Shown here: positions 1 through 64,000 of the stretch, in pieces | How the letters are laid out: every line of letters begins with the position of its first letter | Numbering within the stretch: the stretch's first letter is position 1 | Assembly (NCBI GenBank): GCA_018712945.1 | Contig: DVFZ01000095.1 | Span: 1 to 64,000, forward strand | Length of the DNA stretch: 64,000 nt | Direction: 5' to 3' | From: Candidatus Pullichristensenella stercorigallinarum | GTDB lineage: Bacteria; Bacillota; Clostridia; Christensenellales; Aristaeellaceae | Program-made: the position numbers and the translations under genes | The notes under the pieces: model-generated | Databases searched by the model: none | Told to the model about the DNA's origin: nothing | The model's input: only the letters and a program-made list of their open reading frames with translations

Positions 1-1
1 C

Positions 2-181
2 GCCCCTACCGGTGGTTATATTGTCCCTCCCGTGACGGTATGGCCGCCACCTGCTCCCGCCATTCTAGCGCCCGTGCTCATCCGGCAAGGGGCTTTGCCC
101 GCTTCGCGGCGGCGCTCCCGCGCCGCCCTTGCCTCCTTGCGCGCGCCCGCTCCCTATCCCCGCAGGAGGTGTCCGCCATGA
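2..181 (+). CDS. Possible 3' end of an upstream gene (partial)
   Basis: A frame is open from the window edge to a TGA at 179-181. It would encode about 59 residues, rich in Pro, Arg and Ala (for example VPPVTVWPPPAPAILAPV), resembling no family I recognise. The only coding argument is its stop, which overlaps the ATG of the next small gene in an ATGA junction, as in translationally coupled pairs. High GC makes open frames common by chance, so this may be a spurious frame. Confidence 0.3.
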   Translation, partial: APTGGYIVPPVTVWPPPAPAILAPVLIRQGALPASRRRSRAALASLRAPAPYPRRRCPP

Positions 182-372
182 AATCGCCTGACTTTCAGCA
201 CTTTGTCTTTACTCTCCCGCCCGAATACGCCCGCTTTGTCCAGGCCGCTGCAAAATATGCCCGCTGCTCTACGGAACAGGTCCTTTGCCTCGCCCTGCGC
301 GATTGGGTTCGCTCTCCTGCCCGCCGCGATTTCGCCCGCGAAGTCGCCCGTACACTCAAAAAACCACCCTAA
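178..372 (+). CDS. Small hypothetical protein, possibly ribbon-helix-helix-like
   Basis: A 64-residue protein of unknown function. The start is the ATG at 178, about nine bases after a good ribosome binding site (aggaggt, 163-169); the frame is also open upstream but nothing there supports translation. The pattern FVFTLPPEYARFVQAAAKYA followed by a Ser/Thr turn and a second helix with a C-terminal basic stretch (ARRDFAREVARTLKK) resembles the strand-helix-helix layout of CopG/Arc-type repressors, but similarity is weak. Two clearer RHH proteins lie within 1 kb, suggesting the remains of a plasmid-like or integrated element. Confidence 0.5.
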   Translation: MKSPDFQHFVFTLPPEYARFVQAAAKYARCSTEQVLCLALRDWVRSPARRDFAREVARTLKKPP

Positions 373-435
373 AAGCGGCAAAAATGCAACAAAACCAAGC
401 AAATCGAGCTGGAATAGACGAGAAATAGCAAACAA

Positions 436-465
436 GGGGGAATGGCCACGCATGGCCATTCCCCC
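436..465. terminator. Perfect hairpin downstream of the 64-aa gene
   Basis: Inverted repeat with arms gggggaatggcca and tggccattccccc around a four-base loop, 64 bp beyond the stop codon. No clear T-run follows on either strand, so it may be an mRNA-end hairpin rather than an efficient intrinsic terminator. A second complex fold follows at 500-550 (gtcaaggg paired with cccttgac, enclosing ccgcgccg/cggcgcgg). The remainder of 373-602 shows no gene I can support. Confidence 0.5.
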
Positions 466-602
466 CGCCGTCCATTTTCGGCCGGAATCCGACCGCCGCG
501 TCAAGGGCAAGCCGCGCCGTCCGGCGCGGTCGCCTCCGGCGACCCTTGACCCGCTTTCCATCGTGCTTAAATATCACATTTTTGAAATAATCGTAACAAA
601 AT

Positions 603-619
603 CGTCACACATTGTGACG
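603..619 (-). terminator. Intrinsic terminator after the minus-strand RHH gene
   Basis: CGTCACA-ATG-TGTGACG (minus-strand reading), a seven-pair stem with a three-base loop. It starts directly after the stop codon at 620 and is followed on the minus strand by ATTTTGTT. The stem is short, so termination may be partial; the same palindrome could be an operator. Confidence 0.5.
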
Positions 620-868
620 CTATACCATGTTATCGTAGTAGCGCACAGCATCAACCACCGTTGCGGTAATCGTCTTTCCCTGCCTCGCCGCCAGTCTCCG
701 AATCATATCCCGGTCATTGACCGGCAGCCGTATGCAAATCTGTGTTGACCGCCGCTCTGGCTCATCCTGCAAATAGCGCCCGAACGTGTCACGCTTCCGG
801 TTCGCGGCTTTTCGGCGGCGAATCCCGGCTAAAATCCTGCTGACCTCATCCATGCCTATCCCATGCAT
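620..868 (-). CDS. Ribbon-helix-helix DNA-binding protein (CopG/Arc-like)
   Basis: 82 residues from an ATG at 868; upstream in-frame starts lack a ribosome binding site, while this one follows a G-rich stretch (ggggggtg). The C-terminal half has the RHH signature: a beta strand TQICIRLPV, helix 1 NDRDMIRRLAARQG, a Thr-rich turn and helix 2 TATVVDAVRYY. The N-terminal half (RRRKAANRKRDTFGRYLQ) is basic. Such proteins act as dimeric or tetrameric repressors or plasmid-type accessory factors. It is divergent from the 47-residue RHH gene at 1094 and has its own promoter at 943-972. No toxin partner is visible, so a toxin-antitoxin role is unsupported. Confidence 0.65.
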   Translation of the reverse strand: MHGIGMDEVSRILAGIRRRKAANRKRDTFGRYLQDEPERRSTQICIRLPVNDRDMIRRLAARQGKTITATVVDAVRYYDNMV

Positions 869-942
869 AGCACCCCCCGCTACAAAAGCGGCCGAGGTTT
901 CCCCCGGCCTATATACACTCCGCATTGCCCCACAACATCCTC

Positions 943-972
943 AGTATATCAGAACAAATGTTCGCACGTCAA
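943..972 (-). promoter_or_regulatory. Promoter of the 82-aa RHH gene
   Basis: Minus-strand TTGACG (967-972), 18 bp spacer, TATACT (943-948), followed by a leader of about 70 nt to the ATG at 868. Confidence 0.55.
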
Positions 973-1044
973 TCATTCGATGGCCAAATTTCAAAGATAC
1001 TGAAAATGTGTCATCATATGGCAGCCAACCGGCGAATTTTCCGC

Positions 1045-1074
1045 TTGACATAGGTGTATTACACATGCTACCAT
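1045..1074 (+). promoter_or_regulatory. Promoter with internal palindromic operator, 47-aa RHH gene
   Basis: TTGACA at 1045-1050, 18 bp spacer, TACCAT at 1069-1074, about 20 bp before the start codon. The spacer contains the palindrome GTGTA-T-TACAC (1054-1064), well placed for a small repressor to block RNA polymerase. Autoregulation by the adjacent RHH protein is an inference. Confidence 0.55.
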
Positions 1075-1093
1075 TGCAACTGGAGGTGAAAAT

Positions 1094-1237
1094 ATGACCC
1101 GAGGCAATCCAATTCAAACAATCCGCATAGACAAAGCCACCAAAGACCACCTGAAGGAATTGGCGGCAAAAAGAGAAACCAGCGTTGCAGCGCTGATCAA
1201 GGAGGCGATATCAGCATGGCTTGAAAGGCAAGAATAA
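1094..1237 (+). CDS. Small ribbon-helix-helix DNA-binding protein (47 aa)
   Basis: Starts at ATG 1094 after the ribosome binding site tggaggtgaa. The product begins MTRGNPIQTIRIDKATKDHL and ends ISAWLERQE. Strand IQTIRI, helix KATKDHLKELAAKR, turn ETSV and helix AALIKEAISAWL are a complete minimal RHH fold (Arc/MetJ/CopG type), which binds DNA as a dimer through the strand. An operator-like palindrome lies in its promoter. A weak hairpin (cccctt...aagggg, 1240-1266) follows. Base composition around it is more AT-rich than the rest of the window, consistent with acquired DNA. Confidence 0.7.
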   Translation: MTRGNPIQTIRIDKATKDHLKELAAKRETSVAALIKEAISAWLERQE

Positions 1238-1301
1238 GCCCCTTCCTGTTGCAGCAGAAAGGGGTTATAAGGCAGGCTTGGCCATGAGCAAAAGGCCAAG
1301 C

Positions 1302-1377
1302 TGGTGACCCATCGGAGATTCGAACTCCGGACACCCTGATTAAAAGTCAGGTGCTCTGCCAACTGAGCTAATGGGTC
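1302..1377 (-). tRNA. tRNA-Lys (anticodon TTT)
   Basis: Minus-strand cloverleaf. The acceptor arm GACCCAT pairs with ATGGGTC, discriminator A, encoded CCA at 1302-1304. The anticodon loop CTTTTAA sits in the stem CCTGA/TCAGG, and the T-loop is TTCGAAT. It is the last gene of the four-tRNA operon. A GC-rich inverted repeat (agcttggcc/ggccaagc, 1275-1303) just downstream may end the transcript, though no clear T-run follows. Confidence 0.95.
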
Positions 1378-1382
1378 AAATA

Positions 1383-1457
1383 TGGCTGGGGCGGCAGGGG
1401 TCGAACCTGCGAGTGCGAGAGTCAAAGTCTCGTGCCTTACCGCTTGGCCACGCCCCA
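1383..1457 (-). tRNA. tRNA-Gln (anticodon TTG)
   Basis: Minus-strand cloverleaf starting TGGGGCGTGGCCAAGCGG, acceptor TGGGGCG/CGCCCCA, discriminator G, encoded CCA (1383-1385). The anticodon loop is CTTTGAC. The U1-A72 start is typical of bacterial tRNA-Gln. The gatCAB genes in this window suggest this tRNA may be charged through Glu-tRNA(Gln) as well. Confidence 0.95.
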
Positions 1458-1490
1458 ATGCCCGGTAGCAGCGCGCGTCGCCGGGGAAAA

Positions 1491-1567
1491 TGGGGTGGAT
1501 GGTGGGGCTCGAACCCACGATCTCCAGGGCCACAACCTGGCGCTCTAACCACTGAACTACATCCACC
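1491..1567 (-). tRNA. tRNA-His (anticodon GTG)
   Basis: Minus-strand cloverleaf with anticodon loop TTGTGGC. The encoded extra 5' G (G-1, position 1567) lies opposite the C discriminator (1494), the identity element of tRNA-His. CCA is encoded at 1491-1493. Confidence 0.95.
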
Positions 1568-1571
1568 ACGC

Positions 1572-1648
<77 letters not shown>

Positions 1649-1690
1649 ATCCATCGCAAACAGGGAATAGAATCCCGCCGACAGAAACAA

Positions 1691-1719
1691 ATTATAGCAT
1701 GTTTTGCCCCGCTTGTCCA
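1691..1719 (-). promoter_or_regulatory. Promoter of the tRNA operon
   Basis: Minus-strand TGGACA (1714-1719), 17 bp spacer, perfect TATAAT (1691-1696), about 40 bp before the first tRNA. Confidence 0.75.
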
Positions 1720-1793
1720 TACCTGTGAGGGCAAAATTCAATATTTTACCTTGGGAAAGCGCTGCCAGAGTTTTTTTGCCGCGCCGTGCCCTC

Positions 1794-1822
1794 TGGACAA
1801 ATCGCGCCCGCTCCACTATAAT
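1794..1822 (+). promoter_or_regulatory. Promoter of the WG-repeat protein gene
   Basis: TGGACA (1794-1799), 17 bp spacer, TATAAT (1817-1822), giving a leader of about 100 nt with a possible 17-codon reading frame before the main gene. Confidence 0.7.
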
Positions 1823-1844
1823 AGGATGGGAGAGGGACAGGAGT

Positions 1845-1898
1845 ATGGAAAACGTTTTTGACGGGCGGCTGAACTTTTGCGGCCGCGCTGTCGTCTAA
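1845..1898 (+). CDS. Possible 17-codon leader reading frame
   Basis: ATG at 1845 directly after the purine-rich gggacaggagt, encoding MENVFDGRLNFCGRAVV and a TAA at 1896-1898, 34 bp before the start of the WG-repeat gene. It lies inside the transcript predicted from the promoter at 1794-1822. It may be a leader peptide or fortuitous; I see no run of one regulatory codon and no terminator hairpin that would make it an attenuator. Confidence 0.3.
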   Translation: MENVFDGRLNFCGRAVV

Positions 1899-1932
1899 GG
1901 AACGCAAATACTTCAAAAAAGAGGTGACGGCC

Positions 1933-3255
1933 ATGTTCAAACGGCTTTGGGCGGTTCTTCTGGCAGTGCTATTGCTTCTTTCGACGGCGCATGCCGCTTC
2001 CATCGCGGTGGATTTTGCGGACACGGCCGCGCTCATTGATGCGGAGGGTACGGAGATCGTCGCCCCCGGCACGTATAGCTTCATTTTTGCCCTGGACGCG
2101 GATGGCACGCTCTTTTGCGGCGGCAGCGAGGTAAATGGCACATACCGCTACGCCCTGCTCGATGGCGCGGGCAACCGCCTGACGGAGCAGGCGTATGATA
2201 TGTTCTTCCTTGAGGACGGCGTGGTGCTCTTTACGCAAAACGGCCTGTATGGGGCCATGACCACATCGGGCAATGTGTTGGTGGAAGCAAGCTATACGCA
2301 GCTTGTCAGCAACGGCGCGGGAGGCTTTCTGGCCATTACCACCGATTGCTTCGACGACCAGCCCGACGGCCTGTACCTGATTGACGCCGAAGGCAACCAG
2401 ACCGCCACCGGCGTGCGCACGCTGGGCACGCTGAACTGGTTTTCCGGCGGCCTGATGCCGCTGCTTTCGGCGGAAAACAACCTTTTCGGCTATGTGAACG
2501 CCTCGGGCCAGTGGGCGGTGTCCCCACAGTTTGCCTATGCGGGGCCGTTCATCGGCGAACGCGCCCTGGCTTCGCTGTCCACGGGCTACGGCTTGATTGA
2601 CCTGACGGGCAACTGGGTGCTCACGCCCAAGTATTACAGCCTTACCTATGAGGACGAGGCGCTGGCTTTCGCCGTGGAACCCGATGGCACGGCCATCGGC
2701 TTTGATCCCGAAAGCTGCGCGGAGATCTTCCGCATAGAGGGCGAGGCGGGCGATTATTATGCCGCCTACGATGGCGTGGTGCAGGCGTTTGGCGCCAGCG
2801 CCACCCGCTTGTATGATTACAGCGGCCGCCTGATTCACGAAGGTTCCGCGCAGGCCAGCTATGCCCGCGGGGTGAACGGGCAGTATATACTCACCGACGG
2901 GGTGTGGGGCTCGGAATGCTGCCGCCTCATCAATGCCGACGGCACGCTGAGCGAAAAGGCCTGGCAATCGCTGTTCCCATTGTTCACAGTGGACGGCAAG
3001 GGCTATTATGGCTTTATGGCGTTCGACGTCACGTCCGAGTACAGCGAGGCCTTGGGCGAGGAACAGTATACGTGGGATTCGGACAGCGTGCGCTACGGCG
3101 TGGTGGACGAAAGCGGCGCGACCGTGCTGGAAGCCCGCTATGAGGAAATGTCCGCCGCGCGGGATGGCCGTCTGATCGTCCGCGAAGGGGACGTGCAGGG
3201 GTTGATTGACGTGCAGGGCAACTGGGTTTATCAAATTGACCTGGCGCGGGAATAG
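1933..3255 (+). CDS. Secreted WG-repeat protein
   Basis: 440 residues. The start chosen is ATG 1933, preceded by gaggtgacggcc; an in-frame GTG at 1924 lies inside that ribosome binding site. Residues 1-21 (MFKRLWAVLLAVLLLLSTAHA) are a signal peptide with an AHA cleavage site. The mature part is a chain of WG-type repeats of the form GLYG/YGLID...G.W...P.Y, such as FGYVNASGQWAVSPQF, YGLIDLTGNWVLTPKY and YGVVDESGATVLEARY. Such repeats form beta-propeller-like or solenoid exported proteins, usually of unknown ligand. No membrane anchor follows, so it may be released or loosely wall-associated. It has its own promoter and no operon partner. Confidence 0.75.
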   Translation: MFKRLWAVLLAVLLLLSTAHAASIAVDFADTAALIDAEGTEIVAPGTYSFIFALDADGTLFCGGSEVNGTYRYALLDGAGNRLTEQAYDMFFLEDGVVLFTQNGLYGAMTTSGNVLVEASYTQLVSNGAGGFLAITTDCFDDQPDGLYLIDAEGNQTATGVRTLGTLNWFSGGLMPLLSAENNLFGYVNASGQWAVSPQFAYAGPFIGERALASLSTGYGLIDLTGNWVLTPKYYSLTYEDEALAFAVEPDGTAIGFDPESCAEIFRIEGEAGDYYAAYDGVVQAFGASATRLYDYSGRLIHEGSAQASYARGVNGQYILTDGVWGSECCRLINADGTLSEKAWQSLFPLFTVDGKGYYGFMAFDVTSEYSEALGEEQYTWDSDSVRYGVVDESGATVLEARYEEMSAARDGRLIVREGDVQGLIDVQGNWVYQIDLARE

Positions 3256-3354
3256 CCGCCGGGCGTGGGCCGGTCCATCCGGGGCCGCGCGCGGCCGCCC
3301 CTGGGCCGGCCGCGAAAGATGACGGGAATTGGCGCGCTGTCGAGAAAAAATAAC

Positions 3355-3383
3355 TTTACAAATCCGCGCGCGCCTTGTATAAT
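3355..3383 (+). promoter_or_regulatory. Promoter of yceD-rpmF
   Basis: TTTACA (3355-3360), 17 bp spacer, TATAAT (3378-3383), about 25 bp before the TTG start of yceD. Confidence 0.8.
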
Positions 3384-3407
3384 ACATTAGGTTAGGGGGA
3401 AACCGAT

Positions 3408-3995
3408 TTGGCCAATACGCTGAATGTGTCCCAGGCGCTCAAGCTCCCGGGACAGATCTTTCCGTTTTCAGCGCAGATTGATGTTGAGAGCGCCGAGGTG
3501 TTTGGCGAAACGGTCTGTTTTTCCCAGGCCGCGCTGACAGGTACGCTGCTTGGCGCGGGCGATACGGTGACGGTGCGGGGCGAATTGCGTTGCGAGGCGA
3601 CGATGAGCTGCGCGCGCTGCCTGAGCCCGGTAAAAGTGCCGCTCCGCGTCGATGTGGACGAGCGCTTTTCCCGCCGCGCCGCTGAAACGGCGGACGATGC
3701 GGAAATGCGCCCCATCGAGGAATCGTGCATCGACCTGACAGACTGCGCGCGGGAACTGCTGGTGCTGGAATTGCCCATGCGCGTGCTCTGCGCGGAGGAT
3801 TGCAAGGGGTTGTGCCCCGTGTGCGGCGCCAACCGCAATGAGGTTTCCTGTACATGCCTGGAGGATGGGGAAGGCGCTTTGGCGCCCGACGCGCCGCCGG
3901 GTTCGGGGCGGTCGGAGCCCGACCGTTCCGCCGGAGAGGTTATAACCCCCTTTTCGGCATTGAAGGCAATGATTGAAGGCGATGAGGAGGTGTAA
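3408..3995 (+). CDS. yceD: YceD-family protein (DUF177), 23S rRNA/L32-linked
   Basis: 195 residues from a TTG codon at 3408, preceded by taggggga; no better ATG covers the conserved N-terminus. The central region TCARCLSPVKVPLRVDVDERF-type segment and the second Cys pair near residues 130-145 (CEDCKGLCPVCG) are the DUF177 pattern of two CxxC-type motifs, likely metal-binding. The C-terminal extension (about 155-195) is variable. In bacteria this family almost always precedes rpmF, as here with a 2 bp gap, and is linked to 23S rRNA accumulation and large-subunit assembly. The two genes form a bicistron ending at the terminator at 4209-4234. Confidence 0.9.
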   Translation: MANTLNVSQALKLPGQIFPFSAQIDVESAEVFGETVCFSQAALTGTLLGAGDTVTVRGELRCEATMSCARCLSPVKVPLRVDVDERFSRRAAETADDAEMRPIEESCIDLTDCARELLVLELPMRVLCAEDCKGLCPVCGANRNEVSCTCLEDGEGALAPDAPPGSGRSEPDRSAGEVITPFSALKAMIEGDEEV

Positions 3996-3997
3996 CA

Positions 3998-4195
3998 ATG
4001 GCCACTCCGAAGGGAAAAATTTCCAAGGCGAGAAAGCATTCGCGCCGCAGCGCGCACTGGAAGCTGTCCGCGCCCGGAATCGTCAAGTGCCCCCGCTGCG
4101 CGAAGATGAAGCTCAGCCATCGCGTGTGCAAGCACTGCGGCTACTATGACGGTCAGCAGGTCATTACCATCGAGGAAAAGCAGGCGAATAACTAG
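3998..4195 (+). CDS. rpmF: 50S ribosomal protein L32
   Basis: 65 residues beginning MATPKGKISKARKHSRRSAH, the typical bL32 N-terminus. Two Cys pairs (CPRC and CKHC, residues about 28-48) make this the zinc-binding (C+) form. The start follows gaggaggtgtaaca. Full family length, downstream of yceD. Confidence 0.97.
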   Translation: MATPKGKISKARKHSRRSAHWKLSAPGIVKCPRCAKMKLSHRVCKHCGYYDGQQVITIEEKQANN

Positions 4196-4208
4196 CTTTT
4201 CAACCGGG

Positions 4209-4234
4209 AGCCGGCGTTTTAGGCGTCGGCTTTT
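4209..4234 (+). terminator. Terminator of yceD-rpmF
   Basis: agccggcg/cgtcggct stem (one G-T pair) with a ttttagg loop, followed by a T4 run; 13 bp after the rpmF stop. Confidence 0.8.
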
Positions 4235-4258
4235 GCTGTTTGTTGGGGAGGACGCGCC

Positions 4259-4675
4259 ATGAAATCCTATCGCAAGGAGCTGTTTTTCAACCTGCCCACC
4301 CGCCGCGGCTTGCGCAATATTACCCGAGAGGTGCAGGCTGCCATTGACGAAAGCGGCGTGCGCGAAGGTCTGTGCCTGGTCAACGCCATGAACATCACCG
4401 CCAGCGTTTTCATCAACGATGATGAAAGCGGCTTGCACCAGGATTTTGAAACCTGGCTGGAGGGCCTCGCCCCGGAAAAGCCGTATAGCCGCTATCACCA
4501 CAACGGCTATGAGGACAACGCCGACGCGCATCTCAAGCGCACCATTATGGGCCGGGAAACCGTGGTGGCCATTACCGGCGGGCGGCTCGATTTCGGCACC
4601 TGGGAGCAGATTTTCTATTACGAATTTGATGGCAAGCGGCAAAAACACGTGCTCATCAAGATCATCGGTGAGTAG
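4259..4675 (+). CDS. yjbQ: YjbQ family protein (UPF0047), secondary thiamine-phosphate synthase type
   Basis: 138 residues, the usual length of the family. The conserved C-terminal block is present: [13 protein letters not shown] followed by [18 protein letters not shown], with the His and Asp residues that surround the putative active-site cavity. Family members have weak thiamin-phosphate synthase activity and are used as secondary enzymes; the physiological role is unsettled. The ATG at 4259 follows ggggaggacgcgcc. The stop overlaps the GTG start of the next gene by 8 bp, so the two are probably translated together. Confidence 0.85.
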
Positions 4676-5480
4676 CGGGCACGAGGGCCACCGCGAACGC
4701 CTGCGCCTGCGCGCGCAGATGGATGGCGTGGAAACGCTGCGCCCGCATGAGCTGATCGAGCTTTTGCTCTATTATGCCCTGCCCCGGCGCGATGTCAACG
4801 CCCTGGCGCACGATTTGGAGCGGCGCTTCGGCGGCATTCGCGGTGTGCTTACGGCTGCGCCGGAGGAATTGGCCCGCGTTCCGGGTATGGGCATGCGCGC
4901 CGCGCGCGTGCTGGGGCGCATCGGCAATTTGTGCGCCGCCTATGGCGCCCTGCATGCCGGGGACAGGCCGCAAATGGGCAATTTGCACACCTTCCGCGAT
5001 TTCGCGGGCCGCTACCGCCGCCAGGTGGAGGGCGAGGAGACGTGGCAGTTTTGCCTGAGCTACGAAGGCAGGCTGCTGCTGGCGCGCCCAATCGCGCCCG
5101 GCACGGCTTGGGCGGAGCCGGAATACCTGCGCGGCGCGCTTGCCGATGTCATTTCTTCGCACGCCCGTGGCGTGTTGCTGGCGCAGTTTGTGGAAACCGC
5201 CCGCCCCGCGCCGGACGATTACGACCTGGCCAACACGCGCGCCTATGCGCGCACGCTCCGGCAAATGGAGGTGCCGCTGCTGGATCACCTGCTGGTGGGC
5301 GGCGAAGGGGATTACAGCATGCGCGACCGTGGCGACGTTACCCTGGAGCCGTTTGCCGGGGAGGCGGCGGCCATTGGCGAGCGCTATATGGCTCAGCCGC
5401 CCGCCTGGGGCAGCCCGGGCGCGGAGGAAGTGGATTGGCTGGACTTTGATGGTTTTGACGCAGGCCAGCCACAAATTTGA
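4668..5480 (+). CDS. RadC-like protein with degenerate JAMM site
   Basis: 270 residues from GTG 4668. The frame is open further upstream but overlaps yjbQ, and the family N-terminus ([10 protein letters not shown]) starts here. Residues about 5-90 are the UPF0758 helix-hairpin-helix region ([26 protein letters not shown]). Residues about 105-240 are the RadC JAB/MPN fold, ending in the expected [21 protein letters not shown]. The metal-binding HNHPSG segment is absent: the aligned stretch reads FVETARPA, so both histidines of the JAMM motif are lost. It is either a catalytically dead RadC or a branch with another role. Despite the name, RadC has no proven DNA-repair function. Ends in an acidic tail. 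Confidence 0.75.
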
Positions 5481-5505
5481 CAAATTTGCCCTTGCGCTTT
5501 ATAAT
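5477..5505 (+). promoter_or_regulatory. Promoter of the acyltransferase gene
   Basis: Consensus TTGACA (5477-5482), 17 bp spacer, TATAAT (5500-5505), overlapping the end of the radC-like gene. Confidence 0.85.
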
Positions 5506-5579
5506 AGGCAGGAGGGGCGCTTTGCGCCGCCCGGCTTTCGCGCCGCGGAGGACGAGCTTTTACGGCAAGGAGGATGAAC

Positions 5580-6464
5580 ATGACCGAGACGCCACGCAAG
5601 CGCAGGCACGGCGACCGCCGCGACGGCATCTGGCTGCGCGACCTCGACCCCATGCACGGCTTTACGCCTTACCTGTACCCCAACCGCGCCGACAACGAGG
5701 CGTTTATCGAAGAAGAAGTAGACCTGACCAACATCAACCGCTATATTGATGAAAAAAATGCCCAGAACCCGGAGTTTAAATACAAGTATTTCCATATCAT
5801 CCTGACGGCCATCGTCAAGGTGCTCACCCTCAAGCCGCGCATGAACCGCTTTATTGCCGGCAACCGCGTTTATCAGCGCACGGAACTGACTTCCGCGTTC
5901 GTGGTCAAAAAGCAGTTCAACGAGCAGAGCGAGGAAGCGCTGGCCTATTTGAAGTTTTCGCCGGACAGCACGCTGGAAAGCGTGCGCGAACAGATTTACA
6001 AGGAGATCACCACCTTCCGCAAGGAAAACAAAACCGACAACTCCACCGACGGCATGGCCATGCTTTTGAAGCTGCCGCGCATTGTTTTGCGGCTGGTGAT
6101 GAAAATCCTCTTTTTCCTGGACTATCGGGGCATCGTGCCCTATTCGCTGGTTAAAACCGACCCGAACTATTCCTCGATTTTCATCAACAACCTCGGCTCC
6201 ATCAAGTTAAACGCCGCCTACCACCACTTGAACAATTGGGGCACCAATTCGCTGTTTGTGGTAATTGGCCAAAAATTCCAGGCCCCCGTATATGATGAAA
6301 CGGGCTTTCAGGGCATGCGCGAAATGCTGAAGCTGGGCATCACGCTGGACGAGCGCATTGCCGACGGCTACTATTATTCCCGCGCGATCCAGCTTTTCAA
6401 ATACCTGCTGGAGCACCCGGAGCTGCTGGAAAAACCGGCCAGCGAGCCCGTAGAGGGCTTTTAA
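5580..6464 (+). CDS. Lipoyl-less 2-oxo acid dehydrogenase E2-type acyltransferase
   Basis: 294 residues. The ATG at 5580 is chosen because the strong ribosome binding site aaggagg (5567-5573) abuts the other in-frame ATG at 5574. The fold is that of the catalytic domain of 2-oxoacid dehydrogenase E2 and chloramphenicol acetyltransferase: an N-terminal PYLYPNRADNEAFIEEEVD region, a central KPRMNRFIAGNRVYQRTELTSAFV block and a C-terminal SSIFINNLGS...NWGTNSLFVVIG block. There is no lipoyl or E1/E3-binding domain and no dehydrogenase genes nearby, so it is not a normal E2. Such stand-alone proteins recur in Clostridia with no assigned substrate. Monocistronic, with its own promoter and terminator. 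Confidence 0.75.
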   Translation: MTETPRKRRHGDRRDGIWLRDLDPMHGFTPYLYPNRADNEAFIEEEVDLTNINRYIDEKNAQNPEFKYKYFHIILTAIVKVLTLKPRMNRFIAGNRVYQRTELTSAFVVKKQFNEQSEEALAYLKFSPDSTLESVREQIYKEITTFRKENKTDNSTDGMAMLLKLPRIVLRLVMKILFFLDYRGIVPYSLVKTDPNYSSIFINNLGSIKLNAAYHHLNNWGTNSLFVVIGQKFQAPVYDETGFQGMREMLKLGITLDERIADGYYYSRAIQLFKYLLEHPELLEKPASEPVEGF

Positions 6465-6477
6465 GCCGAAGATCAAC

Positions 6478-6515
6478 GCCGCGCCGCCAGAGCACTTCTG
6501 GCGGCGCGGCGTTTT
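6478..6515 (+). terminator. Terminator of the acyltransferase gene
   Basis: A 14 bp perfect stem (gccgcgccgccaga/tctggcggcgcggc) with a gcact loop, followed by gtttt. Confidence 0.85.
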
Positions 6516-6850
6516 GGGCTCATGGGAAAACCCGGCCCGGCGCGTTGAAGAAGCAAAGGCGGCGGCCGCATATGTGGACGGAAAGATGTGCTGTTACGAG
6601 AAGATTTTACCGGCGTTTGTCGCGGACGGCGGCAATCCGGAAAGCTGGATGGAAGCCGCCAGGCCGGAAAAGCACGGATTGTTCGCGGCGGGGCGTGCCC
6701 CCCAACAAGCAAAACCTCCGCTACGGCAGGTTGCCGGAAACGGAGGCTTTGCGGGAGCGCGGCCACGCCCCGCGGCGGCTTGTCAAAAAAAGGATTTTCG
6801 ACAAGCGGAAGGCGGCGGAATTGCTGTTCCGCCGCCCAATTTGGCTCTGC
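6516..6850. other. Hairpin-rich intergenic region
   Basis: No gene is supported in these 335 bp between convergent genes. It holds several inverted repeats: cggggcgtgcc/ggccacgccccg around a gcctccg-type stem (about 6690-6775); cttgtc...gacaag around an A/T-rich loop (6780-6805); and ggcggcggaa/ttccgccgcc (6811-6836). The last lies just after the stop of the minus-strand foldase and is its likely transcript-end hairpin. The cttgtc/gacaag hairpin resembles one in the element at 42.3 kb. Confidence 0.5.
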
Positions 6851-8395
6851 TTAAACGTTCTGTTCCAATACTTCCCGGTGATAGGTGACGTTGGCTTCCT
6901 CCACCCACTGGGCAAGCTGCGCCTCGTAAGCGTCATAGCGCTGCGATTCCAGGGCCTCGGCTTCCAGCGCGTCGCGCACGTCGTCCAAGGGGATATCCCC
7001 GGCCGGCACCTCGGCGTTGAAGTAGAGAATGTGGACGCCCTCGCTGGTGCGCACCGGCTCCGATACGTCGCCCGGGTTTTCCAGCGCCATGGCCGCCGCC
7101 TTGATGGCCGCGTCATAGGTGGTGGAGGCTTCGCTGATGTAGTAGCCGTCGCTTTGCACGCTGGCAAGCTCATACTGGGGATCCTGGCTGTACTCGGCGA
7201 TCAGGCTGTCAAAGTCCGCGCCCTCGGCCACGCGGTTCAGCACTTCCGCGGCGGTGGCCTCCAGGTCGGCATAGAGCGTATCCAGCTCGGCGTTCAGCGT
7301 GGCAATTTGCTCCGCGTCCTCGGTTTCATCCAGAGAATCCAGCGTGAAGATGATCTCGTTTACGCGCATGCTGCTTGTAACGTCGAAGGGGATAAGCACC
7401 TGCTTGAAGGTGCGGTAGCCCGCGGGATTGTAGACCACGACCGTCTCTCCGTATAGGCGGGCGTATTCGTACTGGCCGGGATTGGCGTCGTAAGCGGCGC
7501 GCTGTTCGGCCAGGTCGTCCTCATAGGTCTGCTGAATCTGCTCATCGCTGACGGTGATATTCTGCGTGGCATAGTCGCGCAGCTTTTCCTCCCACCATTC
7601 GGCTTCGATTTCAGCGCGGATGGTTTCCTCCGTAATGCCGTCGCTTGCCATGCTTTCAATGGCGTCCGCGCGGGCTTCCTCGGCGGTCATGGTGCCGTTG
7701 TTGCGCGTATAGAAAGCCAAATCCTGCTCAAAGCGCGCCTGTACCGCCTCGTCAATGGCAGCTTCATCCTCGGCGGTGAGCGTGGTCAGTCCCAGTTCCT
7801 CGGCCTTGGCGCGCTTTACATATTCGGTGACGATGCTGTCAAGCGTTTCATCCATCAGCGAATCGGCGTAGGCGCTCACATCCTGCCCGTTGAGCAACTG
7901 GCGGTTGACCTCGGCGTTGTAGGCGTCGATCACTTCATTGCTCATGATCTGTACGTCGCCAAACTCGGCCACCACCGCGGGTTCGGCCGTCGGCGCGGGG
8001 GTGGAGGTCAGGGCGTCGCTGTCGTCCAGGAATACGTTGTTGGCGTTGACCGGCTCATCCGCGCCGGTGAGCGCGCTCACCACGTCCGGGTCGAGCATGG
8101 ACTGCGCGCCGTCAAATACGTCGGCGTTGGGGTCGATGCCGTTGTCCACCAGCACGCTTTCCAGTTCGTCGATGCGCTGGTTGGCGTTGGCGATCTGCTC
8201 CTCGCGCTCCGCGAGCAGGCTGCTGTCCGAACGGCCGCCGAGCAGATAACCCAGGCCGCCGCCCACCACGAGCGCCACCACAATCAGGGCGATGGCGACC
8301 GCCTTGGGCACGCCGCGGGGACGCCGCCGGCGCCGGCGGTGCGTAGGCGCTGTATCGGACGCATGCTGCGCCCGGCGCGGTTTTTCATTGGCCAT
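6851..8395 (-). CDS. Membrane-anchored PpiC-type peptidyl-prolyl isomerase / foldase
   Basis: 514 residues. The ATG at 8395 follows gggaggaggaaccgat; an earlier in-frame ATG lies inside that site. Residues 1-35 are cytoplasmic and strongly basic (HRRRRRRPRG); about 36-60 form one membrane helix (AVAIALIVVALVVGGGLGYLL). A coiled coil (LAEREEQIANANQRIDELESVL) follows, then a SurA/PrsA N-terminal-like helical domain (about 160-320). The parvulin domain (about 340-490) contains DFDSLIAEYSQDPQ and EPVRTSEGVHILYF. Unlike PrsA it is anchored by a type II signal-anchor, not by lipid. Likely role: folding or quality control of exported proteins. Monocistronic. Confidence 0.85.
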   Translation of the reverse strand: MANEKPRRAQHASDTAPTHRRRRRRPRGVPKAVAIALIVVALVVGGGLGYLLGGRSDSSLLAEREEQIANANQRIDELESVLVDNGIDPNADVFDGAQSMLDPDVVSALTGADEPVNANNVFLDDSDALTSTPAPTAEPAVVAEFGDVQIMSNEVIDAYNAEVNRQLLNGQDVSAYADSLMDETLDSIVTEYVKRAKAEELGLTTLTAEDEAAIDEAVQARFEQDLAFYTRNNGTMTAEEARADAIESMASDGITEETIRAEIEAEWWEEKLRDYATQNITVSDEQIQQTYEDDLAEQRAAYDANPGQYEYARLYGETVVVYNPAGYRTFKQVLIPFDVTSSMRVNEIIFTLDSLDETEDAEQIATLNAELDTLYADLEATAAEVLNRVAEGADFDSLIAEYSQDPQYELASVQSDGYYISEASTTYDAAIKAAAMALENPGDVSEPVRTSEGVHILYFNAEVPAGDIPLDDVRDALEAEALESQRYDAYEAQLAQWVEEANVTYHREVLEQNV

Positions 8396-8559
8396 ATCGG
8401 TTCCTCCTCCCATATACACGGGTATTCATCATCAGTATAACACGAATATGCGCAAAATGGGGCGTTATCGAAATATCCGCACAAAATTGCTATATCCGCG
8501 TCACGATTGGCCGAAATGTGGTATAATAAGCGCATGTACCCTGCAAAGGAGGGGCGCGG

Positions 8560-9333
8560 ATGGCGCATCTTGTCGTTGATTTTTATTCTGACACCCTGGG
8601 TATGGAGACGCGCATGCACGTGCTTTTGCCCGAATGCCTGACGGAAGGGAAGGCAAAAACGCTCTATCTGCTGCACGGCATGTCGGACAACGAGGGCCTG
8701 TGGATGCGGCGCACGTCCATCGACCGCTATGCGGCGGCGAAGAACCTGGCCGTAATCATGCCCGACGGCGGCCTGGGTTGGTATACGGACATGCGTTGCG
8801 GCCTGCCCTGGTTTACATTTGTGGCCCGGGAGCTGCCCGCCCTGTGCCGGCGGTTTTTCCCCATCCTCTCCGACCGGCGGGAGGATACCTTCGCGGGCGG
8901 CGTTTCCATGGGCGGTTACGGGGCGCTGAAGTGCGCCCTGCGCGCGCCGGAGACGTTTTCGCGCGCCATCTCCCTTTCCGGGGCGCTGGACGCCGCCGAC
9001 ATCGCCGCAAACGGCGGCGCGCTGGCCCCGCAGAATTTCTGGGAGGACGTATTTGGCCCGGCGGCGGGCGTGCCAGGCTCGGAAAACGACCTGTTTACCG
9101 CCGCGGAGGCGCTCAGGGATTCGCCCCTGCGCCCCAGCGTGTACATGTGGTGCGGCACGGAGGACTTCTTATATAATATGAGCGCGCGCATGCGCGGCCA
9201 TCTGCGCGCGCTGGGGTATGACCTTACCTATGAAGAATCCCCCGGCGACCATCAGTGGCTTTACTGGGACAAAAAGATTGTGGACGCGCTTGATTGGCTC
9301 GTGCCCGAAGAGGAGGGAAATCCATGGCGTTGA
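8560..9333 (+). CDS. Esterase of the EstA/tributyrin esterase family (copy 1)
   Basis: 257-residue cytoplasmic alpha/beta hydrolase. Signatures: oxyanion segment LYLLHGMSDNEG, nucleophile elbow GVSMGG (Ser about residue 113), acid residue in MWCGTEDFLY and catalytic His in SPGDHQWLYW. The family includes tributyrin esterases and S-formylglutathione hydrolase-like enzymes that cleave short acyl esters or de-acetylate sugars. Start ATG 8560 follows aaaggaggggcgcgg, with a TATAAT at 8522-8527. The stop overlaps the next esterase by 10 bp; the two and a HAD hydrolase form an operon. Confidence 0.85.
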   Translation: MAHLVVDFYSDTLGMETRMHVLLPECLTEGKAKTLYLLHGMSDNEGLWMRRTSIDRYAAAKNLAVIMPDGGLGWYTDMRCGLPWFTFVARELPALCRRFFPILSDRREDTFAGGVSMGGYGALKCALRAPETFSRAISLSGALDAADIAANGGALAPQNFWEDVFGPAAGVPGSENDLFTAAEALRDSPLRPSVYMWCGTEDFLYNMSARMRGHLRALGYDLTYEESPGDHQWLYWDKKIVDALDWLVPEEEGNPWR

Positions 9334-10094
9334 TCCAGTTCGAGGCCTTTTCCGACGCCCTCGGCAAGGCGTTTTCGGCGCAAATTGCCCTGCCGGAGAC
9401 AAACCGGGGGCCGTTCCCTGTGCTCTGGCTTCTGCATGGCGCGGGGGACAACGACAGCGGCTGGTTCCGCAACACCGCCATTGAGCGGCAGGCCACGCGC
9501 CGAGACCTGGCCGTGGTCGCTCCCGCCGCGGGCATGAGCATGTACGAGGACATGGCCCATGGCCAGCGCTATTTTACCCACATCGCCGACGAGCTGCCCG
9601 CGCTGCTGCGCCGCCTGCTGCCCCTGTCGGCAAAGCGGGAGGACAACTTCATCGCCGGCCTGTCCATGGGCGGCATGGGCGCTTTGAAAATCGCCATGCG
9701 CCGCCCGGAGCAGTACGAAGCCGTGTGCTGCCTGTCCGCCGGGCACACCAACTACCGCTTTCACGAACCAAAGGCGGGCACGCCGCGTGCCAACCGCTAT
9801 TTCATCGCCTATGGCGAGGGCGGCCCTTTGCCCGGCGAGGAAGAAACGCTTGAGCGCGCCCGGGCGCTGGCGAAAGACGCCCCCTGCCCGCGCGTGTGGC
9901 ATGCCTGCGGCGCGCAGGACGCGCTCAAGAGCAACGCCCATCTGACGCGCGAATTCTTCGAGAGCCTCCCCGGCAATCCTTTCCAATATGAATACCACGA
10001 AGCTCCCGGCCGCCACAACTGGGATTTCTGGGCGGAGCGCGTGCCGGAAATGCTCGATTTCCTGTTGCGCGGGCGGGAGGAGAGAAGGACATGA
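9324..10094 (+). CDS. Esterase of the EstA/tributyrin esterase family (copy 2)
   Basis: 256 residues, paralogous to the preceding gene. ATG 9324 follows aagaggagggaaatcc inside the end of copy 1. The catalytic residues are intact: LLHGAGDNDSGW, GLSMGGMG (Ser elbow), ACGAQDAL (Asp) and APGRHNWDFW (His). The copies differ substantially outside the motifs, pointing to an old duplication and probably different acyl-ester substrates. The stop overlaps the HAD gene start (ATGA). Confidence 0.85.
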   Translation: MALIQFEAFSDALGKAFSAQIALPETNRGPFPVLWLLHGAGDNDSGWFRNTAIERQATRRDLAVVAPAAGMSMYEDMAHGQRYFTHIADELPALLRRLLPLSAKREDNFIAGLSMGGMGALKIAMRRPEQYEAVCCLSAGHTNYRFHEPKAGTPRANRYFIAYGEGGPLPGEEETLERARALAKDAPCPRVWHACGAQDALKSNAHLTREFFESLPGNPFQYEYHEAPGRHNWDFWAERVPEMLDFLLRGREERRT

Positions 10095-10777
10095 GCGCGC
10101 TCAAGGACTTTCGCGCCGCAATCTTTGACCTGGATGGCACGCTTCTGGACAGCATGTACGTCTGGCGCCGCGTGGACGAGTTGTTTTTCGCCGAACGCGG
10201 CCTGCCCCTGGACGCGGACTATGCCCGCGCCATCGCCGGCATGAGCTACCGCGAAAGCGCGCTGTACACCAAGAAGCGCTATGGCCTGGCGGAGCCGTGG
10301 GAGGAGATTGTTGCCATCTGGACGCGCATGGCCGAGCGCGAATACCGCGAAAACGTGTGCCTGAAGCCCGGCGCGGAGGCATACCTGCGCCAGTTGAAGG
10401 CGCGGGGCGTGCGCCTGGCGGTGGCCACGGCCATGCCGCCGGGGCTGTTTGGGCCGTGCCTCAGGCACCGTGGCATCGAGGAGCTGTTTGAAGTCACCCT
10501 TTCGGTGGAAGACGCGGGCGGGCGCGGCAAGCTGTCCGGCAAGGTATTTGCGCTGGCGGCGGAAAGGATGGGCGTAAAGGGCGAGGACTGCGTGGTGTTT
10601 GAGGACGTATACGAGGGCGTGGCCGGGGCCAGAAAAGCCGGCATGCGCGCCGTGCTGGTCTACGACGAGGCCTCCGCCCACCGCCACGGCGACGCGGCGA
10701 AGCTGGCCGAACGGGTGATTTACAGCTTTGAGGAGCTTTTGGAGGGAAACGATGCCGGGCAAGGCGGCGCTTCCTGA
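10091..10777 (+). CDS. HAD-superfamily hydrolase, beta-phosphoglucomutase-like
   Basis: 228 residues. Motif I is FDLDGTLLDS (residues 13-22, Asp nucleophile), motif II VAVATAMPPG, motif III a Lys in GKLSGKVF and motif IV VVFEDVYEGVAGARKAG. A helical cap at about 20-90 places it in the beta-phosphoglucomutase/phosphatase subfamily I. The substrate is not predictable and could be a sugar phosphate. Third gene of the esterase operon, with a 4 bp ATGA overlap. Confidence 0.85.
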   Translation: MSALKDFRAAIFDLDGTLLDSMYVWRRVDELFFAERGLPLDADYARAIAGMSYRESALYTKKRYGLAEPWEEIVAIWTRMAEREYRENVCLKPGAEAYLRQLKARGVRLAVATAMPPGLFGPCLRHRGIEELFEVTLSVEDAGGRGKLSGKVFALAAERMGVKGEDCVVFEDVYEGVAGARKAGMRAVLVYDEASAHRHGDAAKLAERVIYSFEELLEGNDAGQGGAS

Positions 10778-10784
10778 ATATAAA

Positions 10785-11043
10785 GGGCCGGGGACGGCGT
10801 ATGCGTCCCCGGCCCAGAGCGCTGCCAAAGCCTGCAAACGCAAAAATTGCCTTGCTGAAAGAAAAATCAGAGGCAATTTTTGCTTCCTGCGTCAGCCGCG
10901 CATGCAGCCTGCGGTCACTTACGCCTATGTAAGCTCCCTTGGCTGCAAGTTTGCTTCCTTGTCTTGCGGGCTTTTGCATCCCTCTGGCAGTCTGTTGACT
11001 TTGTCAACATCCTGGTCCGGGGACGGCGTATGCGTCCCCGGCC
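10785..11043. repeat. Hairpin-bracketed intergenic repeat, copy 1
   Basis: A 198-bp element (about 10816-11013) lies between two copies of the same palindrome; the 27 bp ccggggacgg...tccccggcc occurs at 10788-10814 and 11017-11043. The element is closely similar to the one at 39964-40160. Internal foldbacks include gcaaaaattgcc/ggcaatttttgc, cttac/gtaag, gttgac/gtcaac and aaagcctgcaa with ttgcgggcttt. Read on the minus strand it begins AGGATGTTGAC and ends GCGCTCTGG, and only the outer palindrome copy is followed by a T-rich run. It fills the gap between the HAD and cardiolipin synthase genes. Confidence 0.75.
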
Positions 11044-11085
11044 TTCGTCTGTCAAAGGGGTGGGAGAATGAGGATCGGCCCGCGC

Positions 11086-12618
11086 TTACATCAGCGGCGC
11101 GAAGATGCGCAACACCTCGCGCGCCATGCGGCGCGGCCAGCGCGCCTCGCAGTCCTTGGGCGTAATCTGGCGGCAGCGGGCGATGGTTTCCAGGAAATCG
11201 CGCTTGACGTCCAACACCGTCTCGCCGCCGTAAACGCACACGCCGCATTCAAAGTGCAGATAGAGGCTGCGGTAGTCCATGTTCACCGTGCCCACCGTGG
11301 CCACGGCGTCGTCGCAGGCGAACGTCTTGGCGTGGTTGAAGCCGCCGGTGAATTCGTAGATCTTCACCCCGCCGTCGATCAGTTCGCGGTAGTAGGAGCG
11401 CGTGGTGTAATGCACCAGCCGCTTGTCCCAGTTTTCCGGGGTGAGTATGCGCACGTCCACGCCGCTCTTGGCCGCCAGCGTCAGCGCCGAGAGCATCAGG
11501 TCGTCCACAATCAGGTAGGGGGTGGAGATGTATACGTATTTGCGCGCCCCGGTGATGATCTGCATATACACGCGCTCGGCCACGTTTTCCGCGTCCAGCG
11601 GGCTGTCGCAATAGGGCTGCACATAGCCGTTGCCGGGAATGGGCGGCGGCATGTGCGTGGGTGTGAAGCGTTCGTAGAGGGGCAGGCGGCGCGTGGCCAG
11701 GCCCCACATCTGCAAAAACATCAGCGTCAGCCCCCAGGCCGCCTCGCCCTCCACCATGATGGCCGCGTCGCGCCAGAGGCCAAAGCGGTTGACGCGGTTG
11801 ATGTATTCGTCGGCCAGGTTCGCGCCGCCGGTAAAGGCGGTTTCGCCGTCGATGGAAACGATCTTGCGGTGGTCCCGGTTGTTTTGCAGAACCGTCAGCG
11901 CCGGGCGGAAGGGGCTGAACACCTCGCACTGGATGCCCTTGGCGCGAATTTCCTCGCAATAATCGCGCGGCAGCTTCAAAAAGCAGCCGAAGTCGTCGTA
12001 GAGCACGCGCACTTCCACGCCCTCGCGCACCTTTTGCTCGAGAATCTTCAAAACCGAGCCCCACATCTCGCCTTCCTGCAGGATGAAGAACTCTATAAAT
12101 ATGTACTTTTTGGCCTTGGGCAGCTCGCGCAGCAGGGCTTCAAAGAAGGTTTCGCCGCTGGGGTAATATTCCACGCGCGCGGCGGGATACACCGGGAAGC
12201 CCACCCCGTTTTCCAGATAGCGCGCCAGCCGCATCGCGCACGGCCCCTGCGCCTCGGCCTCCGCCAGCGCCCCCTCGTGGCGGGGCAGGCGGCGGGTGAG
12301 CGCGGCCTGCGAGCTTTCCACTTGCTTGCGGAAGCGGTATACGCTCGGCTGCAACTGCATCAGCAGGTAAAACGCGCCGCCAAAAATCGGCAGGGAAAGG
12401 ATTGTGAATACCCACGTCAGCTTATAACCCGGCCGTTCGTGTTTGCTGACCACATGGATGGCCGCCAGCGTGCTCAGCAACGAGAAAAACAGCGATATCA
12501 GCCACGAAGCCTGGCTTCCACTCAGGATCAGGTAGCCAAAAAAGGCGATTTGCAAAATCAGCAGCAGGATGATGAACAGGCGGTGGCTGAGCACACCGCG
12601 CAGGCGTTTATTTTTCAT
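11086..12618 (-). CDS. cls: Cardiolipin synthase (PLD superfamily)
   Basis: 510 residues from ATG 12618 (the frame is open further upstream without a start signal). Two N-terminal membrane helices (HRLFIILLLILQIAFFGYLIL and LTWVFTILSLPIFGGAFYLL) precede the cytoplasmic catalytic part. Both phospholipase D HKD motifs are intact: DHRKIVSIDGETAFTGGANL (about residues 220-240) and NHAKTFACDDAVATVGTVNM (about 400-420). The enzyme condenses two phosphatidylglycerol molecules to cardiolipin and glycerol at the membrane. Length and layout are standard. The operon-mate status with gatB upstream is unclear (194 bp gap). Confidence 0.93.
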   Translation of the reverse strand: MKNKRLRGVLSHRLFIILLLILQIAFFGYLILSGSQASWLISLFFSLLSTLAAIHVVSKHERPGYKLTWVFTILSLPIFGGAFYLLMQLQPSVYRFRKQVESSQAALTRRLPRHEGALAEAEAQGPCAMRLARYLENGVGFPVYPAARVEYYPSGETFFEALLRELPKAKKYIFIEFFILQEGEMWGSVLKILEQKVREGVEVRVLYDDFGCFLKLPRDYCEEIRAKGIQCEVFSPFRPALTVLQNNRDHRKIVSIDGETAFTGGANLADEYINRVNRFGLWRDAAIMVEGEAAWGLTLMFLQMWGLATRRLPLYERFTPTHMPPPIPGNGYVQPYCDSPLDAENVAERVYMQIITGARKYVYISTPYLIVDDLMLSALTLAAKSGVDVRILTPENWDKRLVHYTTRSYYRELIDGGVKIYEFTGGFNHAKTFACDDAVATVGTVNMDYRSLYLHFECGVCVYGGETVLDVKRDFLETIARCRQITPKDCEARWPRRMAREVLRIFAPLM

Positions 12619-12812
12619 AAATACCCCCCGCTCGCAGTATAGCACAAAGCGGGGGGAAAGAACAGTATTTTCCATGAAAATCTTTCGCAAAGGCGCCGGG
12701 GCGCCGGGGCCGCCGCGGGGTTTTCGCGCCTGGCCGCATTGCCGTTGGTTGGCAAAACGCATTCGCGCCTTCCAGCCGGTCCCTGCCGGGCGCCAGAGCC
12801 GCGCCCATTCCA

Positions 12813-14228
12813 TCAATCCGGCTCGCGCGGGCACGCTTGGCCCAGCAGTTCGCGCAAAAGCGCCTCGGCCATGCGCGGCTCGGCGCGGCCGTGGGTTTTG
12901 GCCATCACAGCGCCCATCAGCCCCTTGAGGGCGTTTACGCGCCCGGCGCGGTACGAAGCCGCCAGCGCCCCGTTTTCAGCGAGCACGGCCTGCGCGATGG
13001 GCAAAAGCGCCTCGCGGCCGGAAATCTGCGCCAGGTTCAGGCGCTTCACGGCCGCCTGCGCGCTCTCGCCGCTTTCCAGATGCGCTTCCAATGCCTTTGC
13101 CGCGCCGCCGGCGCTGAGCGTGCCCGCGGCGAGCATTTCCGCCAACGACGCGAGGGCTTCGGCGGCGGGGGCAATGTCCTCCGGGTCGCGGGCGAGGCGG
13201 GAGACAACCAGGCGCTTGAGCGCCCCGCGCGACGGCGTGCGCTGCCACGCCGCTTCAAAGCGCGCGCACAGCGTGGGCGCGGCGGCCAGGGCGCTGGCCT
13301 CGCGCGCCTCAAAGCCGTAGGCCGATTCCAGCCGCTCGCGGCGCGCGTCCGGCAATTCGCCCAGCGCCGCGCGGCGCGCTTCAATCCACGCCTCGGAAAG
13401 CGCCAAGGGCGGCAGGTCGGGGTCGGGGAAATAGCGGTAGTCGTCGGCGTTTTCCTTGCGGCGCATGGGGAAGGTCTGGCCGCTTTCGGGGTCGAAGCGG
13501 CGCGTTTCCTGTTCCACCGTGCCCCCGGCGCGCAATACGGCGGACTGCCGGGCGTACTCGGCCTCGATGGCGCGCTCGACGTTGGCGAAGGAGTTGAGGT
13601 TCTTGATTTCCGTGCGCACGCCCAATTCCTGCCCGGGGAAGCGCACGGAGATGTTCACGTCGCAGCGCATCGAGCCTTCCTCCATGCGGCACTGGCTCAC
13701 CCCCGCAGCCACGAGGATGGCGCGCAGGGCGCTGAGGTATTCGCGCGCCTCCCGCGCCGAGCGCATGTCCGGCTCGGACACAATCTCAATCAGCGGCACG
13801 CCGCAGCGGTTGAAGTCGATCAGCGTTTCGCCCGAGGGCGTGTGCACGAGCTTGCCCGCGTCCTCCTCGATGTGTATGCGCGTAATGCCCACGCGCTTTT
13901 CGCCGGTCTGCACAAACCCGTGCGCGCACAGAGGCAGGTCGAACTGGGAAATCTGATACGCCTTGGGTAAGTCGGGGTAGAAGTAGTGCTTGCGGTCGAG
14001 CCGGGAAAAGCGGGCGATTTCGCAGTTCGTCGCCAGCCCCGCGGACACGGCCAATTCCACCACCCGGCGGTTGAGCACCGGCAGGGAACCCGGCAGCCCC
14101 ATGCACACCGGGCAGCACTGCGTGTTCGGCTCCGCGGCAAAGGACGTGGGGCAGGCGCAGAAAATCTTGCTCCTGGTGTCCAGCTCCACATGCACTTCCA
14201 GGCCAATCACCATTTCATAATCCGCCAT
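12813..14228 (-). CDS. gatB: Aspartyl/glutamyl-tRNA amidotransferase subunit B
   Basis: 471 residues; ATG 14228 follows agggggtgtagttg. The N-terminal catalytic cradle shows MVIGLEVHVELDT, the zinc-site cysteines (FCAC and QCCPVCMGLPGSLPVLN) and HYFYPDLPKAYQISQ. The C-terminal about 150 residues are the helical/YqeY tRNA-binding domain. GatB phosphorylates the misacylated Asp- or Glu-tRNA and accepts ammonia from GatA to give Asn- or Gln-tRNA. Last gene of the aspS-gatC / gatA / gatB operon; its start lies 4 bp after the gatA stop. Confidence 0.96.
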   Translation of the reverse strand: MADYEMVIGLEVHVELDTRSKIFCACPTSFAAEPNTQCCPVCMGLPGSLPVLNRRVVELAVSAGLATNCEIARFSRLDRKHYFYPDLPKAYQISQFDLPLCAHGFVQTGEKRVGITRIHIEEDAGKLVHTPSGETLIDFNRCGVPLIEIVSEPDMRSAREAREYLSALRAILVAAGVSQCRMEEGSMRCDVNISVRFPGQELGVRTEIKNLNSFANVERAIEAEYARQSAVLRAGGTVEQETRRFDPESGQTFPMRRKENADDYRYFPDPDLPPLALSEAWIEARRAALGELPDARRERLESAYGFEAREASALAAAPTLCARFEAAWQRTPSRGALKRLVVSRLARDPEDIAPAAEALASLAEMLAAGTLSAGGAAKALEAHLESGESAQAAVKRLNLAQISGREALLPIAQAVLAENGALAASYRAGRVNALKGLMGAVMAKTHGRAEPRMAEALLRELLGQACPREPD

Positions 14229-14231
14229 CAA

Positions 14232-15665
14232 CTACACCCCCTGTTCCAGCGCGTAGGCGGCGCGCAAAAGCGTGCGTTCGGCAAAGGCCGGGGCGGTGAG
14301 CTGCGCGCCTACCGGCATGCCGCCTTCGCCCTCGCCGCAGTTGACCGAAATCGCCGGCAGCCCGGCAATGGAGGCCGGTACCGTGCATACGTCGCCCAGA
14401 TAGGTCTTGACCGGGTCTTCGTCGCGCGCGCCCAGCTTGCCCGCCACCGTGGGGGCGACGGGGGAGAGGATCACGTCCGCGCCTTCAAACACGCGCGCGT
14501 AGTCCCGCGCCACCAGCGTGCGCACGCGCAGGGCCTTGCCGTAGTAGGCGTCGGCGTAGTGCTCGGAAAGGGCGAACGCGCCCAGCATGATGCGGCGTTT
14601 CACCTCCGCGCCGAAGCCCTCGCTGCGCGAGCGGGCGTACAATTCGTATAGGTCTTCGTACTTTTCCGCGCGCCGCCCGTAGCCAACGCCGTCAAAGCGC
14701 GCCAGGTTGCTGGACGCCTCGGCGCTGGAGAGCACATAGTAGGCCGCCAAAGCGTGCTTGAGCGCTGGCATGGACACTTCCTCGATTTGCGCGCCCAGCC
14801 GTTCAAGCCGCGCCGCCGCGCCCTGGATGCTCTTGCGCACGCCCCCGTCCACGCCCTCGCCCATCAGCTCGCGGGGCATGGCCACGCGCATACCCTTTAC
14901 GCCGCCTTCCAGCCCTTCCAGATAGTCTCCGCCGCCGCGCGGGGAGGAGGTGGCGTCGCGCACGTCGCGCCCGGCGATGCAGTTCATCACCAGCGCGCAG
15001 TCGCGCACGGTTCTGGTCAGGGGGCCAATCTGGTCCAGCGAGGAGGCAAAGGCGATCAGCCCGTAGCGGGACACCGCCCCGTAGGTGGGCTTTAGCCCCA
15101 CCACGCCGCAGAACGAAGCCGGCTGGCGGATGGAGCCGCCCGTGTCCGAACCGAGGGCGAACACGGCCTCGCCCGCGGCCACCGCCGCGGCGCTGCCGCC
15201 CGAGGAACCGCCCGGCACGCGGGAGGGGTCGCGGGGGTTGCGGGTGATGCGGAAGGCGCTGTTTTCCGTGGTGGAGCCCATGGCGAATTCGTCCATGTTC
15301 GCCTTGCCCAGCAGCACGCAGCCCGCCGCTTCCAGCCGTTCGGCCACGGTGGCGCTGTACGGGGGCACATAGCCCTCGAGCATTTTCGAGGCGCAGGTGG
15401 TGGCCACGCCGCGGGTGGCCATGTTGTCCTTGAGCGCCATGGGGATGCCGGTCAGGGGCGATGCGTCCTCTCCGGCGGCGAGGCGCGCGTCGGCGCGCAC
15501 GGCCTGGGCAAGCGCCATTTCAAAGGTCGTGGCCAGGTAGGCGCCGGTCTCGCCGTCGCGCGCGTCGATGCGGCCGATGTAGGCGCGCGTCAGCTCCACA
15601 GCGCTGATTTTCCGCTCCCGCAGGGCCCGGGAAAGGGCCGCGATGTCCATTGCGAATACGTCCAT
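14232..15665 (-). CDS. gatA: Aspartyl/glutamyl-tRNA amidotransferase subunit A
   Basis: 477 residues, amidase-signature enzyme that releases ammonia from Gln or Asn for GatB. The catalytic triad is visible: Lys in GIPMALKDNMATRG (about residue 79), Ser in PGGSSGGSAAAV and Ser nucleophile in GSDTGGSIRQPASF. The ATG at 15665 is preceded by aggggGTGAacac. Full family length. 13 bp downstream of the aspS-gatC fusion gene, in the same operon. Confidence 0.96.
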   Translation of the reverse strand: MDVFAMDIAALSRALRERKISAVELTRAYIGRIDARDGETGAYLATTFEMALAQAVRADARLAAGEDASPLTGIPMALKDNMATRGVATTCASKMLEGYVPPYSATVAERLEAAGCVLLGKANMDEFAMGSTTENSAFRITRNPRDPSRVPGGSSGGSAAAVAAGEAVFALGSDTGGSIRQPASFCGVVGLKPTYGAVSRYGLIAFASSLDQIGPLTRTVRDCALVMNCIAGRDVRDATSSPRGGGDYLEGLEGGVKGMRVAMPRELMGEGVDGGVRKSIQGAAARLERLGAQIEEVSMPALKHALAAYYVLSSAEASSNLARFDGVGYGRRAEKYEDLYELYARSRSEGFGAEVKRRIMLGAFALSEHYADAYYGKALRVRTLVARDYARVFEGADVILSPVAPTVAGKLGARDEDPVKTYLGDVCTVPASIAGLPAISVNCGEGEGGMPVGAQLTAPAFAERTLLRAAYALEQGV

Positions 15666-15678
15666 CCGTGTTCACCCC

Positions 15679-17748
15679 CTAAAATGTTTTGGGCACGCGC
15701 ACCATGCCCTCGCGCACGCTCGCGCCGGCCAGCAGCTCGTCGCGCGGGAAGGGCGGCGCGGCCTCGTCCTCGCGCAATACGTTCACCGGGTCGCCGGGGT
15801 AGCGCATCGGCTCCACGTCCTCGATATCGAGGGCGGCGATTTCCCCGGCGAAATCGACGATGGCGCGCATGTCCCGCGCCAGCGTCTGCTTTTCCGCGCC
15901 GGTGAGGGTGAGGCGGGAAAGTTCGGCTAGCCGCTCCAAATCCACGCCGTCTCCGGCGGGAGCGCGGCGGCGGATGTGCGCCTCGATTTCCGGCTGAATC
16001 AGCTTGAGCACCTTGAGCTGCTCCTCGTCCACAAAGTCCGGCGCGCCGGTGAGCGGGCAGGAGCCGTCGCGCAGCTTGGGGAAGGCCACCACGTCGCGCA
16101 GCGAGCCGCGCCCCAGCAGCAGCATGGCCAGCCGGTCGAGGCCAAAGGCGAAGCCGGCGTGCGGGGGTGTGCCGTAGCGGAAAGCGTCGATCATAAAGCC
16201 GAAGCGGGCCTGAATCTGCTCCGCGGAGAAGCCCAGGGCCTGGAACATGCGCCTTTGCACCTCCCGGTCGTGGATGCGCACCGAGCCGCTGCCCAGCTCC
16301 ACGCCGTTGAGCACCGCGTCGTAGGCCTGCGCCCGCACCCGCGCCGGGTCGCTCTCCAGGTAGGGAAGGTCTTCTTCATAAGGCATGGTGAAGGGGTGGT
16401 GCATGGCCACGAAGCGGTTTTCCTCCTCGGAAAACTCAAACTCGGGAAAGTCGGTGACGAACAGGAAGTTGAATTTCTGCGGGTCGCGCAGATTGAGCAG
16501 GTCGGCCACGCGCAGGCGGAGCTGCCCGAGCACGCGGCGCGCCACGTCCAGTTTGTCGGCGCAGAAGAGAATCAAATCGCCCTTCTCCGCCCCGGCGCGC
16601 GCGAGGATGGCCGCGAAGGTTTCTTCCGAAAAATACTTGGGCAGGATGGAATTGACGCTGCCGTCGCCCCGCAGGGCAATCCAGGCCATGCCCCTGGCCC
16701 CAAAGCGCACCGCGTCCGCGCCGAGCTGGTCAATCACCGCGCGCGGGAAGGCCTCGCCGCCCTTGGCGTTGATGGCGCGCACCACGCCGCCGCTTTCCAC
16801 GCACTTGCGGAACACGGAAAACGAGCAGTCGCGCATGAGATCGGTCATGTCCACAATTTCCATGCCAAAGCGCGTGTCGGGTTTGTCGGTGCCGTATAAG
16901 TCCATGGCCTGCCGCCAGGTCAGGCGCGGGAAGGCGTAGCCCAGCTTGCGCCCCATCATGCGCTCAAACAGATGGGAAAAGAGTTCTTCCAGGTGCATAA
17001 GCACGTCCTCCTGGGTGACGAAGCTCATCTCCATGTCCACCTGGGTAAATTCGGGCTGGCGGTCGGCGCGCAGGTCCTCGTCGCGGAAGCAGCGCGCCAC
17101 CTGATAGTAGCGGTCGACGCCGCCCACCATCAAAAGCTGCTTGAAGATTTGCGGCGACTGGGGCAGGGCGTAGAACGCGCCCGGGTGCACGCGGCTGGGC
17201 ACCAGGTAGTCGCGCGCGCCCTCGGGGGTGGACTTGGTGAGCACCGGCGTTTCCACCTGCAAAAAGCCGCGTTCGTTGAGGAATTCCTCCGCCGCCTCGA
17301 CAAGGCGGGCGCGGAAGCGCAGCGCCTCGAACATCTCCGGCCGCCGCAAATCCAGATAGCGGAAGCGCAGGCGCAATTCCTCGCGCACATGCGCCGCGTC
17401 CTCCAGCGGGAAGGGCGTGGGGTCGGCGCGGGAGAGAAGCGTCAGGCTCGAGGCGTACAGCTCCACCGTGCCCGTGGGAATGAGCGGATTGACCGTTTCC
17501 GAATCGCGCAGGCGCACCACGCCCCCGGCGCGCACCACGCTTTCGGCGCGCACATGGCCCGCCAGTTCAAACATCTCCGCGGGCAGGGCGCTCTGGTCGC
17601 ACACCACCTGCATCACGCCCTCGCGGTCGCGCACATCCAGAAATACCACGCCGCCCATATCGCGCACGGTGTCCACCCAACCGGCCACCGCCGCGCGCTC
17701 GCCCACATGTTCGGGGCGGAACAGGCCGCAATAGCGCGTTCGCATCAT
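15679..17748 (-). CDS. aspS-gatC: Aspartyl-tRNA synthetase fused to GatC
   Basis: 689 residues. Residues 1 to about 595 are a complete bacterial AspRS: N-terminal OB fold (VAGWVDTVRDMGGVVFLDV), class II motif 1 region (FLQVETPVLTKSTPEGARDY), motif 2 (RCFRDEDLRADRQPEFTQ), an inserted GAD domain and motif 3 (GFAFGLDRLAMLL). After an LKVLKLIQPEIEAHIRRR linker, residues about 602-689 are GatC: LERLAELSRLTLTGAEKQTL, DIEDVEPMRYPGDPVNVLRED and VPKTF. AspRS is about 590 aa and GatC about 95 aa elsewhere, so this is a true fusion. It is followed by gatA and gatB and preceded by a T-box. A non-discriminating AspRS making Asp-tRNA(Asn) and handing it directly to GatCAB is a strong inference. ATG 17748 follows ggaggcgatgataca. 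Confidence 0.93.
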   Translation of the reverse strand: MMRTRYCGLFRPEHVGERAAVAGWVDTVRDMGGVVFLDVRDREGVMQVVCDQSALPAEMFELAGHVRAESVVRAGGVVRLRDSETVNPLIPTGTVELYASSLTLLSRADPTPFPLEDAAHVREELRLRFRYLDLRRPEMFEALRFRARLVEAAEEFLNERGFLQVETPVLTKSTPEGARDYLVPSRVHPGAFYALPQSPQIFKQLLMVGGVDRYYQVARCFRDEDLRADRQPEFTQVDMEMSFVTQEDVLMHLEELFSHLFERMMGRKLGYAFPRLTWRQAMDLYGTDKPDTRFGMEIVDMTDLMRDCSFSVFRKCVESGGVVRAINAKGGEAFPRAVIDQLGADAVRFGARGMAWIALRGDGSVNSILPKYFSEETFAAILARAGAEKGDLILFCADKLDVARRVLGQLRLRVADLLNLRDPQKFNFLFVTDFPEFEFSEEENRFVAMHHPFTMPYEEDLPYLESDPARVRAQAYDAVLNGVELGSGSVRIHDREVQRRMFQALGFSAEQIQARFGFMIDAFRYGTPPHAGFAFGLDRLAMLLLGRGSLRDVVAFPKLRDGSCPLTGAPDFVDEEQLKVLKLIQPEIEAHIRRRAPAGDGVDLERLAELSRLTLTGAEKQTLARDMRAIVDFAGEIAALDIEDVEPMRYPGDPVNVLREDEAAPPFPRDELLAGASVREGMVRVPKTF

Positions 17749-17776
17749 TGTATCATCGCCTCCTCTGAGCAATACA

Positions 17777-18085
17777 AAAAGCCCTTCGCTTCCGGAATCC
17801 TTTCCGGAGGACGAAGGGCTTTGCAAAAACAAGCGCTCCGCGGTGCCACCGCCGTTGCCGGCGCAAGGCCGGCCTGCTCTGCCGGTACGGCCCGAAGGGG
17901 CTTATACCGTGGCGGCTGTAACGCGCCGCGCGCGGCCGGGTCTACTGACTCCCGAAGGGGCGTTCGGCCGGCTGCTCGGAGCTGTTCTTCGCCGGAAAAT
18001 CTGTGCCGCGCTCCCACCAACGGCGGCTCTCTGGAACGACCATTTCCGGGTACTCGTCTCCTCATCGCAGGAGATAAAAATTATG
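17777..18085 (-). promoter_or_regulatory. T-box leader of aspS-gatC-gatA-gatB, specifier AAC (Asn)
   Basis: Minus-strand leader. The 14-nt T-box core reads GGTGGCACCGCGG (within 17834-17852). The terminator (17780-17820) is a long agcccttcg/cgaagggct stem followed by TTTTTG. Stem I carries an AGTA-type bulge near its base, and its distal part is closed by CCGGAAA (18043-18049) and TTTCCGG (17992-17998). The sequence after that arm, CGAAG-AAC-AGCTCCGAGC, aligns base for base with CGAAA-GGC-ATTCTTGAGC of the B. subtilis glyQS T-box. This makes AAC (17984-17986) the specifier, pairing with the GUU anticodon of tRNA-Asn. The variable T-box base C fits a G discriminator. Uncharged tRNA-Asn would relieve termination. 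Confidence 0.9.
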
Positions 18086-18091
18086 GAATGG

Positions 18092-18120
18092 ATTATACGC
18101 CGGTTTTTCGGCGCTGTCAA
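18092..18120 (-). promoter_or_regulatory. Promoter of the aspS-gatC operon
   Basis: Perfect consensus on the minus strand: TTGACA (18115-18120), 17 bp spacer, TATAAT (18092-18097), just upstream of the T-box. Confidence 0.9.
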
Positions 18121-18152
18121 GTTGCAATTTTGTAAACTTCACACCCCGTAAA

Positions 18153-18299
18153 GCGCGCGCCGGGAGCGGAGTGTGGAGGCCCGATGGAAAAAATCCTGCA
18201 AAAATTTTCCATCCGGCGCGCGCCAGGCAGGGGGCCAAACCCCCATGCCAACGCTGGGATATGGCCCGCCCGGACGGAGGAAGGCAAACCGGGCGGGCC
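18153..18299. terminator. Inverted repeats between glnN and the aspS promoter
   Basis: Two foldbacks. The 11-bp GC stem gcgcgcgccgg/ccggcgcgcgc (18153-18163 and 18213-18223) encloses an inner gatggaaaa/ttttccatc hairpin. The stem ggcccgcccgg/ccgggcgggcc (18263-18299), 9 bp after the glnN stop, is the likely transcript end of glnN. No gene in this gap. Confidence 0.5.
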
Positions 18300-18307
18300 G
18301 GCGAGAT

Positions 18308-20392
18308 TTATTGCACGCTGAACAACATCTCGCCATAGGAGGGGTAGGGCCATACCCTGGCGTCGACCAGCGGCTCGGCCGCGTCCACGCTTGCGCGCAG
18401 GGTTTCCATGGCGGCAAAGACCTTCTCCCGGTATGCCATGGCCCGCGCCTTGGGGCACTCGATTTTATCCGCCTCCGCAACGGCGGCTTCGAGGGCCTCC
18501 TTGCCCTTGAGGATGTCGGTGGAAAGCCCTCCCAGCTTCACGGCGACGGCCTTATCCGCCTCGCAGGGGATGCCCAGCGCCGTCTTGGTTTCCACGCCGT
18601 CCGCCAGCCTGGCGGTGTACTTGAGGATAGCCGGGAGGATGTCGCGCCCGGCCATGTCCAGCATGGTCAGCGCTTCGATGTGCAGCACTTTTACGTAATT
18701 TTCCAGCAGGATTTCCTGGCGGGACTTCAGCTCGATTTCGGTAAATACCCCGTGGCGGGCGAACAGGGCGATATTTTCCGGCGTAGCCAGGTGCGGCAGC
18801 GCCTCGGCGGCGGACTTCCAGTTCAAAAGCCCGCGCTTTTCGGCCTCGGTGACCCACTCGGGGGCGTAGTTGTTGCCGTTAAAGACGATGCGCTTGTGGG
18901 CGCGGATGGTTTCGCGGATCAGGGCGTTCAGCTCCGCGCCGAAGTCCTCGGCCTTTTCCAGCTTATCGGCGAACTTTTCCAGTTCGTCGGCCACGATGGT
19001 GTTGAGCACGATGTTCGGCCCGGAAATGGAGAACGTGGAGCCGAGCATGCGGAATTCAAACTTGTTGCCCGTAAAGGCAAATGGCGAGGTGCGGTTGCGG
19101 TCGGTGGTATCCTTGGCAAAGCGCGGCAGGATATCCACGCCGATGTTCATCTCCACCTTTTCCTTCTTGTCGTAGCTCACGCCGCTTTCGATGGCGCTGA
19201 GGATGCCGGAAAGCTCGTCGCCCAGGAACATGGACACAATCGCCGGCGGCGCTTCGTTCGCGCCCAGGCGGTGGTCGTTGCCCGCCGAGGCCACGGAGAT
19301 GCGCAGAAGGTCCTGATGCTTGTCAACGGCGGCGATTACGGCCACCAGGAACAGCAAAAACTGGGCGTTTTCGGCGGGGGACTTGCCCGGCTCGAGCAGG
19401 TTCAGGCCCGTGTCCGTGCTCATGGACCAGTTGTTGTGCTTGCCGCTGCCGTTCACGCCGGCGAAGGGCTTTTCGTGCAGAAGGCAGACCATGCCGTGGT
19501 GGGCGGCCAGCTTTTTCATCATTTCCATGGTGAGCTGGTTGTGGTCGGTGGCGATGTTGGTGGTGGAAAACACCGGGGCCAGCTCGTGCTGCGCCGGGGC
19601 GACCTCGTTGTGCTCGGTCTTGGCCAGCACGCCCAGCTTCCAAAGCTCCTCGTCCAAATCCTTCATGAAGGCCAGCACGCGTTCCTTGATGGCGCCGAAG
19701 TAGTGGTCGTCCAATTCCTGGCCCTTGGGCGGGCGCGCGCCAAACAGCGTGCGGCCGGTGTAGACCAGGTCGGGCCGCCTGTCGTACATGGCTTTGTCGA
19801 TCAGGAAGTATTCCTGCTCCGGGCCGACGGTGGTCGTCACCTTCTTGACCTGCGTGTTGCCAAACAGCTTGAGGATGCGCAGGGCCTGCGCGCTGAGCGC
19901 CTCCATGGAGCGCAGAAGCGGCGTCTTTTTGTCCAGCACGTCGCCGGTGTAGGAGCAGAAGGCCGTGGGGATGCACAGCGTGCCGTCCTTGATAAAGGCG
20001 TAGCTGGTGGGATCCCAGGCCGTATAGCCGCGGGCTTCGAAGGTGGCGCGCAGTCCGCCAGAGGGGAAGGAGGAGGCGTCCGGTTCGCCCTTGATTAATT
20101 CCTTGCCGGAGAACTCCATGATTACCTCGTCGCCCTTGGGCGAGATGAAGGCCTCGTGCTTTTCGGCGGTGACGCCGGTCATGGGCTGGAACCAGTGGGT
20201 ATAGTGGGTGACGCCTTTTTCCAGCGCCCAGTCCTTCATGGCGTTGGCCACCACGTCGGCCGTCTCGCGGTCGAGGCCGTGCCCCTCGGCGATGATTTTC
20301 TTGAAACGCTTGTAGGTGTCGTGCGGCAGGCGCTTTTTCATCACCGCGTCGTTGAATACCATCGAACCAAACAATTCGGGCATACCAGACAT
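18308..20392 (-). CDS. glnN: Glutamine synthetase type III
   Basis: 694 residues, the size of GSIII (about 700) and much longer than GSI (about 450). The N-terminal GSIII domain starts [15 protein letters not shown]. The catalytic core shows [10 protein letters not shown] (metal site), [20 protein letters not shown] (ammonia/glutamate and ATP region), [16 protein letters not shown] and EFRMLGS. It makes glutamine from glutamate, ammonium and ATP in the cytoplasm, feeding the glutamate synthase encoded divergently at 20.6-25.6 kb. ATG 20392 follows aaaggagtgtggaaac. A terminator-like hairpin in its leader suggests attenuation control. Confidence 0.95.
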
Positions 20393-20415
20393 GTTTCCAC
20401 ACTCCTTTGAAACGC

Positions 20416-20463
20416 AAAAAGCGCCGCGAAGCCACCCCTGCCGGGGAACCTCGCAGCGCCTTT
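20416..20463 (-). promoter_or_regulatory. Attenuator-like hairpin in the glnN leader
   Basis: On the minus strand GGCGCTGCGAGG pairs with CTTCGCGGCGC, with an internal CCCC/GGGG stem, and is followed at once by TTTTTGCG. It lies between the promoter and the ribosome binding site (aaaggag), so it can terminate glnN transcription prematurely. A short GC-AAAGG-type sequence upstream could form an alternative pairing. It does not match the glutamine riboswitch classes I know. An ANTAR-protein target is conceivable, but I cannot see two proper hexaloops. Confidence 0.55.
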
Positions 20464-20478
20464 GCTGTCGATGCAGGC

Positions 20479-20507
20479 ATTATATTCCTGCCGGGCGCGG
20501 TTGTCAA
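20479..20507 (-). promoter_or_regulatory. Promoter of glnN
   Basis: Minus-strand TTGACA (20502-20507), 17 bp spacer, TATAAT (20479-20484). Divergent from the glutamate synthase promoter about 60 bp away. Confidence 0.85.
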
Positions 20508-20568
20508 GCGGTTTCATCAACACTTAAATTTTTTTGCCTGCAATTAACATAAGAGCGGCGAAATTTAC

Positions 20569-20598
20569 TTGACTTGCAGGATTGTGCGGGTTTATAAT
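20569..20598 (+). promoter_or_regulatory. Promoter of the glutamate synthase operon
   Basis: TTGACT (20569-20574), 18 bp spacer, TATAAT (20593-20598). Confidence 0.8.
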
Positions 20599-20658
20599 GC
20601 GTTTATCATATTTTTTGCGCGGTAAATCGCGAATATTTGCATGATTGGTGATGGTAAA

Positions 20659-21756
20659 ATGCAAAAACAACAAATTGAAGGCCAGGTACGCATCCCTTCG
20701 GGCTGCGCCATCTCCGGCGTGATTTCCACAGAAGGGCGTCAAATCAACGGCGGCGAAATCGCCGAATCCATCGCCGCCATGCACGAGCGCTCCAACGGTC
20801 TGGGCGGCGGTTTTGCCGGTTACGGCATCTACCCGCAGTACGCGCAATACTACGCCCTGCACATGTTTTACGACGACGCGGCCGCGAAAGCAGAGTGCGA
20901 AGGGTATCTGGAGCGCTTTTTCGATATCGTGGATTTGTCCCGCATTCCCGTGCGCAAGACGGCGGCCATCACCGGCGCGCCGCTGATCTGGCGCTACTTT
21001 GCCGCGCCGCAGGCCAACCAGCTTGCCGAAAGCCAGCTGGACGAGGCCGAATACGTGGCGCGCCATGTGCTTTCCATAAACGCCCGCATAAAGGGGGCCT
21101 ACGTGTTTTCCAGCGGCAAGAACATGGGCGTTTTCAAGGGCGTGGGCTACCCGGAGGACATCGCCGAATACTTCCGCCTGGACGAATACGCGGGCTATTG
21201 CTGGACAGCGCACGGCCGCTATCCCACCAATACGCCCGGATGGTGGGGCGGCGCGCATCCCTTCGCGCTGCTGGATACCTCGGTGGTGCACAACGGGGAG
21301 ATATCCTCCTATGACACCAACCGCCGCCATATGGAAACGTTGGGCTACGACTGCACGCTTTTGACCGACACCGAGGTCATCGCCTATATGATCGACTACC
21401 TGGTGCGCAAGCGCGGCCTGACGCTGCAGGAAATGAGTGCCGTGGTCGCCGCGCCGTTCTGGTCCACCATCCAGGCCATGGAGCCGGAAAAACAGGCCCT
21501 GCACAAGTACCTGCGCGCCAACTTTTCGCCCATGCTCATCACCGGGCCGTTTTCCATCCTGGTGGGCTTCACCGGCGGCATGATGGCCCTCAACGACCGC
21601 CTGAAGCTGCGCAGCATGGTGGTGGCCGAAAAGGGCGAGCGCGTATACGTGGCCAGCGAGGAGTGCGCCATCCGCGTGCTCGAGCCGGAGCTGGAGCGCG
21701 TGTGGGCGCCCCGGGGCGGCGAAGCGGTGGTCATCCGTTTGAAGGAGGGCGTGTGA
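20659..21756 (+). CDS. Split glutamate synthase, glutamine amidotransferase (class II) subunit
   Basis: 365 residues from ATG 20659 (ggtgatgg just upstream; an in-frame ATG at 20641 is possible). Class II (Ntn) glutaminase: Cys16 in PSGCAISGVIS is the probable nucleophile, exposed after removal of a short propeptide. Later blocks are AHGRYPTNTPGWWGGAHPF, VVHNGEISSYDTNRR and LLTDTEVIAY. It would hydrolyse glutamine and pass ammonia to the FMN subunit encoded next. In proteobacterial GltB this is the N-terminal domain of a 1500-residue chain; here each domain is a separate gene, as in archaeal-type and many clostridial enzymes. One base separates it from the next gene's start. Confidence 0.88.
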   Translation: MQKQQIEGQVRIPSGCAISGVISTEGRQINGGEIAESIAAMHERSNGLGGGFAGYGIYPQYAQYYALHMFYDDAAAKAECEGYLERFFDIVDLSRIPVRKTAAITGAPLIWRYFAAPQANQLAESQLDEAEYVARHVLSINARIKGAYVFSSGKNMGVFKGVGYPEDIAEYFRLDEYAGYCWTAHGRYPTNTPGWWGGAHPFALLDTSVVHNGEISSYDTNRRHMETLGYDCTLLTDTEVIAYMIDYLVRKRGLTLQEMSAVVAAPFWSTIQAMEPEKQALHKYLRANFSPMLITGPFSILVGFTGGMMALNDRLKLRSMVVAEKGERVYVASEECAIRVLEPELERVWAPRGGEAVVIRLKEGV

Positions 21757-21757
21757 C

Positions 21758-23263
21758 ATGGCGATTGATTTTCTGTATCCCCAATATGAGGTTGTGCGCA
21801 ACGAAAGCCGTTGCATTCAGTGCCGCGTGTGCGAGCGCCAGTGCGCCAACGAGGTGCACCGCTACGACGCCGACCTGGACCGCATGCTCTCGGACGAGTC
21901 CAAGTGCGTCAACTGCCACCGCTGCGTGGCGCTGTGCCCCACCCGGGCGCTGAAGATTGAAAAGAGCCGCCATACCTTTGCCGAAAACGCCAACTGGCCC
22001 GCCGAGGCCATTTCCGATATTTACCGGCAGGCCGGCTCGGGCGGCGTGCTTTTAAGCTCCATGGGCAACCCGAAGCCCCTGCCCGTCTATTGGGACCGCC
22101 TGCTGCTCAACGCCTCGCAGGTCACCAACCCCTCTATTGATCCCTTGCGCGAGCCGATGGAAACGCGGGTGTTCCTGGGCAAAAAGAGCGAGCAGATCCA
22201 CCGCGACGCCCAGGGGAACATCATCCCGGAAATGGCCCCGCAGCTCGATTTGAAGGTGCCTATCATGTTTTCGGCGATGAGCTACGGCTCTATCAGCTAT
22301 AACGCCCACGAATCGCTGGCGCGCGCCGCCTGCGAACTGGGCACATACTACAACACCGGCGAGGGCGGCCTGCACGAGGACTTTTACCAGTACGGCGCGC
22401 ACACCATCGTGCAGGTGGCCTCGGGGCGCTTTGGCGTTTCCAAGGGCTATCTGGAAGCGGGCGCGGCGGTGGAAATCAAGATGGGCCAGGGCGCGAAGCC
22501 CGGCATCGGCGGGCATTTGCCCGGGGCGAAGATTGTCGGCGACGTCAGCCGCACGCGCATGATTCCCCAGGGTGCGGACGCGCTCTCCCCGGCCCCGCAC
22601 CACGATATCTATTCCATCGAGGACTTGCGCCAGCTCGTCTATTCGCTCAAGGAGGCTACCGAATACAAAAAGCCGGTGATTGTCAAGATTGCCGCCGTAC
22701 ACAACGTGGCGGCCATCGCCAGCGGCATCGCCCGCAGCGGCGCGGACATCATCGCCATCGACGGCTTCCGCGGCGGCACGGGCGCGGCCCCCACCCGCAT
22801 CCGCGACAATGTGGGCATCCCCATCGAACTGGCGCTGGCAGCGGTGGACACGCGGCTGCGGCAGGAGGGCATCCGCGGCAACGTATCGCTGGTGGTGGGC
22901 GGCTCCATCCGCTCCAGCGCGGACGTGGTCAAGGCCGTGGCCCTGGGCGCGGACGCGGTGTATATCGGCACGGCGGCGCTGCTGGCGCTGGGCTGCCACC
23001 TGTGCCGCACCTGCCATGCCGGCAGGTGCAACTGGGGCATCGCCACCCAACGGCCGGAGCTGGTGCGCCGCCTCAACCCCGATCTGGGCTACAAGCGGCT
23101 GGTCCGGCTGGTGACGGCCTGGCAACACGAAATCAAGGAAATGATGGGCGGCATGGGCATTAACTCCATCGAGGCGCTCAAGGGCAACCGCCTGATGCTG
23201 CGCGGCGTGGGCCTGACCGCCAAGGAACTGGAAATCCTCGGCGTCAAGCACGCCGGAGAATAA
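21758..23263 (+). CDS. Split glutamate synthase, FMN-binding catalytic subunit with ferredoxin domain
   Basis: 501 residues. Residues about 10-65 carry two 4Fe-4S motifs (CIQCRVCERQC and CVNCHRCVALCP). The rest is the glutamate synthase TIM-barrel that binds FMN and 2-oxoglutarate, including MFSAMSYGSISYNAHESLAR, GEGGLHEDFYQYG, GQGAKPGIGGHLPG and FRGGTGAAPTRIRD. Cysteines near the end (GCHLCRTCHAGRCNWG) bind the enzyme's 3Fe-4S cluster. It converts 2-oxoglutarate and ammonia to glutamate. The attached ferredoxin domain and the following ferredoxin and flavoprotein genes supply electrons. Confidence 0.93.
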   Translation: MAIDFLYPQYEVVRNESRCIQCRVCERQCANEVHRYDADLDRMLSDESKCVNCHRCVALCPTRALKIEKSRHTFAENANWPAEAISDIYRQAGSGGVLLSSMGNPKPLPVYWDRLLLNASQVTNPSIDPLREPMETRVFLGKKSEQIHRDAQGNIIPEMAPQLDLKVPIMFSAMSYGSISYNAHESLARAACELGTYYNTGEGGLHEDFYQYGAHTIVQVASGRFGVSKGYLEAGAAVEIKMGQGAKPGIGGHLPGAKIVGDVSRTRMIPQGADALSPAPHHDIYSIEDLRQLVYSLKEATEYKKPVIVKIAAVHNVAAIASGIARSGADIIAIDGFRGGTGAAPTRIRDNVGIPIELALAAVDTRLRQEGIRGNVSLVVGGSIRSSADVVKAVALGADAVYIGTAALLALGCHLCRTCHAGRCNWGIATQRPELVRRLNPDLGYKRLVRLVTAWQHEIKEMMGGMGINSIEALKGNRLMLRGVGLTAKELEILGVKHAGE

Positions 23264-23275
23264 GGGGGGACGCGC

Positions 23276-23704
23276 GTGAAACGGGTATACGTGGATGAAA
23301 AATGGTGCCTGGGCTGCCATCTTTGCGAATACTACTGCGCGTTCGCCAACTCCGGCGGCACGGATATGGTCAAGGCTCTCAAGGGGCGCAAATTGCAGCC
23401 GCGGCTGCGCATTGAGGAAAAGGGCGGCATCAGCTTCGCCGTGTCCTGCCGCCATTGCGTGGAACCGCTGTGCGTGAAAAGCTGCATCAGCGGCGCGCTT
23501 TCCAGCGCGGATGGCGTAGTGGTCATTGATGAAAACAAGTGCGTGGGCTGCTTTACCTGCGTGCTGGTGTGCCCCTATGGGGCGTTGACCCCCAGCGGCG
23601 ACGGCGTGATGCGCAAATGCGAGCTGTGTATTGAAAACGCCTCCGGCCGCCCGGCCTGCGTGGCGGGCTGCCCCAACAAAGCGATTGTGTTTGAGGAGCG
23701 TTGA
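23276..23704 (+). CDS. 4Fe-4S ferredoxin-type electron-transfer subunit
   Basis: 142 residues from GTG 23276 (gggggga just before). Multiple Cys clusters: CLGCHLCEYYC near the N-terminus, CRHCVEPLCVKSC, CVGCFTCVLVCPYG and CELC...CVAGCP. This is the HycB/DMSO-reductase-type polyferredoxin arrangement binding up to four 4Fe-4S clusters. In the operon it probably links the flavoprotein encoded next to the FMN subunit of glutamate synthase. The stop overlaps the upstream region of the following gene. Confidence 0.88.
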   Translation: MKRVYVDEKWCLGCHLCEYYCAFANSGGTDMVKALKGRKLQPRLRIEEKGGISFAVSCRHCVEPLCVKSCISGALSSADGVVVIDENKCVGCFTCVLVCPYGALTPSGDGVMRKCELCIENASGRPACVAGCPNKAIVFEER

Positions 23705-23706
23705 GC

Positions 23707-24927
23707 ATGAAATACGTGATCATCGGCAATTCCGCGGCGGCCATCGGCGGCGTAGAGGGCATCCGCTCCCGGGACAAGACGGGCGGGATCACCCTCGTCA
23801 GCGACGAGAGCCACTTCACCTATTCCCGGCCGCTGATTTCCTATCTGCTGGAGGGCAAGACCGACCGGGAGCGCATGCTCTACCGGAGCCGGGACTTTTA
23901 CGAAAAAAACGGCGTCACCGCCTTGCTGGGGCGGCGCGCCGAACGGCTGGAAGACCACGCCGTGGTGCTCGACAGCGGCGAACGGCTGCCCTTCGACCGC
24001 CTGCTGGTGGCCACCGGTTCTAGCCCCATCGTGCCGCCGGTGCCGGGGCTGACGGATTATTACACGTTCATGACCCTGGACGAAGCCCTGCGCCTGGAGG
24101 CGGCGCTGACAAAGGAAAGCCGCGTGCTGATTGTCGGCGCGGGCCTGATCGGCCTCAAATGCCTGGAAGGCATCGCCGCGCGCGTGGGCGAGGCCACCGT
24201 GGCGGACCGCGCGCCGCAGATCCTGCCCAGCGTGCTGGACGCGGAAGCCGCCGCGCGCATGCAGGCGCACATTGAAAGCGCCTCCGGCGCGAAATTCCTG
24301 CTGGGTGATTCGCTCGCGCGCGTCGAGGGCCATACCGCGCATCTGGAGAGCGGCAGAGAAGCAGAGTTCGATATCCTCGTGCTGGCCGTGGGCGTGCGGC
24401 CCAACACGGCGCTCGTGCGCGAGGCTGGCGGCGAGGTGCGCCGCGGCATCGTCGTCGGCGACGGCGGGCGCACCTCCCTTGCGGACGTGTACGCCGCCGG
24501 AGACTGCCGCGAGTCCCGGGACGTGACCACCGGGCAGGAGCGCGTGCTGGCGCTGCTTCCCAACGCCTACATGCAGGGCCATAGCGCTGGCGTGAACATG
24601 GCCGGCGGCAGCGAAGTGTTTGACAAGGCCATCGCCATGAACGCCCTGGGCCTGTTCGGCCTGCACGCCATCACCGCCGGCAGCTACATCGGCACGCCGC
24701 GCGAACATGTGGACGCGAACCAGTATAAAAAGCTGTTTGTGCAGGACGGCCGTCTCAAGGGCTACATCCTGCTGGGCGACGTGGAACGCGCCGGCATCTA
24801 CACGGCGCTCATCCGCGAACAGACGCCGCTTTCGCAGGTAGACTTCGACCTCATTTTTGAAAAGCCGCAGCTCATGGCGTTTTCGCGCAGCGAGCGCGTG
24901 CGGCGGATGGGAGGGCTTCCGCAATGA
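23707..24927 (+). CDS. NAD(P)/FAD-dependent oxidoreductase of the split glutamate synthase
   Basis: 406 residues; ATG 23707 follows gaggagcgttgagc. FAD-binding Rossmann motif near the N-terminus (IIGNSAAAIGGVEGIR), NAD(P)-binding motif VLIVGAGLIGLKCLEG (about residues 140-155), and the second FAD segment VYAAGDCRE. Pyridine nucleotide-disulphide oxidoreductase / rubredoxin-reductase-like class I fold; no redox-active CxxxxC pair is visible. It presumably replaces GltD as electron input. It overlaps the next gene by 4 bp (ATGA). Confidence 0.88.
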   Translation: MKYVIIGNSAAAIGGVEGIRSRDKTGGITLVSDESHFTYSRPLISYLLEGKTDRERMLYRSRDFYEKNGVTALLGRRAERLEDHAVVLDSGERLPFDRLLVATGSSPIVPPVPGLTDYYTFMTLDEALRLEAALTKESRVLIVGAGLIGLKCLEGIAARVGEATVADRAPQILPSVLDAEAAARMQAHIESASGAKFLLGDSLARVEGHTAHLESGREAEFDILVLAVGVRPNTALVREAGGEVRRGIVVGDGGRTSLADVYAAGDCRESRDVTTGQERVLALLPNAYMQGHSAGVNMAGGSEVFDKAIAMNALGLFGLHAITAGSYIGTPREHVDANQYKKLFVQDGRLKGYILLGDVERAGIYTALIREQTPLSQVDFDLIFEKPQLMAFSRSERVRRMGGLPQ

Positions 24928-25646
24928 CCATCGACGCTAAAGGCATGGACTTTCAAACCCTCAACGCCCTCGTGCGCGACAGCGCCGACGGGGAAATCAC
25001 CATCGAAAATTGTCTCGGCCAGCGCTACATCGGCGACGGACTGAACGAAAAGCAAATCGTCATTCATGGCGTGGCCGGCAACGGCCTGGGCGCGTACCTG
25101 GACGGCGCGCGTATCACCGTATTCGGCAACGCCCAGGACGCCATGGGCGATACCATGAACGCCGGTGAAATCGTCGTGCACGGCTCCGCGGGCGACGCGG
25201 TGGGCTATGGCATGCGCGGCGGGCGCATCCTCATCCGCGATTCGGCGGGCTACCGTTCCGGCATCCACATGAAGGCCTATATGGAGCGCGTGCCCGTGCT
25301 GGTGATCGGCGGCTGCGCCGGCAGTTTCCTGGGCGAGTACCAGGCCGGAGGCCGCATCATCGTGCTGGGCCTCGGCCATGAAAATGAGCCGGTGGTGGGC
25401 AATTTCACCGGCACCGGCATGCACGGCGGCGCCATCTACCTGCGCACGCAGGCGCAGCCCCCGCAGCTTCCCCCGCAGGTGATGATGCGCCGGGCGGACG
25501 CGGCGGAAATGGAGGCCATCGCCCTCGACGTGCGCGCCTGGTGCGCGCAGTTTGGCGGCGACGCGGAGGAAATCCTCTCCGACCCGTTCCAAATCCTGCT
25601 GCCCAATACGGCCAACCCCTATAAACAGTTGTATACCCATAGCTGA
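24924..25646 (+). CDS. Split glutamate synthase, C-terminal GXGXG (GltB alpha-like) subunit
   Basis: 240 residues forming a right-handed beta-helix, the C-terminal domain of GltB: repeated G-x-G turns such as VAGNGLGAYLDG, GDTMNAGEIVVHGSAGDAVG, YGMRGGRILIRDSAGYRSG and GNFTGTGMHGGAIYLR. The domain is structural, holding the glutaminase and FMN domains together. Last of the five glutamate synthase genes. The preceding four genes end or start within a few bases of each other, so the complex is probably made stoichiometrically. Confidence 0.9.
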   Translation: MTIDAKGMDFQTLNALVRDSADGEITIENCLGQRYIGDGLNEKQIVIHGVAGNGLGAYLDGARITVFGNAQDAMGDTMNAGEIVVHGSAGDAVGYGMRGGRILIRDSAGYRSGIHMKAYMERVPVLVIGGCAGSFLGEYQAGGRIIVLGLGHENEPVVGNFTGTGMHGGAIYLRTQAQPPQLPPQVMMRRADAAEMEAIALDVRAWCAQFGGDAEEILSDPFQILLPNTANPYKQLYTHS

Positions 25647-25669
25647 GATAGAAGTGCGGAGGATAAAGC

Positions 25670-26149
25670 ATGTATGCGCTGACGTTTCGATATGCGCAGC
25701 CAGAGGATTGCGGGCTGATTTTGGGGTTTATTCAAGCGCTCGCGGAATACGAGGGAATGCTGGAGGAAGTGGTGGCGACCGAACCCCTTCTGCGGGAATG
25801 GATATTTGAAAATAAAAAAGCGGAGGTTTTGTTTGCCTGCGAGGACGGAAGGGAAGTGGGCTTCGCGCTGTTTTTCCATAACTTTTCCACCTTCCTTGGC
25901 CGGGCCGGTATTTATCTGGAGGATCTTTATGTGATGCCGGAATATCGCGGGCGCGGATACGGGAAGGCGCTTTTAAGGCGGTTGGCAAAGATCGCTGTCG
26001 AACGGGGATGCGGACGGCTGGAATGGTGGTGCCTCGATTGGAACCGGCCCAGTATAGATTTTTACCTGTCCCTGGGGGCGGAGCCGATGCAAGACTGGAC
26101 GGTGTACCGCATTGCCGGGGATACGCTGGCAACCCTGGCGGAAGGATAA
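25670..26149 (+). CDS. GNAT acetyltransferase, spermidine/diamine acetyltransferase-like
   Basis: 159 residues, ATG after gtgcggaggataaagc. Acetyl-CoA pyrophosphate loop MPEYRGRGYGKALLRRL (about residues 85-100). The C-terminal LDWNRPSIDFYLSLGAEP matches the characteristic WN-PSI-FY block of eukaryotic-type spermidine/spermine and thialysine N-acetyltransferases, so a small amine is the likely acceptor. 23 bp downstream of the glutamate synthase operon, possibly read through into it. Confidence 0.8.
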   Translation: MYALTFRYAQPEDCGLILGFIQALAEYEGMLEEVVATEPLLREWIFENKKAEVLFACEDGREVGFALFFHNFSTFLGRAGIYLEDLYVMPEYRGRGYGKALLRRLAKIAVERGCGRLEWWCLDWNRPSIDFYLSLGAEPMQDWTVYRIAGDTLATLAEG

Positions 26150-26213
26150 TTTTCCGCATTCCGGCGCTTGCCAATGGAGGGGCAGGTTTTCACGGCTGGC
26201 GCGGCAATCGCAA

Positions 26214-26309
26214 AGCAACCGGGACGGTTTCACGCCCCGGTTGCTTTATCTTTCGGCTCTGCCCTGCGTTTCAAGGACAGAAGAAGAGGGATCGGCAAAA
26301 TGCCGGTCC
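26214..26309. terminator. Two convergent terminators
   Basis: agcaaccggg/ccccggttgct (26214-26245) followed by ttatcttt ends plus-strand transcription from the glutamate synthase/GNAT side. On the minus strand GGGACCGGC-ATTT-TGCCGATCCC (26287-26309) followed by TCTTCTTCT ends the large operon whose last gene stops at 26316. Confidence 0.75.
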
Positions 26310-26315
26310 CTTTGT

Positions 26316-27068
26316 TCAGCGTTCCGCGCGGATCAGGGCGCGCACGGCCTCGACCGCCGTGCGGATGGCGCTGGAGCTGTCGTGCGTTTCGGGGTTGGAA
26401 AGCCCCTGGCGGGCGCGTTCTTGGTTCCAAACGGCGGTGAGCACGCAGCCGGCGCGCACGCGCAGCGTCTGGGCGACGATGAACAGCGCGGCGCTTTCCA
26501 TTTCCGAAGCCAGGCAGCCGGCCTTGATCCAGGCGCGCCACTTGTACTGCAATTCGTCCCCCACAGGCATGCGCTCCGGGGAATGTTGGCCGTAGAAGGA
26601 GTCCTTGCAGTGCACGACGCCCGTGTGGCAGGGATAACCCAGCGCCCGCGCCGCCCGCGCCAGCGCGTTGGTGACCGTCAGGTCGGCCACGGCGGGATAT
26701 TCGATGGGGGCGTACTCCCGCGAAGTGCCCTCCATGCGCACCGCGCCGGTGGCCACCACCAGGTTGCCGCCGATAACTTCGGTTTGCATGCCGCCGCAGG
26801 TGCCCACGCGGATCAGTGTGCGCACGCCCGTCTGGCACAATTCCTCCACGCCGATGGCCGTGGAGGGGCCGCCCATGCCGGTGGACATGACCAGCACGTT
26901 TTCGCCCTCCAGGCTGCCCAGCCAGGTGGTGTATTCGCGGTTCTGGTGGTAAAAGCGCGGCGCGTCCAGCAGCGCGGCAATGGATTCCACCCGGCCGGGG
27001 TCACCGGGCAGTATGGCGTATTTAGCCGCGTGCGAATCGTCAAAGCCGATGTGATACATGGTTTTCAT
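26316..27068 (-). CDS. Nucleoside phosphorylase, uridine phosphorylase-like
   Basis: 250 residues from ATG 27068 (cggaggatctcaaa before it). PNP/UDP phosphorylase family type I: ILPGDPGRVESIA (phosphate), STGMGGPSTAIGVEEL, IRVGTCGGMQTEV and the purine/pyrimidine-side block GCLASEMESAALF. The MESAAL helix and WIKAGCLASE resemble uridine phosphorylase more than PNP. It cleaves a nucleoside with phosphate to base and (deoxy)ribose-1-phosphate. It overlaps yqeG by 29 bp, making it the tail of the nitrogenase-like operon. A link to radical-SAM by-products such as 5'-deoxyadenosine is speculative. Confidence 0.85.
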   Translation of the reverse strand: MKTMYHIGFDDSHAAKYAILPGDPGRVESIAALLDAPRFYHQNREYTTWLGSLEGENVLVMSTGMGGPSTAIGVEELCQTGVRTLIRVGTCGGMQTEVIGGNLVVATGAVRMEGTSREYAPIEYPAVADLTVTNALARAARALGYPCHTGVVHCKDSFYGQHSPERMPVGDELQYKWRAWIKAGCLASEMESAALFIVAQTLRVRAGCVLTAVWNQERARQGLSNPETHDSSSAIRTAVEAVRALIRAER

Positions 27069-27609
27069 TTTGAGATCCTCCGATCTTGCGCCTACGGGCG
27101 CATAAAAGCCGGTCAAGGCGCAAAAGCAACTTTTCCAGCCGCCGCCGCTTGCGGAAAGCCACGGGGTCTTCCGCCTCGCACAGCGGCTCTACAATCACCG
27201 TTTGCATGCCCGCCGAGTTTCCGCCGAGGATGTCGGTAAAGAGCTGGTCGCCGACCACCATGCAGGCGTCCGGGGCGTGGCCCAGCGCCTGGGCGGCGCG
27301 GTCGTAGCCTTCGCGCCGGGGCTTTTGCGCGTGGGAGACATACTTGGCCCCATAGCGCCGTGCAAACGGTTCGACGCGCTCGGGGTCGTTGTTGGAAACA
27401 AACGCCATGGGGATATCCGCGCGCCGCAATGTGTCAAACCAGGCTTCGGCCTCCCGCGTCGCCTCGGGCGCGTCTACGCGCGAAACGGTGTTGTCAATGT
27501 CGAGCAGAAGCGCGCTGCATCCGCAGCCGCGGATAAATTCGGGCGTCACATCCGCGACGCCCCGGGCATAATACATGGGAAAAAAACGTCTTTGTGAAAG
27601 TGCTTGCAT
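27040..27609 (-). CDS. yqeG: YqeG-family HAD IIIA phosphatase
   Basis: 189 residues. HAD motif I LLLDIDNTVSR, motif II SNNDPERV, Lys in AQKPRREGYDRA and motif IV VVGDQLFTDILGGNSAG are all present. YqeG-like enzymes are small phosphatases; relatives dephosphorylate phosphatidylglycerol phosphate, and the bacterial substrate is not certain here. ATG 27609 follows gggggacgaggaacc. 15 bp after the NifB-like gene and overlapping the phosphorylase, so co-transcribed, though it may be a housekeeping passenger. Confidence 0.85.
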   Translation of the reverse strand: MQALSQRRFFPMYYARGVADVTPEFIRGCGCSALLLDIDNTVSRVDAPEATREAEAWFDTLRRADIPMAFVSNNDPERVEPFARRYGAKYVSHAQKPRREGYDRAAQALGHAPDACMVVGDQLFTDILGGNSAGMQTVIVEPLCEAEDPVAFRKRRRLEKLLLRLDRLLCARRRKIGGSQNENHVSHRL

Positions 27610-27624
27610 GGTTCCTCGTCCCCC

Positions 27625-28425
27625 TCATTCGTCGGCGTCGATAATGGCGTCGGCCCGGCAGTGGCGGCAGCGGGTGAATTGCTCGATGCAGTCGCCGCAT
27701 TGCGCGCGCACGCTGTCGATCAATTCGCGGCTGGGCGCTTCGCGCCTGCGGGCGTCCGGGCGGGGGATGAGGGGCAATACGTTGTGAATATAGGCCCCCA
27801 ACTCCGCCACGCGGCGCGCCACCAGGGGGATTTCGCGGTCGTTCTCGCCGGGCACGAGCACGCTGTTGACCTTTACGCACAGGCCGTGCGCGGCGGCCAG
27901 GCGGATGCCCTCGAGCTGGTTGGCGAGCAGGCGGCGGAAGGCGCCGCCGTCGCGCCTTCCCTCCACATGTTCGTAAATCAGGCGCGCGCAGTCCACCGTC
28001 AGGCAGTTGACCGTCACCGTCAGCGTTTCCACGCCCAGGCGGAGGATGCGTTCGAGCCGCTCCGGAAGCAAAAGCCCGTTGGTGCTCAGGCAGATGTGAA
28101 TATCGTCAAACGCTGCGCGCACCCCTGCGATGGTTTCAAACGTAGCTTCGTTAAACAGGGGTTCGCCCGGGCCGGCGATGCCGACAATGCGGATGGGCGT
28201 GCCGCCCTGGCGCACGCGGCGCACGTGCTCCACGGCCTGCTGCGGGGTGAGCACGCCGCTGGTCAGGCCAGGCATGCAGCCGTGCACGCAGGTGTCGCCC
28301 CCGGCGGGGTTGCAGAAACTGCACTTGATGTTGCACTTCGGCGCCACGCTCAGGTGCATGCGCGCCACGCGCGCCGGGGCGTTTTGAAAGCAGGGATGGG
28401 CGAATTTCGGCGCGTTGCCGGGCAA
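27625..28425 (-). CDS. NifB-like radical SAM cofactor-maturation protein
   Basis: 266 residues. The start is inferred as TTG 28425: aaggag lies nine bases upstream and the conserved HPCF block begins eleven residues in. It follows the DppC stop by 5 bp. Motifs in order: HPCF; ARMHLSVAPKCNIKCSFCN with the CxxxCxxC SAM-cluster triad; LTPQQAVEHV; IAGPGEPLFN; STNGLLLPERL; NQLEGIRLAAAHGLCVKVNS; HNVLPLI; C-terminal CRHCRADAI. These are the landmarks of nitrogenase NifB, which fuses two 4Fe-4S clusters and inserts carbide to give NifB-co (8Fe-9S-C). No NifX domain is fused. Its presence implies that the neighbouring reductase holds a complex Fe-S cofactor. Confidence 0.92.
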   Translation of the reverse strand: MPGNAPKFAHPCFQNAPARVARMHLSVAPKCNIKCSFCNPAGGDTCVHGCMPGLTSGVLTPQQAVEHVRRVRQGGTPIRIVGIAGPGEPLFNEATFETIAGVRAAFDDIHICLSTNGLLLPERLERILRLGVETLTVTVNCLTVDCARLIYEHVEGRRDGGAFRRLLANQLEGIRLAAAHGLCVKVNSVLVPGENDREIPLVARRVAELGAYIHNVLPLIPRPDARRREAPSRELIDSVRAQCGDCIEQFTRCRHCRADAIIDADE

Positions 28426-28430
28426 GTGTC

Positions 28431-29381
28431 TCAGCTCCTTCGTCTGGCGTAGGGGTCCAAAGCGTCGTTGAGGCCGTCGCCAAAGATGTTGAAGGCCACC
28501 ACGATCAAAATCAGCGCAATGCCGGGGAAAAGGATGTACCAGGGGCAAACCGTCATATAGCCGCGCGCGTCGGAAATCATATTGCCCAGCGAAGGCGCGG
28601 GCGCGGGAATGCCGTAGCCAAAGAAGCTCATGCCCGCCTCATACATGATCGCGCCGGGTACGCCCATGGAAAAGGATACGATAATCAGCGAAAGGCAGTT
28701 GGGCAAAATCTGCTTGACGATGATCCACAGGCCCGAAGCGCCCAGGGCACGGGAGGCGCGCACATAGTCTTTGTTTTTGAGCTTGAGCGCCTGGCCGCGG
28801 ATCAGCCGGGCCACGTCCGGCCAGCCGACCAGCATAATGGCGATGCAGATGGTCATCAGGCTTGGCCCGAGGATCAACGTAATCACCATGGCCAGCAGCA
28901 TCACCGGGAAGGCGAGGAAGATATCCGTTATGCGCATGATCAGCGCGTCTACCCAGCCGCCGTAATAGGCGGAAACCACGCCCAGCGTCACGCCCAGCAG
29001 CATGGTCAGGCCGCGGGCCACCACGCCCACCAGCAGCGATACGCGCACGCCGTAGAGCACGCGGGAGAAGATATCGCGGCCGAGCTGGTCGCTGCCCATA
29101 ATGTTTTGCAGGCTCGGCGGGTAGGGCGGCAATATGGTTTCGCCGTCCACGATGCGGCGGCTTTCAATCGCCTCGGGGTCAAGGGCGGGGATCAGCGGGG
29201 CAATCACCGCCAGGATAACAAACAGCACGATCATGCCCAGGCCAATCATGGCGGCCTTGTCTTTTTTCAGGCGCTTCCAGGCGTCGGAGTAGAGGCTGCG
29301 GCTGCCCAGGTCTTCGTTTTCCAGCATTTTGCGGTAACGGGGGTTTTTCGGCAGATAGTTGCCGTCGCGTTCTTTTTTCAT
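28431..29381 (-). CDS. ABC transporter permease, DppC type
   Basis: 316 residues. A cytoplasmic N-terminus, six predicted membrane helices and the binding-protein-dependent transport (EAA) loop RASRALGASGLWIIVKQILPN place it in the dipeptide/oligopeptide/nickel DppC family. The N-terminal half has the family's external SDQLGRDIFSRVLYG segment. It pairs with DppB encoded immediately upstream (1 bp overlap). Together with the solute-binding protein and two ATPases it completes one importer located inside the nitrogenase-like operon. Confidence 0.93.
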   Translation of the reverse strand: MKKERDGNYLPKNPRYRKMLENEDLGSRSLYSDAWKRLKKDKAAMIGLGMIVLFVILAVIAPLIPALDPEAIESRRIVDGETILPPYPPSLQNIMGSDQLGRDIFSRVLYGVRVSLLVGVVARGLTMLLGVTLGVVSAYYGGWVDALIMRITDIFLAFPVMLLAMVITLILGPSLMTICIAIMLVGWPDVARLIRGQALKLKNKDYVRASRALGASGLWIIVKQILPNCLSLIIVSFSMGVPGAIMYEAGMSFFGYGIPAPAPSLGNMISDARGYMTVCPWYILFPGIALILIVVAFNIFGDGLNDALDPYARRRS

Positions 29382-30331
29382 TACGCCTGCCCTCCCTTCT
29401 GGCTGACGCGCACACGGGGATCCACAAGCCCGTAGAGTATATCCACGATCAGGTTGACGCCGCAGATGGTTACGGCGAGCACCAGCACCGTGGCTTGCAG
29501 GGCGGGCATGTCCTTATAAAACAGCGCGTCGTAGCCGTATTTGCCGATGCCCGGCCAGGAAAAGACGCTTTCGACGATCATCGTGCCGGTAATCAGGCGG
29601 CTGATATCCGTGCCGACCAGCGAAAGGATGGGGATCAGGGCGTTTTTCATCGTGTGCCGCCAGATGATGAACCGCTCCTGCAACCCCTTGGCCCGCGTGG
29701 TGCGGATATAGTTTTGCGGCAGCACCTCCAGGAAGGCCGAGCGCGATACGCGCGCCATCATGCCCGCCGAGGGGATACCCAACGTCAGCGCGGGCAGGAT
29801 GATATAGCGGTCAAAGCCCACGCCGTAGCCCGAAGGGGGCAGCCATTGCAGCGTCACCGCGAAAAGGAGCTGCAAAATCAGCGCAAACCAGAATTGGGGA
29901 ATTGATAGCCCCAGCACGCCGAAGGCCGTCACGCCGCGGTCCACCAGCGAGCCGCGCCGCACGGCGGCGATCATGCCCAGCATGACGCCCAGCACGATGC
30001 CCACCACTTCAGTGGCCAGCGCCAGCGTAATCGTCTTGGGATATACGTTTGCCAGCTCCGTGGCGATATCTCTGCGGCTGTGGTAAGAGCGGCCGAAATC
30101 CCCGTGCAGAAGATCTTTGATATAGTTAATATATTGAATGTGGATCGGCTTGTCCAATCCATAGGCTTCGCGGATACTCTGCACAGTCGCTTCGTCGGCA
30201 TAGTCGCCGGCGATGATGCGGGCGGTGTCGCCGGGCAACACGTTGACCAGCAGAAACACGACGATCGTCAGGCCGATCAGGACGGGAATCATGATCAGTA
30301 GCCTGCGGAGAATGTACTTGAACATAGCCAT
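29381..30331 (-). CDS. ABC transporter permease, DppB type
   Basis: 316 residues from the ATG at 30331 (ATG 30325 is an alternative). Membrane helix 1 (LLIMIPVLIGLTIVVFLLV) is followed by the conserved LPGDTARIIAG. The cytoplasmic EAA loop reads RTTRAKGLQERFIIWRHTMKN and a late block GTMIVESVFSWPGIGKYG; both are DppB/NikB hallmarks. Forms the transmembrane pore with DppC. Confidence 0.93.
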   Translation of the reverse strand: MAMFKYILRRLLIMIPVLIGLTIVVFLLVNVLPGDTARIIAGDYADEATVQSIREAYGLDKPIHIQYINYIKDLLHGDFGRSYHSRRDIATELANVYPKTITLALATEVVGIVLGVMLGMIAAVRRGSLVDRGVTAFGVLGLSIPQFWFALILQLLFAVTLQWLPPSGYGVGFDRYIILPALTLGIPSAGMMARVSRSAFLEVLPQNYIRTTRAKGLQERFIIWRHTMKNALIPILSLVGTDISRLITGTMIVESVFSWPGIGKYGYDALFYKDMPALQATVLVLAVTICGVNLIVDILYGLVDPRVRVSQKGGQA

Positions 30332-30353
30332 CCTGCTTTCCTGCAATTTTGGA

Positions 30354-30383
30354 GGGCACGGCGGAGAAGGCTCCGCCATGCCC
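30354..30383 (-). terminator. Hairpin downstream of the solute-binding protein gene
   Basis: gggcacggcggag/ctccgccatgccc, 30 bp between the binding-protein stop and dppB, without a T-run. Such intercistronic hairpins usually protect the binding-protein mRNA or thin out transcription into the permeases. Confidence 0.55.
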
Positions 30384-30394
30384 ATGACCGGACG

Positions 30395-31984
30395 TTACTT
30401 GTCCAGCCAGACTCTGTGATACGTGGTTACATCCAGCGCGCTGGGGCAATAGTTCTTGACATAGGGCTGGCACACATCCACATAGATGTTGTGGTCCAGA
30501 TAGGCATAGGGCAGGTCTTCGAGCACCATGTCGTCAATCTGGCGGTAGAGCTCGTCGCGCTCGGCGTCGTCTGTAGAGGCGCGGGCCTGCTCGATCAGGG
30601 CGTCCACTTCGGGGTTGCTGTAACGGGCGTAGTTGCCGGCGGAACCGATGTTGCTGGAATGGAAGGTGGTGTAGACCATCGCGTCCGGATCGGGATAGGC
30701 GGCCACCACGTTGCCCCAGGCGATCTTGAACTGGCCGTTGTCGCGGGCCTCGTTGTAGGCGGTGTTGTCCATGGCGGCAATTTCGATGTTGATGCCGATC
30801 TCCTTGAGGTTCTGCTGATAGATCTCAAGAATCTTGATATTGTTGTTCCATGCGGGGGTGATTACCTGGAACACCTCGTCGATGCCGTCCGGATAGCCGG
30901 CCTCGGCCATCTTTTCCTTGGCAAGTTCGAGATTGCGCGGGGATTCGGTGCATTCCTCGCCGCCGCCGAGCATGTCAGGCAGCAGCAGGCGGTCCGCATA
31001 GGAGGCGCGGTACTGCAGAAGCTCCAGCACAGCCTGGGTATCCAGCGCGTACCACACAGCCTCGCGCAGCGCCTTGTTCGAGCCGAAGGGCTCCTGCTCC
31101 ATGTTGAACATCAGGAAGGCGGTGTGCAGCGTGTAGGCGTAGCCGATGCTGTCGGCGTAGGTGGGATCGCTGGTGATGCGCTCATAATGCGCGGGGGTGA
31201 TCCAGGCGATATCCAGCGTGCCGGCGTCGAATTCGACGATGCGGGTGTTCTCATCGTTGATCACGCGGAACTTCACGGCGTCCAGATACGGGCGGCCTCC
31301 CCAGTAATCCTCAAAGGCGTTGATGGTCAAATCCTGGTTGAAATTCCACTGGCCCAGGGTGAACGGGCCGGCGGCGACCACGTTCAGGCCAAAGTCCTCG
31401 CCGTACTCCTCCACGGCTTCCTGCGGCACAACCGCAAGGCTGGCGGAGGCCAGCATGGAGATGAACGGGGCAAAGGGCTCGACCAGGGTCAGCTCGAGCG
31501 TATAGTCGTCCACGACCTTGATGCCGGTGATCTCGTCCGCTTCGCCGTTCTGGAACTCCTCAAAGCCGACCAGCTTGTTGAGCATCCAGGCCGCGGAAGA
31601 AGCAGTTTCGGGGTTGGCGATGCGCTCAAAGGAGTACTTGAAGTCCTGCGCGACCACTTCGCGGCCGTTGTGGAACTTCGCGCCTTCGCGGAGGATGAAG
31701 GTCCAGGTCAGGCCGTCCTCAGATACGCTCCACTCCTTGGCGATGCCCTCCTCGATGCCGGTGCCTTCGGGATTGAGGCGTACCAGTCCCTCGAGGATGT
31801 TGGCGGCCACGATGTTCTGATCCCAGGCGGTAAGGGTTGCCGGGTCAAAGTTCATCGGGTCGGCCGATACGTAGGCCACCAAGGTGCCGCCGTACTTCGG
31901 TTCTTCGCTCTCCTCCGCAAGCGCGAAAGGCGCGCACAGCAGAGCAAGGGCCAGCAGCAGGGATACCAGTTTTCGGATATGCAT
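30395..31984 (-). CDS. Solute-binding protein of a DppA/NikA-type ABC importer
   Basis: 529 residues; ATG 31984 follows gcaaggaggacagacaa. Signal peptide MHIRKLVSLLLALALLCAPFALA (no lipobox Cys). Mature family 5 (SBP_bac_5) features: KYGGTLVAYVSADPMNFDP, LVRLNPEGTGIEEGIAKEWS, REGAKFHNGREVVAQDFKYS and VVAAGPFTLGQW. The family carries peptides, opines, nickel and heme; the ligand cannot be read from sequence. Lacking lipidation it needs another way to stay at the cell surface of a Gram-positive cell. It lies between DppF and DppB, flanked by hairpins on both sides. Confidence 0.92.
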   Translation of the reverse strand: MHIRKLVSLLLALALLCAPFALAEESEEPKYGGTLVAYVSADPMNFDPATLTAWDQNIVAANILEGLVRLNPEGTGIEEGIAKEWSVSEDGLTWTFILREGAKFHNGREVVAQDFKYSFERIANPETASSAAWMLNKLVGFEEFQNGEADEITGIKVVDDYTLELTLVEPFAPFISMLASASLAVVPQEAVEEYGEDFGLNVVAAGPFTLGQWNFNQDLTINAFEDYWGGRPYLDAVKFRVINDENTRIVEFDAGTLDIAWITPAHYERITSDPTYADSIGYAYTLHTAFLMFNMEQEPFGSNKALREAVWYALDTQAVLELLQYRASYADRLLLPDMLGGGEECTESPRNLELAKEKMAEAGYPDGIDEVFQVITPAWNNNIKILEIYQQNLKEIGINIEIAAMDNTAYNEARDNGQFKIAWGNVVAAYPDPDAMVYTTFHSSNIGSAGNYARYSNPEVDALIEQARASTDDAERDELYRQIDDMVLEDLPYAYLDHNIYVDVCQPYVKNYCPSALDVTTYHRVWLDK

Positions 31985-32014
31985 TTGTCTGTCCTCCTTG
32001 CGGTTTTTATATAG

Positions 32015-32040
32015 GCGGGGCAGGGGTTTGGCCGCCCCGC
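32015..32040 (-). terminator. Intercistronic hairpin upstream of the binding-protein gene
   Basis: gcggggc/gccccgc with a 12-base loop, between the dppF stop (32046) and the binding-protein start (31984). No convincing T-run; possibly an RNA-processing or stability element. Confidence 0.45.
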
Positions 32041-32045
32041 GTATA

Positions 32046-33020
32046 TCAGTCGTCATACAGGTGGCACATAACCTGCGAATTGCCGACGCAGTGCATGGAA
32101 GGGGCCTGCGTTTTGCATTTTTCCATGGCCTTTGGGCAGCGGGGATGGAACAGGCAACCCGTGGGCAGGTGCACCGGGCTGGGCACGTCGCCGGAAAGCA
32201 CATGGGAGAATACGTCCTCGCGCGCGTCCACGTCGGGAATCGCGTCCAGCAGCGCGCTGGTGTAGGGGTGCAGCGGCTGGCGGAACAGCGTGTCCGTGTC
32301 CGCAAGCTCGACGATTTTGCCAAGGTACATCACGCCGACGCGGTCGCTCATATAGCGCACGACGTTCAGGCCATGGGCGACAAACAGATAGGTATAGCCG
32401 TAAGCGCGCTGCAAATCCCGCAACAGGTTGATGATCTGCGCCTGCACCGACACATCCAGCGCCGATACCGGCTCGTCGCAAACGATAAAGCGCGGCTCGA
32501 CGATCAGCGCCCGGGCAATGCCGATGCGCTGCCGCTGCCCGCCGGAAAATTCGTGCGGATAGCGGCGCGCGTGACCCGGCTCCAGGCCGACGCGGGCGAG
32601 CATTTCCATCACGCGGTTGTGAATTTCCGCCTTGCTCAACCCGCCGTGGATGCGCAGCCCTTCGCCGACGATTTCCTCCACCGTCATGCGCGGGTTCAGC
32701 GATTCAAAGGGGTCCTGGAATACAATCTGCATCTGCCGGCGCAGTTCTCGCTGCGCCGCACCGGTGGTTTTGTGTACGTCTTTGCCGTCGAAGGTAACGC
32801 TGCCGGAGGTGGGCTTGTCCAACCCCAGCACCACGCTGCCCAGCGTGGATTTGCCGCAGCCGGATTCGCCGACCAGGCCGAAGGTTTCGCCTTCGCGGAT
32901 TTCAAAGCTGACGCCGTTGACGGCCTTTACGCTGTCCACCTGATGCAAAAGCACGCCGCCGCGAATGGGAAAGTGCTTGACCACGTTGTCAAGCCGCACC
33001 AGCACATCGCCTTTTGCCAT
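32046..33020 (-). CDS. ABC transporter ATP-binding protein, DppF type
   Basis: 324 residues. Walker [10 protein letters not shown], signature [15 protein letters not shown], Walker [13 protein letters not shown]; glutamine-loop [15 protein letters not shown]. The C-terminal oligopeptide/nickel extension carries a Cys-rich segment ([14 protein letters not shown] and later Cys residues) that binds a 4Fe-4S cluster in relatives. Pairs with DppD encoded 3 bp upstream. Confidence 0.94.
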
Positions 33021-33023
33021 GGT

Positions 33024-34007
33024 TCAATCCTCCTTTTCCCGCAGGAAGCAGCGGGCGCTGTGTCCGGGGCAAACCTCGCGCATTTCCGGGGCCGCCTGGC
33101 TGCATTCGCTCCGGGCCAGGGCGCAGCGCGGCGCGAAGCGGCAGCCCGAGGGCATATTGGAAATATCCGGAATGTTGCCGGGAATGACGTTCAACGGCTC
33201 GCTGCGCGGCTGCGACATGCGGGGGATGGAAGCGATCAGCCCCTGCGTGTAGGGGTGCAGCGGATGGGCGATCACTTCCGCGGTCGGCCCTTCTTCCACC
33301 ACCTTGCCCGCGTACATGACCACCACGCGCTCGGCAAAGTTGGCCACCACGCCAAGATCGTGGCTGACCAGGATGATCGACATATCCAGCTTTTCGCGCA
33401 ATTCGCGCAACAGCAGCAGGATTTGCGCCTGAATCGTCACGTCCAGGGCGGTGGTCGGCTCGTCGGCAATGAGCAGCTTGGGGTCGCAGCAAAGGGCCAT
33501 GGCGATCATCACGCGCTGCTTCATGCCGCCGGAAATCTCAAAGGGATAGCACTTCAGGCGCTTTTCCGGCTCCGGGATGCCCACCAGGTGCAAAAGCTCG
33601 ATGCAGCGCGCCCGCCGCTGCGCGGCGGAAAGCTGCAGGTGGGCCCTGAGCGTTTCGTCCAGCTGTTTGCCGATGGTCAAAACGGGGTCCAGAGAGGTCA
33701 TCGGCTCCTGGAATACCATGCCGATATCCTTGCCGCGCAGGCGGCGCATTTCGCTTTCGCTTGCGCCGATTATTTCGCGCCCCTCAAAGAGGATGCTGCC
33801 TTCGGATTTGAAGGATTTGCGCGCGGCAACCAGCTGGATGATGGACAGGCAGGTGACGGTTTTGCCGGAACCGGACTCGCCGACCACCGCCACGATTTCA
33901 CGCCGGCCCACGGCGAGATTGACGTCCTCCACGGCCGGGACCAGGCCCCCGTCGGTATAAAAGGACGTTGTCAGCCCTTTGATGTTCAGCAAGGGCGCTT
34001 CAGTCAT
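33024..34007 (-). CDS. ABC transporter ATP-binding protein, DppD type
   Basis: 327 residues from ATG 34007 (gaaaggtgtgatccgg upstream); the start lies inside the end of the NifH-like gene (8 bp overlap). Walker [12 protein letters not shown]-loop [12 protein letters not shown], signature [15 protein letters not shown], Walker [13 protein letters not shown]. The C-terminal Cys-rich extension ([23 protein letters not shown]) is typical of DppD/OppD. The overlap ties the transporter physically and translationally to the nitrogenase-like genes. Confidence 0.94.
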
Positions 34008-34818
34008 CCGGATCACACCTTTCCATCTGCTCAATCGCTGCATAGAGAACTTCGGGATCCAACGGCCGGGGGCTGGCGGCGTGCTCCAGCGCCAACAGGC
34101 GCTCCGCCAGGGCGGTCAGGGCGCGCTTTTCGGCCTCCGCCCCCTCCGCTTCACAGACCACGTGCCGCCGCAGTTCCTCGCGCTTGATGCGCTGCGAACA
34201 GGGGATTTCCCCCAACAGCGGCGTGTTGGCCATCTGCGCAAACGCATGCGCCAGGCGTTCCTCGCCATCGAAGCCGCGCGCGTTGAAAATCAGCCCGCCC
34301 ACCTTTCCGCCGACCGCCTCCATGCCGCGCAGTATGTTGTTTGCCGCCAGCAGGGAAGCCTGTTCGCCGGAAGTGACCACGCAAATCGTATCGGTAAAGC
34401 CGCGCGTCACCGGCGTGGCAAAGCCGCCGCACACCACATCGCCCAATACGTCGTAGAGCACCACGTCCGCCCGCTCGTAAGCGCCGCTTTTTTGCAGCCA
34501 TTCCAGGGCGATGAGAATGCCGCGCCCCGCGCAGCCCACCCCGGGGCGCGGGCCGCCGGATTCGCATACCAGCAGGTTTTCGCGCACCGGCAAGAGCACT
34601 TCCTCCGGCGCCGCCGCGCCGCTTGCCAGCGCGTCGTAGCGCTCCATCAGCGAGGGAAGGAGCCGGGAAGTCAGCAGCCGCGCCGTGTCCTTCTTGGGGT
34701 CGCAGCCCACCAGCAGCGTGCGCAGGCCGCGCCGCGCCAGGAGGACGGCCAGATTCACCGCAATGGTGGTCTTGCCAATGCCGCCCTTGCCGTAAATGGC
34801 GATTCGCCGCCCGCTCAT
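34000..34818 (-). CDS. NifH-like ATP-dependent iron protein (dinitrogenase-reductase family)
   Basis: 272 residues. P-loop YGKGGIGKTT (9-18), switch I region VGCDPKKDTARLL (37-49), first cluster ligand Cys96 in CESGGPRPGVGCAGRG, with the Arg99 equivalent of the ADP-ribosylation site, switch II LYDVLGDVVCGGF with the second cluster ligand Cys130. All features needed for a homodimeric 4Fe-4S, ATP-hydrolysing electron donor are intact. The C-terminus (RPLDPEVLYAAIEQ) is family-like. It would pass electrons to the NifD/K-like pair. Overlaps NifK by 4 bp (ATGA) and dppD by 8 bp. Confidence 0.94.
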   Translation of the reverse strand: MSGRRIAIYGKGGIGKTTIAVNLAVLLARRGLRTLLVGCDPKKDTARLLTSRLLPSLMERYDALASGAAAPEEVLLPVRENLLVCESGGPRPGVGCAGRGILIALEWLQKSGAYERADVVLYDVLGDVVCGGFATPVTRGFTDTICVVTSGEQASLLAANNILRGMEAVGGKVGGLIFNARGFDGEERLAHAFAQMANTPLLGEIPCSQRIKREELRRHVVCEAEGAEAEKRALTALAERLLALEHAASPRPLDPEVLYAAIEQMERCDPDD

Positions 34819-35984
34819 GAAAGCACCTCCTCCGCCAGAAGCCGCGCCAGGGCGGCGGCCGCCGCGTAGCCGAGCGTTTCCACCGGTTCTACCACGCGCC
34901 AGACCGGCTGATAAAAGGGCACATAGCGCCAGGCCTCGTCCAGCTGCACATTGGAAGAAGCAAACACCAGCTTCGCCCCGAAATCCCGGAAGCGTTCCAC
35001 CAGTTCAAAGCGGCCCAGATCTTCGTGGAATTCATCGCATACGCGCTGCCATTCGACGCCGCCGGCGGCGCGATCCACGCTCATGCACACGCGCGCGCCT
35101 AGCTCGTTTTTGAGGAAATCCGCCAGCGCGTAGGCATACCAGCCCGCGCCTTCCACGCCCACGCGCACGTCCGCCCCGCGCAGGGCTTCAGCGTAGGGGC
35201 GCAGTTTGGCGGCCCAGGCGTCGCGCTCCGCCGCCGCCGCGGGCTTGAGGGGCAGGCCCGCAGCCGCGGAGACATGGCGCAGGTAGCGCCAGCTTCCGGC
35301 CACGCCGATGGGCGCGGCGGAATCCAGGCTGGCGCGGTCCCACAGCAGGCCGGTGGAAATCTTGCGGGCGCGGCGGTATTCGTCCCCGCCCGTCAGAAGA
35401 TCGCTCCCGGCAAACAGGCCCCGCACAAAGCGCGCGTCCATCGCCGTGGCAAACAGCGCTTCCAGCGCGGCATAGTTTTTTTCAAAGGCATAATCCGTCA
35501 GCGCCAGCCCGTCCAGGGCCAGAGCGTCTTTGCCGCCCCCGTCCAGGGCGAACTTTTCCTGGAACAGGGCGTATACGCGCGCGCAGGCGTCCACCTCGTC
35601 CCCGGCCAGGGCGCTGCCGTCAAAGAGCAGGGCGCTCTTGCCGGTATAGCGCTCATATTCGCGCAGCGGCGCGGCGGCATCCTCGCCGGTCATGGCCGTG
35701 GCGCAGGTGAGAATGACGAAAAGCAATTCGGGGTGATAGATTTCCCAGGCTTTTTTCAGCGCGTCCGCCAGGCGCTCGTTCGCGCCCATGACCACCTGGG
35801 TCTGCTCCACGCAGGTGGTGGGCAAAAGCGGCTCCACGCCCGCATAGAGCATGGCCAGGCGGTGGCCCGACGAGCAGCTCACCGGGCCGTGAATCATCGG
35901 CAGGACGCCCGGCATTCCCGCGACGCATTTCAGCGCCCCGAGGATGCCGCAGCCCGTCAGCGGTTCCAAACGTTCTAGGTGCAT
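34815..35984 (-). CDS. NifK-like nitrogenase-family beta subunit
   Basis: 389 residues, shorter than NifK (about 520) and lacking its N-terminal extension. Three Cys match the P-cluster ligands of NifK in order and spacing: Cys12 (TGCGILGAL), Cys37 (MIHGPVSCSSGH) and Cys94 (VILTCATAMTGED). The NifK intervals are 25 and 58; here they are 25 and 57. The remainder is poorly conserved, without cofactor-binding residues. This suits a subunit that only holds its half of an electron-transfer cluster. It overlaps the NifD-like gene by 10 bp and the NifH-like gene by 4 bp. Similarity to NifE/N or BchB/ChlB cannot be excluded by eye. Confidence 0.82.
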   Translation of the reverse strand: MHLERLEPLTGCGILGALKCVAGMPGVLPMIHGPVSCSSGHRLAMLYAGVEPLLPTTCVEQTQVVMGANERLADALKKAWEIYHPELLFVILTCATAMTGEDAAAPLREYERYTGKSALLFDGSALAGDEVDACARVYALFQEKFALDGGGKDALALDGLALTDYAFEKNYAALEALFATAMDARFVRGLFAGSDLLTGGDEYRRARKISTGLLWDRASLDSAAPIGVAGSWRYLRHVSAAAGLPLKPAAAAERDAWAAKLRPYAEALRGADVRVGVEGAGWYAYALADFLKNELGARVCMSVDRAAGGVEWQRVCDEFHEDLGRFELVERFRDFGAKLVFASSNVQLDEAWRYVPFYQPVWRVVEPVETLGYAAAAALARLLAEEVLS

Positions 35985-37333
35985 ACATATCCCTCGATCT
36001 CGTTGGCGGTAAAGCAGTTCTCCACGAACGAATGCCCATCCATGGCCATCAGCATTTTGTTGCCCAGGTTGACCGCGCCTTCATAGCCGACGTGCGTCAC
36101 GGTATACACCGTGATGGGGACGAAGGGAATGCCGTGGCGCTTGCAGGTGTGCTGCTCCTGATAGCCGCCCATCCACACGTCGAAATCAAAATGCGTCGCC
36201 GCCCACTCCAAATCGTCCAGGCCCGGCGAGAGGATAAACGTGCCCACCTTGAGGCCGTGGTCGCGCATCAGGTGCGCCAGGTCCTTGCGGCTCCAGAAGT
36301 GCGGCCAGAACATGCAGGCCACCTGGATGTCCATCTCATAGTCGTTCAGGGCGTGCAAAAGGCCGATCACCCGCCCCGGGCCGCCGCTTACAAATACGCG
36401 CTTTCCCTTGAGCCGGGCCTTGTTTTCCAGGAACTTTGGCTCGTAGCGGGCGCGCATGGCGGCGATTTGGGAAGATACGTCCAATTCCAGGGCCGCGGCG
36501 ATGTTTTCCAGCCATTCCGTCGTGCCGCTGAAGCCGTAGGGGGCGCGGTTGCCCGCCAGGCGCAGGCCGTGCTTGTCCAACGTGTCGAGCATTTCCCCCA
36601 TCAGCGAGGAACAGACCACCGCGTTGACCGAGGCGTTCATGCTGCGCTCGATGTCCGCAAGGGTGCTGCCGCCGGAGACGACTGTGTTCACGGGAATGCC
36701 CAGCTCCTTGAGCATCGCCATGCAGCAGCCGATTTCATGGTTGCGCTGGCGCGACGGCCACATCCACCCCACAAGGTTCACCGATTTTTCCGGCGTGCGC
36801 GGCTTTTCAAGCAGCGGGCGGTACAAAGCCTCCAGCGCCGCGTTGTAGCCCGCCCATTGGTTTGCGCCGGAGATGCCGGAAACGTTGAGCTCCGTCGTCT
36901 CCACGCCCGTGGCCGCGGCGATGGTGCGGGCGATGGCGGCCATGTCCGCGCCGCAGACCGACATTGCGTCGGTCGGCAAAAGGACGATGCGCTTTGCGCC
37001 GCGCTTGCGCGCCAGCTTACCAAGGCTTTCGAGCCACGCCTGGCGCGGCGTAAAATCCCCCAGCACGATTTGCGATTGCGTAAATTCGAGCACGGGGAGC
37101 GGGCGCTTGCCCAGGTCGAAATCAATTTCGCCCCAGGCGACGATGGTGAAGTTCAAATGATAGGCGCAGCCCTTGGCGCCCACAATCACCGCCAGCACGT
37201 CCTCCATGGTCATGAACATGCGCAGGGCGGAGAACATTGGGCCAAGAACCTGATAGTCGGCCCAGAAAGATTCCGTATATTCCTGCTCGGGATGTTCGAC
37301 AAATTCCTCAAGCGTTCCGATGTATTTGCGCAT
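35975..37333 (-). CDS. NifD-like catalytic subunit of a nitrogenase-like reductase
   Basis: 452 residues; ATG 37333 follows acaggggagtatttt. Cys56 in VIVGAKGCAYHL aligns with NifD Cys88. The NifD Cys62 counterpart is missing and the Cys154 position is Asp122, with a Cys five residues on (Cys127). Cys241 in VNAVVCSSLMGEML aligns with the FeMo-co ligand Cys275 (block MMVCSKALINVA). The block carrying His442 aligns with RHGIPFVPITVYTVTHVGYEG, giving Thr408 instead of His. So a NifB-co-type cofactor bound by one Cys is plausible, but homocitrate FeMo-co is not. Substrate unknown. Confidence 0.85.
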   Translation of the reverse strand: MRKYIGTLEEFVEHPEQEYTESFWADYQVLGPMFSALRMFMTMEDVLAVIVGAKGCAYHLNFTIVAWGEIDFDLGKRPLPVLEFTQSQIVLGDFTPRQAWLESLGKLARKRGAKRIVLLPTDAMSVCGADMAAIARTIAAATGVETTELNVSGISGANQWAGYNAALEALYRPLLEKPRTPEKSVNLVGWMWPSRQRNHEIGCCMAMLKELGIPVNTVVSGGSTLADIERSMNASVNAVVCSSLMGEMLDTLDKHGLRLAGNRAPYGFSGTTEWLENIAAALELDVSSQIAAMRARYEPKFLENKARLKGKRVFVSGGPGRVIGLLHALNDYEMDIQVACMFWPHFWSRKDLAHLMRDHGLKVGTFILSPGLDDLEWAATHFDFDVWMGGYQEQHTCKRHGIPFVPITVYTVTHVGYEGAVNLGNKMLMAMDGHSFVENCFTANEIEGYVCT

Positions 37334-37367
37334 AAAATACTCCCCTGTGCGCGCATAAAGGCCGCGC

Positions 37368-38282
37368 TCAGTATTTTACCAGGCGTTCCCCCGCCAGGAC
37401 TTGTTTTTGCACTTGGGAAACCGCATCCGGCTCCAATACGCTCAAAAGCAGTTCGCGCATGGAGGCGTCGCCCTGCCGGACGACGGCGACCGCTGTACGC
37501 AATTTGACGCGCGCCGCCTCGGAAAGTTCCAGGGGATGAAAGCATAGCCCGGCGTGGCTGCCGAGGGAAGAACGGTCGCATATGGCGGCCTCCACCCTGC
37601 CCTGGCGCACCATGTCCGCCAACTGTACGTTCAGATATTCAGCCGGTTCCTCATCGCGCATGGAAAACAGCGCGTGTAGCGCGCACTGGTCGTAGGAATG
37701 GTCGTCAAAGGCGACTTTCGTTTCGCCGGGCACGTAGGGGCGCCCCTCGCGGGTAACCACGCCAAGATCCCCGGGATATTCGCCAATCCTGCCGACGGAT
37801 TCTATCGCGTCTTTGCGCACATTGACCGCGGTTTCATAGGCAAGCAGGCTCATGATGGCAAAATCGCACTTTTGTCGCGCCAGTATTTTTGTGCGGTTGC
37901 GGGAACCGCGGGCAAACAGGATGTGGATGGGAAGCTCTCTTGCGGAAATGGATTCATAAATGCCCGTTGCCAGGCTGCGGTAGTGGTGGTTGGCGTCCAG
38001 GGGCATCAGGCAGATCAGTTCGCCGTACCCGCAGGCGTCAAACAACTTGCGCCGGTCTACTTTGGCCAGAAACGTCCCGCGCGCGCCGCAGGCATTGAGC
38101 GTGATCGCACCCATGGCCTTGAGCTCCTGAAACGCGCTTTGCACGGTGCCGCGCCCGACGCCAAAGCCTTCGGCATATTGCTGTACCGGCCGTAGGTGGT
38201 TCATTCCATTCAGATACAAAACCAGCAGTTCCCGCGCCAAACGCTCGCGCACAAGCTGCTGCTTATTGATGGAACTGATCAT
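37368..38282 (-). CDS. YhfZ/GntR-type transcriptional regulator
   Basis: 304 residues. N-terminal winged helix: QQLVRERLARELLVLYL, then RPVQQYAEGFGVGRGTVQSAFQELKAMGAI (helix-turn-helix, about residues 30-62). The C-terminal part (about 75-300) resembles the periplasmic-binding-protein-like effector domain of the YhfZ family, including GSRNRTKILARQKCDFAIMSLLA and YDQCALHALFSMRDEEP. It is the first gene of the operon, 34 bp upstream of the NifD-like gene. It probably senses the imported compound or a product. A perfect palindrome between its promoter and start codon is the likely autoregulatory operator. Confidence 0.8.
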   Translation of the reverse strand: MISSINKQQLVRERLARELLVLYLNGMNHLRPVQQYAEGFGVGRGTVQSAFQELKAMGAITLNACGARGTFLAKVDRRKLFDACGYGELICLMPLDANHHYRSLATGIYESISARELPIHILFARGSRNRTKILARQKCDFAIMSLLAYETAVNVRKDAIESVGRIGEYPGDLGVVTREGRPYVPGETKVAFDDHSYDQCALHALFSMRDEEPAEYLNVQLADMVRQGRVEAAICDRSSLGSHAGLCFHPLELSEAARVKLRTAVAVVRQGDASMRELLLSVLEPDAVSQVQKQVLAGERLVKY

Positions 38283-38317
38283 GTACAGCCCTCACTTGTC
38301 AAAACGTCGCTTTTGTT

Positions 38318-38334
38318 CAATATACAGTATATTG
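38318..38334. promoter_or_regulatory. Palindromic operator upstream of the regulator
   Basis: CAATATAC-A-GTATATTG, a perfect 8-bp inverted repeat, just downstream of the promoter's start point and 36 bp before the regulator's ATG. The region is AT-rich in an otherwise GC-rich window. Confidence 0.7.
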
Positions 38335-38351
38335 TATATTTTGCGGGTCTA

Positions 38352-38380
38352 ATTATAACATGCCATACGGTGTTTGTAAA
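38352..38380 (-). promoter_or_regulatory. Promoter of the nitrogenase-like operon
   Basis: Minus-strand TTTACA (38375-38380), 17 bp spacer, TATAAT (38352-38357). It is the only good promoter I find before the twelve-gene unit ending at 26316. The rest of 38381-38580 holds a ggctgga/ctccagcc foldback (38457-38482), probably the transcript end of the hydrolase gene upstream, and no gene. Confidence 0.8.
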
Positions 38381-38580
38381 TATGCGAAAGAAAAACTTTT
38401 GGGGATATTTGCGGGAAAGCTGCGAAAAAAACCAGGCAGGGCGCGCGGAAAACGAAGGCTGGAAGACGCGAAAAGGCGCTCCAGCCCGTGTGTTTTGCAG
38501 AAAGCGTGCCAAATGGCGCCGCGTTTGCGCGCGCCATAAATTCCCAATGGATTTTGCCGCCTGACAGGCACGCGCAAGGC

Positions 38581-39864
38581 TCAGCGGGGCAAAATCATCT
38601 CTTCAAGGACGCGGCCGTCGGCCCAGGGCATTGCAAACCCCATCATGGCGGCCACGGTCAAAGGCTCGTCGATCAGCCGGACGCCCTGCAAGCGGGCGCC
38701 GTTGCGCGCCTGCGGCCCGTGCACCAGGAAGAAGGGCTTTTCGCCCCGGGCAGGGTCGTGCCCATGGTTGGCCATGTAGCGGACGCCGCTCTGCGCGGCC
38801 GGGGCCAGCCAGGGCCCTTCATCCATGCCGTCGCAGAAGTAAACGCCGTCGCCGCCAAGCAGCACGGCGGCAAAATCGCCGTCCAAATGGAAGCGCTCCA
38901 CAGCCTGCGCCCGCGGCACGACTTCGGAAATGCCCAGGCCGCGCATGACGTCCGGCGCGCTGAACAGGCGGACCGCCGCGTCGCCGTCCTGTCCGGCGGC
39001 GGTATAGACAAAGGCGCTCAGGCAGGCGGAGTGCGCCTGCATGCGCCAGGCCGATACGCCGTCCGCCGTGGGCACGAGCAGGCCGCGTTCCCGCAAAAAA
39101 CGGTTGGGCCAGGAGATCCGCGTCACCGGGAGCTGCCCGTGGTCTGAACAGAGGACGATATTGGTCTGCGCGAGAAGGCGCTCTTCCTGCAAGGCTTTGA
39201 GAAGCTGTCCCAGCAGCCGGTCGGTGTTTTCCAGCGCCGTGGCAACTTCAGGGCTGTGCAGGCCATGGTAGTGCTTGGCGTTGTCCACCTGGCAGATGTG
39301 GACGTAGAGAAGGCGCGGCGCGCGGCGGCGGATGACTTCCCCGGCGATGGCCGTTACGAACCTATCGAACATCGGCTGGCGGAACCCCTGCGGGATCTCG
39401 CCGGCCTTTGGCCAGATTTCGCGGATAAAGTCCGCGCTGCCCGCGCGGCAAAAAGGCTCCAGGAAGGGGGAATCCGGCGTTTCGCCCCAGATTTCCGGCA
39501 CCAGCGTATCAATAGGGCCGCGGCCCATGCAGGGCCACATCACGCAGCCCGTGCTCACGCCGGCCTTCCGCGCGGCGGCAAAGATGGTCGGCCGGGCGAT
39601 TTCATCCGTATAGAAATACCAGGGGCGCTTGCGGGTTTGCGGCAGGAAGCGCTCGTTGTTGTATATGTGCGTGTGCATCGGCCAGCAGCCGGTGGCCATG
39701 GCCACATGGCAGGGATAGGTCAGCGAGGGAAACACGGAGCGGACCCCCGTGGCCAGCGCGCAGCGCTCCAGAAGGCGTGAAAAGTTGGGCAGTGCCGCCG
39801 CCGCGCGCAAGTCTTCGCCCGTCATCGCGTCGATGGAGAGCACCAACGCCCTGCTTTGTTCCAT
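38581..39864 (-). CDS. Alkaline-phosphatase-superfamily hydrolase (type I phosphodiesterase/pyrophosphatase)
   Basis: 427 residues; ATG 39864 follows agggagggaacgcaa. Metal and nucleophile residues of the nucleotide pyrophosphatase/phosphodiesterase family are in order: Asp in VLSIDAMTG, Thr in FPSLTYPCHVAMATG, Asp and His in CQVDNAKHYHGLHS, DH in LCSDHGQLPV and His in ANHGHDP. No signal peptide, so it is cytoplasmic and the substrate is likely an intracellular phosphodiester, pyrophosphate or phosphonate. Own promoter at 39896-39924 and 300 bp away from the nitrogenase-like operon on the same strand; no evidence that it belongs to it. Confidence 0.82.
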   Translation of the reverse strand: MEQSRALVLSIDAMTGEDLRAAAALPNFSRLLERCALATGVRSVFPSLTYPCHVAMATGCWPMHTHIYNNERFLPQTRKRPWYFYTDEIARPTIFAAARKAGVSTGCVMWPCMGRGPIDTLVPEIWGETPDSPFLEPFCRAGSADFIREIWPKAGEIPQGFRQPMFDRFVTAIAGEVIRRRAPRLLYVHICQVDNAKHYHGLHSPEVATALENTDRLLGQLLKALQEERLLAQTNIVLCSDHGQLPVTRISWPNRFLRERGLLVPTADGVSAWRMQAHSACLSAFVYTAAGQDGDAAVRLFSAPDVMRGLGISEVVPRAQAVERFHLDGDFAAVLLGGDGVYFCDGMDEGPWLAPAAQSGVRYMANHGHDPARGEKPFFLVHGPQARNGARLQGVRLIDEPLTVAAMMGFAMPWADGRVLEEMILPR

Positions 39865-39895
39865 TTGCGTTCCCTCCCTGAAAAACATGAGCACT

Positions 39896-39924
39896 ATTAT
39901 AGCAGCTTGCCCTTTTTCCGTCAA
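39896..39924 (-). promoter_or_regulatory. Promoter of the phosphodiesterase-like gene
   Basis: Minus-strand TTGACG (39919-39924), 17 bp spacer, TATAAT (39896-39901). Confidence 0.8.
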
Positions 39925-39940
39925 CGCGGCCGCGAAAAAC

Positions 39941-40184
39941 CCCGCGCCGCAGGGCGCGGGGCCAGAGCGCTGACAAAGCCTGCAAACGCAAAAATTGCCC
40001 TGAACAAAGAGAAATCAGAGGCAATTTTTGCTTCCTGCGTCAGCTGCACATGCAGCCTGCGGTCACTTACGTCTATGTAAGCTCCCTTGCCTGCAAGTTT
40101 GCTTCCTTGTCTTGCAGGCTTTCTCATCCCTCTGGCAGTCTGTTAACTTTGTCAACATCCTGAACCCGCGCCGCAGGGCGCGGG
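39941..40184. repeat. Hairpin-bracketed intergenic repeat, copy 2
   Basis: A 197-bp element (about 39964-40160), closely similar to 10816-11013, flanked by two copies of cccgcgccgcagggcgcggg (39941-39960 and 40165-40184). That palindrome is unrelated to the one flanking copy 1. The element ends are the same as in copy 1 (AGGATGTTGAC and GCGCTCTGG, minus reading). Differences from copy 1 include loop changes and substitutions that keep stems (for example the aaagcctgcaa / ttgcaggcttt pair). The palindrome nearest the phosphodiesterase gene is followed by TTTTT on the minus strand, so it acts as terminator of the lipoprotein gene. Confidence 0.75.
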
Positions 40185-40201
40185 TTCAGGGGTGGGCGGG
40201 T

Positions 40202-41917
40202 TTATTCGCCCTCGTAGTTGTAAACGACGTCTACGGCGGCGAAATGTTCGGCTTCGTCCCCGAAGTCTATAAGGCTCCATTCCAGCTCACTGCCGCGGTA
40301 ATAGACGGTTTCCAGGGCCACGGCGGCGTTGAAGCCCGAGGCGCTTTTCAGGCTCACGGGCCAGACGATGCTTTTGAGGGCCTCGTTTGGATAGAAGCTG
40401 TCGTTGCCATGGATGGAGAACTCGGTCACGCCGTCGGGGATGACCAGCGCTTCCACCTGTGAATCATAGGGCAGCACGCCGTCGCCGGATTCAAGGCCGT
40501 GGGGCAAAAGAAGCTCCGTCAGCGCCGGCAGGTAGGAGACGGGGTCGTACATGGAGGTGACGGCCGTCTGGGAAAGGTCGAGGCGCGCGAGGGAATTGCA
40601 GCCGCTGAACGCGCCCATGCCGATTTCCTCCACGCTCGCGGGCAGCGCCGCTTCGGTGAGGCCGCTGCCGTAAAAGGCCCCGCCGCCAATGGCTTTCAGC
40701 CCCTCGGGAAATTCGATATGGGTAAGCGCCGCCGTTCCGCTGAAAGCGTCGCCGTCGATTGTTTCCAGACTGGCGGGCAGCGTCACCGATGCAAGGGAAG
40801 CGCAGCCCGAGAAGCACTGTTCCGGAATCACGCGCACGCTGTCGGGGATGACGATGCTCTCCAGCTTCTCCGCGCCGCGGAAGCAGGCATAGCCGAGGTC
40901 CGTCACATCGCCGAAGAAGCGCACCGTCTTCAGCTCCGGCGCGCCGCCGAAGGCGCCGTTGATCTCGGGGATGGTGCAGGGCGACCAGACTTCCTCAAGG
41001 CTCGAGCTGAGGAAGGCGGTGCCGCCGTAGGCGGTGACGTCCTCGCTGACCACCAGCCGGCCGTAAAGACCCTCGTGTACGCCCGTGAGCGTCGCGCCCT
41101 CGTCGCTGAAAGTGAGGTACCCGCCCTCGGCCAGTTCGTCCCAGGTCATCTCCAATGCGCCCTCCACATAGAGACCGGGCTGCGCCCAGCCGCACACGGA
41201 GCACACGCCGTCCACCCACGTATGCTCGAGGCGGGGGCTGGTTTCGCCCTCCACCACCTCGCCGCACACGGAGCAGGTGCCCGTGCCGGTGTAGCCCTCG
41301 CGGGTGCAGGAGGCCTCCGCCGCGCCGGTCACATTTTCCAGCGTGTGCGGGAGGCGGGGGATGTCCTCGCCGTTTTCGAGCCATTCGCCGCAGACCGAGC
41401 AGTAGATGTTGCCGGTATAGCCCTCCTCCGTGCAGGTGGCTTCGGCCGCGTACTGCGGCTCGCCGGGCGTATGCGGTAATTTGTCGATTGGCTCGCCAGC
41501 CTTCAGCACCAGGTTGCAGTCTACGCACACCTCGTCGCCGGTGTAGCCCTCCCGTTCGCAGGTCGGCTCGCGGTAGCCAACCAGCTGCGTTTCGCCGTGC
41601 CCGGTGGCGGGAATGGCCTCGCCCGTGCCGATGGTTGCCCCGCACACGGAGCAGACAGTATCGCCCGTGTAGCCGTCGAGCGTGCAGGTGGCCTCGAGCG
41701 CGCCTTCGACCACCTCGGTGTGGGGCAGCATGGCGGTGGCTTCGCCCTCCGCGACGGTTTCGCCGCAGTCCAGGCAGACGGTGTCGCCGGTATAGCCTTC
41801 CTGCGCGCAGGTGGCTTCCACAGCGCCGGTCACTTCGGTGTTGCCGTGCTGGCAGCCGCAGGCGCTCAGCAACAGCGCCATGCCGAAAATCAGCAGCGTC
41901 AGAAACAGCTTTTTCAT
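40202..41917 (-). CDS. Lipoprotein with Cys-rich repeats and BspA-type leucine-rich repeats
   Basis: 571 residues; ATG 41917 follows agagaggggaaacaaacc. Signal peptide with lipobox LLLSAC (Cys about residue 18), so membrane-anchored outside the cell. Residues about 25-260 hold five to six repeats of roughly 46 residues, each with ATC..EGYTG...C..CG and a following LPHT or similar; Cys spacing suggests two disulphides or a metal site per unit. Residues about 310-550 are BspA/TpA-type leucine-rich repeats (SIVIPDSVRVIPEQCFSGC, SVTLPASLETIDGDAFSG). Such proteins mediate adhesion or binding at the surface of gut bacteria. No operon partner. Confidence 0.82.
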   Translation of the reverse strand: MKKLFLTLLIFGMALLLSACGCQHGNTEVTGAVEATCAQEGYTGDTVCLDCGETVAEGEATAMLPHTEVVEGALEATCTLDGYTGDTVCSVCGATIGTGEAIPATGHGETQLVGYREPTCEREGYTGDEVCVDCNLVLKAGEPIDKLPHTPGEPQYAAEATCTEEGYTGNIYCSVCGEWLENGEDIPRLPHTLENVTGAAEASCTREGYTGTGTCSVCGEVVEGETSPRLEHTWVDGVCSVCGWAQPGLYVEGALEMTWDELAEGGYLTFSDEGATLTGVHEGLYGRLVVSEDVTAYGGTAFLSSSLEEVWSPCTIPEINGAFGGAPELKTVRFFGDVTDLGYACFRGAEKLESIVIPDSVRVIPEQCFSGCASLASVTLPASLETIDGDAFSGTAALTHIEFPEGLKAIGGGAFYGSGLTEAALPASVEEIGMGAFSGCNSLARLDLSQTAVTSMYDPVSYLPALTELLLPHGLESGDGVLPYDSQVEALVIPDGVTEFSIHGNDSFYPNEALKSIVWPVSLKSASGFNAAVALETVYYRGSELEWSLIDFGDEAEHFAAVDVVYNYEGE

Positions 41918-41958
41918 GGTTTGTTTCCCCTCTCTCAACATTGTACAGGCCGCAAAAA

Positions 41959-42341
41959 ACTCCCCCGCGACATGCGGGGGAGCCAGACTGTCAAAACCCC
42001 CGGAGAGCGCGAGAGGGCTGAAGCCCTTTCGCGCTTTCAATCGTCTCCGGCGGCAGGTTGAAAACCCATAGGGTTTTCAAGTCGGCCAAGGCCGACCGAT
42101 TTTGACGATTTGAAAAATCGGCAAAATCGCCTCGTGTGCGGCGGGGACGGGGCGATTTTTGCGTCGGGAAATCCTATTTCCCAGAGCAAAAATCGCTTCC
42201 TTGCAATTTTCGCTTGTGCCGCAAAGCGACGCGAGCGAAAATTGGTAGGGGTGGTAGCGGCGGGGGAGCTTGCTCCCCCGTCCGCCATCTTGTCAAAAAT
42301 CTTTTTTGACAAGATGACTCCCCCGCGACATGCGGGGGAGC
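41959..42341. repeat. Hairpin array bracketed by identical palindromes
   Basis: The 25-bp actcccccgcgacatgcgggggagc occurs at 41959-41983 and 42317-42341. Between them lie about 330 bp packed with foldbacks: gcgcgagagggc/gccctttcgcgc, cttgaaaac/gttttcaag, tcggcc/ggccga, gcgggggagc/gctcccccgt and cttgtcaaaaa/tttttgacaag. The architecture equals that of the 10.8 and 39.9 kb repeats but the inner sequence differs. Read on the minus strand after transketolase, only the distal palindrome is followed by a T6 run, making it the working terminator. No gene is supported in 41918-42368. Confidence 0.7.
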
Positions 42342-42368
42342 GTGCCGTTAATACTGCCGGAATCAGGC

Positions 42369-44339
42369 TCAGCCAATGACCTTCTTGGCGGTCGCGGCCA
42401 CGTTTTCGGCGGTGAAGCCATACTCCTGGAACAGGAGCTTATAGGGCGCGGAAGCGCCGAAGTGATCCAGGCCGATCACCGCGCCGTCCAGGCCCACATA
42501 CTTGTGCCAGCCGAGGGTGGCGGCGGCTTCCACAGCCACGCGCGCGCGCACGGCGGAGGGCATGACGCTCTCCTTGTATTCGGCGCTCTGCGCGTCGAAC
42601 AGCTCAAACGACGGCATGGAAATCACGCGCGCCTTGACGCCTTCGGCCTTGAGCAGCTCCTGCGCGCCCATGCACTGCTCCACTTCGGAGCCGCTGGCCA
42701 TGAGCAGCACGTCCGGCGTGCCTTCGCAATCGGAGAGCACATAGCCGCCCTTGAGGGCGTCCTTGCCGCTCTTTTCATACAGCGGCAAATCCTGACGGGT
42801 GAGCACCAGCGCCACCGGCTGGTTGCCGGTCATGGCCGCCACCCAGCCAGCCGCCACTTCCTTGCTGTCGGCGGGGCGGAACACGGTCAGGTTCGGGATG
42901 GCGCGCAGGCCCGCCAGATGCTCCACGGGCTGATGGGTGGGGCCGTCCTCGCCCACGCCGATGGAATCGTGCGTGAGGATATAGGGCACGTTCAGGCCCA
43001 TGATGGCCGACATGCGCATGGCGTTCTTCATGTAGTCGCTGAACACGAAGAAGGTGGCGCAGTAGGGGCGCAGGCCGCCGTGCAGGCGGATGCCGTTGCA
43101 GATTGCGGCCATGGCATGCTCGCGCACGCCGAAGTGGATGTTGTTGCCCTCGGGCGTTTCGGCGGAGAAATCGCCCTTGCCCTTCATGTTGCTCTTGTTG
43201 GAGGGCGCCAGGTCGGCGGAACCGCCAAACAGGTTGGGCACGCGCTCGGCCAGGCGGTTAAGCACCACGCCAGAGGAATTGCGGGTAGCGCTCTTGCCCT
43301 CGAAGGCCCAGAATTCCTCGTCGTTCATCAAATCCACGGGGATTTCGTCGGCAAACCAGATATCCCATTCCTTCTTCAGCTCGGGATACTTCTTGGCGTA
43401 CTTGGCGAACAGCTCGTTCCATTCCTTTTCGGCCTCGGCGCCGCGGCGGGCGGCCTCGCCGGTCTGCTCGTACACGCAGGCGGGCACGGCGAAAGGCTCG
43501 GTTTCCGGCCAGCCGAGGTTCTTCTTGGTCAGGGCCACGTTTTCTTCGCCCAGGGGTTCGCCGTGGGCGCTGGCCTGGCCGGCCTTGGGCGAGCCGTAGC
43601 CGATGGCCGTGTGGCAGACGATCAGGTTGGGCTTGTCGGAATCCTTGGCCACTTCCAGCGCGGCGGCGACTTCTTCGTAGCAGTTGCCGTTGTGCACGTC
43701 GATGACGTTCCAGCCGTAGGCGCGGAAGCGCTCGGGCACATTCTCGCGGAAGGCGATATCGGTATTGCCCTCAATGGAGATCTCGTTGTCGTCATACAGG
43801 GCGATGAGCTTGTTCAGCTTGAGGGTGCCCGCCAGCGAGCAGGCCTCGTGGGAGATGCCCTCCATCATGCAGCCGTCGCCGAGGATGCAGTAGGTGTAAT
43901 GGTCGACCACCGGGAAGCCTTCGCGGTTAAACTTGGCGGCCAGGTGCTTTTCGGCCATGGCCATGCCCACGGCGTTGGCAATGCCCTGTCCCAGCGGGCC
44001 GGTGGTGGTTTCCACACCCACGGTGTGCTTGTACTCGGGATGGCCGGGGGTCTTGGAGCCGAACTGACGGAAAGACTTGAGGTCGTCAATCGTCAGGCCG
44101 TAGCCGAACAGGTGCAGAAGCGAATAGATCAGCATCGAGCCGTGGCCGGAGGAAAGCACAAAGCGGTCGCGGTTGACGAACTTGGGGTTGGCGGGATTGT
44201 GGGTCATCGCGCGCCCCCATACGGCGTAGGCCATGGCGGCCGCGCCCATCGGCATGCCGGGATGGCCGGACTTGGCCTTCTGCACGGCCTCGGCACTGAG
44301 AATGCGGATGGCGTTTACGACCATCTGTTCCTTGTTCAT
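42369..44339 (-). CDS. tkt: Transketolase
   Basis: 656 residues from ATG 44339 (the ribosome binding site aaggagat overlaps the in-frame ATG at 44348). Single-chain transketolase: thiamine diphosphate and substrate residues in AKSGHPGMPMGAAAMAY, SSGHGSMLIYSLLHLFGY, ThDP motif LGDGCMMEGISHEACSLAG...N, pyrimidine-domain VGEDGPTHQPVEHLAGLRAIPN and FRPADSKEVAAGW. Moves two-carbon ketol units in the non-oxidative pentose phosphate pathway. Full family length; monocistronic, followed by the hairpin-bracketed region. Confidence 0.96.
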   Translation of the reverse strand: MNKEQMVVNAIRILSAEAVQKAKSGHPGMPMGAAAMAYAVWGRAMTHNPANPKFVNRDRFVLSSGHGSMLIYSLLHLFGYGLTIDDLKSFRQFGSKTPGHPEYKHTVGVETTTGPLGQGIANAVGMAMAEKHLAAKFNREGFPVVDHYTYCILGDGCMMEGISHEACSLAGTLKLNKLIALYDDNEISIEGNTDIAFRENVPERFRAYGWNVIDVHNGNCYEEVAAALEVAKDSDKPNLIVCHTAIGYGSPKAGQASAHGEPLGEENVALTKKNLGWPETEPFAVPACVYEQTGEAARRGAEAEKEWNELFAKYAKKYPELKKEWDIWFADEIPVDLMNDEEFWAFEGKSATRNSSGVVLNRLAERVPNLFGGSADLAPSNKSNMKGKGDFSAETPEGNNIHFGVREHAMAAICNGIRLHGGLRPYCATFFVFSDYMKNAMRMSAIMGLNVPYILTHDSIGVGEDGPTHQPVEHLAGLRAIPNLTVFRPADSKEVAAGWVAAMTGNQPVALVLTRQDLPLYEKSGKDALKGGYVLSDCEGTPDVLLMASGSEVEQCMGAQELLKAEGVKARVISMPSFELFDAQSAEYKESVMPSAVRARVAVEAAATLGWHKYVGLDGAVIGLDHFGASAPYKLLFQEYGFTAENVAATAKKVIG

Positions 44340-44450
44340 GGCGAACATCTCCTTTATCTGTGTCGTTGAGATACGTAAACCTCGGTGGTGTCTCTATTGT
44401 ATCATATCCGTGCCGGTTTGGGCACGATTTTTGGAAATCTTCGCAAGAAT

Positions 44451-45962
44451 TTACGTTCCTTTACCCGCAAGCGCGGCGCGCAGGGGGGAAAGGTCGATTG
44501 TTTCGCAGTCCGCGAGCAGCGCGGAGAGCTTTTCCAGCATCCATTTTACGCCCCCGGGCACGTCGCTTTCCAGGTTGAGCGCCATCACCGGGTCGTGTAC
44601 GCTCAGGCGGAGCTGGAACCAGGCGCTTTCCACCTCGCCGCCGAAGTCGAAGAGGATGCGCACGCCCTCGCGGTTGTCCGGCGCCAGGCGCCAGGAGGGA
44701 TCCTCAAGCGTGTGGGAAAGGATGGTTTCAATCGCGTCCTGCGCGGCGGCGCGCGTGTCGCCGGCGAGCACATCCAGGCGCAATTCCAGCGATTCCACCG
44801 GCTCCTGCAGGCCGTCCAGCAGGGAATAGAGGGTTTTCCCCTCGCGCTTTAAGTCCATGGCCTCGCAGATGAGCATGGTCACAAGGTACATGCCGTCGTC
44901 CAGGAAGTGGTTGTCGCGGAAGGCGGCGTGGCCGCTGGTTTCAATGGCCAGGGGGCAGTCGATGCCCTCGCCGTTTAAGCGGATGGCCTCGTCGATCACC
45001 TCGCGGTAGCCGCGCTTAAAGCGGTAGTGCGTGCCGCCCCATTCGAAGATGAAGCGCGTAAGCCCCGTGCTGGTTACCGAATCGGTGACGATGGTCAGCC
45101 CCGGCTGTTTGGAAAGCAGCATGGCCGCGGTCAGGGCGATGAGGCGGTTTTTGTTGACGAAGCGGCCGTCGCTTAAAACGATGGCGGCGCGGTCGCAATC
45201 CGCGTCAAAGAGCACGCCCAGGTCGGCCTCGTTTTTCACCACCGCCCGGGAAAGGGCGCGCATGGCCTCCGGGCTTTCCGGGTTGGGGGCGTGGTTGGGG
45301 AAACCGCCGTCCGGGGCCAAAAACTGGCTGCCCTCCACCCACGCGCCCAGGCTTTCCAGGAAACCGGCGTAAAAACCGCCGGAGCCGTTGCCCGCGTCCA
45401 CAACCACATGCAGCCCCAGCAGGGGCCTGGGGGCGTCGTCGTCCAGCTTGCGCTTTACCAGCGCGCGCAGCGATTCCTGATAGCCGGAAAGCGCGTCGTG
45501 GGGCTTGACCAGCCGCACCGGTACGCGCGCGGCCATGGCCAGCTCGATCAGTTTATCCACATCCTCCCCGCGCAGGCCGCCTTCGCGGGTGTGGAACTTA
45601 AAGCCGTTGATCTTTGGCGGCAGGTGGCTGGCGGTGATCATCACCGCGCCGTCGGCGTTCGCGCCTTCGTCCAGCGTGGTTAAAAACACGGCCGGCGTGG
45701 AGGAAAGGCCGCAATCGAGCACGTCGCTGTCCGCGGCGGTGAGGCCGTCAATCAGCGCTGCCTTCAGGCGGGGGCCGGAGGCGCGCGGATCGTGCCCCAC
45801 GGCGATGGTCAGGCGGTCGGGCGTGGTGTTTTTCTGCGCGGCGAGCCAAACGGCGAAGGCATAGCCGAGCTTTTTGGCAAATTCGTCGGTCAGCAGGGCC
45901 TCGTCGCCGCGGATGGAGCTGCCGCTTTTGAGCCGTGGCCATGTGCATGGGTCGGAAGTCAT
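44451..45962 (-). CDS. Phosphohexomutase (phosphoglucomutase/phosphomannomutase family)
   Basis: 503 residues; ATG 45962 follows aaaaaaggaggcagtt. Active-site phosphoserine loop TASHLPPKINGFK (usual consensus TASHNP, here Leu replaces Asn), metal-binding DADCDRAAI, sugar-specificity ETSGHAAFRDN and the C-terminal phosphate-binding domain. It interconverts hexose-1- and hexose-6-phosphates; glucose versus mannose preference is not readable. The N-terminus GSSIRGDEALLTDEFAK is intact. It overlaps the aldolase gene by 4 bp, as the last gene of a four-gene operon. Confidence 0.9.
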   Translation of the reverse strand: MTSDPCTWPRLKSGSSIRGDEALLTDEFAKKLGYAFAVWLAAQKNTTPDRLTIAVGHDPRASGPRLKAALIDGLTAADSDVLDCGLSSTPAVFLTTLDEGANADGAVMITASHLPPKINGFKFHTREGGLRGEDVDKLIELAMAARVPVRLVKPHDALSGYQESLRALVKRKLDDDAPRPLLGLHVVVDAGNGSGGFYAGFLESLGAWVEGSQFLAPDGGFPNHAPNPESPEAMRALSRAVVKNEADLGVLFDADCDRAAIVLSDGRFVNKNRLIALTAAMLLSKQPGLTIVTDSVTSTGLTRFIFEWGGTHYRFKRGYREVIDEAIRLNGEGIDCPLAIETSGHAAFRDNHFLDDGMYLVTMLICEAMDLKREGKTLYSLLDGLQEPVESLELRLDVLAGDTRAAAQDAIETILSHTLEDPSWRLAPDNREGVRILFDFGGEVESAWFQLRLSVHDPVMALNLESDVPGGVKWMLEKLSALLADCETIDLSPLRAALAGKGT

Positions 45963-46615
45963 AACTGCCTCCTTTTTTCGTAATAGATTTCCTGGATTGC
46001 GCCCAGCTCGTCGCGGGGCAGGGCGTTTTCGCCGCCGTGAAGCTGGCAAAGGGTGAGCACCTTGGCGATGGACTCCACGCCCTCCAGCCGGTAGGCGGCC
46101 ACAAGCGCGCTGGGGCCGACGGCCACCAGCCCGTGGTTGGCCAGCAGGAATACGTCGTGCGTGCGCAATACGTCCGGCACGTCCGCGTTGACCGCCTCGG
46201 TGCCGGGGCGGCCGTAGCGGCAGAGGGGGATGCGGTCGTAAAGCACGCGCATTTCCGGGTAGGCGCGCGTTTCAATGGGCTTGCCGGCCACGGCGTAGGC
46301 GGTGGCAAACGGCGGGTGGGCGTGCGCCACGCCCATCACGTCCGCGCGGCTTTTGTAAATGCACAAGTGCATTTTTGTTTCGCTGGAGGGGACGCGGCCG
46401 CTCTTGGCGTAAAGCGTTTCGCCGGTGGCGATGTCCACTTCCACCAGGTCGTCTGCCTCCAATTCCTCCTTGCACACCGCCGAGGGCGTGACCAGGATCG
46501 AATCCCCCAGCCGCACGGAAACATTGCCCTCGTAGGCGTTGACCATGAAGCGGCTGTAAAGCAGCTTCGCGGCCTTCAGGCAGTCCTGCGCCCTTTGCGC
46601 GCGTTCGTTGTTCAT
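45959..46615 (-). CDS. Class II aldolase/adducin-family protein (fuculose-phosphate aldolase-like)
   Basis: 218 residues. Zinc ligands: HAHPPFATAYA (two His), and His in LLANHGLVAVG; the acid residue region is NAYEGNVSVRLG (usual consensus SGN; here EGN). Members cleave L-fuculose- or L-rhamnulose-1-phosphate or 5-(methylthio)ribulose-1-phosphate into dihydroxyacetone phosphate and an aldehyde. The substrate here is not certain. Start ATG 46615; 4-bp overlaps on both sides (DUF2461 and phosphohexomutase). Confidence 0.87.
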   Translation of the reverse strand: MNNERAQRAQDCLKAAKLLYSRFMVNAYEGNVSVRLGDSILVTPSAVCKEELEADDLVEVDIATGETLYAKSGRVPSSETKMHLCIYKSRADVMGVAHAHPPFATAYAVAGKPIETRAYPEMRVLYDRIPLCRYGRPGTEAVNADVPDVLRTHDVFLLANHGLVAVGPSALVAAYRLEGVESIAKVLTLCQLHGGENALPRDELGAIQEIYYEKRRQL

Positions 46616-47292
46616 TGGGTATCCTCCTCCCCGGGTTTGCAGGAAATTACGTATTGATACAGCGGTGCGAGGCGCTCAAACCCCGCGCCGATCTCCTCTG
46701 CCAAATGCGCCGATTTCGCATGGGAGAAGGGCAGGGCTTTTTCCAGATAAAAGCTCTTGCACGCATACCATGGGCGCAGGATTTCGGGAACCTCCTCCGG
46801 CACGGCCAGGCGCTTGTAAGTCTCCCCGTGCAGGGCAAATTCGCCCGCCAGCGCTTCCCAGATGGCGCGGATCTCCTCGGGGGCGGCGCGCATTTGCCGC
46901 CGCAGGGCGTTCATCAGCGGGCGGTTGGCGGCATAAAAGCCCATGCCGAAAAACACGCCTTCCGCCTCGATTTCCGCGTAAAAGCCGGGCGTTTTGCCCT
47001 TGTCCTCCGATGGGCGGCGGAAGGAAATCCATACGTGGTCGCGATAGGGGGATTTGTCGCGCGAAAAGCGCGTATCGCGGTTGATGCGCGAAAGGGCGCG
47101 GTGGGGGCGGGCGTCGATTTCCGGGTCGATGGCCTCGATTCCCTTTGCCAGCGCCTCGGCCAGCGCCAGGCTGGGCGTGCGCACGTCGCGCAGGTACCAT
47201 TCGCGGTTGTCCTGGAAAAATTCCCGGTTGTTGTTGAAGCGAAGGGCCATGAAGAAGGAGCGGGCGTCTTCGCTGTAACCCTGAAAGCTCAT
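46612..47292 (-). CDS. DUF2461 family protein
   Basis: 226 residues. Matches the TIGR02453/DUF2461 pattern: N-terminal FMALRFNNNREFFQDNREWY, central RALSRINRDTRFSRDKSPYRDHVW, GFYAEIEAEGVFFGMGFY and C-terminal LAPLYQYV. Function unknown across bacteria; no catalytic residues are established. Embedded in an operon with 4-bp overlaps on both sides. Confidence 0.85.
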   Translation of the reverse strand: MSFQGYSEDARSFFMALRFNNNREFFQDNREWYLRDVRTPSLALAEALAKGIEAIDPEIDARPHRALSRINRDTRFSRDKSPYRDHVWISFRRPSEDKGKTPGFYAEIEAEGVFFGMGFYAANRPLMNALRRQMRAAPEEIRAIWEALAGEFALHGETYKRLAVPEEVPEILRPWYACKSFYLEKALPFSHAKSAHLAEEIGAGFERLAPLYQYVISCKPGEEDTQ

Positions 47293-48938
47293 GTCTGGCC
47301 GTCCTTTTCGTTCTTTTCGGCGCGCCGGTGCGCGGCGCGCTTGACGGGTGTAAAGCGGTTGGTCTTGCCCAGTTCTTCCTGCCGCTGGCGGCGCTGTTGG
47401 GCGATCTTCTCCCGGCGCTGGCGGCGCTGTTTGCGCGAGGTAAGAAACAGCGCCACCGCCAGGCCGGCCAAAAGCGCCAGCGCGCCGATCATCAAAAACA
47501 GGAAGGAGGAGTTTTCGCTCAGCTTGACCGACTGCCCCGAAAACGGCGCGTCCTCATCGTCCAGCTGGTCGAGCCGCTGGCCGCCGGCGGTGATTTCAAT
47601 CATCACCGGGACGCTTTCCACCGTGCGCGTCATGCCGCTTTCCGTGGCGTAATGCAGGGAAAAGGTCAGTTCGCCCGTCTGCGAAACGGGCACGTATACG
47701 CGCCGGTAGGTGGTAAATTGCCCGGCGAGGAAGGAAAACTCGCGCAGCGCCGTGCCGGTGCTGGTTTCGGTAAGGGTGGCGTCGCGGGCGTTGGCGTCGC
47801 CGGAATTGACGATATAAATGTCCACGGGCAGGTCGCCGGCGGCGGCAATCTGCGTATAGACCGGCTCGGCATAGACGGCGATTTCCCCGGCCCCGGCGGG
47901 CAGGGCGCGCAGGGAAACCGGCTCGGTGAGCGTTTCAATGGTGGCCCCGGACGAGCTCAGGGCGCGCACGCGCAGCTGGTAGCTGGCGTCGCCGCGCACG
48001 GGATATTCGTGGGTGATGGTGAGCGTCTGCGTACCGGCGCTCATGGTCAGGGCATCGGCGATCAGGCCGCCGTAGCTTTCGTCATAAACGGAGATATCGT
48101 AAAAATTGACGTTGCCCAGGCTCATGATGGTGAGCGTGGCGGTGACGGTTTCGCCCACGTTGGCGCTTTCGCGGTCAAGGGAGAGCGTGGCGGTGAGCTG
48201 TTCGTCGGCCAGGAGGATGCGCGCCTCATCCAGCGTCACCTCGTATTCCTGGCCGTCCTCGGCGGGCACGGTGTAGCGCAGGCGCGGGGCGGACACGGTG
48301 ACGTCGTCAATGGTGACGCGGCTGGTGAACAGGCGCGAAGCGCCCACTTCCAATACGTCGGCGCGACCGGAATACTCGCCGGGGGCGTCGTCCACGCGCA
48401 GGTTTTCAATGGGCACATTGCCGGTGTTGCGCACGCGGTAGGTGATGGTCACCACATCGCCGGGGCGGGCGTATGTAGAGGTAAACTGGCGGGTAAACTC
48501 CACCTCCGCCTGGGCGATGGCGCGTTCGATGGGGCAATCCACGGTGTAATTGACCGTATCGCGGTCGCCGGCCACGCCGTCGTGGGAGAAGATGTAAACG
48601 ATGCGCCCGTTTTCCAGTTCTTCCTCGCTGACCTCGTGGGCGCGGGTAAACACGCGGCTGTCACCGGCGTCGATCTGGCCGATGGGCTCGGTGCGCAGCC
48701 CGTCCGCGGAGGAGATATAGACGTTTTCGGCGTCGTAATCCGAAGTGTTGGTAATGGTAAAGGTAAGCGTCACCGCTCCCGGGTCCACCAGCTCGGCGGG
48801 GGAGACGGAAAAGCTGATATCCAGTATGTGCCGAAGGGGCGGCAGCGTGCCCGTGGGCGCGGCCTCAGACATGGCAAAGCCCCCCGCGCACAAAAACGCG
48901 AGGGCAAAGGCTGCGAGCAGCGCCGCAAACCTGCGCAT
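47289..48938 (-). CDS. Cell-surface protein with CARDB/DUF11-like beta-sandwich repeats
   Basis: 549 residues; ATG 48938 follows gaaggaggtatgccacttc. Signal peptide MRRFAALLAAFALAFLCAGG, then three to four domains of the ...VTLTFTITNTSDYDAENV / VVTITYRVRNTGNVPIENL / VTATLTIMSLGNVNFYDI type, the CARDB/COG1361 pattern of extracellular adhesion-like modules. A C-terminal membrane helix (FLFLMIGALALLAGLAVALFL) is followed by a very basic cytoplasmic tail (SRKQRRQRREKIAQQRRQR). Topology: outside domains, one anchor. First gene of the operon leading to DUF2461, aldolase and phosphohexomutase. Confidence 0.8.
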   Translation of the reverse strand: MRRFAALLAAFALAFLCAGGFAMSEAAPTGTLPPLRHILDISFSVSPAELVDPGAVTLTFTITNTSDYDAENVYISSADGLRTEPIGQIDAGDSRVFTRAHEVSEEELENGRIVYIFSHDGVAGDRDTVNYTVDCPIERAIAQAEVEFTRQFTSTYARPGDVVTITYRVRNTGNVPIENLRVDDAPGEYSGRADVLEVGASRLFTSRVTIDDVTVSAPRLRYTVPAEDGQEYEVTLDEARILLADEQLTATLSLDRESANVGETVTATLTIMSLGNVNFYDISVYDESYGGLIADALTMSAGTQTLTITHEYPVRGDASYQLRVRALSSSGATIETLTEPVSLRALPAGAGEIAVYAEPVYTQIAAAGDLPVDIYIVNSGDANARDATLTETSTGTALREFSFLAGQFTTYRRVYVPVSQTGELTFSLHYATESGMTRTVESVPVMIEITAGGQRLDQLDDEDAPFSGQSVKLSENSSFLFLMIGALALLAGLAVALFLTSRKQRRQRREKIAQQRRQRQEELGKTNRFTPVKRAAHRRAEKNEKDGQT

Positions 48939-49281
48939 GAAGTGGCATACCTCCTTCGGGGTTTGGAAAACGGACATGCTTCCCGGCAAAACGCCGCTTG
49001 CCGCGCAATCCTGCGGCCGTTCCGGCGGCGGTTGGGGCGGGATGCGTATTTTCCCGGATACAGGCCCCGCTCCCGGGCGGCAAGCCCTCGGGCCTGCCAG
49101 CCGCCGCGCGGCCAATCCGGACGGTTTCCAAACCGTTGAAACCACCGAAAACGCCAAACCTGACGCGCATACCGCCAGGTTTGATGTTGCGGGCGGCCTT
49201 GCAAACCCACCCCCGGGCTTCCAGAGGGGAAGCGCGGGAGGGTTTGGCTATTTTCTATTATTCACATCCCGCGCCGGTCTG
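48939..49281. other. Structured leader/intergenic region
   Basis: 343 bp between a cyclophilin and the CARDB-like gene, no gene supported. On the minus strand it begins with the promoter at 49257-49285 and contains strong foldbacks: AAACCCTCCCGCGCTTCC/GGAAGCCCGGGGGTGGGTTT (about 49203-49246), CAAACCTG/CAGGTTTG (about 49155-49190) and GGCGGC...GCCGCC (about 49075-49110). The CARDB operon therefore has a 300-nt structured 5' leader, with no riboswitch class I can name. Confidence 0.5.
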
Positions 49282-49285
49282 TCAA
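49257..49285 (-). promoter_or_regulatory. Promoter of the CARDB-DUF2461-aldolase-phosphohexomutase operon
   Basis: Minus-strand TTGACA (49280-49285), 17 bp spacer, AATAAT (49257-49262); the -35 box overlaps the end of the cyclophilin gene. Confidence 0.55.
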
Positions 49286-49797
49286 GCCTTGTTTACGGTA
49301 TAGGCCTGGCCAAAAGTTTCCACGGTGGCGGATTTGATCTTCTGTTCGCGGATGGGGCGGTCCTGCGCGCCGGTTTCGGTGTTGGCGATGGCGTCCACGG
49401 CGTCCATGCCCTCGATGACCTTGCCGAAGGCGGCGTACTGGCCGTCCAGGTGCGGGGCGTCCTCGTGCATGATGAAGAACTGGCTGCCCGCGGAATCCGG
49501 GTGCATGGAGCGCGCCATGGACAAAACGCCGCGGGTGTGCTTTAAGTCGTTCTTCACGCCGTTGCGGGCAAACTCGCCCTTGATGCGCCAGCCGGGGCCG
49601 CCCATGCCGGTGCCGGTGGGGTCGCCGCCCTGAATCATGAACCCGGGAATGACGCGGTGGAAAATCAGGCCGTCATAAAAGCCGCTTTCCACCAGGTGCA
49701 CAAAGTTGGCCACTGTGTTCGGGGCGGTTTCGGGGTACAGCTCCGCCTTGATGACCGAGCCGTTTTCCATGGTGAAGGTGACGATGGGATTTTTCAT
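49282..49797 (-). CDS. Cyclophilin-type peptidyl-prolyl isomerase, cytoplasmic
   Basis: 171 residues with no signal peptide. The isomerase core is complete: GLIFHRVIPGFMIQGGDPTG, GPGWRIKGEF, GVLSMARSMHPDSAGSQFFI and AAFGKVIEGMDAVDAI. Arg in FHRVIPGF is the catalytic residue. 12 bp downstream of an exported paralogue and last in the rel operon. Confidence 0.93.
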   Translation of the reverse strand: MKNPIVTFTMENGSVIKAELYPETAPNTVANFVHLVESGFYDGLIFHRVIPGFMIQGGDPTGTGMGGPGWRIKGEFARNGVKNDLKHTRGVLSMARSMHPDSAGSQFFIMHEDAPHLDGQYAAFGKVIEGMDAVDAIANTETGAQDRPIREQKIKSATVETFGQAYTVNKA

Positions 49798-49809
49798 GAT
49801 AACGCTCCT

Positions 49810-50478
49810 TTATGTGTTTTGCGGCGTGGGCTGGGCGGTTTCCTCCTCCTCGCCAACCTTGACGAAGGGGAAGGAATAGCCGTGCGTGTCCACGCGGATG
49901 GTGTCGATCTTTGTCACGACCAGAGGGCGGTTGTTGGCATCCACGGCCACGCCGCCCAGCGCGTCGAGCACGGACAGGCTCTCGTCGTCCATGAGCTTGC
50001 CAAAGGCGGCGTACTGGCCGTCATAGTCGGTGGGGAAGCTGCCCTGCATGATGAAGAACTGGCTGCCGGCGGAGTCCGGCTCATTCAGCCGGTGGCACAT
50101 GGAGAGCACGCCGCGCGTGTGCGAGAGCGTATTGCCCTCGTAGCCGTTTTCGGAAAACTCCCCGCGGATGGCGTATCCCGGCCCGCCGGTGCCGTCGTTG
50201 AGGGGGTCGCCGGTCTGGACGAATACCCCCGGCACCACGCGGAAGATTTCCAACCCGTCGTAAAAGCCGGAATTGGCCAGGGAGATGAAGTTGGCCACGG
50301 TGTTGGGCGCCTGCGAAAGGTACAGCTCGGCGCGCATTTCGCCGCCGTTGCTCAACGTAATGGTGGCGACGGGATTGGGCACGTCCGCATAGGGGTCCGG
50401 TTCTTCCTCCTCGCGGCCGCAGCCGGTCAGGGAAAGCAACAGAAGCAGCGCGGCCAGCGCCGCCAGAAGCCTTTTCAT
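49810..50478 (-). CDS. Cyclophilin-type peptidyl-prolyl isomerase, lipoprotein
   Basis: 222 residues; ATG 50478 after gaggtgcgcc. Signal peptide with lipobox LSLTGC (Cys about residue 20), an acidic spacer (GREEEEPDPYADV), then a cyclophilin domain with LEIFRVVPGVFVQTGDP, GVLSMCHRLNEPDSAGSQFF and AAFGKLMDD. In the catalytic segment F-R-V replaces the usual FHR-V. It folds or isomerises exported proteins at the outer face of the membrane, a second extracytoplasmic isomerase beside the PpiC-type protein at 6.9 kb. Confidence 0.92.
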   Translation of the reverse strand: MKRLLAALAALLLLLSLTGCGREEEEPDPYADVPNPVATITLSNGGEMRAELYLSQAPNTVANFISLANSGFYDGLEIFRVVPGVFVQTGDPLNDGTGGPGYAIRGEFSENGYEGNTLSHTRGVLSMCHRLNEPDSAGSQFFIMQGSFPTDYDGQYAAFGKLMDDESLSVLDALGGVAVDANNRPLVVTKIDTIRVDTHGYSFPFVKVGEEEETAQPTPQNT

Positions 50479-50489
50479 GGCGCACCTCC

Positions 50490-51938
50490 TCACGAAAAGA
50501 TCAGCGCCCGCTTGCGCGCGGCCATTTCGTCCACGCGGTCTATGTACGCCTCGATGTTTTTCACGTTTGGGGCGCGCTCGATGCGCCGCGCCCGGTCAAA
50601 CAGCCATTTGGTAATCGCCCCCGCGCCCATGGCCAGCACGCTGGCGGTTTCCTCCATGTTGCCAATGTTGTAAAGGCAGGCCAGGCCAGGCTTTGCGTAG
50701 CCGACGTTTTCCAGGTTCCCGGCCATGTATTTCTGGCGGTAGAGGTAATAGGGCTTCCAGCCCCCGCCCATGAGCGTTTCCCGGGCCAGCGCCGTCATCT
50801 TTTCCGCCTCGCCCGCCGGGGTGAGGCCGTGGCCGCCGCCCTGCACGTGCATCTGTTCGTGCAGGCGGCTGGAGCGCTTGATGGCCAGCGCGTGTACGGT
50901 GACGCTCTCCGGGGCCAGGGAAACGGTGGTTTCCAGCGTGCGGGCGAAGTCGGCAAGCGTTTCGCCCGGCAAGGCGGCGATCAAGTCCATGTTGATATCG
51001 TCAAACCCAGCCTCGCGGGCGAGGCGGTAGGCCGCGATGGTCTCCTGCGCGGTGTGGGCGCGGCCAATGCGCCTGAGCGTATCGTCGTTGAAGGACTGGG
51101 GGTTGACGGAGATGCGCGTGGTTCCCGAGCGCTTGAGCATTTGCAGCATCGGCATGTCGATGGTGTCCGGCCGGCCGGCCTCTACCGTCCATTCCACCGC
51201 CCCGGGGAAGGCTTCGCGCGCGGCGGAAATCAATTCCTCCAATGCTTCGCGGGGGATGGCCGTGGGCGTGCCGCCGCCAAAGTACACGGCGCGCGCGCGC
51301 AGGCCCTTTTCGTTTACGATTTGCGCGCTCAGGGCGATTTCGCGCTTCAGCGCCCGCACATAGGGGGCCACCAGATGCCCGTCGCCAATTTCGCCCGCGG
51401 AGAACGAGCAGTAGGCGCAGCGCGTCTTGCAGAAGGGGATGCCGATGTATGCGTCGAAGCTGTCTTTGGGCGGCGTGCGCAGGCCGTTTTGCATGGCGTG
51501 CATGTCGTCAAGCAACTTGGCGCGCCCCTCCGTGACGTCGAACACGTCCACCAGCGTGCGCACCGGGTCCAGCCCTTCTTCCAGCGCCTCGTAATACAGG
51601 CGCGAGGGGCGGATGCCGGTCAGCGAGCCCCACGGGGGCCGCACGCCGGTCAGCCTTTTCAGGGTTTCGTACAGGGCCAGCTTCACCGCCCGCTTGCGCA
51701 GGCGCTTTTTTTCCAGTTCGTCCTCGCCGTCGCGCCCCTGCACGCGGAATACGCTCACCGGCCCGCCGCTGACCTGGTCGCACCAGTTGCCGTTCTGGCG
51801 GCTCACGGAGTGCTCCACGCGCACGTCCGCCTCGCCTTCCTCGTTGAAGAAGATGGGCGCGCCGCCGAAAAACAGGCGCGCGACGTCCGCCAGGTCCTGT
51901 AAAAAACCCGTTTCCGGGGTAAAGATGCGTATGGTCAT
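50490..51938 (-). CDS. hemZ: HemZ-type coproporphyrinogen III oxidase-like radical SAM protein
   Basis: 482 residues from ATG 51938, overlapping the MBL-hydrolase gene by 4 bp. An N-terminal about 150-residue domain specific to HemZ (including LTGVRPPWGSLTGIRPSRL) precedes the radical SAM core with IPFCKTRCAYCSF (CxxxCxxC), VYFGGGTPTAI, GTTRISVNPQSFNDDTLRRI and DINMDLIAALPGET. HemZ proteins of Clostridia resemble oxygen-independent coproporphyrinogen dehydrogenase; whether they make heme in organisms without a heme pathway is open. No other heme genes are nearby. Confidence 0.88.
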   Translation of the reverse strand: MTIRIFTPETGFLQDLADVARLFFGGAPIFFNEEGEADVRVEHSVSRQNGNWCDQVSGGPVSVFRVQGRDGEDELEKKRLRKRAVKLALYETLKRLTGVRPPWGSLTGIRPSRLYYEALEEGLDPVRTLVDVFDVTEGRAKLLDDMHAMQNGLRTPPKDSFDAYIGIPFCKTRCAYCSFSAGEIGDGHLVAPYVRALKREIALSAQIVNEKGLRARAVYFGGGTPTAIPREALEELISAAREAFPGAVEWTVEAGRPDTIDMPMLQMLKRSGTTRISVNPQSFNDDTLRRIGRAHTAQETIAAYRLAREAGFDDINMDLIAALPGETLADFARTLETTVSLAPESVTVHALAIKRSSRLHEQMHVQGGGHGLTPAGEAEKMTALARETLMGGGWKPYYLYRQKYMAGNLENVGYAKPGLACLYNIGNMEETASVLAMGAGAITKWLFDRARRIERAPNVKNIEAYIDRVDEMAARKRALIFS

Positions 51939-52549
51939 AGCTGATAGCGCGCCCTTTCGCGCGCGATGGTCGTTTCCTCGCCGTGGCCGGGATAGACGCG
52001 CGTTTCGCCCGGCAACGCAAACAGTCTCACCAGCGAGGCGCGCATGTCCGCGGCGTTGGAGCCGGGGAAGTCCACGCGCCCGTAACCGGCGCAAAACAGC
52101 GTATCGCCGCTGAAGAGCACGCCCTCGCCGCGCGCGTACAGGCAGACGCCGCCGGGGGTGTGCCCGGGCGTGGGGATGATTTCCAGGTTTACGCCGCATA
52201 TGTCCAGCGTACCGGCGTAGGGAACAGCCTTCAAGCCCCGCGGCGCGGGCAGGCGCGAGGCGGCGGGGTTGTAGAGGTTGAGCCGCTCGTCGTTCAGGGC
52301 GGGAACATCCGCGCTGGCGGCGTAGAGCTTCGCGCCCGTGTCGGCAATCAGGCCGGGGGCGGCGAGCATGTGGTCGAAATGGGCGTGGGTCAGGCATACG
52401 CCTTCCAGCCTGCGCCCGGCCAGCGCGCGCACCAGGGCGGCGTAGTCGTCGCCGGGGTCGATGATGAAAACGCCTTCGCCCGTTCCGGCGGAGACGATAT
52501 AGGCGTTTTCCTCCAACATGCCGCACACGACGGCTTCGATTTTCAGCAT
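51935..52549 (-). CDS. MBL-fold metal hydrolase (glyoxalase II-like)
   Basis: 204 residues. The zinc motif THAHFDHMLAAPGL (HxHxDH), His in PTPGHTPGGVCLY, Asp in LFSGDTLFCAGYGRVDFPGS and a C-terminal PGHGEETTIARER are all present. A small hydroxyacylglutathione-hydrolase-like thioesterase of the type commonly found between dtd and hemZ in Clostridia. Cytoplasmic; substrate not determined. Confidence 0.9.
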   Translation of the reverse strand: MLKIEAVVCGMLEENAYIVSAGTGEGVFIIDPGDDYAALVRALAGRRLEGVCLTHAHFDHMLAAPGLIADTGAKLYAASADVPALNDERLNLYNPAASRLPAPRGLKAVPYAGTLDICGVNLEIIPTPGHTPGGVCLYARGEGVLFSGDTLFCAGYGRVDFPGSNAADMRASLVRLFALPGETRVYPGHGEETTIARERARYQL

Positions 52550-52550
52550 C

Positions 52551-53000
52551 TTAAAACACCTTCCGGCTGTCGATGAGGATGGTCACCGGCCCGTCGTTGA
52601 CCAGTTCCACGTCCATGTGGGTTTGGAAACGGCCGGTTTCCACATGCAGCCCCCGCGCTTCCAGCATGGCCTTCATCTGCTCCAGCAGCGGTTCGGCCAC
52701 TTCCGGCCGCGCCGCGGCGATGAAGCTGGGGCGGCGGCCGTGGCGCGCGTCGCCCAGCAGCGTGAACTGCGATACCAGCAAAATCTCCCCGCCCACGTCG
52801 GCGATGGAGAGGTTCATCTTGCCCTCGCTGTCCTCAAACACGCGCAAACCGGCCAGCTTGTCCGCGCACAGGCGCGCGTCGGCCTCCGTATCGCCGGTTT
52901 CGGCCCCGGCCAACACCATGTAGCCCTTGCCAATTTTGCCGGTAATTTCTCCTTCCACGGTCACGCTGGCGCGCGCGACCCGCTGAACCACCAATCGCAT
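52551..53000 (-). CDS. dtd: D-aminoacyl-tRNA deacylase
   Basis: 149 residues; ATG 53000 follows cgaggtgatatt. Both signature motifs are present: SQFTL (in [11 protein letters not shown]) and the C-terminal [10 protein letters not shown] (Gly-cisPro). It removes D-amino acids from mischarged tRNAs. Between rel and the MBL hydrolase, the usual clostridial/bacillar order rel-dtd. Confidence 0.95.
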
Positions 53001-53004
53001 AATA

Positions 53005-55209
53005 TCACCTCGCCACCCGGAACACTTCGATGACGTCCGGGCGCTTTTGTAAATCTTTGAGCAGCTTGTCAAGCTGCTGCGTGGTCTTGATGACGATGGT
53101 CATGCTCATCGTACACAGGCCTTGCTTGTTTTTTACCGTGTGCGCGGTCACGGCGGTGACGGGCACATCCTGCGCGGCAAACATCAGGCTGATTTCCGCG
53201 AACAGGCCGGCATGGTCGTAGCAGAGCATTTGAATATCGGCCTCATAGCTGCCCGCGCCGGAGGATTCCCATTCCACTTCGATCATGCGCTCCGGCTCCA
53301 CGCCCGAATCCTTCAGGTTGATGCAGTCGGCGCGGTGCACGCTCACGCCGCGGCCGCGGGTGATGTAGCCGACGATATCGTCGCCCGGCAGGGGGTTGCA
53401 GCAGCGCGCAAAGCGCACCAGCATGCCGCTTTCGCCCTTGACAATCACGCCGTTGGACGAGGAAGAGGCGACCTGCTTTTTGGCCTCCTCCTGCTTTTCC
53501 GGGGGCGGCAGGGGGGCCGGTTCGGGCTTGTAGTGCTTTTTATATTCTTCCGCCAGGCGGTTGAGAAGTTGCAGCGTGGAAAGCCCGCCAAAGCCGATGG
53601 TGGCGTACAGATCGTCCAGCGAGGAAAGGGAGTAGCGCTTGAACACCGGCTCGAGGATGTCGTTCTTGGTAAGCTGGGACATGGTGTAGCCCTGCTTTTT
53701 GGCCTCGGCGGCGAGCATTTCCTTGCCCTTGACGATGTTTTCCTCGCGCTCTTCCTTTTTCAGCCAGGCGCGGATTTTGGCCTTGGCCTCGCTGGTCTTG
53801 ACGATGTTCAGCCAGTCGCGCGAAGGGCCGTGGGAAGCCTGCGAGGTCATCACCTCGACAAAATCGCCGGTTTCGAGCTGGCTGGACAAGGGCACGATGC
53901 GGCCGTTGACCTTGGCGCCGATGCAGCGGTTGCCCACGGCGGAATGGATGCGGTAGGCAAAGTCCAGCGGCGTGGCCCCGCGCGGCAGGGACACCACGTC
54001 GCCCTTGGGCGTAAAGACGAACACCTCGTCGGCAAACAGATCGAACTTCAAAAGCTCGCCAAAGTCCGAGGAATCGCGCGCCTCGCTCTGCCAGTCGAGG
54101 ATGCGGCGCAGCCAGCTCAGCTTGGTATCCAGCTCGTCGATCTGCTTGCCTTCCTTGTAGCGCCAGTGGGCGGCGATGCCGTATTCGGCGGTGCGGTGCA
54201 TTTCAAAGGTGCGAATCTGCACCTCGAAGGGGCTGCCCTGGTTGACCACCGTGGTGTGCAAAGACTGGTACATGTTGGCCTTGGGCAGGGAGATATAGTC
54301 CTTGAACCGCCCCGGCACCTGCGGCCAGAGCGTGTGCACCACGCCCAGCACATAATAGCAGTCCTGCTGGGTGTTCACCAGCACGCGGATGGCGATTAAG
54401 TCGTTGATCTGGTCGAAGGTCTTGTTCTGGGACTTCATCTTCTTGTAAATGGAATAGAAGTGCTTGGGCCGGCCTTCGATTTCGGCCTTGATGCCGGTTT
54501 TGCGCAGGCTGTCCTGCAATTGCTGGGTCACCGAGGCGATGAGCTTTTCGCGCTCCTCGCGGCGCATGCCCACCTTGGCCACCAGGTCGTAGTAGCCGTC
54601 GGGGTCGATATAGCGCAGGGAGAGGTCCTCCAGCTCCCATTTGATGGTGTACACGCCCAGCCGGTGCGCCAGCGGCGCGTAGATATCCAGCGTCTCGCGG
54701 GCGATGGGCACCTGCCGCTCCGGCTTCTGATATTTGAGCGTGCGCATGTTGTGCAAACGGTCGGCCAGCTTGATCAGCACCACGCGGATGTCCTTGGCCA
54801 TGGCCAGGAACATCTTGCGCAGGCTTTCGGCCTGCTGTTCCTCGCGCGAGGAAAAGTTGAGCTTGGACAGCTTGGTCACGCCGTCCACCAGCAGTTCCAC
54901 ATCCTGCCCGAAGGTTTCGCGGATGGTCTGGCTGGTGATCTCCTCCACGTCTTCCACGCAGTCGTGCAGAAGCCCGGCGGCGATGGTGGTGGCGTCCAGC
55001 ATCAGGTCGGCAAGGATCACCGCCACCGCGCAGGGATGCACGAAATAGGGGTCGCCGCTCTTGCGCCGCTGCTCGCGGTGCGCCTGCTCGGAAAAGGCGT
55101 AGGCGCTGCGCACCAGCTCCATGTTGTCGTCGGGATGGTAGCGGCGGATCTTCTCAATCAGCTCGTCTACCGAGATATAGGGACAGTTGCTTACCTTGTC
55201 GTTGTTCAC
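53005..55209 (-). CDS. relA: Bifunctional (p)ppGpp synthetase/hydrolase
   Basis: 734 residues, full length for Rel. HD hydrolase domain (about 30-190: [29 protein letters not shown]), synthetase domain (about 235-350: [34 protein letters not shown]), TGS domain (about 390-450: [18 protein letters not shown]), helical/zinc-finger region and a C-terminal ACT domain (about 660-734). Both catalytic halves look intact, so it both makes and degrades the stringent-response alarmone. It starts an operon with dtd, the MBL hydrolase, hemZ and two cyclophilins. Confidence 0.96.
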
Positions 55210-55363
55210 AGCCGCTTACCTCCCTTCCTGGGGCGTGCCTGTATTCTCCAAAATGCCCGGGTCTGGCGGGCTTTTATCATCTGTCGGGGCCGCTTTTGGC
55301 GGGCCGGGGAACGCGCCGCAAGGCTTCCGGCGCGAGGGGCGCCGGGTGGCCGCGAAAGCCGCC

Positions 55364-57664
55364 CTACGCGCGCAGTCGCAGAATCTGCTTTACCACGCCG
55401 CTTTGCATGGGGTCGCGCTTTTCCATGGGCAAAAGGCGCGCGCCGGTTTCGTCCGTTTCAATCAGGCGCATGTCCGCGAGCGCCAGGAACGCCGCGCCTG
55501 CGCCCACAGCGCTCAATCCGCATTCCGCGCCCACCAGCCGCCACAGGCCGTCCAGCCCTTCATAGCGCGCCGGGCGGCGCAGGATATCGCGCAGGGCGCG
55601 ATAGGCGCCGCGCATGCCGTCCACATCGGGCAGCTCTGCGCGCCAGGCGCATGTGGGCGCGCCCTCGATCTGCCCGGCCCAAATCACGCGGCGGTAACAG
55701 CGCGAAACCGCGCCCACAGGCAGCAGGCACACGGCGTTGAAAGCGCGCTCGTCCGCGGGATACGCGCCCACGGCCAGATCAAAGCGCGTTGGCGGCTCCT
55801 TTTCCAGTATGTCCAGCAAAAAGGCCGCCTCGTCAAAATCCGCCGCCGCCAGCAGCGTGCCCTGCGGCGCTTCGTCAAAATACGCGCGCACCGCCGCCGC
55901 GTCCAACCGCGTGCCGCCGGAAAGGTCTATTTCTTTATTATAAAACAGTTCTGTTAAGAAACGAACCACGAGCGCGTCCCGGCGGGCATGATTCGCGGAA
56001 ATTCGCGCCCGCGCGTCCAAAGGTTCCATGGCGCGCAGCTCGATTTCCACGCTGGAGCGCCCCTGCCAGGTGTTGATTTTTGGCGAAAAGAGCAGGTCGT
56101 GCTCGCCATGCAGCCCCCCGGCGCGCTCCCCGGCGGAAAACATCACCCCGGTGAGCTGTCCGCCCCCGTCGCGGGCGGTGAGCCGCAGGTGCGCCCCGTC
56201 GCGCCCCACGCGCCGCGCGTTTTCCAGCGTGGCCTTCGCCCGCAGCACCGGGGCGGGGTTGCCCATGCCCGTGGGCTGCATCTTTTCCAGCGCCGCCACG
56301 GCGTAGGCGTCCAGTTCGCCAAGCGATACGCTTAAATCATATTCCAGCGACGGCACATACGTTTCCGCAGGCACGGTTTCCCACAGGTGCTTTTCCAGCG
56401 CCTGGCAAAACGGCTCGAGATTTTCGCGCGAAAGCGTCAGTCCCGCCGCCTGCTTGTGGCCGCCGAAGCGGGTAAGCCATTCTCCGGCCGCGGTGAGCGC
56501 GGCGAAGATGTCCACCCCGGGGATGGAGCGGCAGGAGCCTTTGAGCACGCCGTCTTCGTCGCTGAGGAGGATGGTGGGATAGTGGTATTTTTCCACCAGC
56601 CGCGCCGCCGCCAGGCCCAGCACGCCCGTGTTCCAACCCGCGCGGGCGAGCACGATGGCGCGGCGGGCGGGGAAGTCGAAACCGGCCAGCATGGCCTCGG
56701 CCTGTTTGAGAATTTCGCCCTCCACGTTGCGGCGCTCGCTGTTTTCCGCCTCCAGGGCGGCGGCAAGGGTTTCGGCGCGCGCCTCGTCGTCCGTCGTCAG
56801 AAGCTCCAAACCGCGCCGGGCGCTGCCCAGACGTCCACCGGCGTTCAGGCGTGGGCCGATCTGGAAGCCCAGGTGCCCGGCGGTGAGGGCGCGCCCCTCC
56901 AGGGCGGCGGCGCGCTTGAGCGCCGCGATGCCCACGCGGGGCTGCTTATTCATGCGCTCCAGCCCGGCGCGCACGATGAAGCGGTTTTCATCCAGCAGCG
57001 GCACCACGTCCGCCACGGTGGAAAGCGCCGCCAGGTCGATGTATTCCATGGCCGCCGCCCGGCCGGAGAGCGCTTCCACCAGCTTGAAGGCCACGCCCGC
57101 GCCGGAGAGGTGCGGGCAGGGATAGCCGTTGAGCAGCGGGTTGACCAAGGGGCAGGCGGGCAGCGCTTCGCCGGGGCGGTGGTGGTCGGTGATGACGATG
57201 TCCATGCCCAGCGACAGGGCCAGTTCCGCCATGTCCACGGCGTTCACGCCGCAGTCCACCGTCACCAGCAGACCGGTATCCGCCGCCAGGGCGCGCACGG
57301 CCTGTTCGTTTAAGCCATAGCCCTCGCGGTGGCGGTCGGGAATGTAGGCGCGCACATCCGCGCCCAGGGATTTCAGGTGCAAACAGAGGATGGCCGAGGC
57401 GGTGACGCCGTCTACGTCGTAATCGCCATACACGCAGATGCGCCGCCCGGCCTCGAGCGCCGCGCGCAGGTGGGAAACGGCCTTGTCCATGTCCGAAAGC
57501 AGCATGGGGTCGCGCAAAAGCGAGGGATCCGGGCTTAAAAACGCCTCGGCCTCGGCGGCGGAGGCAATGCCCCGCTGGATGAGCAGGGCGTGCAGAAGCC
57601 GCGGCATGCCCTCCGGCCGCTCGAAGAACGTCCTTTCCGCTTCCCGTTTGCGATAGACCAGCAT
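55364..57664 (-). CDS. recJ: Single-stranded-DNA-specific exonuclease RecJ
   Basis: 766 residues. DHH phosphoesterase motifs VYGDYDVDGVTASA (motif I), DCGVNAVD, ITDHHRPGEALP (motif III) and the DHHA1 motif FGGHKQAAGL (motif IV region). It is followed by the OB-fold domain and a clostridial-type C-terminal extension (about 570-766) absent from E. coli RecJ. 5'-3' exonuclease in recombination and mismatch repair. 155 bp upstream of rel; that gap has no gene. Confidence 0.95.
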   Translation of the reverse strand: MLVYRKREAERTFFERPEGMPRLLHALLIQRGIASAAEAEAFLSPDPSLLRDPMLLSDMDKAVSHLRAALEAGRRICVYGDYDVDGVTASAILCLHLKSLGADVRAYIPDRHREGYGLNEQAVRALAADTGLLVTVDCGVNAVDMAELALSLGMDIVITDHHRPGEALPACPLVNPLLNGYPCPHLSGAGVAFKLVEALSGRAAAMEYIDLAALSTVADVVPLLDENRFIVRAGLERMNKQPRVGIAALKRAAALEGRALTAGHLGFQIGPRLNAGGRLGSARRGLELLTTDDEARAETLAAALEAENSERRNVEGEILKQAEAMLAGFDFPARRAIVLARAGWNTGVLGLAAARLVEKYHYPTILLSDEDGVLKGSCRSIPGVDIFAALTAAGEWLTRFGGHKQAAGLTLSRENLEPFCQALEKHLWETVPAETYVPSLEYDLSVSLGELDAYAVAALEKMQPTGMGNPAPVLRAKATLENARRVGRDGAHLRLTARDGGGQLTGVMFSAGERAGGLHGEHDLLFSPKINTWQGRSSVEIELRAMEPLDARARISANHARRDALVVRFLTELFYNKEIDLSGGTRLDAAAVRAYFDEAPQGTLLAAADFDEAAFLLDILEKEPPTRFDLAVGAYPADERAFNAVCLLPVGAVSRCYRRVIWAGQIEGAPTCAWRAELPDVDGMRGAYRALRDILRRPARYEGLDGLWRLVGAECGLSAVGAGAAFLALADMRLIETDETGARLLPMEKRDPMQSGVVKQILRLRA

Positions 57665-57697
57665 GTGCGCCTCCGTTTTCCCTTGTAAAAGTGGTGA

Positions 57698-57733
57698 AAA
57701 AGGAATTCGGAACCGTTCCGATCCCGAATTCCC
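57698..57733 (-). terminator. Terminator of secDF
   Basis: Minus-strand GGAATTCGG-13-nt loop-CCGAATTCC followed by TTTTTC, just after the secDF stop at 57746. Confidence 0.88.
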
Positions 57734-57745
57734 TTGCGTCAGAAA

Positions 57746-60283
57746 TTATTTGGAATGCTTGCGGCGCGCGCCCAGGCAGGCCCACAGGCGGCCGGTAATC
57801 TGGGTGGCGGAAAGCAGGCTGGAAAGCGCTCCGGCCAGCACCGGCACGGCCGCGGCGCGCACGGGCGACGGCCCGAGAACCAGCATCAATACGGCGGCCA
57901 GCAGCGCCGGCACGGCCACGGAAGCGGCGCGGCCAAGCGCCATGGGCGCGTCGCGCGCGATGATTTCCTCGCGGGAGGCGCGGGCCATGCCCGGGGTGCG
58001 GCTGGTTTCGCGGTAGCGGCCCAGCACCAGCGCCCCGGCCGTCAGCGAGCACACGGCGGCAAAGGCCACCGCCGCGGTGAAGGCCAGCTCCACGCGCAGC
58101 GCCCAGCCGAAGATGGCGGCCACAGCCACGGCCACCAGCGCGTCGCACACGCAGGAGGCCAGCGCCGCCAGCGCCCCGCTCAGGCCAAAGCGGATGGCGA
58201 TGTACACGCAGGCGAGCACGCACGCGGCCAGCAGCGCAAGCACGGCCGGGCCAATCGCGCCGCCAACGGCGGATACGTTCTGGATGGACACCAGGCGCGC
58301 GTTCGCGTAACGGGCGGTCAGCGCCGTGGTCAGCGCCTCCTGCGCCGCCTCCAGCGCGGCGGCGTCGGCTCCGGGCACGCGAATCTCCACGTCGGTCATG
58401 CTTCCCGCCGCGACGGTGGCGGCAGTTTCCGCGGCGTCGCCGGTAGTTCCCGTTTCAGCAGCCTCATCTGTGGTACCGGCGGCTTCGTCCGTAGTGTCGG
58501 CGGCTTCGGTACCGGCAGCTTCAGTACCGGCAGCCTCATCCGTGGTACCGGCAGTTTCGTCCGTAGTGTCGGCAGCTTCAGTGCCAGCAGCCTCGTCCGT
58601 AGTATCGGCAGCTTCAGTGCCAGCAGCCTCGTCGGTAGCACCGGCGGCTTCAGTGCCAGCCTCGTCCGTAGTACCGGCAGCTTCGTCCGTAGTGCCGGTA
58701 GTCTCGTCGGTAGTACCGGCAGCTTCAGTACCGGCAGTCTCGTCTGTGGTACCGGCGGTCTCGTCCGCGCTCTCGTCTTCGGGCAGCGTGGCTTCGGCCT
58801 TTACAATCTGATAGCCGTCCACGCCCGCCTCGCGCACGGCCCCGGCCACGTCCGCAAGGGCGTATTCTTCGCCCAGCGCGTACCGGGCCACCGCGCCGCC
58901 GCCAAGGTCAAGGCCGGGGCGCAGGCCAGCGCCGCACAGCTGCATTACCAGCGCCACCACGACCAGCGCCGCCGGGATCGCCGCGCAGGCGCGCGGGGAG
59001 AGGGAGAACTTCTTTTCCGACGCCTTTACGGCGTAGGGCTTATCGCTCAGGCGCAGGGCGTTGCCCACCAGGAAGCAGGCCAGAACCAGCAGCACCGCCA
59101 GCGCGCAGACCGCCGATACCAGCAGCGCGGAGGCGAAGTTTTTCACCGCGTCGCCGCCCAGCCAGTACATGGCCGCCACCGCCAGCAACAGCACCAGGCC
59201 CATGTCGGCGCAGGCCACCAGCGTGGGCCGCTTGGCGCGGCGCAGGGCGGTGAGGGGCGCGTAGCCCGCGCTTGCCTCGCGGGCATAGCGCTCCAGCAGC
59301 AGGGCAAAGCCGCCCGCCACCATGCAAAGCCCGGGCAGAAGGCCGAGCGCGCCCGCCAGCGACAGGTGTACAAACGAAAGCTCGCACACGAGGATGACCG
59401 TAAGCAGCGCCCAGACCAGCACGCCCAGCGCCGCCGCCGCGCCCGGCAGGCGGTAGCGGGCGATCAGGCCGATGACGGCGAGCGCCAGCGCCGCGCACAG
59501 GGCCACGGCCACCAGCGTACCGGCGTTTTCGCCCATCAGGGGGCTGATGTTTTCCACGCGCACGGTTTCCATTTCCAGCGGCAGCTCGCCCGAGGCGAGG
59601 ATCGCCGCCAACCGCTGCGCGGCGCGGGTACCGGCGGCATAGTCGGCGTAATTGGTCAGGGCGATAAAGCCCGTATTGCCGGAGATCATCTGCTCCAGCG
59701 TAGAGGAGAAGATCAATTCGTCATCCAGGTAGACCGAAAGCGTCTGCCCGGCGATTTCCGCCGCGGTTTCGGCGAAGCTGTCCGCCACCGCGCCGGAAAG
59801 GGTGAAGTTCACCGCGCCGTAGGGGTTGCTCTCGCTGTCGTAAACGGCGCCCACGGTGGGAGAGGAAAGGTCCGCGCCTTCCAGCACGGCGTTTCCATCC
59901 GCGTCGCGGATTTCCACATGGCCCGTGGCGCCGATGGCGGCAAGGTCTTCCTCCGCGCCCGAGGCGTCGGGCACCTCCACGCGCACGCCCGCATCCGTGC
60001 GGGCGACGGTGGCCTCGTTCAAATCCAGCGCCTCCAGACGGGCGCGCAGCGTTTGCGCCGCGCTGTCCAGCTGGCTGTCAAGATCCTCGGCGCTCGCGTC
60101 CGCCGCCGCGTATTCAGCGGAAACGCCGCCGCCCAGGTCCAGCCCCGGCTTCAGGAAATCGGCGAAGGGATAAAATCTGTATTTGCCGACGCGCAAGCTG
60201 CCGCTCAACCCCAAAATGGCGATCAGAACGACCAGCACGAGCACGACGCCCAGTTTGATTTTGCTCTTGGTTTTGGCTTGCAT
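57746..60283 (-). CDS. secDF: Divergent fused SecDF protein with a Thr/Glu/Ala repeat insert
   Basis: 845 residues from ATG 60283. SecD half: helix 1 (KLGVVLVLVVLIAILGLSG), PGLDLGGGVSAEYAA, a periplasmic-type P1 domain and helices 2-6. SecF half: PGLDLGGGAVARYALGEEY and helices to the C-terminus. Between the SecF P4 start and its end (DNA about 58405-58792) is about 130 residues of low-complexity repeats built from TTDEAAG, GTEAADT and similar. The helix-4 acidic residues of SecD (GMxVDANVLIFERI) and SecF (NDTIVVFDRIRE) are replaced: the aligned stretches read MVAGGFALLLERY and TAGALVLGRYRE. Assists Sec translocation, but proton-driven function is doubtful. Confidence 0.82.
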   Translation of the reverse strand: MQAKTKSKIKLGVVLVLVVLIAILGLSGSLRVGKYRFYPFADFLKPGLDLGGGVSAEYAAADASAEDLDSQLDSAAQTLRARLEALDLNEATVARTDAGVRVEVPDASGAEEDLAAIGATGHVEIRDADGNAVLEGADLSSPTVGAVYDSESNPYGAVNFTLSGAVADSFAETAAEIAGQTLSVYLDDELIFSSTLEQMISGNTGFIALTNYADYAAGTRAAQRLAAILASGELPLEMETVRVENISPLMGENAGTLVAVALCAALALAVIGLIARYRLPGAAAALGVLVWALLTVILVCELSFVHLSLAGALGLLPGLCMVAGGFALLLERYAREASAGYAPLTALRRAKRPTLVACADMGLVLLLAVAAMYWLGGDAVKNFASALLVSAVCALAVLLVLACFLVGNALRLSDKPYAVKASEKKFSLSPRACAAIPAALVVVALVMQLCGAGLRPGLDLGGGAVARYALGEEYALADVAGAVREAGVDGYQIVKAEATLPEDESADETAGTTDETAGTEAAGTTDETTGTTDEAAGTTDEAGTEAAGATDEAAGTEAADTTDEAAGTEAADTTDETAGTTDEAAGTEAAGTEAADTTDEAAGTTDEAAETGTTGDAAETAATVAAGSMTDVEIRVPGADAAALEAAQEALTTALTARYANARLVSIQNVSAVGGAIGPAVLALLAACVLACVYIAIRFGLSGALAALASCVCDALVAVAVAAIFGWALRVELAFTAAVAFAAVCSLTAGALVLGRYRETSRTPGMARASREEIIARDAPMALGRAASVAVPALLAAVLMLVLGPSPVRAAAVPVLAGALSSLLSATQITGRLWACLGARRKHSK
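58405..58792. repeat. Tandem repeat encoding T-D-E-A-A-G units within secDF
   Basis: Imperfect 15-21 bp units (variants of gccgcctcgtccgtagt and ggtaccggcagcttcag) repeated over about 390 bp without breaking the frame. The copies differ by substitutions at third positions and by whole-unit indels, the pattern of a slippage-prone coding repeat. Acidic and Thr-rich product, predicted disordered and extracytoplasmic. Confidence 0.85.
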
Positions 60284-60319
60284 AGGCCCGGCCTCCCAGT
60301 ACGGTCTTAATGATTTATT

Positions 60320-60349
60320 ATTATAAAACGCCGGGGCGGGCGCAGTCAA
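60320..60349 (-). promoter_or_regulatory. Promoter of secDF
   Basis: Minus-strand TTGACT (60344-60349), 18 bp spacer, TATAAT (60320-60325). Confidence 0.7.
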
Positions 60350-60420
60350 TAGATTAACGAAAAGTGCCCCGATTTGAACGAATTTCTGTGGTATGATGGC
60401 GGGCAAAGGCGGTGATTTTC

Positions 60421-61254
60421 ATGCGCATACGCTCCAACCCGCACACGCATACGTCGTTTTCCGATGGGCGGGATACGCCTCGGGAACAAATCGAGCGCGC
60501 CCTGGCGCTGGGCTTTATGGCCCTGGGCTTTTCCGACCATGCCGTGCAGGAGGTGGACGCCTTTACCGGCATCCCCAAAGAGCGCGAGGAGGCTTACCGC
60601 CGCGAGGTGCGCGCCCTGGCCCGGGAATACGCGGGCCGCATCCGCGTCTATCTGGGGCTGGAGCTGGACAGCGAGTTCGGCCTGGCCCGGCTGGAACAGT
60701 ACGATTATATTATCCTGAGCAACCATTACGTGCGCGGCGGCAACGCGCGGGCGCTGGTGGATTGCAGGCCGCGGCGCGACCAGGTGTTCGCCGTGCGAGA
60801 TTTGGCCTATGGCGGCGACGGCGCGGCCATGGCCGCCGCCTATTTTGAGCGATTGGGCGCGCAGGCGCTGGAAATCCGCCCGGCCATCGTCGGCCATTTT
60901 GATATCGTCAAGTACTTCAATGGCGGCGGGGCGCTGTACGATTGCGCCGACCCGCGCGTGCGCCGGGCGCAGGCGGCGGCGTTGGAAGCCATTAAAAAGA
61001 GCGGCGCGCTTCTGGAGGTCAACACCGGCGGCATGGCGCGCGGCTATGTAGACGAACCCTACCCGGCGCGGGAAATTTTGCGCCTGTGGCGGGAGATGGG
61101 CGGCGAGGTCGTCCTCGGTTCGGATTGCCACGACCGGGCGCTGCTGAATTACGGCTTCGACGCAATGGTGGCCCTTTTGCGCGAAGAAGGCTTCGCGGGC
61201 GTGTACGAAATGGGTGGCGTGGGGGAACCGGTGTTTGTCAAACGGCGGCTGTGA
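60421..61254 (+). CDS. PHP-domain phosphatase (histidinol-phosphatase-like)
   Basis: 277 residues; ATG 60421 follows aaaggcggtgattttc. Metal-binding motifs of the PHP domain: NPHTHTSFSDGRD (HxH), FSDHAVQ, LGLELDSE, ILSNHYV, VGHFDIVKYF and the final LGSDCHD. Trinuclear-metal phosphoesterase like HisJ/HisK. No histidine biosynthesis genes nearby, so histidinol phosphate is plausible but not shown. Divergent from secDF. Confidence 0.87.
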   Translation: MRIRSNPHTHTSFSDGRDTPREQIERALALGFMALGFSDHAVQEVDAFTGIPKEREEAYRREVRALAREYAGRIRVYLGLELDSEFGLARLEQYDYIILSNHYVRGGNARALVDCRPRRDQVFAVRDLAYGGDGAAMAAAYFERLGAQALEIRPAIVGHFDIVKYFNGGGALYDCADPRVRRAQAAALEAIKKSGALLEVNTGGMARGYVDEPYPAREILRLWREMGGEVVLGSDCHDRALLNYGFDAMVALLREEGFAGVYEMGGVGEPVFVKRRL

Positions 61255-61353
61255 GGATTTTACATGGCGCAGACGCGGGGCGGATGTCCTCTTTGCATTT
61301 CCATGCTATCATGGGCGGATGGCGGAAAACGCCTGTGATGGGAGGAAAAGCGG

Positions 61354-62136
61354 ATGAGGACGTTTATGCGGCTGGCGCTGATTGCGTTGGCGGCCACGAT
61401 TGTGCGCATTGCCGGGCAGCTCTGTATTCCCGCCGGGCGGCAAAGCGTGCTTGCGCCCAGTATATTTGCGCAGAACGGAACCATGCCCGCGGCGTTCACG
61501 GTTTATGGGCTGTTGGCCTACGGCCTGATTGCCGCCATGTTCCTGCTCGTGCGCGATGGCATTCCCGGCCGTGGGCCGGTGCGGGGGCTGAAGTACGGGC
61601 TTTCCTGCTGCGCGGTGTGGGTTGTATATCTTTGGGAGCCGTTGCCGCACGTCGCGCCGCTGGACAGGATTACCTATCCGCTGGCGGATGGCGCGGCGCT
61701 GTTGGTGATGGGCCTGCTGTGCGGGGCGCTGCTGCCCGCGCGCGCGGCGGTGCAGCGAACGCCCCTGCGCCTGTTGCCGGCGGCGGCGGTGGCCGTCTGC
61801 TTCTGGGCCGGGCGGCTTGTGCAGTACCGCGTGGTGGGGATTTATTCCGCTTTTGAGGCGCAGCCCGTGCAGACGCTTTTGTGGACGGCGCTGACCGGCG
61901 CGTGCGTGGGGTTGACCATGGCTTGGCTGCGGCGCGCCGTCGCCGCGCACGGCCGCCTGCGCCGCGCGGCGCTGTTGGGCCTTTTGCTCTTTGGCGCGGA
62001 CCTTTTGCTGTTTAATTTCTTTATGCCCTTGGTATTCGATGCGGACATTCCCGATTTGCTTTTGCGCACGCTGACCGACGTCCTGGCGGTGGCGGCGGGG
62101 TGCCTGGCTTTCGGGGAAGAAGGAGAGGAACGATGA
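61354..62136 (+). CDS. Polytopic membrane protein of unknown function
   Basis: 260 residues with about seven hydrophobic segments, including LIALAATIVRIAGQLCI, VYGLLAYGLIAAMFLLV, YPLADGAALLVMGLLCGALL and LLLFGADLLLFNFFMPLVF. No motif identifies a transporter or enzyme. ATG 61354 follows gatgggaggaaaagcgg. Stop overlaps the flavodoxin gene by 4 bp (ATGA), so the two probably work together or are co-expressed; membrane-redox coupling is possible but unsupported. Confidence 0.7.
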   Translation: MRTFMRLALIALAATIVRIAGQLCIPAGRQSVLAPSIFAQNGTMPAAFTVYGLLAYGLIAAMFLLVRDGIPGRGPVRGLKYGLSCCAVWVVYLWEPLPHVAPLDRITYPLADGAALLVMGLLCGALLPARAAVQRTPLRLLPAAAVAVCFWAGRLVQYRVVGIYSAFEAQPVQTLLWTALTGACVGLTMAWLRRAVAAHGRLRRAALLGLLLFGADLLLFNFFMPLVFDADIPDLLLRTLTDVLAVAAGCLAFGEEGEER

Positions 62137-62669
62137 AAAACGCGATTATCTACGGCAGCCGCTACGGGTCGGCGCGCCGCTACGCAGAGGAATTTTCCGA
62201 GCGCATCGGCGTCCCGGCCTACGCGTTCGACGAAGGCCCCGACCTGCGGGATTGCGATGTGCTGGTCTTTTTCGGCGGCATGTATGCGGGCGGCGTGCTG
62301 GGCCTGAAGCAGACGCTGCGGGGCATGGAAGGGGAAATGCCGCGCCGGTTGCTGATTGCCACGGTGGGGCTGGCCGACCCGCGCGAGGCCGAAAACGAAA
62401 AAAACCTGCGCGAGGCCGTGGAGCGGCAGGTTCCCAAAGCGCTGTTGCCGCGGACGGAAATTTTCCACCTGCGCGGCGGCGTGGACTATGCCAAATTGAG
62501 CCTGGCGCACCGGGGCATGATGCGCCTTGTATACGAAAAAGCCCGCCGCATGCCGGAGGCGGAGCGCGGCGCGGAGGACAGGGCCATCCTGGATACCTAC
62601 GGCAAGGCCGTGGACATGGTGGACTTTGCGGCGCTGGACGATATCTGCGCGGCGCTGCGGCGGGCCTGA
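62133..62669 (+). CDS. Flavodoxin-domain protein
   Basis: 178 residues. FMN phosphate-binding loop IIYGSRYGSARRYAEEF at the N-terminus and VLVFFGGMYAGGVLGLK in the isoalloxazine region, typical of the flavodoxin_5/HemG-like family. The C-terminal half (LRGGVDYAKLSLAHRGMMRLVY) also matches that family. Probably a cytoplasmic FMN redox protein with unknown partner. Coupled to the membrane protein upstream. Confidence 0.85.
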   Translation: MKNAIIYGSRYGSARRYAEEFSERIGVPAYAFDEGPDLRDCDVLVFFGGMYAGGVLGLKQTLRGMEGEMPRRLLIATVGLADPREAENEKNLREAVERQVPKALLPRTEIFHLRGGVDYAKLSLAHRGMMRLVYEKARRMPEAERGAEDRAILDTYGKAVDMVDFAALDDICAALRRA

Positions 62670-62863
62670 CGAACCGGCGAAAACGGGCCGGCCTGCGCCG
62701 GCAGCGCGTGAAAACCCGCTTTGCAACGCGGGCGCCCCGCTGGAAGGCGTGCGGTTTTTGAAATGATGGCTGGGGCGTGCAAACATTTTGCACAGACAGG
62801 CGCAGCCCCAAAAATGTCCGGACGGATGTTAGGGGCGTTTCGCGTTGCCCGCCCAAAATTTGA

Positions 62864-62889
62864 CGCCGGAGGGGCCGTCCCCCTCCGGC
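62864..62889 (-). terminator. Terminator-like hairpin of the DUF3592 gene
   Basis: gccggagggg/ccctccggc stem after the stop at 62900 on the minus strand, followed by GTCAAATTTTGG. A further gccggc/gccggc-type foldback lies at 62686-62703 after the flavodoxin gene. The rest of 62670-62863 holds no gene I can support. Confidence 0.55.
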
Positions 62890-62899
62890 ATTTGCCGTT

Positions 62900-63385
62900 T
62901 TAAGGATGTGTGTTTGACCGCTTTTGCGCCCGCCGCCGTTTCAAGGCCTGCGCCCCGCCGGTACCGGCCAGGGCAAGCAGGGCCGCCGCCGGGACGAAGC
63001 TGAGCGCGCAGCGCAAGGCGTCCCCACCGCCGGGCAACGCGAAAGCGGCGCTGCTTTGCGGCGCGCTGGCGGCACAATATACGTCGATCGCGTCGCCCAC
63101 CCGCAGGGCGCGGAATGCGTCCTCGGAAGCGATGCGCGCCGTGCCCTCGTAGCTTTCCCCGCCTGCCTCGTAGCCGTAGCGGATGCTGAATATATCCGAT
63201 GTATCGCCCGCGGCGGAGCGGCGCTTTTCCAGCACCACGCCGCGCGTTTCCACCGCGCCGCGCGCCAGAGCGGCGCTGGTTTGCAGGGCGGCGACGCCTT
63301 CATGAACCGTCATCACCGCGCCCGCCAGCAACAGAAGCGCCAGCAGTATGTTTATCCACCGACCGTCCCGCCGCGCCTTGCCCAT
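62900..63385 (-). CDS. DUF3592-type small membrane protein
   Basis: 161 residues. N-terminal helix (ILLALLLLAGAVMTVHEGV), an extracytoplasmic domain with GVVLEKRRSAAGDTSDIFSIRYGYEAGGESYEG and YxG-type pattern and VGDAIDVYCAASAP (DUF3592 beta domain), then a C-terminal helix (ALSFVPAAALLALAGTGG). Function unknown. SD present (ggagggaaaggcg before ATG 63385). Confidence 0.75.
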   Translation of the reverse strand: MGKARRDGRWINILLALLLLAGAVMTVHEGVAALQTSAALARGAVETRGVVLEKRRSAAGDTSDIFSIRYGYEAGGESYEGTARIASEDAFRALRVGDAIDVYCAASAPQSSAAFALPGGGDALRCALSFVPAAALLALAGTGGAQALKRRRAQKRSNTHP

Positions 63386-63471
63386 CGCCTTTCCCTCCCT
63401 GCCTCCATTATAAAGGCCATATTTGAGGAAATTGCGGGCGGGCCGTCTTGCGCGGGTTAATTCACAGGGCG

Positions 63472-63834
63472 TCAGAAGCCGTCGCGGTCGATTTCGTCGT
63501 CAAAATCGTCGTCGCCGTCGAAGCTGTCGAAATCGTCGAAGTCGTCGAAACCGTCGCCCTCGCCGCCGTCGAATGCCCCGTCGCTTTCGTCATCCTCGTC
63601 GTCCTCGTCAAAGCCGTCGAAGCCGTCGCCGTCGTCGTCGAAAAGGTCGTTGCCGAAGCCGCCCTCGCCGTCGTCCATGTCGGCCGCGTCGTCAAAAAAG
63701 CCGTCCTCGTCCCAGCGCTCCGGCTCCCAATGCAGGGCGGTTTCCAGAAATTGCAGGCCGATGTAGGCCTCCTGCGGGGTAACGTGGCCGTCGCCGTTAA
63801 GGTCGAGAAAATCGCTCAAAAAGTCCTTTTCCAT
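63472..63834 (-). CDS. Extremely acidic EF-hand-containing small protein
   Basis: 120 residues, no signal peptide. Residues about 10-25 hold one EF-hand loop, DLNGDGHVTPQE, a canonical 12-residue calcium loop. From about residue 45 onward the chain is almost only Asp, Gly, Phe and Glu (DDDGDGFDGFDEDDEDDESD), with FDDF/DGFDD repeats. The acidic run could bind several divalent ions. I know no named family. It lies between a DUF3592 gene and the LysR tail, with the same orientation. Confidence 0.7.
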   Translation of the reverse strand: MEKDFLSDFLDLNGDGHVTPQEAYIGLQFLETALHWEPERWDEDGFFDDAADMDDGEGGFGNDLFDDDGDGFDGFDEDDEDDESDGAFDGGEGDGFDDFDDFDSFDGDDDFDDEIDRDGF

Positions 63835-63849
63835 GCCGATGCCTCCCTG

Positions 63850-64000
63850 TCAGAAGTCGCTTTTTCCCGCTGCCAGCCCGGCTTTGCGCAAAAAGGAGCG
63901 CGCCTCGCTGGAGGGTTCGCGCGCGCATAGCAGGCCGTAGGGAATGGCGTAGTCCCATTCCACGGGCAGCGTGGTAAGCCCCGGGTGCACGTCCTTCCAG
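63850..64000 (-). CDS. LysR-type transcriptional regulator, C-terminal fragment
   Basis: The last 49 codons of a gene truncated by the window edge, ending at TGA 63850-63852. The translation contains TTLPVEWDYAIPYGLLCARE and ends RKAGLAAGKSDF, which matches the final beta-strand and helix of LysR effector-binding domains. Only the tail is visible, so the effector and DNA-binding half are unknown. Confidence 0.65.
   Translation of the reverse strand, partial: WKDVHPGLTTLPVEWDYAIPYGLLCAREPSSEARSFLRKAGLAAGKSDF

What the first reader, a model, noticed from the sequence alone, without database searches (positions are those of the whole stretch)
41959..42341. A different element in the same palindrome-bracketed frame
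Seen: a 25-bp palindrome occurs twice around 330 bp of dense hairpins downstream of transketolase. The proximal copy has no T-run and the distal copy has T6, exactly as in the two related repeats, yet the inner sequence is different. A terminal cttgtc...gacaag hairpin resembles one at 6780-6805. This suggests a family of elements sharing a target rule rather than one repeat.
Basis: seen in the sequence. Interest (0 to 1): 0.6.

Follow-up and report, generated by a model that had tools for sequence, protein, structure and literature searches.

The report
Mobile elements that duplicate terminator hairpins
A short gene-less jumping element has landed in the "stop" hairpin after the transketolase gene and copied the whole hairpin to its other side; many related elements in this gut bacterium do the same in other genes' stop hairpins, probably moved by an IS1182-type transposase, so the shape of the target rather than its letters seems to set where they land and how much DNA is duplicated.

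Summary
A 25-bp perfect repeat, a terminator hairpin, brackets a 333-bp insert (41984-42316) after transketolase. The insert (family A) is dispersed through this Christensenellales genome and its relatives. The window's "two related repeats" are a second, 200-bp family (B). In 42 of 62 B copies with both flanks, a locus-specific stem-loop is duplicated to its base: 19-40 bp, tracking stem-loop length (r=0.95 with the left hairpin; within 3 bp of the right one in 41/42). Mismatched flanks give 2/945. The empty site exists: congeners G001 and G006 have one hairpin and no insert between the same two genes; G002 has an independent family-A insertion there. The ends (CAG...TG[A/T]CAAA) match IS1182-family elements of this genus, and 13 autonomous IS1182 copies elsewhere in Bacillota are flanked by duplicated whole stem-loops (two with caveats). 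Best explanation: MITEs mobilised in trans by an IS1182-subgroup transposase that joins at the feet of a stem-loop. Published IS1272/TnSha1 work reports stem-loop replacement or partial deletion; whole duplication was only a drawn alternative there. New variant of a known kind. Transposition itself and the transposase-MITE pairing are inferred.

The parts
41959..41983 (-). Distal copy of the duplicated 25-bp terminator stem-loop (followed on the - strand by T6, 41954-41959)
   Evidence: exact repeat; single copy in G001/G006
41984..42316 (.). Family A MITE, 333 bp; ends CAGACTGTCAAAA and TTTTGACAAGATG
   Evidence: dispersed copies; fold z
42286..42316 (.). Subterminal palindrome CATCTTGTCAAAAA/TTTTTGACAAGATG at the right end of A
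   Evidence: pair I5; same architecture in B and IS1182 left ends
42317..42341 (-). Proximal copy of the duplicated stem-loop, without T-run
42369..44348 (-). Transketolase gene whose terminator was the target
   Evidence: Pfam Transketolase_N 495 bits and others
40202..41917 (-). Next gene downstream, repeat-bearing lipoprotein-like protein; orthologue is the downstream neighbour at the empty site in G001 and G006
   Evidence: sequence
10786..10814 (.). Left copy of a different stem-loop at family B copy 1
10815..11014 (.). Family B MITE copy 1, 200 bp
   Evidence: shared with G006 (L057)
11015..11043 (.). Right copy of that stem-loop
39938..39962 (.). Left copy of a third stem-loop at family B copy 2
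39963..40162 (.). Family B MITE copy 2, 93% identical to copy 1 over 204 bp
40163..40186 (.). Right copy of that stem-loop
6779..6834 (.). Possible relic: A-type right end (CTTGTCAAAAAAAGGATTTTCGACAAG) followed by a hairpin; no left end or left hairpin copy found
   Evidence: 77% over 65 bp, E 2e-5

Best explanation
The finding is a non-autonomous transposable element (MITE, family A) that inserted into the intrinsic terminator of transketolase. Insertion duplicated the complete stem-loop, giving gene - hairpin - element - hairpin - T-run. Family A, family B and autonomous IS1182-subgroup elements share ends of the form CAG...TG[A/T]CAAA and the same target rule. Proposed mechanism: an IS1182-family DDE transposase, acting in trans on the MITEs, recognises an extruded stem-loop (cruciform or single-strand hairpin) by shape and joins the element's 3' ends at the two feet of the stem-loop on opposite strands. 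Gap repair then copies the whole stem-loop, so the target-site duplication is as long as the target hairpin (19-40 bp seen) rather than a fixed number. Shown here: dispersal, locus-specific duplication, length tracking, empty sites, shared ends, a transposase with an open frame in the genome, and the same behaviour in autonomous IS1182 relatives. Inferred: trans-mobilisation, hairpin extrusion, foot-specific strand transfer, and preserved termination through the distal copy.
For: Dispersed copies. Locus-specific duplicated stem-loops in 42 of 62 B copies, 19-40 bp, r=0.95 with left hairpin length, within 3 bp of the right hairpin in 41/42, null 2/945; same for A. Empty orthologous site in G001 and G006 with the same neighbours; further empty sites. 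Independent A insertion at the transketolase terminator of G002. IS1182 transposase with an intact frame in the same genome, 437.9 bits against a cut-off of 270, DUF772 + DDE domains; its ends CAGACC[A/G]TTGACAAA abut hairpins and resemble the B ends; A-type ends CAG[A/C]CTGTCAAA on IS1182 fragments of congeners. Autonomous IS1182 copies with whole-stem-loop duplications: L226 31, L230 22, L232 25, L233 32 bp; L268 22, L269 22, L271 24, L272 35, L278 22, L281 25, L287 31, L289 22 bp, L291 with inverted loop; 11 of the 12 such transposases in the tree fall in one clade, support 99/98.
Against: The intact IS1182 copy in G000 (L166) and three relatives (L228, L229, L231) show different hairpins on their two sides or only one end held. 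About 13 of 62 B copies have unlike or no hairpins even allowing for inversion and indels. The end match between MITEs and IS is short. One duplicating element (L287) has a transposase outside the main clade. No transposition was observed, and all genomes of the genus are draft metagenome assemblies.
Confidence: 0.82

Rival explanations
1. A MITE moved by a transposase that makes a fixed long duplication (for example the IS1202 family, 16-28 bp) and merely prefers intergenic hairpins.
For: IS1202-group elements do make unusually long duplications (PMC10132070).
Against: One element type (B) shows 19-40 bp, tied to the hairpin feet; ends are CAG...CTG, not TGT...ACA; IS1182 elements with the same ends and behaviour are found instead.
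Confidence: 0.04
2. A structured RNA or regulatory element, ancestral at its loci, with paired terminators as part of its function.
For: Very stable fold, z -14.8 and -11.2; intergenic position after genes.
Against: Empty orthologous sites, different hairpin at each locus, no Rfam match beyond tRNAs, covariation term +0.53 giving no support. A later regulatory role is not excluded.
Confidence: 0.04
3. Stem-loop replacement as in IS1272/TnSha1, with the second hairpin coming from elsewhere or from later rearrangement.
For: Same transposase family; IS1272 replaces and TnSha1 partly deletes its target hairpin (PMC5678879; PMC4923244). Some copies have unlike hairpins.
Against: Both hairpins are copies of one locus-specific sequence in most insertions, and this recurs in autonomous members; the duplicating transposases group apart from a staphylococcal IS1182 relative.
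Confidence: 0.04
4. A different integrase (Cas1-like, or a REP-associated tyrosine transposase) inserts at palindromes and duplicates them, and the resemblance of ends to IS1182 is coincidence.
For: Duplicating a whole palindromic repeat is also how CRISPR spacer acquisition looks (general knowledge).
Against: IS1182 copies carry matching ends and show the same whole-hairpin duplications when autonomous. Cas1 and RAYT were not searched for.
Confidence: 0.05

Closest known systems
IS1272 / TnSha1 (IS1182 family, Staphylococcus)
   Same: Same transposase family; target is a stem-loop, often a terminator, recognised by structure and not by sequence (PMC5678879, PMC4923244)
   Different: Those replace or partly delete the stem-loop and leave no duplication; here the whole stem-loop is duplicated. 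Ends differ (CAG...CTG here), and a staphylococcal IS1182 transposase groups with the non-duplicating clade
Pathway b of Wan et al. 2017, Fig. 13 (hypothetical)
   Same: Joining at the 5' feet of a stem-loop, duplicating the whole stem-loop, is what the sequences here show
   Different: There it was a drawn alternative without examples; here there are many
Bacterial MITEs in general
   Same: Short, gene-less, inverted-repeat ends, high copy number, presumed mobilisation in trans
   Different: Duplication length varies with the target hairpin instead of being characteristic of the element
IS1202 family
   Same: Unusually long duplications (16-28 bp in one group)
   Different: Characteristic length per element, ends TGT...ACA, unrelated transposase (PMC10132070)

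Membership tests
MITE (non-autonomous derivative of a DNA transposon) | Short, no gene, many dispersed copies | tested here: met
   A: 61 matching pieces in G000; B: at least 40
MITE (non-autonomous derivative of a DNA transposon) | Inverted-repeat ends shared with an autonomous element | tested here: met
   B and IS1182 ends; A-type ends on IS1182 fragments in congeners; the match is short
MITE (non-autonomous derivative of a DNA transposon) | Presence/absence polymorphism with target duplication | tested here: met
   Empty sites; duplications
MITE (non-autonomous derivative of a DNA transposon) | Mobilisation in trans by the partner transposase | not testable with these tools
   needs a transposition assay
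IS1182 family (putative partner) | Transposase matching the curated family model above its cut-off | tested here: met
   437.9 bits, cut-off 270; DUF772 and DDE_Tnp_1_6
IS1182 family (putative partner) | Insertion at palindromic stem-loops (reported for some members) | tested here: met
IS1272-type stem-loop replacement | Target stem-loop lost on insertion, no duplication | tested here: not met
   stem-loop kept and duplicated
IS1202 family | TGT...ACA ends and a characteristic duplication length | tested here: not met
   CAG...CTG ends; 19-40 bp for one element

The most novel reading that the evidence does not exclude
A subgroup of the IS1182 family, with its MITEs, uses structure-templated insertion: the transposase reads only the shape of a DNA stem-loop, cuts at its two feet, and the length of the target-site duplication is set by the target hairpin instead of the enzyme's own spacing. 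This would be the duplication counterpart of IS1272 stem-loop replacement and would make terminators a near-neutral home for mobile DNA.
Probability: 0.7. Interest if true: 0.7.

Novelty: new variant of a known kind. Interest (0 to 1): 0.6.

Why it matters
Most DDE transposases are described by a fixed duplication length; here the duplication follows the target's own secondary structure, which implies structure recognition and can be tested in vitro. It explains a class of hairpin-bracketed intergenic repeats that could be misread as RNA elements or paired terminators, and suggests how MITEs can reach high copy number while probably leaving a working terminator behind. The supported split between duplicating and non-duplicating IS1182 transposases gives a pair of related enzymes to compare.

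Tried and rejected
Rfam scan of the window: four tRNAs only. RNA-family idea for A: RNAalifold on 24 copies gave a covariation term of +0.53 (no support) and 6 of 35 pairs with two-sided changes, so selection on RNA structure is not shown. IS1202 and fixed-length duplication: rejected on length spread and ends. Segment 6520-6840 as another full copy: only its right 65 bp match A. Single terminators after transketolase in other genera of the family are too diverged to count as strict empty sites; the congeners are the real test. The reviews of Siguier et al. are not held. Cas1 and RAYT partners were not searched for.

Full report
What is there. The 25-bp sequence ACTCCCCCGCGACATGCGGGGGAGC stands at 41959-41983 and again at 42317-42341, identical and in the same orientation, around 333 bp without a gene. 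It is the stem-loop of the transketolase terminator: on the - strand the far copy runs into T6 and the near copy does not. A scan of the window for exact repeats of at least 16 bp lying 100-700 bp apart finds just three that are palindromic hairpins bracketing intergenic inserts: this one and the two "related repeats" at 10786-11043 and 39938-40186 (sequences).

The insert is a dispersed element. Family A (41984-42316) gives 61 matches in its own genome G000, many of them pieces of the same mosaic copies, and further copies in congeners and in G022 of the same family. The two related repeats are a second family, B, 200 bp, CAGAGCGCTGAC...TTGACTTTGTCAACATCCTG, with at least 40 matches in G000 and matches in seven of nine genomes searched. 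The inner sequences of A and B are unrelated, but both begin with CAG and end with CTG or TG, with TG[A/T]CAAA just inside.

The duplication rule. I took the 62 full-length B copies that had both flanks. In 42, a direct repeat scoring at least 14 abuts both ends. Its length runs from 19 to 40 bp (mean 27.5, sd 4.6), correlates with the length of the left hairpin at r=0.95 (0.77 with the right, where one hairpin was misdetected), and equals the right hairpin length within 3 bp in 41 of 42. Pairing left and right flanks from different copies gave such a repeat in 2 of 945 trials. The hairpin is different at each locus, so it belongs to the target. Of the 20 others, four have the second copy with its loop inverted and three have an indel; the remaining 13 have different, decayed or no hairpins. 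Family A follows the same rule: 25/25, 23/23, 32/32, 22/22, 34/37, 23/24 and 27/31 bp, and an A-like element of G004 26/26. The correlation is partly built in, because both detectors read the same flank; the wide spread for one element type and the near-absence in mismatched flanks are the stronger facts. T- or A-runs of four lie just outside the outer hairpin copies in 25 of 84 tests (22 of 42 sites), against 7 of 84 in control positions, which supports terminators as the usual target.

Empty and independently filled sites. At the exact locus, congeners G001 and G006 have transketolase, one hairpin, a T-run, and then the same downstream gene, with no insert. The G000 flanks with the insert and one hairpin left out align across the junction with both. 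G002 carries a different family A copy at this terminator, with its own hairpin on both sides, one of them inverted in the loop, and G003 carries a B-like element there. The KH-protein/RimM site filled by B in G000 is empty with a single hairpin in G001 and G006, and the carboxylase/GyrB-like site filled by A is empty in G001. The B insertion at 10815 is shared with G006 (L056, L057), so some insertions predate the split of species; the second hairpin is direct in G000 and loop-inverted in G006, which suggests that loop inversion can come after insertion.

The likely engine. The IS1182 model NF033551 finds one intact transposase in G000 (C32:39263-40591, 437.9 bits, cut-off 270) and many fragments. 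It has DUF772 and DDE_Tnp_1_6 domains. The ends of these IS copies, CAGACC[A/G]TTGACAAA, abut hairpins. They resemble the B ends (CAGGATGTTGACAAAG, CAGAGCGCTGACAAAG), and the IS right end TGACAAACCCCTGCA resembles the B left end TGACAAAGCCTGCA. IS1182 fragments in congeners G006 and G004 have the A-type end CAG[A/C]CTGTCAAA. In GTDB genomes, autonomous relatives are flanked by whole duplicated stem-loops of 31, 22, 25 and 32 bp (L226, L230, L232, L233). In Bacillota at large, eight more of the best loci show the same with 22-35 bp, and one (L291) reads as a duplication with an inverted loop. In a tree of 36 transposases, 11 of the 12 rows labelled as duplicating fall in one clade of 18 (support 99/98), together with four whose two hairpins differ or are not both held and three without a detected repeat; the twelfth (L287) lies elsewhere. 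A staphylococcal IS1182 transposase matches the non-duplicating group at 32-40% and the duplicating group at about 20-29%, mostly in shorter pieces.

Mechanism. The best-supported account is transposition into a stem-loop recognised by shape, with the element's 3' ends joined at the two feet on opposite strands and the gap filled, so that the stem-loop ends up on both sides. Wan et al. 2017 (PMC5678879) drew this as a hypothetical pathway b while reporting that IS1272 itself replaces its target stem-loop; Furi et al. 2016 (PMC4923244) reported TnSha1 insertion into terminator hairpins with partial deletion. In the parts of both papers read here, whole-hairpin duplication is not reported as observed. 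Siguier et al. are cited there for palindromic targets in the family, but those reviews are not held here; from memory, ISfinder lists variable direct repeats for IS1182, so prior notice cannot be excluded. Trans-mobilisation, extrusion of the hairpin and the joining step are inference.

Consequences, inferred. After insertion the gene keeps a hairpin at its end and a complete T-tailed terminator farther on, so insertion may be nearly neutral. The A element itself folds into many hairpins, and B copies sit inside A hairpins at L055, L104 and L165, so the elements seem to serve as targets for one another. The strong fold is not shown to be selected as RNA: RNAalifold gives a covariation term of +0.53 on 24 copies.

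Limits. All genomes of the genus are draft assemblies and many copies lie at contig ends, so unlike hairpins at the two sides may be chimeras. No transposition was observed. The end match between MITEs and IS1182 is short.

Noticed in passing
L055, L104, L165 (G002): Family B copies inserted inside internal hairpins of family A copies: nested insertion following the same hairpin rule.
   Followed up: partly
L056/L057, L022, L148, L151, L291, transketolase site of G002 (L305): One of the two hairpin copies has its loop inverted; L056 and L057 are the same insertion in two species, one direct and one inverted, so small palindromes appear to flip after insertion.
   Followed up: partly
L063 and L127 (G000): The right hairpin of one B copy equals the left hairpin of another: recombination between copies or chimeric assembly.
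   Followed up: no
Transketolase terminator in G000, G002, G003, G004: The same terminator is occupied by different elements in different congeners (A in G000 and G002, B-like in G003, an A-like end in G004) and empty in G001 and G006: a recurrent target.
   Followed up: partly
L287 (G282): CAG-ended element with a 31-bp hairpin duplication whose enclosed transposase falls outside the main duplicating clade.
   Followed up: no
L267, L275-L277, L280, L282: IS1182 elements with GGGGCTGT-type ends, no long duplication, and a transposase clade of their own; their inverted ends could themselves act as terminator-like stems.
   Followed up: no
window 41285-41818: Tandem coding repeats with a period of about 126 bp in the lipoprotein-like gene downstream of the insertion (family D3).
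   Followed up: no
window 58394-58777: Tandem degenerate coding repeats (family D1).
   Followed up: no
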